Source of the DNA: a virus
Virus record (IMG/VR): IMGVR_UViG_3300033146_003828
Span: 1 to 21,322 of that record
Length of the DNA: 21,322 nt
Reading direction: 5' to 3' (one strand)
How positions within the stretch are numbered: position 1 is the first letter of the stretch; every line of letters starts with the position of its first letter. This document shows positions 1 through 21,322 of this stretch, one piece after another. The position numbers and the translations under genes are program-made. Below the pieces are notes generated by a model, which saw nothing but the letters and a program-made list of their open reading frames with translations, was not told where the DNA came from and did not search any database.

Positions 1-539
1 TCTAATATATCTAATAATGCTCAGTTTAAATTTTCTGTAAATTGTGCATTCTGTATATCTTTACATTCTCATATTAATACCATTGCCTGTCTATTATGTA
101 TTTCATTAAACTTACTAATAGCTATTTTTGGTATACCTAATTCTCCCCATTTATTTTGATATGTATCAATAGAACTATTTAATTTCTTACTATGGGTTTC
201 ATTTAATTTTTTAATATCTTTACAATCTCTAATCATTTCTATCATTCAATCTCTCCATTCTATTAATTTAACATTTAACATTGTTTTATATATCCAAGTT
301 CTTCATTCATCTATTTTATATTCTCAATCTTTTGTAATATGTTTAATTGTTTGACGAGGAACTTTTGTATGGATGTAAAAATTAATTCTCTCAAAGAATG
401 AATGGTCTATTGCATCTACTCTTTTCTTTTTTCAAGAAAGAGGTTTTATAAATTTTAAGTATACATAGTAACTAGCCATTAAAAACATTGCCATCAATGG
501 TCATTGTTCTACTGCAATTTGTACATATTCTTCTATCAT
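1..539 (-). CDS. Hypothetical protein with N-terminal membrane segment, cut by the left window edge
   Basis: About 179 residues are visible and the C-terminus runs off the window. With UGA as Gly it starts at the ATG of 539-537, with no upstream overlap. Residues about 13-31 are hydrophobic and preceded by E-Q-G-P; they are followed by a basic patch (S-G-K-K-K-R) and then a long charged, helical-looking soluble part with several Trp codons (UGG). An E-Q-G-P plus single membrane span start recalls BhlA/UviB-type holin-like proteins, but those are usually only about 70-80 residues, so this is a weak resemblance. It lies two genes downstream of the tail adhesin, where lysis genes commonly sit in siphophages. 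The coding call is firm; the function is open. Confidence 0.75.
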
Positions 540-599
540 AAGTTTTGTTTAATAAATATTATTGAAAGCCTAAATTTCTTTAGACTCTCTAAATTTCAA

Positions 600-881
600 T
601 TAATTAGTAAGAATAGTTTTTATTTCAGCAAAAGTTGTTTTTGCAGAAGCAATTAATTCTTGGTCTGGATTATCAGAAGTTATTGTATCTAATACAGAAG
701 CCATAAGATTAAGTTGGTCAGATAATGTAGCTATATTTTCAATAGCTACTTTTTTTTCGTAAGACCTACTTTTATCTGTTTCTTTTTTTCAAAGTTTATT
801 ATCTTCATCAATATAATATATATATCAATTTTCAATATCTATTAATTGTTGTTTAGTTAATGTTTCTAAATTTAATTTCAT
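600..881 (-). CDS. Small acidic hypothetical protein (93 aa)
   Basis: This 93-residue frame opens with M-K-L-N-L-E-T-L-T-K-Q-Q-L and contains two UGA codons read as Gly (N-G-Y and L-G-K-K). The N-terminal part resembles a short helical 'LTKQQLIDIE' segment; the remainder looks alpha-helical and mildly acidic, and I see no membrane segment or catalytic motif. It follows the adhesin stop codon by only 10 nt, so it is probably on the same transcript. The leader contains TTAATTA seven bases before the ATG, as in many genes here. A tail-fibre chaperone or a lysis-region accessory protein is possible from position alone. I do not recognise the family. Confidence 0.75.
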
Positions 882-891
882 ATTTTTTTAA

Positions 892-3084
892 TTAAAATAT
901 ATTTTTTATTAGCTTATTTGCAGAATTTCAAGTTCCTCAAACTCATCAAGTTGTCCCAGTTTGACCAGCTTGTCAATATGTAGAGCCTCATCAAACTCAT
1001 CAAGTTCATCAAGCTCATCAAGTTACTGTAATTGTTCAACTAAATATTTTGTTTTCAGAATATAAACAAACTACTCAACCTCAACCTCCAGTCCCTCAAC
1101 CACCTCAACCTCAACCTCAACCATCTGGAGCAGTTGCTCCTCATTTATTTCAATTTCATCAATTTCATCAATTTCATCAAATACTTGTTATTGTTCAATT
1201 TCAACCAAAATATTTTGCATATATTAATAAACTTCAACCAGATAATCAAAGGGCTCAACCTCCTCAACCTCAACCTCAACTTAATCTATCAGTTCATAAT
1301 ACAGCATTATTTCAGTAAGCATTTGCTCAAGGTCAAGAAGCTCACGACCCTCAAGGTGCATTTCCTCAACTTCAACCTGCACTTAATCCTCAAGGATTTC
1401 AATGTCAATCACTTGTTTTTGCAGCTCACCCGAGTCCTCAAGGAGTTCATCAAGTTCATCAAGTTCATCAAGAATAAGAACTGTCAGCTCAACCACCTCA
1501 ACCACCTCAACCATATCAACTTCATTCAGCTCATCAACTTGCTCAACTACCTCATTCTTCTCAATTACCTCAATTACCTCAAGCTCATCATAATCAAGCA
1601 CTTCAAGGACTAAGAGTTTCAAACATTGTAATTAAGTCTGAATTATCTCATTTTCAATCAATATCTATTATTCAATCTATATTACACCCATTTATACATT
1701 TTATTTTTAACTCTCAAGAACCAGTCATTGTTAATGTTCAACCAGTTTGAATATCAATAGAATTATAATTATATTCTTGTCAAGCAGTTAATGTGACAGT
1801 TTCTGTGTCTAAAATAACTAAATCTCAATCACTTCAATCTCAACCAAATATATTTAATTCTTTAATATTTATATTGATTTCAGTTTCACTAATCGCTTTA
1901 AAATCTCATCACAATTCTATAATTCAAGTAGAAATATTATATCAATATTTACTTTCTGGAACTAATCAAGTTTGGTTATTATCATATCAAGTATTAAATT
2001 TTCAAGTTTCTCAAATATTTTTATTTACTTGTAATATTCAAATAAAATTATTTCAACCTAATACAGCCATTTTGTATCAAGGGAATTTGAAGTATAAATC
2101 GTTAGTATCTGTACTCCAAGCTGAACCATTGTATAATGAAATATTACCGAATAAAGCATCAGTTCCAGCAGACCCGAATGTGTAATAATTTACATCTGAA
2201 TTTCCTCCAGTTCTTTTTAAAACAAAATGGTATAATTCTCATACAGTAAGAGCTACTATTCAACCAGAAAAAGTGAAATTTTCTTCTTCATAAGCTCCTG
2301 CAATATTTGTATAATCTATTGTATCAGAAGTTCAATTTGTAACTACTGTTCAACTTGGTACTCAAGCATTATCAGTTTGAATTTCTAAATATATTCAGTC
2401 ATCTGGACTTCATACTGTTTTTACCATTAATGGTATTACATTTCAAGTATAAGCTAATTGTCAATAGAAACTTTGTGCTATTTGAGGCTGTGTAGTAGTT
2501 CATAAATCAACACCAGTAGAATAATCAAGTTGTTCATAATCTGCTTTACTATATGCTAATCAAGCAGTTCAATTTACAGACATCATTAATTCTAAAGATG
2601 CAGAAGAAACAACAGCATTTATTCAAGATAATTCTGATCAATCTCATTTAATTTTTGTTACAGTTAATTCTCAATCAATAGTTTGATTTCAAATTTTTGT
2701 TATTACATCAGTAGTATTAGCTTTTAATACTAATTCAGTTTTAATATCTTTATCATTTTCAGCATAAATAGCATTTGTTATACTATCTCAACTTGAAAAA
2801 GTTAATCAATTATTTGTAGAAGTTTTTGGTTCAGCTGTATCATCTTGAACACAAGCCTTAAAATGTCTAACAACTGTGAATAAATCTCAAACTCTATTTG
2901 TAACTTTTACGATTTCTCTTTTAATTACATAAACTCAAGAATATTTTTCAAGAGTAAGTAAAAAAGGGAATTCAGTTGGGAATAAAGCTCATTCATTCTC
3001 CGTACAACTTAATGAAGTTGCACTTGCAGAAATATCTCCGAATAATATCGAGTTTCAATTCTCAACGGTTTTATAATTTTCCAT
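892..3084 (-). CDS. Glycine-rich tail adhesin / receptor-binding protein (730 aa)
   Basis: This is a single 730-residue frame only when UGA is Gly; it holds more than 100 in-frame UGA codons. Residues about 1-490 are beta-rich and Thr/Asn-rich, ordinary for a tail-tip or fibre protein. Residues about 495-720 are extremely glycine-rich, with runs such as GGNGGNGG and GGTGGTGG interrupted by short hydrophobic strands (S-L-L-I-Y-A-K and V-V-C-L-Y-S) followed by G-T-I-T. That alternation is typical of glycine-rich phage adhesins, and polyglycine-II helix bundles are known in the S16-type gp38 adhesin. It is preceded by its own copy of the repeated promoter motif (3111-3139) and follows the Tal-like gene, the expected place for receptor binding. 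Several antisense or shifted frames across the repeats are artefacts. Confidence 0.85.
926..1607 (-). repeat. UGA-rich polyglycine repeat region within the adhesin gene
   Basis: On the coding strand this holds tandem 9-mers TGATGAACT (1445-1471) and TGATGAAAT (1153-1180), a related four-copy block (988-1023), and TGAGGT hexamer runs (around 1078-1121, 1257-1279 and 1492-1512). In the gene's frame they encode Gly-Gly-Thr, Gly-Gly-Asn and Gly-Gly. All units are multiples of three, so slippage would change length without shifting the frame. Confidence 0.85.
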
Positions 3085-3110
3085 ATATTTTATGTTAATT
3101 AATATAATAT

Positions 3111-3139
3111 TATCTTATTCAATTATTGCTTTTTGTAAA
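3111..3139 (-). promoter_or_regulatory. Repeated phage promoter motif, copy 1 (upstream of adhesin)
   Basis: Reads TTTACA, 16 bases, TAAGAT, with TTGAA directly before the -10 box. It begins immediately after the TAA stop of the Tal-like gene (3142-3140); the -10 box ends 28 nt before the adhesin ATG. One of five copies with identical spacing. Confidence 0.7.
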
Positions 3140-4147
3140 TTATCATTTCAAATAATTAAACTCACTTGCAAAATTTTCAGTTTTTTCTAAATACAAAGTT
3201 ATTCAATCCATATAATATTTAGTTTTTACTATTTGCAAGTTATCAATCAATGTTCAATAAATACTTATTGTATCTCAAGGTTTTATAGTTTCGATATCAT
3301 AAATATCATTAATTTCAATAATAGTTTCAAGTATAAAATCTTTATTATTAATAATATATTGATTTCAAAATTCATCAGCACTATCATTTTGTTTAATACT
3401 TTCATCTACAATATATTTTTCTCTAATTCAATAAGTCGTTTGACTTGTTAGATCTTCATAAATCCTTATACTATTATCATATTTTAGTATTAATTTATTA
3501 CATAATTTTTCTGTATTTTGTTTAGCTTCAACTTTATAAACTTCTTCTCATAATTCAAATACATGTATTGGAGTAGCTTCTTTTTGTTTAAAATAAACTT
3601 CTCAATTAGCACATATTCTATAATCAAAAGTACTTGCTTGTTTTACTTTATTTACAATACTAAGAGCTGTTTCATGTTCTAGATCTAATTTAATATCAGA
3701 ACCACTAGTATCAATATTTTTTGTAAATAAATTATAATCTAAATTAATTAGATCAACCATATCACTCATAATATTTCAAGGTGAATCTGTTTTACTTCAA
3801 TTAAAAGTTTTATAATTAAATATACTTCATAATCATAATAAAGGAATAACAATTTCTTCATAAGAAGCAGTTATATTTCTAATTATATTTTGTACTATTC
3901 AAGTATAAATATTCCTTCAATCTGGATTTTGTTTATCTATTTGATAAATTCTGATAATATCAGTAGCAATAATATCAAAAGTTTTTACAGGTTTATTCCG
4001 TACTAATTTTAGTTCTCATTGTCCACTATTTAAAATACTATCAAAAACAAGTCTATTCTTTATTTCAGTTGGATTTATAGTAAATTTTAAATCTCAATTT
4101 ATTGAATAAACTTTTCATTCGAATTTTTTATTTTTTACAGTATACAT
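3140..4147 (-). CDS. Tail-tip protein, Tal / siphovirus Gp37-like (335 aa)
   Basis: This 335-residue protein follows the Dit-like gene and precedes the adhesin, the standard slot of the tail-associated (Tal, hub) protein. The visible pattern is a beta-rich N-terminus (L-V-F-D-S-I-L-N-S-G-Q-G), then I-Y-T-G-I-V-Q-N, a helix with a D-Y-R-I-C-A-N-G-E-V-Y-F strand turn around residues 180-190, and a C-terminal P-G-D-T-I-S-I-Y segment. These features resemble the ReqiPepy6 Gp37-like family, whose members line the tail hub. No peptidase or lysozyme domain is present, so it is the short, structural version. Start and upstream stop overlap by one base (TAATG at 4149-4145), implying translational coupling with the Dit-like gene. 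Family call moderate, coding call firm. Confidence 0.75.
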
Positions 4148-4950
4148 TATTTATAATTACGTTGGTAAAGTATATTCACATCTACATCATAATCTCCATC
4201 AGAAGTAAAGTTTACAATATTACTTCAATTATCTAATTCCGGAAAAGTTCAAGTGTAATCTACTAGAACTCAATTTATTTTAGCTGTTTTCTCTTTACAA
4301 TTAATAATAACACTATCAGAATCAACCAGATCATGAGTTATTTCAATGTATAATCAGTTTATATCTACTCTAATAAAAGATACTCCTGAAGCTGTTTTAT
4401 AACTATATGTAATAATTGGATCTACTTCTACATTTCATTCATTTGTAATTTCTTCTTGAGTATCTTCGATCATATCTAAAAATGAATGCGACGTATATTT
4501 ATCTGAATACCAAAATGGTTCAAGAGCTTCGAATGTAACTTTAAATTCTAAATAAGTAATATTATAATATTCTATATTTAAAGGAAGTGAAACAGTCGAA
4601 ACTAATATATCTCTGTACTCTCAATTAATCTTTTCTTGGAGTAATACATTATTTTTTGCTAATTTTCATCTAACTTCATCAAGAAAAGCATTAAATTCTC
4701 AAGCCGTTTCAGCTTTTACTAACATATCAAGTTCAATAGTTCTTCATCTATAATAATTTGAGATATATCATTTACCATTATTAATAGGAAAATCGAAAGA
4801 TTTTAATGCAGTTCTAAATTTATCTCTTTTATTTATTATATATAAATTAGTTCCATTTATTCAATATCAATCCAATACAAAAGTATCTCAAATTGCACTT
4901 AATGGAGCAATTCAAGTATTATAAGCATTTGAATTATAAGTATTTGTCAT
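4147..4950 (-). CDS. Distal tail protein, Dit-like (267 aa)
   Basis: The N-terminal half shows the pattern of siphophage distal-tail proteins: a short strand region, then F-D-F-P-I-N-N-G-K-G-Y-I-S-N-Y-Y-R-G-R-T-I-E with the R-T-I-E-L-D strand, and an A-E-T-A-G-E-F-N-A-F-L-D-E-V-R helix followed by L-E-P-F-W-Y. Dit forms the hexameric ring joining the tail tube to the tip. It lies 11 nt downstream of the tape-measure gene and is coupled by TAATG to the Tal-like gene. Several glycines in the conserved part are UGA-coded (G-K-G-Y, Y-R-G-R), while W-Y uses UGG, which argues against UGA being Trp. Confidence 0.8.
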
Positions 4951-4961
4951 TTTTTTTATAG

Positions 4962-6587
4962 TTAAGCAATACCAAAATTAGAAGCAAGAGAAATATCTCT
5001 AGCTAAACTCTCTTTTATTCTATCAGCTAATCTCATTTCATCAGCTTCATTACTTAAATGATTTCCAGTAACATTGATATTAATAGTTTGAGAGGATCCT
5101 CACATTTTATTATTTGGAGTAATATTTCAAGCTCAAGGTGCAGTGAATAATTCTGGTCATCTTTCTCATACTAAATAAGTTCTTCAACTTGCAACAGTTC
5201 AACCCGTAGCTTTTGCTCAAGATACAAAATTTGTGACAGAAGTAACAGCAGATCAAGCTAATGATTTAGCTTTTGAAGCTAATGCTTTTGCTTTATTATA
5301 TAATCAAGTTATTTTTTCAAATATACCTGTAACAAAATCAGCTAATGCTTGAAATTTTGATTTAACTGTAATAACTATATCATTAACTATTCAGAATAAT
5401 GCAGATTTAATTGCTTCCCATATTCAAATTAAAGTATCTTTAAACCAAGTAGCTTTTTCAATAATACTATCAGTCATTAATCACCATAAATATTTAATTG
5501 TAAGTGTGATATTGTCCCAGTCTTCATAAAATTTATATATAACTACTCCTAATGCAACTATAGCAGCAATTAATAATATAATAGGATTAGCTGCTAAAAA
5601 TGCAAAAGCAGTAGATAATGCTCAAACAGCAGTAGTTAAAAATCAAATTGTAGTAATAATTGCTGGTAATATCATTCATAAAGTACCTATTATAGCAACG
5701 AAAGCAACAGTTCATATTGTAACCATTGCAAGAGTTTTAGTAAGTTCTGGATTTTCTTTAATAAAAGTACCTATTTGAGTTAATATAGGTCATAATACAT
5801 CAAAAGCTAATTGTTTCATTGGAGCTAGTAATAATCAGAAACTAGCAGTTGTATCTTCTGTTGTTGCTGTTAATATTTTTTGTCTATTAGCAAGGCTATT
5901 TATTGTATTATTAAAATCTCAATGAGTTACATTCGTATCAAACATCATTTTATCTAATCTAAGTAATGTTTTTTCTTGTTGACTCATTTTAGTTACAGTT
6001 CACTCAATTCATTGTCATAATAAATAGGATTGTAAAGATGCATCAGTAACATCACTTGCAAATTTTCTCATTGCTTCAGTTTCTCATCTCAATCATTGAT
6101 TTAATGCACTCATAGCAATACCTACATCTACATTAAATACAGAAGCCATATCTTTAGCTCTTTCAGCTAATGTAACAGTTTCATTAGCAGTTTCTTGTGC
6201 AGTTAATCAAGTAGCTCAAAGTAATGCTCCCATCTCAGTAGACATTTGATTAAATGCTCTATTTGATATTCACGCAGATTTTGCAGCACTTTCTCAATAT
6301 TTTAATATTGTTTTAGCTCCATCTCAAAATATTACTTCAACAGCATTAATACTTTCTCATAAATCAGTAGAAATATCTATTGCTTTATTAAATCAGTATC
6401 ATAAAGCAGTAGTTGCAACAGTTCAATAACCAGCCATCTTTTTGAAAGCAGGTTGCATGTTATTTAAAGTTTTATTAAATCCAGTAGTTTGTTTTTCCAA
6501 ACCCTTTATTTGTTTTTGAACTCAAGCTATAATTTTTGTTGCTTGGTCTTTTGCATTTATAATGATTTCTAAATTTCTATCAGCCAT
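4962..6587 (-). CDS. Tail tape measure protein (541 aa)
   Basis: This protein sets tail length. The N-terminus (about residues 1-45) is a helical A-D-R-N-L-E-I-I-I-N-A-K-D-Q-A-T segment typical of tape measures, followed by M-A-G-Y-G-T-V-A-T-T-A-L-G. A hydrophobic block at about residues 280-355 contains two or more membrane-type helices. Near residue 475 it has V-A-S-G-R, then Y-L-V-G-E-R-G-P-E-L-F, the near-universal C-terminal tape-measure motif; both Gly of V-G-E-R-G-P are UGA codons. About 35 UGA and 14 GGN codons encode Gly. At 541 residues it predicts a short tail (very roughly 80 nm by the usual 1.5 Å per residue rule). It has its own upstream copy of the repeated promoter motif at 6617-6645. 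Confidence 0.93.
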
Positions 6588-6616
6588 TTATGATAAATTT
6601 ATTAAATATATAGTCT

Positions 6617-6645
6617 TATATTATTCAATTATTCAATTTTGTAAA
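6617..6645 (-). promoter_or_regulatory. Repeated phage promoter motif, copy 2 (upstream of tape measure)
   Basis: TTTACA, 16 bases, TAATAT, with TTGAA before the -10 box; the -10 box ends 31 nt before the tape-measure ATG. This is the only one of the five copies not abutting a stop codon: it stands in a 195-nt intergenic region downstream of a hairpin terminator. The rest of that gap (6646-6750) shows no gene. Confidence 0.7.
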
Positions 6646-6750
6646 TAATCATATTTTTATTCAAAAAACATATACCTCAGATCATTAGAAATATATTATA
6701 CTATATAACTAATACCAATAATATTAAAGTTCCTTAGAGTTAAACCAGGT

Positions 6751-6780
6751 ATATAAAAAGACACTATTTGTTAAAATAGT
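6751..6780 (-). terminator. Probable intrinsic terminator after the tail chaperone genes
   Basis: On the minus strand ACTATTT-TAAC-AAATAGT (6780-6763) forms a perfect 7-bp stem with a 4-nt loop, followed by GTCTTTTTATA. It starts just after the stop codon at 6785-6783 and precedes the tape-measure promoter. The stem is A/T-rich and so not very strong. Confidence 0.6.
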
Positions 6781-6782
6781 AT

Positions 6783-7043
6783 CTATTTATTCATTTTATT
6801 AGCTTGTTCAGCTCTTTTTTGTTGTTTATTCTCAAATTTTCTTTCTTCCATAAGAATAGTAAAATCTAAATTGAGATAATATTCATCATTTTTTTCTAGA
6901 TCTATCTGAGTGCAATGATAAACTTCTTTTTTTAATATATAATCTCTATACTCTTGAGCTAACTTTCAGCTTCCTGAAATATTAAGTTCTATTTGTCTCA
7001 AGAGTCAATCGTCGGGACAACAGACCCAGCGATTTCATTTATT
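6783..7043 (-). CDS. Tail assembly chaperone, frameshift extension (second frame)
   Basis: This frame is open from 7043 to the TAG at 6785-6783 and lies in the -1 frame relative to the 98-residue chaperone upstream, overlapping its last 55 nt. It has no ATG until well inside (an internal M-E-E-R-K), so it is probably reached by -1 frameshifting to give a chaperone-extension fusion, as for lambda gpG/gpGT and many siphophages between tail tube and tape measure. Visible features after the overlap are L-L-R-Q-I-E-L-N-I, K-L-A-Q-E-Y-R-D-Y-I and a Lys/Gln-rich tail. The overlap is unusually GC-rich for this window and contains GTCCCGA, where a Pro tRNA could re-pair from CCG to CCC; no classical X-XXY-YYZ heptamer is present. 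TTG initiation within the overlap is the main alternative. Confidence 0.65.
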
Positions 7044-7285
7044 TTAATTAATAGTAAATCATATTCTGATTCTCTAAGTGATTCTAATTGATCTTGTTTA
7101 AGATTACTCATACCAAGGATTAAAGCTTCCTCAGATTTAATTGCATTAGATGCTGGAACTTCAGGAGCTTTTCCATCAGTTACAATTACTCAATCAAGTA
7201 AAGCAAGTTTTACAGCTTTTGAAACTGCATAAGATTTAAACTCTTTTAATTCAATTTCTAATTTATCATTAATTTTATATTTCAT
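6989..7285 (-). CDS. Tail assembly chaperone, zero-frame product (98 aa)
   Basis: This 98-residue protein starts at the ATG of 7285 with a strand pair (Y-K-I-N-D-K-L-E-I-E-L-K-E-F) and continues into helices containing A-V-K-L-A-L-L-D-G and L-E-S-L-R-E-S-E-Y-D. Its position between tail tube and tape measure, its size, and an overlapping -1 frame downstream are those of a siphophage tail assembly chaperone (gpG-like), which keeps the tape measure soluble during tail assembly. The family itself is not identifiable from residues alone. It ends with TAG at 6991-6989; near the end the codons GTC-CCG form the most plausible slip point. The leader (7286-7323) contains repeated AAACAAAC motifs instead of a Shine-Dalgarno sequence. 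Confidence 0.75.
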
Positions 7286-7323
7286 AATAGGTTTGTTTAT
7301 TTTTAAAGTGTGTTTGTTTAAAA

Positions 7324-7358
7324 TAAAAGAGGTAAATATAAACAAACAAATATTTACC
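7324..7358 (-). terminator. Probable intrinsic terminator after the tail tube gene
   Basis: Perfect 9-bp inverted repeat GGTAAATAT / ATATTTACC (7358-7350 and 7339-7331), 10-nt loop, followed on the minus strand by TCTTTTATTTT. It sits 8 nt after the tail tube stop codon and would reduce read-through into the chaperone genes, keeping tube protein in excess. Confidence 0.65.
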
Positions 7359-7366
7359 CCTAATAA

Positions 7367-8341
7367 TTAATATTGAGTATTATTATTATTTTGAACTGAA
7401 GCAGAAATTGTTTTACCATCAGTTGCAGAAAATTCAGCATCAAATCACATTGTTTGCATAACTAATCCATTTGCATCTGTAGATTTACCCCAATCACTAA
7501 ATGAAATTCTTGCAAATTCAAAGTTTAATTGAGAATATTCAGAAGCTCCAATTAATGCAGAAGAAGTAACTTCAATCGACATTGCTTTTTTAGTATTATT
7601 TAATACATAATCTCTCATTGTAACATCTTCAAAGATTGCTTCTAAATCTCAACTAACATTAAATTGTTGGTTATGTAAACTTCTTACATCAGTATTACCG
7701 ATACATTGAAAATCAACTACATTTTTAGCAATATTAAATTTAATATTTTTAAGGCATACAGCAGAAGCAGCACCTAATCCAGCAATATCATCAGCAAATT
7801 TAATAGTTGCATTAGCAGCTAAAAATTCAGCTTGATCTGTATAAGCAGGAGTTCTATCACTTCAAGGAGTAGTAAGAGCTTTACCTTTAAGAGTAGTATT
7901 AAATTTAACATAATCACCAGAATTAACTTCAATCTCTAATGAATCAAAAGCACAGTAAGTAGCTTCTTCATCTCCAACTGGATTATCATAGTATGAAGTA
8001 TAAGTAACTGGAGTGTTATCGTTTTTTCTAGTAAATTCGTGTAAGTAAACATCAATTTCAGTTTCAGTAGGAGCAACAGAAGTTCAAAGAATACCCATTA
8101 ATATATCTCAAATAAAGTCATCTCTTACAATTCAACCGATAATAATTTCTGACATATTCTTAACAACTTTTGAATCGTAAGTTTCATCAATTACACCATA
8201 AGCACCGGTATCTTTTATTGATTCAATAACTGGTTTTACTTCACCAGTTTCAAAAGGAATCCAGGTAGTTGGAGCAACAGCAGTTCAACTTGTTGTTTCT
8301 TTACCAATACCTATTGCACCTAGTCTTCATATAAATCCCAT
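7367..8341 (-). CDS. Major tail tube protein (324 aa)
   Basis: This gene lies just upstream of the tail chaperones, the usual place of the major tail protein. The N-terminus shows G-K-E-T-T-S-G-T-A-V-A-P-T-T-W-I-P, a recurrent start in tail tube subunits ('..E.T.(Y)GTAVAPT..IP'), and the body is rich in beta strands and Thr/Ala. UGA encodes about 8 of about 27 glycines, an intermediate level between the capsid protein (2 of 32) and the tape measure (about 35 of 49). It has its own promoter-motif copy at 8369-8397 and its own terminator-like hairpin downstream, consistent with strong separate expression. The 324 residues suit a tube protein with an additional domain. Confidence 0.85.
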
Positions 8342-8368
8342 AATTTTTTAAGTTAAATAATATAATTA

Positions 8369-8397
8369 TATTTTATTCAAAATATAATATTTGTAAA
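8369..8397 (-). promoter_or_regulatory. Repeated phage promoter motif, copy 3 (upstream of tail tube)
   Basis: TTTACA, 16 bases, TAAAAT, with TTGAA before the -10 box. It starts directly after the upstream gene's TAA (8400-8398); the -10 box ends 29 nt before the tail tube ATG. Confidence 0.72.
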
Positions 8398-8796
8398 TTA
8401 AATCGTACTTTTTAATTTCGTACAAATACAATTTATTTCGAAAGTTCTAAATGGTTCTTCATCATCTGTCCATCCCCATACTATAGTTAATTCAATTTTA
8501 TCTATAGCATTTCATAACGGCATAGATCTTAAACTTCAAATAAGATCATCACAAATAACTCTCATTCTTGGTTCAGTCTCAGCTAGATCTGTATTTCTAT
8601 CTACTACTCTAACAGTTACATTATATAATCAAGTATTCGAACATGTTTGAAAAACAGTTTCACCTCAATCACTAGGAGCAATTACTGCACTTGGAAAGTT
8701 TTCAAAAGTTTTTACTCAATAATTAAATGTATCTTCAATATCTGTATTAGCATTGACTATATCATAAATTTCTTGTGTTATATCTGTATAGCTCAT
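8398..8796 (-). CDS. Tail completion / tail terminator-like protein (132 aa)
   Basis: This 132-residue protein lies between the HK97-gp10-like gene and the tail tube, the place of the tail terminator (lambda gpU-like) or tail-completion protein. It starts M-S-Y-T-D-I-T-Q-E-I-Y-D-I-V and carries V-T-V-R-V-V-D-R-N-T-D in mid-protein with a C-terminal strand region (I-E-L-T-I-V-W-G-W), compatible with the small alpha/beta fold of those proteins. Start codon and upstream stop share TAATG (8798-8794). The assignment rests mainly on gene order and size; the residues alone are not decisive. Trp at V-W-G-W is UGG. Confidence 0.65.
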
Positions 8797-9125
8797 TATT
8801 TTAATGCGTTAGTAATATTTTTATTAAAGTAACTTTGAATATTTACAAGACTACTTTCTAATGCTCTTTTCATATAGAATTTTTTATGAGGATTTTTAAA
8901 ATTCTCATATTCTCTTCTTTTTCAATATTTTTTATTAGTTCATACAGATCAAATATTATCTTTAATATCTGTAGTAATACTTCTTCTAAGATCTCAACTT
9001 TTAACTGGAGCATTTTGTATAGCTTTTCATCTTACTAACTGTGTAGATTGATGAAGACTTTTTGTAATAGCTCAAGATATATCGATTTCAAGATCTCATC
9101 AAACTACTTTTAGATTAATTGTCAT
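8796..9125 (-). CDS. HK97 gp10-like neck/tail protein (109 aa)
   Basis: The HK97-gp10-like pattern is clear: an N-terminal strand and helix, then N-A-P-V-K-S-G-D-L-R-R-S-I, V-G-T-N-K-K-Y-G, Y-E-N-F-K-N-P-H-K-K-F-Y and an alanine-containing C-terminal helix. Such proteins complete the head-tail interface. It ends in a TAATG junction with the next gene and starts 11 nt inside the preceding head-closure gene, so all three are tightly coupled. The glycines in S-G-D-L-R and S-V-G-T-N are UGA codons, a good family-level test of the recoding. Confidence 0.85.
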
Positions 9126-9426
9126 ATTTTGTTTGAATTACTGCCTCAATATGTTTATCAATAATAGTATCAAATATTTTAATTCATTTAACTTTATATT
9201 CAACTGAATTATTATCTGTAATTTTATCTCATACTTTTATATCTGTAAACGAAGACATAAGTAAAAATCATTCATAAGAACTCATTCAATCATCTCAAAC
9301 AATAATATCATCACTTAAAGGCTGAATATAAGCTCATACAGTATTTCAAACTATATCTGTATAAGTAGTTTTACCATTTGTTTTAGTATACCTTTCGATA
9401 GTGATTTCTTTATTATTTAAGATCAT
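9115..9426 (-). CDS. Head closure (head-tail joining) protein (103 aa)
   Basis: Small beta-barrel-like protein with the features of phage head-closure proteins: an N-terminal I-T-I-E-R-Y-T strand, V-G-A-Y-I-Q-P-L, then I-K-V-G-D-K-I-T-D and V-E-Y-K-V-K-G-I, and a final H-I-E-A-V-I strand. The G-D-K-I...Y-K-V-K-G-I signature is typical of this family (SPP1 gp16 / HK97 gp7-like stoppers). It is coupled to the connector gene by TAATG (9428-9424) and overlaps the next gene by 11 nt. Confidence 0.78.
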
Positions 9427-10022
9427 TATGAAAAAATGTTATTTTTTAAATATTTCTTTAATCAAGTTTTTATAGTTTGTGTAGCTTGTTCATCAGCAGT
9501 TATATCAACTCAATCTTTATTTTTAGAGGTAGATCAATAAGTTACATCTAATTCTCATTGAGAAAATTTAGTAACACCAGCAAGTGTAGATCCTGATGAA
9601 TTAATTAATCCAGATTTTGAATCTATATAAAATACCTTAGTAACTGCCATTAAAACATTTTTAACATCATCTGGTATTATAGAATAACCAGCAGTATATT
9701 TTATAGTAAGAGTATTCCAAATCATATCTCAAATAGAAGGGCTATTTTCAAGTTGTAATTGTCTTCATACGAATCTATGAGATCAAATTATAGAATCTCA
9801 ATTAATATCTACAAGAGCAGTTGGATTAATTAAATTCATAGTATACTTAGATCAAACAAAATCTTTGACTTCATCAACAGTTTGTTCTTCAAGTGTATTA
9901 ACAGATAAAAGAGAGTTAATTAAACTCTCTCATCTTTTAATTTGACTTGTAATCAGATCATCATCAGCTGTAGAAGTAACTCACATAAATGTTTTAGCTT
10001 CTTCTAATGTTATATAAGTCAT
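9426..10022 (-). CDS. Head-tail connector (gp6/gp15-like) (198 aa)
   Basis: The N-terminus M-T-Y-I-T-L-E-E-A-K-T-F-M-G-V helix and later I-K-Y-T-A-G-Y-S-I-I-P-D-D-V-K-N-V-L match the HK97 gp6-type adaptor that docks under the portal; the phrase Y-T-A-G-Y..I-P-D-D-V is characteristic of that family. After this comes a Ser/Gly-rich loop (S-S-G-S-T-L-A-G-V-T) and a C-terminal amphipathic helix rich in Lys. Its place after the capsid genes and before head closure agrees. The leader contains TTAATTA seven bases before the ATG; there is no Shine-Dalgarno. Confidence 0.82.
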
Positions 10023-10039
10023 TTTGTAATAATTAATAA

Positions 10040-10285
10040 TTATTTAGTTTCAACTTTTTTAGTTTCAACTTTAGTTTTTTTATCTTTTATAATATCTTTA
10101 GTTTCTTTTTTCTTTTCAGTAGGTTTTTTATCTAACATTTTAAGTTCCATAAATCCATAAGCTCTAAAAAATAATACTTCAGATTTTCTTGCTTCTATTA
10201 CTTCACCTTTTTTAATATTTCTTTTAACTCAATCAACTCTAATTCTTTGATCAGAAGTTGCTTTTAATTTAATAGTATCATACAT
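10040..10285 (-). CDS. Small Lys-rich hypothetical protein between capsid and connector (81 aa)
   Basis: The first ~55 residues form a compact, strand-rich segment (I-K-L-K-A-T-S-D-Q-R-I-R-V, then G-E-V-I-E-A-R-K-S-E-V and F-R-A-Y-G-F-M-E-L-K), and the last ~28 are a Lys/Thr/Glu-rich disordered tail with repeated K-V-E-T-K. One UGA read as Gly (V-D-G-V-K). Small proteins of this kind lie downstream of capsid genes in many phages and may decorate or stabilise the head, but I do not recognise this one. It starts 7 nt after the coiled-coil gene and precedes the connector by 17 nt. Confidence 0.75.
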
Positions 10286-10292
10286 AGTTTGT

Positions 10293-10772
10293 TTATTTAG
10301 TAATTAAAGTTTCTTGTACTTTTTTAATTCTTTCATCAGCTATTTTTTTATCAGCTTCCATTTGAAGTTTCATTTCAATTTTTTTATCTTCAGCAGTTTT
10401 TTTAGCAACATTAATATTTTCAATTTCTTTTTGCTGTCTATCAATTGCTTGTTTTTGAGCTAATTCTTTTTCTTTAGCTTTCCTTTCTAATATAGAGATT
10501 TCTTTTTTCTTAGCATTTTCTTCTCTAATTAATTTTTCTTCGATTTCAGTATCGATCATTTTTTGTCTTGCTTCTTCTTTATCTTTATTAAGTTTTATTA
10601 ATCTCTTAACTGCATCCTTATTTAAAGTAGGAGCAAATATATTAGAATAAGCATTTAATAATTGTAAAGCATCTGTTTCTTCCATTTCAACTACTTCGTT
10701 ATTTTTAACGATAGTCTTTTCTCAGAAAATCTTAACAGAAGTATCTTCAATACCACAATAAGTAAGTTTCAT
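10293..10772 (-). CDS. Coiled-coil protein downstream of the major capsid gene (159 aa)
   Basis: Residues about 60-155 form one long charged coiled coil rich in Lys, Glu, Ile and Ala. The N-terminal ~30 residues (M-K-L-T-Y-C-G-I-E-D-T-S-V-K-I-F-G) are strand-like and are lost if UGA is treated as stop, because a UGA-coded Gly lies between the true ATG (10772) and an internal ATG at 10685. The G-E-K-T-I-V-K-N-N-E-V-V-E-M motif resembles small head-completion-like N-termini, but the function is unknown. It is 74 nt downstream of the capsid stop; within that gap is a small hairpin (10817-10830) without a U tract. Confidence 0.78.
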
Positions 10773-10846
10773 AATTTGTTTATAATTAATTAATAAATTA
10801 TATATAAGCTACCACCTAAGTGATAACTTATAATAATCGATTAAGA

Positions 10847-11884
10847 TTATAGAGTAATATTTCTTAACATAACAACAGAATTTGCTCTGATTGTTTGTGC
10901 ATATCTAAAATGTGCAGATATTGCGAATTGATCAACTCTTGGTAAGTATTCAACGAAAGTTTTTAAATCTCTTTTAAAACCTCTAATAACATCTTCTTTG
11001 TAAACAATTAATGCTTGACCTTTAGTATTATTAGCAGGAGTAGATGAGATTTTACCATCAGCTTCTGTTCTACCTATAAATCAAGTTGGAGCAATTTCCA
11101 TACCATCAATAGAAGCAAGAGTTCAGTTAACTACAGTAGCAGCTCCACCGAATTTTTCAACAGTTTCAGCTTGAGTAAATGCAAGAAGTTTAAAGTAAAC
11201 ATCTGTACCAACACCAAGTAATAATTCATTTGGATTAAGACCTTTACCATTTGGTAACATTGCTCTACCTTCTCTTATATCAGCTAAATCCATTGCACCA
11301 GCATCAACAGTTAAACCATCAGTAATAGCTCTTTTTCTTAAACCATCAGTTGCTAAGTAGTAAGAACCAGCAGCAGGAGCTCCATCATCAGAGTTAACAT
11401 TACCAGTAGCAGCAATAACAGTATCACCATTAATTAATACTTTATCAAGTACTTCATTATATTGTTTAGCGATTTTGTTTTCAACATAACCTCTCATATT
11501 AACAATACCATCTTCATCTAATTCACCTGATAAATAAGCTACAGCAGTAAACTTTTTAGCAGATAATAAGATTTCAGAAGTTCCAGCTTTTGAATTATTA
11601 TATTCAGTAGCAGGTACATCACCATTTTCAGTAGTATAATTAAATACAGGATCAGCTCCTTCAACTGGTAATTTATAATCAGCAGTAGGCATTGTAATTG
11701 GAGCAGGAAATTTAGATGAAAAGTTTGTTGCTTCTCTAACTAAACTTAAGATATTAGTAGAAAAACCAGTTTCTACAAATTCTTCACCAGCACCAGTATT
11801 ACCTGTATTCATAGCTTCATCAGCTTTAGTTTCTAGAAGTCCTAGTGATTTTTTCACAGCTTCTAATTTTTTTAATAAGTCCAT
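10847..11884 (-). CDS. Major capsid protein, HK97 fold (345 aa)
   Basis: The gene follows the prohead protease, as in HK97-type head modules. Sequence features of the HK97 fold include an N-terminal arm, V-R-E-A-T-N-F-S-S-K-F-P-A-P-I (residues about 49-63), K-F-T-A-V-A-Y-L-S-G-E-L (E-loop/P-domain region), L-I-N-G-D-T, G-L-R-K-R, M-L-P-N-G-K-G and a C-terminal G-F-K-R-D-L-K-T-F-V-E. Only two codons are UGA (11125-11123 and 11083-11081), both near the C-terminus, against about 30 GGN glycines. A standard-code reading would wrongly end the protein at 11123 with 253 residues. The scaffold function appears to lie in the upstream protease fusion. Upstream in-frame stop confirms the ATG at 11884. 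Confidence 0.92.
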
Positions 11885-11896
11885 TTTAATATAGGA

Positions 11897-12952
11897 TTAA
11901 TAATTAATATTCTTTTTTGCAGTTTGAAAAGTTTTCAACCATGCATTTGCTCAACTATCTTTTTTATCAGTTGTTTCTTTAGTAGAAATAGTAGCTAACC
12001 CTTTCTTAAGACCAACTTTATCAATAGCTGATTGTTGTTTCTCAATTATTTCAGCTTGTTTTTCAACAATTTCTAATAATTCAGTAACAGTAGATTTAAG
12101 ATCAATATCTTCTTCATCAGTTTCTCAATCCTTTTCATCTTCAACAGTTTCTTCTTCATTTTCAGAAGTTTCTTCTGTTTCAGTTTCTTTAGAATCCTCT
12201 GTAATTTCATCAGAGTTTTCAGAGTCATCTGAACTTTTTTTATTGTGTAGTTCGTGTGCTTCACCAGCATCTTTTTTTTCTTCAACTTCATCTTCAACAA
12301 CTTCTTTGTTTTCTTCGTTGTCATCTTCATTAGTTTTTTCTTCAACTTCTTCAATTTCAGTTTCTTCTAATTCAGAATCATTAACATCTTTTTCTTCAAC
12401 TACTTCTTGTATAGTTTCTTCATCAAGGATTTCTTCCTCAATTTTATTAGTATCTTCCATGTTTTTTTCATTTATAGTAGTAAAATATTTTTTAACAGCT
12501 TGAAACAATGTAAATGGATTAGCAGGAACAGCTACAACTGATATTTCTAAAAGTTCTAAATCAGTAATAACTCTAACTTCAACATTATTTCTAGTTTCAA
12601 ATTTCCAAGCTTTAACAATAAATCAAATTGAAAATCATTTTAAAACTCAATCTTTTACATTTTGCTTTACGTTATCGATATCATTAGTTATAGGTCATTT
12701 AACCTTTAATCATTTCGAATTGATCTTAGCTTCTGTAAATTTACCAATTGGTTTATCTTGATTATGTTGTAATAACATTATAGGGTTTGTTTTCATATAA
12801 TGTTCTATTGCTTCCTTAAAAGCTTTTGGTTCTACTATATCTCAATATCTATCAATATCTTTAGTAGAAGCAAATCATTCAATCATAACCTCTCAATCTA
12901 TTTCTTTTATTTCACTAAAAGATTTAGTTTGAAAAAATATAGTGTCTTTCAT
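11897..12952 (-). CDS. Prohead protease fused to acidic scaffold-like domain (351 aa)
   Basis: Residues about 1-155 are an HK97-family (S78) capsid maturation protease: G-F-A-S-T near 26, D-R-Y-G-D-I-V-E-P near 34-42, Q-H-N with His63, G-F-S-I-G-F with Ser108, and L-L-E-I-S-V-V-A-V-P-A-N-P with Glu136; these are the expected catalytic His, Ser and Glu. Residues about 165-290 are extremely Glu/Asp-rich, followed by a short coiled coil (T-E-L-L-E-I-V-E-K-Q) and a basic C-terminal end. The second half probably acts as the scaffold (delta-domain-like) because no separate scaffold gene is present and the capsid protein has only a short N-terminal arm. A UUG at 12508 would be a false start in standard-code annotation. 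The gene has its own promoter-motif copy. Confidence 0.88.
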
Positions 12953-12979
12953 AATTTATAATTAATAATTATATATTCA

Positions 12980-13008
12980 TATCTTAATCAATATGTAATA
13001 TTTGTAAA
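12980..13008 (-). promoter_or_regulatory. Repeated phage promoter motif, copy 4 (upstream of protease-capsid genes)
   Basis: TTTACA, 16 bases, TAAGAT, with TTGAT before the -10 box. Starts directly after the upstream TAA (13011-13009); the -10 box ends 29 nt before the protease ATG. It would serve the protease, capsid and following genes. Confidence 0.72.
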
Positions 13009-13185
13009 TTAAATTTTTTCTTGTCTATAATATTCTATCTGTTTTTGGTATCATTCATCTATATATGGTTGTCATTTTTTAATCTCTGAAATAGTCCGTG
13101 AATGGTCATAAAATTTAGTCATATTTTCTTTATTTGGTTTTATTCATAAATTAGAAAGGAATACTTTAGGAGATTTTTTAGTCAT
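13009..13185 (-). CDS. Tiny hypothetical protein (58 aa)
   Basis: A 58-residue basic protein, M-T-K-K-S-P-K-V-F-L-S-N-L-G then a helical stretch rich in Tyr, Lys and Glu (H-S-R-T-I-S-E-I-K-K-G-Q-P-Y). Three UGA codons are read as Gly. It sits between the 50-residue gene and the protease promoter, and its TAA stop directly abuts promoter copy 4. The coherent frame and tight packing support a gene; I do not recognise the family. Such tiny genes in head modules are often internal-head or assembly cofactors, which is only inference. Confidence 0.6.
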
Positions 13186-13207
13186 ATACTTAAATTACAT
13201 AATAAAA

Positions 13208-13360
13208 TTATCTTTTTTTAAATAAACCAATTCAAGTTCTTAGTAAATTCTTACTAAAATCAGATAGATTAAGATCATATCATACTATTTTACCATTTTT
13301 TAATGTTACATAACCAATATTTTTATTTGTTATAACATTATATTTAATATATTTAGTCAT
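13208..13360 (-). CDS. Tiny hypothetical protein (50 aa)
   Basis: A 50-residue frame with a beta-hairpin-like pattern (K-Y-N-V-I-T-N-K-N-I-G-Y-V-T-L-K-N-G-K-I-V-G-Y) and a basic C-terminus (L-F-K-K-R). Two UGA codons read as Gly, one completing the regular hairpin turn before Tyr. It begins 6 nt after the MuF gene stop and ends 22 nt before the next start. TTAATTA lies seven bases before the ATG. Function unknown. Confidence 0.6.
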
Positions 13361-13366
13361 TGTTAA

Positions 13367-14893
13367 TTAATTAAGTATATAATCTATTTCTTCTTCTAAA
13401 TAATCTTTATATTTCTTTTTATTATTAATAAAATAACTATTAAGATTATCTATTTGTCATAAATCTATATCTAATCATAATTTATCTTCTACTATTCAAG
13501 ATAAAACAGTTTCATCAATTGAATCTAATTCAGATAATAATCATTGATATAATTCTAATTTAGTTGGAGTAGCTTCTCTTAAAGCAAATCATTCAAAGAA
13601 ACTTTCTCTAATTTTTCATATTTGTTCATGTATTTCAGATCATTTAACTCTAAAAATCATATCATTATCTATAGCTATAATATTTTTAGATTTATCCATC
13701 ATTATATTTCATATATGTCTATCTGTTTGACCAGTGATCATATCAATAGCTCATAATCTAATTCTTTGACTTCTATATTTTAAAAATTCTTTATCATTCA
13801 TTTTTTTAATGAATATTCATGATATTGACTCTCAATCAATAAATTCGTTTAATATTCATCTTGTTTTTCATTTTATTAAATGAGTTTTAGGAGAATATAC
13901 ACCTAATTCATTATTAATAATACTAGATAATTTTTCTTTATTTACTAACGATTCATCTATAAAAGTTTTTCAAAACATCTTACCTTTATCAGTTTCAGTA
14001 AAAAATGTATCATTTAATGAATCAACATTATTTTTTGATATATCTCATATTTCAAATGTTTCAATATCTTTATCCCATGTATTTAATTTCTTAAATTTTT
14101 GTTTTCAATCATTATTTTCTAATTCAATTTCTTGATCAATTATTCCTTCATCTATAGTATCATCTATATCATAAATAGTTGCACATCTACATCTAAATCA
14201 ATCTGGAGATATATTTGTTTGAGTTCAAGAGAATGGAACATTTATATCAATCCATCAATCAGCTCAATTTTTAACATGAGAATTTCTAACTTTCTCATCT
14301 CAAGCAGTAATCCACTTTTTTTTAACTTGTTCTCATTTATCTTTTAATTCCTTCATAGGAAGATAATTGCCATATTCATAAGCTCTTCATACTTCTTGAA
14401 TTGCTATTAATTCAGCTCTTGATTTACTAAATATCATTGGATCAGTTTTTCTAAGATCTTTTGCGATCTCTCAATAACTAGATCATTCATTAATTCAATC
14501 TGCAATAATATCTATCATTCATAATTTAGTAGTTCTACTAATACTTCATTGATTTTGACTTAAATGTAAATCAGTTAAATTATTTATATATATAGTAGCT
14601 TCATCATTCTTTAATCACCAATTAATACTAAAATCTTCAGTCTTAGTCTTAAAATTTTGTTTAGATTGATTATATCACACTCAGAGCACTTGTTTAGATT
14701 TTTTTGATATAAGCATAGGCAATGTAGATAAAGAATTATCAGTAAAGTTACTTAAATCATCTTTAAATCATTTTTGATCATATAATAAAAGAAAATTAAT
14801 AAATCTCTTCTTTTGTTTTTGTAAATCTCTATAAAAAATAAAAGCTGAAACTCTTTCTTGATCTCTCTTATATTTTCTATTTGTTATTTTCAT
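13367..14893 (-). CDS. MuF head protein with C-terminal kinase-like domain (508 aa)
   Basis: Residues about 110-240 form a phage Mu F / SPP1 gp7-type minor head domain: R-A-E-L-I-A-I-Q-E-V-G-R-A at 159-171, W-I-T-A-G-D-E-K-V-R-N-S-H at 194-206, and D-G-F-R-C-R-C-A at 231-238. The C-terminal part (about 295-470) looks like a kinase catalytic core: an N-lobe with K-G-K-M-F-G-K-T-F and N-N-E-L-G-V-Y-S-P-K-T, a hinge-like N-E-F-I-D-G-E-S, and a catalytic loop G-Q-T-D-R-H-I-G-N at 388-396 followed by I-I-A-I-D-N-D at 405-411. D-R-H-x-x-N plus I-D-N resembles PI3/4-kinase and HipA-type kinases. MuF proteins ride in the head and in other phages carry toxin or enzyme tails, so this domain may be delivered to the host at ejection. 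Overlaps the portal gene by 17 nt. Confidence 0.85.
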
Positions 14894-16082
14894 AATCAGT
14901 AGTTATTTGTAAGTCCAAATCTTCGACTAATGTGAAGTTATTTATTATAAGAGGTTTTTTAGCATTTTCATCATCAAATGCTTCCATATCTAATTTTTCT
15001 CTTCATTCATTAATAGTAATTAGTCAAGTTTTAATCATTTTATCAATAACATTAACTCTTTGTTCTAAATCATTAATATGAGAATCAATAAATTCAAACC
15101 TATATTCAGGAGCAATTTCTTGTAATAATGAAGTAATAGCTCTTTCAAATTTAGCTTCAAGAGGTCTTATAGTATTCTCTATAAATTTAGTATATTGACT
15201 TTCAGCATTAGAATAGTTAACTCCTTCAGTATAATTAAGAATAGTTTTAGGAACTCACATTACAGCACAAACTCTCTCAGAATTAAATTTTCTATATTCG
15301 AAAAATTCCATATCTCTAGAAGTAGATCATAAAACTTTTACATCTTTAATACCTCATCAAACTGAAACTTTATGTTTATTTTTACCTCAACTAAATTGTT
15401 GTTTTAAATTTTCAATAGCTAATTTAACTTCATTTTCATCTAAATCATTTTCTAAAACAATTAATGAACTCGGCATTGCATTATTTTGGAAGAATGAATA
15501 ATTTGTAACAGCAGCTTCTTTATCTCACATTAAATCATATATAAGAGTTTCAACTTTTGATATACCAAATATCTCATTATCCATATCAGGTTTATCTATA
15601 ACATGTAAAATCTCATTTGGTTCAAATATAACAGCATTACCTCTTACTCTTTGAATATACTTAATAACTTTACCTTGCTGATCTGAAATTATACTAATTG
15701 TTCTAGGATCAAGAGTATCAAACGAAATTAATTGTCATGAAGCATTATATATTTTTTCAATAAATACATTCGAAGCAATATCTAAATCTCTAATAAATAT
15801 ATCTTTAAAATCATCTAAAGGTTTTTCATTGTTTAAAAATTCAACAATTCTTTGATCTTCAATAATAATTCTTTGATCTCAATAACCTTTAACCACTTCA
15901 TATCAACCTTTTCAAACTGTTTCTTGTTTTTCCTCAACACATCTTCTAAGATCTGAGTTATTTCTATATAATTTATAATAGATACTCATTGAAGGTGCTA
16001 TTATATCTCAGAAGCTTCAGAATGTGCTTCCTCTATAAGACATTCATCTGTCTCTTTTTAATTCATAACCGAATAATTTCAT
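14877..16082 (-). CDS. Portal protein, HK97 type (401 aa)
   Basis: The dodecameric portal forms the DNA entry channel. Diagnostic segments are an N-terminal S-M-S-I-Y-Y-K-L-Y-R-N-N-S-D-L-R-R-C-V helix, V-V-K-G-Y-G-D, D-I-A-S-N-V-F-I-E-K, F-D-T-L-D-P-R-T-I, E-P-N-E-I-L-H-V-I-D, and near residue 280 C-A-V-M-G-V-P-K-T-I-L followed by Y-S-N-A-E-S-Q-Y-T-K-F and I-R-P-L-E. The M-G-V-P motif, where portals conserve Gly, uses UGA here. The N-terminal ATG at 16082 follows the 81-residue gene's stop by 5 nt. The leader has TTAATTA six bases upstream of the start. It ends with TAG inside the MuF gene start. Confidence 0.92.
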
Positions 16083-16087
16083 AATTT

Positions 16088-16333
16088 TTAATTAATAGTA
16101 TAAATATAAATATCTCTATTACTCCAAGAAAACTTAAAATCATCAATTCAATCTGCATAACTTATAGTAGTTTCAGTTCAATCTTCTTCTACTTTCATTA
16201 TTTGCCAAACTTCATCATCTCTATTTCTTCATACTTCTGACTTTCAAACATAAGTAATTGTTGCAGATGCTTCATCTACAAGTACTTGGAGTATTAAATT
16301 TTTATCTTTTCTTTGATTATTTTGGTTTCACAT
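16088..16333 (-). CDS. Small conserved-type phage protein (81 aa)
   Basis: The 81 residues show a pattern common to small phage structural-region proteins: I-T-Y-V-G-K-S-E-V-G, then D-E-V-W-Q-I-M-K-V, Y-A-D-G-I-D-D-F and a closing W-S-N-R-D-I-Y. These read as 'YxGKA..G...D.VWQIxKI....T.YADG..xF...W.NR...Y'. The start is ATG followed by a UGA Gly codon at residue 2, so any standard-code caller misses it. It lies between the terminase and portal genes and is directly downstream of promoter copy 5. Its exact role is not known to me; a virion-associated beta-barrel protein is plausible. Confidence 0.75.
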
Positions 16334-16358
16334 GTTTTTATATTAAGTGATATATAAA

Positions 16359-16387
16359 TATATTAATCAAAAATTCAATATTGTAAA
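16359..16387 (-). promoter_or_regulatory. Repeated phage promoter motif, copy 5 (upstream of portal genes)
   Basis: TTTACA, 16 bases, TAATAT, with TTGAT before the -10 box. Starts directly after the terminase large-subunit TAA (16390-16388); the -10 box ends 27 nt before the ATG of the 81-residue gene upstream of portal. Confidence 0.7.
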
Positions 16388-17800
16388 TTATAAAGAAGTA
16401 AACACCATTCATTTTTTCTTTTTTCTAATTGAATAAACTAAACTATCAACTAAATCATCATGAATAACATTAGGAAATTCAAGTAATTGATTTATAAGTG
16501 ATTCAGTTCATTCAGTTTTAAACCATATCTTTCATTGTTCAAATATATATTGTTTTTCCATAAGTCTAGTAACTTTATCTCTACTAGGATTAACTTCTTC
16601 AGTTGCTAATCATTCATTTTTTAATAATATCGACATAACCTTTTGAAAAGCTACAGTTTCAACTACTACTCTATTTGCTCTATATTTAATATATAAATTT
16701 TTAATAATCTTAACAGCATTAAACGGATCTTTTTGTTTTCATATTAATTCGATTGCTTCATATACATAATAATTATCTCATATACATCAAGTAATTGTAA
16801 TAGCAAATGGATCTGATTGAGTCTTTTCAGATATAGCAGGATCAACTCAAATAGTAATATCTTTACAATCTGGAATAATATCTTTATATTGAATATGTTC
16901 TCTCTTAATAATTGTATCTCATCAAGCATAAGGAATTAATAGATAATTCTGATTAAATGCTCAAGTTCATTCATCTTCTTTGATCTTATCTAATGTTTTT
17001 TCTGTAAAGAAATCCCATATAATTTTTCATTCAACAATTAAAGGTTGGTGATATACTAACCAATTTTTAGTAGCTTTCTTTTCTTTTCTAAATCTAGGAA
17101 CAATTCAATCTTGATTAATAGTATTTCATAAAAAATAGATCCTTGCATCTCAAGTCTTTGTCATAGCTCAAAATGTTTCTCAGGTTAATTTCCTATAATT
17201 TTTATCTATCGTAGTAATATTCCTTACTGAATCAGATACATCAATATCATCAACTATAAGTAAATCAGGTCTATCTGTTTTAGATAAAGCTCATCTTAAC
17301 TTTTGTCATAATGAAGCAGCTCTAACTTTAACTCAATTCGAAGTATCAAAATTCGATACACTCTTTTTTTCTAGATCTTCTTTATTACCTCAACTCAATT
17401 TGAATAACTTTCAATAATCAGCAACAATTCTTGGATTTAATAAATTTCTAGCTATATTAGTTGTATTCTCTGTAGAAGCAGTATCTTCAAATGATTGCCA
17501 AACTACAAATTTAGTCATCTTATGAGTTATTTTATAAGTAGTTACAGCTATTACTAAAGTAGTTTTAATTGATCACCTGAATCATTCTAGCATAACGTTC
17601 TTATCTTCAAATAAAGCTTCAATCCATATATAATGAAAATCAGCTAATTTAACTATAAAATTCTCTCTAAAATAAAAGAACCACCAGAGTAAAAAGATCT
17701 CAGATCATCACTGACTAAAGAACTCTACTCTACTAGCTCAATTCATTGCATCTAATTGTACAATAGCTTTTTTAAATTTTTCATCTTCTAATCTGATCAT
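16388..17800 (-). CDS. terL: Terminase large subunit (470 aa)
   Basis: DNA-packaging ATPase and nuclease. The P-loop is M-L-E-G-F-R-G-S-I-K-T-T at residues 70-81, with both Gly UGA-coded; terminases of this type commonly have G-F-R-G-S-(A/G)-K-(S/T). Walker B is D-L-L-I-V-D-D at 179-185, the coupling region Y-F-L-G-N-T at 222-227. The RNase-H-like nuclease shows G-V-D-P at 318-321 (Asp320), V-V-V-E-T at 378-382 (Glu381) and H-D-D-L-V-D-S at 447-453. Length is in the usual 420-500 range. Ile replaces the usual small residue before the P-loop Lys. The start overlaps the small-subunit gene by 13 nt, typical of a terS-terL pair. Trp in V-V-W-Q is UGG, supporting UGA = Gly rather than Trp. Confidence 0.93.
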
Positions 17801-18192
17801 AGTAAATTGTTTAAACTATCAATTGCTGCAGCATCTTTTAATCCTCAATCTTTATCAGTAACATCTCATTTTAATAATGAATATCTTTTTGCTGAAGCAT
17901 CAGCTGCTCTAACTATATCTCATAATGAATTAAAAGGACTTGTTTTAATCTTCTCAACTATTTTATTTTGTGCTAATGTAACTATCTCTAAATCTTTATC
18001 ACATATACCTAAAATTCTATCATCTTTAATCACCATTTTTTCAACTTTTTTCAACTTATCATTAACATTTCAAACGGATATTCAAGCTCTTTCGGCTATT
18101 TCTTCTTGAGTAGCTAAAGGGTCCTTAATAACTTCTTTAAGGACTTTAGCTTTATTTTTTAATTGATCTTTTCTTGGGTTTTTTCCTATCAT
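17788..18192 (-). CDS. terS: Terminase small subunit (134 aa)
   Basis: The small subunit recognises the packaging site. It contains a helix-turn-helix at about residues 28-50, D-P-L-A-T-Q-E-E-I-A-E-R-A-G-I-S-V-G-N-V, with both glycines of the turn UGA-coded, followed by a helical oligomerisation region (M-V-I-K-D-D-R-I, then A-D-A-S-A-K-R-Y). Its position immediately before terL with a 13-nt overlap matches. Length is normal (100-180 residues). The C-terminal D-S-L-N-N-L-L-G probably contacts TerL. Directly upstream is the repeat-rich 18193-18372 segment, a reasonable place for the sequence it binds. Confidence 0.85.
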
Positions 18193-18213
18193 AATATATT
18201 ATTAAGTAGTAAA

Positions 18214-18255
18214 CTGACTCATTCTAACAGTTATAATAAAGATAGAATGAGTCAG
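18214..18255. repeat. Perfect 13-bp inverted repeat just upstream of terS
   Basis: CTGACTCATTCTA and TAGAATGAGTCAG are separated by 16 nt. On the minus strand the loop contains TTTATTATAAC, which could hold a -10 box (TATTAT, with TTGTAG about 18 nt upstream), so repressor binding at the two arms would cover a promoter. A terminase binding site is the alternative. A terminator is unlikely, as no U tract follows (TTTACTACTT). Confidence 0.65.
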
Positions 18256-18270
18256 CCTACAACTCAATGA

Positions 18271-18358
18271 GTTATAAGCAAAAATCTCTGACTAAGAAAT
18301 TTTTATTGAAAATCTTTATGAAGGATCTTCTACCTATGCGGTTTTTACGACTTATAAC
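18271..18358. ncRNA. Candidate structured RNA element (multi-stem, 88 nt)
   Basis: An outer 8-bp stem (18271-18278 with 18351-18358) encloses two hairpins (18280-18304 and 18320-18330). On the minus strand the outer helix can be extended past a 3-nt bulge by pairing TAAAAA with TTTTTG, which competes with the inner hairpin, so a two-state fold is possible. It is not a tRNA: no T-loop or cloverleaf spacing. Which strand is transcribed as RNA cannot be told; the minus strand would be the 5' leader of terS. Confidence 0.35.
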
Positions 18359-18372
18359 CTGTCGTTAAATTA

Positions 18373-18645
18373 TTATTTTGTTTTAGGTTTTGCTTTAGAT
18401 CTAGTTTTAGGAGTTTTTTTATCAGCAACTTCTTCTTTAGAAATTTCTTCTTCTTCAAAATCTGGTATATCTTCTATAAAACTTTTTATTTTTTGTAACA
18501 TTATAATTGTTTCTAATTCAAATCTTAATCCTTTAGCCTCATTTTTATATTTAAAGTATTTATTCATAAATATAAATCAAATAATGAAAACTATTATATA
18601 AGCTAATATATAAGCTATATATGCACCTTGTGTAATTTCTATCAT
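18373..18645 (-). CDS. Small membrane protein with charged C-terminus (90 aa)
   Basis: With UGA as Gly the frame starts at ATG 18645 and gives an N-terminal membrane helix (residues about 6-27, rich in Ile, Ala and Tyr, ending I-I-G-F-I-F), then a cytoplasmic-type helix (E-A-K-G-L-R-F-E-L-E-T), an acidic patch (F-E-E-E-E-I) and a Lys-rich disordered tail (K-A-K-P-K-T-K). A standard-code reading starts inside at 18567 and loses the membrane helix. Function unknown; small anchored phage proteins often act in superinfection exclusion or lysis. It is the last gene before the terS upstream repeat region. Confidence 0.75.
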
Positions 18646-18670
18646 TTTTTTATTTTTAAATTTTAAAATA

Positions 18671-18955
18671 TTATTTAACTTCTTTATTAGATAATTTAAT
18701 TACCTCCATATCTAATTCTGTTAATCTTTCGATAACATCATAATTTTTATCAGCAGATTCTTTTAATATTTTTAAATAATCTTTTTGTGCTTTCATAGGA
18801 GAATTCCAAGTTAAATCTTCATTTAAATGATTTACTTGATTACCTAACCAAATAACATAACCTTTTGTCCCTCATACTGAAGTTAAATCAAATTCACCAA
18901 ATGTTTCAATCTCTTGTAATTGCTCACCAGATCTAACATATACTATTTTACTCAT
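18671..18955 (-). CDS. Hypothetical protein (94 aa)
   Basis: A 94-residue frame starting M-S-K-I-V-Y-V-R-S-G-E-Q-L, a likely strand-helix N-terminus, with D-L-T-S-V-G-G-T-K-G-Y-V-I-W-L-G in the middle and a charged C-terminal helix (Q-K-D-Y-L-K-I-L-K-E, R-L-T-E-L-D). Just one UGA (V-G-G-T). The short V-I-W-L-G-N motif has UGG for Trp. It follows the 98-residue gene by 4 nt and precedes the membrane protein gene by 25 nt. I do not recognise it. Confidence 0.72.
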
Positions 18956-18959
18956 ATTT

Positions 18960-19256
18960 CTATAAATTAATTAAATAATGTAATAATTCTTTTTTATTAT
19001 AATATCAATCTTTTAAGTGGAGATATTCTCATTTTGCCACATTATTTCTAACTGTTTGCCTGGTTTTATCAACCAATTTACAGAATATTTCTAAATGTTT
19101 ACTTTGATTTTCAAATTGAATTCTATATAATATATATTTTATAACATCTTTTGTTACATAGTATCATTCGTGTAAATGAATACTTCATTGTCTATATATT
19201 AAATCATAAATCTGTTTATCTTCAAAATCTTTGTGTTTATCTTTTCTTACTGTCAT
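18960..19256 (-). CDS. Hypothetical basic protein, possible helix-turn-helix (98 aa)
   Basis: The protein has two similar halves: H-E-G-Y-Y-V-T-K-D-V-I-K-Y-I-L and K-D-G-Y-Y-N-K-K-E-L-L-H-Y-L-I, and between them a helix followed by D-K-T-R-Q-T-V-R-N-N-V-A-K-G, which resembles a DNA-binding helix-turn-helix (R-Q-T-V-R-N-N-V). It is Lys- and His-rich. Four UGA codons read as Gly. It is the first gene downstream of the promoter at 19284-19311, so a regulatory protein is attractive, but this is inferred from pattern and place. Ends with TAG. Confidence 0.7.
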
Positions 19257-19283
19257 TTGTTTTCTTTATTATTATATATATCT

Positions 19284-19311
19284 ATTATATAGATTTAATT
19301 TCAAAAGTAAA
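19284..19311 (-). promoter_or_regulatory. Sigma-70-like promoter upstream of the 98-residue gene
   Basis: TTTACT, 16 bases, TATAAT; the -10 box ends 27 nt before the ATG at 19256. Same geometry as the five repeated motifs but with a consensus -10 box and no TTGAW, so possibly read by the host polymerase at a different time. A perfect 7-bp inverted repeat (19306-19312/19318-19324) overlaps the -35 box and could be an operator. Confidence 0.65.
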
Positions 19312-19322
19312 ATTTTTTTTTA

Positions 19323-19535
19323 CTAATCTTTTCATTTAAAATATTTAGCTTCATTACCTTTATTTCTATTATTATAGAACGAATTTTTAGCTGTATTATA
19401 AGTATTAAATGAAATCATCTCCAAAAAGTTTCTTTTATTATCTTGATATCTATAATGTAGATATACTAAAAACCAAATTAATTGTATAATAGTATTAGTA
19501 ACTATTCCTATCATTATTATCTGTTCTATTATCAT
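19323..19535 (-). CDS. Small membrane protein (70 aa)
   Basis: The N-terminus contains a hydrophobic helix (residues about 4-27, I-M-I-G-I-V-T-N-T-I-I-Q-L-I-W-F-L-V-Y-L), followed by a basic, aromatic soluble tail (H-Y-R-Y-Q-D-N-K-R-N-F). One UGA close to the end is read through as Gly, giving Y-F-K-G-K-D and a TAG stop at 19325-19323; a standard-code reading stops at 19332. Function unknown. The stop overlaps an inverted repeat next to the downstream promoter. It is preceded by 25 nt of A/T-rich leader. Confidence 0.72.
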
Positions 19536-19560
19536 AATTTTATTAATAAGTATTAAAATT

Positions 19561-19779
19561 TTATAATCATTTTCTAAAAGTTGTTCAATACCTATCTCAC
19601 ATTATAGGTGTTATTTTAGTTAGAGTTACTTCAAATTCATCTCAATCTATATTTTTTATTCTAATAGATTTGTTTCTAAATTTTCTTATAACTATATCAT
19701 TAAAGTTAGAAGTAATATTTTTAATTACTTCTTTTCATTCAGCTAAAACTATTTTATCTTGTCTTTGTTGTATGTTCAT
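19561..19779 (-). CDS. Hypothetical basic protein (72 aa)
   Basis: Starts M-N-I-Q-Q-R-Q-D-K-I-V-L and appears as a helix followed by beta strands (R-K-F-R-N-K-S-I-R-I-K-N-I-D-G-D-E-F-E-V). Five UGA codons are read as Gly (A-E-G-K, I-D-G-D, M-G-D, Y-G-T, R-K-G-L); with the standard code no frame of this size would be found. Overlaps the preceding 57-residue gene by 26 nt. The basic strand-rich segment might bind nucleic acid; unproven. Confidence 0.7.
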
Positions 19780-19927
19780 TAGTTATTTTAATTAAAATAT
19801 TTTTAAGGCTCTCTATATTATTTTTAATATTATGTTTTTTACTTTTCATTTCTTCAATTTCTTTTATTTCATATCTTAGTTCAGGGTATTTTTTAGCCTC
19901 AGCTATTACTTCATTATAGTTTCTCAT
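19754..19927 (-). CDS. Small charged coiled-coil protein (57 aa)
   Basis: A 57-residue frame with a single long charged helix (Y-E-I-K-E-I-E-E-M-K-S-K-K-H-N-I-K-N-N-I-E). It overlaps both neighbours, 22 nt with the gene before it and 26 nt with the gene after it, which is common in this cluster. There is no UGA codon, so it gives no evidence on the code. The overlap geometry and the helical composition support it modestly. Confidence 0.58.
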   Translation of the reverse strand: MRNYNEVIAEAKKYPELRYEIKEIEEMKSKKHNIKNNIESLKNILIKITNEHTTKTR

Positions 19928-20268
19928 TTATTTATTAGATTATAAATATATATAATACACCCTACTGGTTGTTTTTCTATAGGGAGTCTTTTACTTTTCC
20001 AAAGATTTAATACATCAATTGTATAATAATCAAATCATATTGTTTTTTCTGCCATATAACTTAATACATCTCATATCATTACTAAGTGTCAGATGATTTC
20101 TTCTTGTCAATTTAATTCAATTAATGTTTCAGTATAAGGAATTATTTTAATAAAATGTTTATCTGTAACTAAACTTTCATAATCTCAAAATGCTGTTTTT
20201 ATTATACATCATCTACTTAATTCTTTATTAGCTATCACTTCATATATTTTATTTAATTCTTCATTCAT
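19906..20268 (-). CDS. Hypothetical protein (120 aa)
   Basis: A 120-residue protein with a mixed alpha/beta look: an N-terminal helix (E-E-L-N-K-I-Y-E-V-I-A), strands C-I-I-K-T-A-F-G and F-I-K-I-I-P-Y, a second helix I-G-H-L-V-M-I-G-D-V-L-S-Y-M, and a C-terminal V-G-C-I-I-Y-I-Y strand. Seven UGA codons are read as Gly. The I-Y-Y-T-I-D-V-L-N-L-W segment carries UGG for Trp. It overlaps the preceding gene by 20 nt and the next by 22 nt. Family not recognised. Confidence 0.72.
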
Positions 20269-20761
20269 TTAGTAAATTGTTATCTAATAAATATTCTAGC
20301 ATTTTTTCTATACTCTCTATAGGAGTTTTTCAGACTACTAAATCTAGTTGCTCTGAACTATAAAAATCTTTTATTTCCCATTTATAAATAATTCACTCCT
20401 CTGGATTTCTAATTTCTTTACAAAAAGAAAAATATATTCTATCAGAGTATCTACTCCATTGTTCTCAATCTTCATCTAATCAACCCCAATTTACATCATC
20501 TATATAAACTGGTAAAAATTCTATTGCTTCTTCTAATGTAAAAGTAGAAGTATATATTATTTTACTATCATCATATTTTTCTAAATATTGTTCTTTTATA
20601 GCTTTTTTATTTCATTTGGATTTTATTAATTGTAATTCATCAGCTATATACCATTTATTATCTCAAGCCTTATATTTTCATTCAAAATATATATATTCTG
20701 TTTCAACTCCTTTTAAATAAGGAGCTAGTCTTTTTGATAGTTCTAGGTTTATTGTTTTCAT
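20249..20761 (-). CDS. Hypothetical acidic, Trp/Tyr-rich protein (170 aa)
   Basis: The largest gene of the early-like cluster, 170 residues. It starts M-K-T-I-N-L-E-L-S-K-R-L-A-P-Y-L, has Y-I-Y-F-E-G-K-Y-K-A-G-D-N-K-W-Y, an acidic helix (T-L-E-E-A-I-E-F-L-P), a D-D-V-N-W-G-G-L-D-E-D-G-E-Q-W-S segment and a C-terminal helix (P-I-E-S-I-E-K-M-L-E-Y-L-L). UGG and UGA occur side by side in N-W-G-G, a clear sign they mean different residues. Overlaps the next gene by 20 nt; its ATG is in a TAATG junction with the 53-residue gene. Function unknown. Confidence 0.75.
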
Positions 20762-20922
20762 TATCTGTTTTTAGTTAAATTGTAAACTCTTATATCTGTC
20801 CCGTGTTTTAATATCTCTATTAATTCTCATCATAATATATCAAACTTATCATTTTCTTCTGTATTAAAAAAAGTATGTCTTACTTCTTTATCTTTGTTTA
20901 GATAATCTATTCTTACTTTCAT
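20761..20922 (-). CDS. Tiny hypothetical protein (53 aa)
   Basis: A 53-residue frame with strand M-K-V-R-I-D-Y-L, an acidic middle (T-E-E-N-D-K-F-D-I-L-G-G-E) and I-R-V-Y-N-L-T-K-N-R at the end. Both glycines of L-G-G-E are UGA. TAATG junctions on both sides (20924-20920 and 20763-20759) show it is translated with its neighbours and support it despite its size. Function unknown. Confidence 0.68.
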
Positions 20923-21206
20923 TATTCTTTAATTAAGTTATATAAATATTCTGTAGGGTTATTTAAATTATGTAGTATTAAATGTTTCCATCACATATAT
21001 TCCTTATCTTTTATATAATAATCTTCAAACTTGCTCATAAACTCTTGTGTAAATATTATTTCTCTTACATCTGCCACAAAATCATACTCATCATACATAT
21101 TTCATTGTCTTCTAAAATCTGTTTCATCCCAATAAAATAATTCTGCATTAATTTCATACCCTATCTTATCACAAATCTCTTTTAATTTCTCGTGTTCAGT
21201 TTTCAT
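20922..21206 (-). CDS. Hypothetical acidic, aromatic-rich protein (94 aa)
   Basis: A 94-residue protein starting M-K-T-E-H-E-K-L-K-E-I, with I-G-Y-E-I-N-A-E-L-F-Y-W-D-E-T (strand) and several acidic/aromatic pairs, ending in a helical L-Y-N-L-I-K-E. Two UGA codons read as Gly (Q-G-N and M-G-W, the latter beside UGG). The pattern recalls small phage 'DUF' proteins that often accompany replication or early regions, but no specific match is recognised. It starts 2 nt after the stop of the partial gene upstream. Confidence 0.72.
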
Positions 21207-21208
21207 TG

Positions 21209-21322
21209 TTATTTCATTTCATTATCTAATAAAATTGTAGCAACTTGTGCTTTACATCATTTAATAAAACATAGTAAGTTTTCATTATAAATTATTCTAT
21301 CTATAATTCTATCTGTATCAGT
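21209..21322 (-). CDS. Partial hypothetical protein, cut by the right window edge
   Basis: Only the last 37 residues are visible, with no start. The end reads D-R-I-I-D-R-I-I-Y, C-F-I-K-G-C-K-A-Q-V-A-T-I-L-L-D, with one UGA read as Gly. Nothing can be said of the function; the open frame without stops in table 25 and 2-nt spacing to the next gene support it as coding. Confidence 0.6.

Follow-up and report, generated by a model that had tools for sequence, protein, structure and literature searches.

The gene at positions 892 to 3084 (minus strand) very likely encodes a tail-tip receptor-binding or fiber protein of a siphovirus-like phage with genetic code 25, ending in a tip that is plausibly polyglycine-II-like and using UGA as its normal Gly codon. 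The window, that is, the whole stretch of DNA analyzed, is a 21,322-base IMG/VR record and probably represents a fragment of a virus genome. The original prediction of a tail adhesin with a Gly-rich tip is supported by the genomic slot, the synteny, the homologues and the domain make-up of this modular, 730-aa protein. As a phage protein it is of an ordinary kind, and it comes from a group of phages that is little known: receptor-binding proteins of the phages of Gracilibacteria-type episymbionts are hardly known, and one family, its slot and its modular exchange can now be given.

Translated with table 25, the gene forms one uninterrupted frame of 730 codons, terminated by TAA and containing exactly 114 in-frame TGA codons, while the remaining five frames of the region hold between 15 and 53 TAA or TAG codons. 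In 300 trials with a first-order Markov model of the 892-3084 DNA, the longest TAA/TAG-free run averaged 101 codons and never exceeded 184; hence, the observed open run is beyond chance. With code 11, the longest stop-free stretch of the sense frame is 53 codons. The expectation that this single gene would contain over 100 UGA codons and be untranslatable under the standard code was therefore correct. That standard pipelines would miss the protein is true for code 11, as the only ORFs listed within the gene (1049-1318, 1134-1613 and 1793-2185) lie on the plus strand and are antisense. It is not true for code 4, which by the definition of the table keeps the frame open and misreads Gly as Trp. 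Over the entire window, code 11 yields nine ORFs of at least 80 aa and code 25 a normal phage gene array, in which almost all genes are open only with TGA as a sense codon.

UGA is read as Gly throughout the genome of this phage, beyond a single gene. In the terminase alignment with four relatives, Gly is the commonest residue at the TGA columns of the window and Trp occurs in none of them; code 4 (UGA as Trp) was rejected for this reason. One relative with fewer UGA codons (L002) has 23 terminase Gly columns written GGN, and the window has TGA at 13 of these 23 and GGN at none, which supports the assignment independently. CGA and CGG together account for one codon in all window genes. Proteomic evidence for UGA as Gly in a BD1-5 bacterium (PMC4032931) is in agreement with the window.

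The gene order of the tail module, all on the minus strand, is tape measure protein (4962-6587), distal tail protein Dit (4147-4950; SPP1_Dit, phrog_33), a Tal-like gene (3140-4147), named by its position alone and without family match, and the gene at 892-3084. In siphoviruses, the slot directly behind the tape measure, Dit and Tal genes is that of the receptor-binding protein. Family matches in the window cover the terminase, portal, MuF-type head protein, major capsid protein, Dit and tape measure; the 892-3084 protein itself has no match among the Pfam, PHROG and NCBIfam models. The MuF-type head protein (13367-14893, minus strand; PF04233 at residues 130-240) additionally carries a C-terminal PI3/PI4-kinase-like segment (PF00454, residues 372-421), possibly a MuF-linked effector domain. 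Downstream of the 892-3084 gene lies a small gene of 93 aa (600-881, minus strand), which has the same position as the gene of ~140 aa that follows each homologue (phrog_1604-like in L071 and L072). Its product may be the counterpart of a phage-encoded tail-fiber chaperone.

When 288 genomes from the class of a Candidatus Gracilibacteria MAG were searched, relatives of residues 1-480 turned up in seven. Homologues over the full length number three; they have 736-738 aa and are 42-46% identical to the window protein. The one in L037, a prophage-like region in a genome of the order containing a named Candidatus Gracilibacteria MAG, has 736 aa, is related over nearly its full length including the Gly-rich tail, and shows the gene order of the window. 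The others were found in IMG/VR with a hand-made DNA pattern around DF(K/R)AISETEI: L071 shares 94% identity with L037, and L072 shares 46% with the window protein. Together with the window protein, the family now has four full-length members that fall into three sequence types. For all three homologues, a Tal-like gene of 342 aa comes before and a gene of ~140 aa after, with an M15-type peptidase farther along (family match made for the L037 copy). The order tape measure, Dit, Tal-like recurs in L037 and L042, and the same Tal-like gene precedes the L071 and L072 copies.

Other searches were less productive. Pattern searches for related loci with the adhesin or its alignments returned nothing, probably because GGN glycines were assumed or because the patterns lay in variable parts. 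The full-length profile had no match at E <= 1e-10 in 380 genomes across the phylum, and, apart from MW202566, where the middle domain of the L037 homologue has a weak match, tblastn found no relative in phage GenBank records. A terminase search of genome contigs likewise revealed no relative.

The protein is composed of exchangeable parts. The N-terminal region (residues 1-165; 2590-3084, minus strand) presumably serves for virion attachment, and part of residues ~30-110 is common to the tail proteins L040:10083-12005 and L043:4224-5360 (BLASTP as single comparisons, 7e-13 and 2e-7, respectively). At its end, the L043 protein has a Phage Tail Collar domain (E = 5.8e-24). The middle domain (residues 166-412; 1849-2589, minus strand) is predominantly beta and might be jelly-roll-like; it also occurs in L037, L071, L072 and, joined to a different repeat tip, L038, and in tandem copies in tail fibers of L042, L027 and L028. 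These last three, from code-25 prophage-like regions, are large tail proteins with several copies each (L042:10210-13674 in the first), and the L042 fiber is encoded behind a tape measure, Dit and Tal-like gene. The N-terminus of L037, L071 and L072 differs from the window type and also begins the L042-type tandem-domain fibers and the L050 fiber, which has a phrog tail-fiber match. As other code-25 prophages keep the N-terminal or the middle domain and change the tip, the protein is best read as a modular tail fiber: the slot swaps heads and tips the way tail fibers do. This swapping, together with the position behind the tape measure, Dit and Tal-like genes, points to a receptor-binding or fiber protein.

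Another type of virion protein, such as a decoration protein or a neck fiber, or a surface protein of lysogenic conversion, is an improbable identity for this gene product. Heads and necks are also decorated by beta-rich adhesive domains, and the middle domain has a weaker match in L041, to a giant ORF of surface-like type from a standard-code genome, but all full-length homologues are located directly behind the Tal-like gene, and the fiber swapped into the same slot bears a Collar domain.

The distal part of the receptor-binding protein starts with a beta-solenoid-like base (residues 413-490; 1615-1848, minus strand) with strands at 421-476 and a block mean pLDDT of mostly 80-89. The Gly-rich tip follows (residues ~491-730; 895-1614, minus strand), in which 105 of the 240 residues (44%) are Gly, arranged in runs of 5-10 Gly and (GGX)n repeats; it is a candidate polyglycine-II bundle with variable loops. 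The Gly-rich C-terminal domain described originally is thus clearly present, and its period of three is reflected in the lag-3 autocorrelation of Gly (z = 5.9 in the window, 4.7 in L037). Polyglycine II has a pitch of three residues per turn. Between homologues, 75-76% of the Gly positions in the tip are conserved vs. 23-24% for the non-Gly residues. At the DNA level, 9-base tandem repeats of the TGA-TGA-NNN type are visible in this coding region (987-1022, 1150-1180, 1444-1472 and 1488-1582), which could expand or contract by slippage.

An AlphaFold2 model built from three sequences (the window protein and the IMG/VR homologues L071 and L072) reached a pLDDT of 54.9 and a pTM of 0.52, compared with a pLDDT of 32.6 for a single-sequence structure of the full protein. 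The strands at 421-476 are confident and strand pairs appear at ~618-635 and ~671-688; confidence is low across much of the rest, and below a pLDDT of 50 over a large part of the Gly stretch. Foldseek with this model gave no PDB match at E <= 0.001. The best structural matches are beta-solenoids (antigen 43, ice-binding proteins) with Z of 7-8, a value usual for models without a clear match. The springtail PPII-bundle antifreeze protein 7jjv follows with Z = 4.1 over 73 residues, a match that Gly composition alone could yield, and two viral proteins were found in BFVD (E of 2e-4 to 3e-4). S16 gp38 (6F45) is absent from the fold matches, which is not counted as evidence for another fold. PDB sequence and profile matches of the Gly-rich part were only Gly linkers (scFv constructs and similar) and were discarded as a composition artefact.

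These models make a second architecture worth considering, in which the protein still belongs to the tail tip and its Gly region forms, in place of a polyglycine-II bundle, a beta-solenoid carrying long, flexible loops of Gly or an extensible linker. The confident parts of the model are indeed solenoid strands, the top structural matches are beta-solenoids, and the Gly stretches are predicted with low confidence. Even so, this arrangement is rather unlikely: the GGX period of three, found in the window and in L037, is needed for polyglycine-II packing and not for a floppy linker, and the same packing would explain why Gly positions are strongly kept and the intervening residues are not. Moreover, in cyanophage Pam3, gp24 (39% Gly) adopts a fold of stacked, extended strands of Gly (PMC9608196). 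A polyglycine-II tip, as first proposed, is therefore plausible; the period, the Gly conservation and the weak 7jjv match speak for it, and the low pLDDT of the model and the missing gp38 match do not.

The further suggestion of a host-range lock, in which a concentration of UGA in the adhesin ties receptor binding to the recoded host, is almost certainly wrong. The 114 UGA codons do prevent translation of the gene under the standard code, but so do those of nearly all sizeable window genes, terminase and portal included. The UGA share of Gly codons is 114/163 (0.70) in this gene vs. 239/357 (0.67) in the other window genes (Fisher test, p = 0.54), and the window terminase writes 28 of its 29 Gly (97%) as UGA. 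In the full-length homologues, the share is 0.72-0.83. At the Gly columns common to the window protein and L072, UGA is present in both at 62, in the window alone at 21, in L072 alone at 23 and in neither at 11; UGA and GGN are thus interchangeable at homologous sites, their choice being near independence. Neither the window baseline nor these columns point to selection favoring UGA in the adhesin. The 114 codons result from a Gly-rich protein in a genome whose usual Gly codon is UGA. Code dependence is a property of the entire phage, and any lock would be genome-wide; entire code-25 phages have already been described (Liu et al. 2023, PMC10746230; PMC13059738). This removes the tempting idea that recoding of one adhesin locks the host range.

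Codon usage differs in genes expected to be highly expressed. In the major capsid gene of the window (10847-11884, minus strand), only 2 of 32 Gly are encoded by UGA (p about 6e-15 against the window genes excluding capsid and phrog_290 tail gene). Among nine code-25 phages (window, L002, L003, L004, L005, L007, L010, L011 and L037), covering several capsid families, the UGA share is 0.03-0.55 in the capsid gene and 0.18-0.85 in the other genes, and in every one of them the capsid gene has a lower share than the genome (paired Wilcoxon, p = 0.004). UGA is likewise scarce in the phrog_290 tail gene (8/27 in the window, 7367-8341, minus strand; 1/27 in L010). ATA, too, is scarcer in the capsid genes, as would be expected if highly expressed genes are under general codon selection. 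On the host side (L051-L070), nine genomes had both an L2 ribosomal and a background region. One of them, G049 (the source of L041, from the same class), is standard-coded by reading, with UGA absent as sense, and was excluded. With a single background region per genome and cluster limits set by simple rules, the ribosomal cluster around L2 has a lower UGA share than the background in seven of the eight remaining genomes (for example, 0.13 vs. 0.55 and 0.28 vs. 0.73) and an equal one in the eighth.

This suggests that UGA is a disfavored Gly codon for high expression. The avoidance in capsid genes and ribosomal clusters opposes the codon-optimization idea, in which UGA was suggested as the optimal Gly codon (PMC10746230). 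It is conceivable, though somewhat short of an even chance, that UGA is slow or limiting and that its density shapes expression, with capsid and major tail genes kept low and the low-copy adhesin left at the mutational baseline. UGA density would then indicate how strongly a gene is expressed, at odds with the published suggestion. No earlier statement of UGA avoidance in highly expressed genes was found in the portion of the open-access literature covered. Through the capsid avoidance, it becomes possible to test whether UGA serves well or poorly as a Gly codon in these lineages.

The host of the phage would be a code-25 bacterium of the Gracilibacteria/Absconditabacteria group. The exchangeable N-terminal region would dock to the tail tip, and the middle beta domain could act as a shaft or an accessory binding module. 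At the C-terminus, the beta-solenoid base would bear stacked Gly-rich strands, probably polyglycine-II-like, with their variable turns making the receptor contact. The phages described for this host group (PMC10746230; RSA-ATP1, PMC13059738) are also dense with in-frame UGA and have portal and terminase genes readable in code 25 only; a Gly-rich receptor-binding protein is not discussed in the passages covered.

The closest functional analogues are probably Pam3 gp24 and the T-even gp38 of S16 and PP01 (PMC12892980, PDB 6F45). In gp38, Gly-rich motifs alternate with variable segments and a beta-helical element lies beside the Gly domain, much as predicted here. However, gp38 is a separate small protein capping the trimeric gp37-type fiber, whereas in the window the Gly tip forms the C-terminal end of a longer protein (730 aa) within a siphovirus-like Dit/Tal tail module, and PDB sequence, profile and fold searches gave no sequence or structural match between the two. 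Pam3 gp24 is the best described analogue (PMC9608196). It lacks a sequence match to the window protein in the searches run, its Gly-rich part is about half as long, and in place of its TNF-like domain the window protein has a middle domain classed as predominantly beta. Nevertheless, both proteins appear to combine an N-terminal docking part, a beta domain and a distal tip rich in Gly (39% in gp24, 44% in the window protein) that contains long runs of Gly; in both, Gly is conserved and the tips vary. Pam3 also encodes a chaperone, gp25 (PMC9608196), and the small gene at 600-881 possibly has a similar role.
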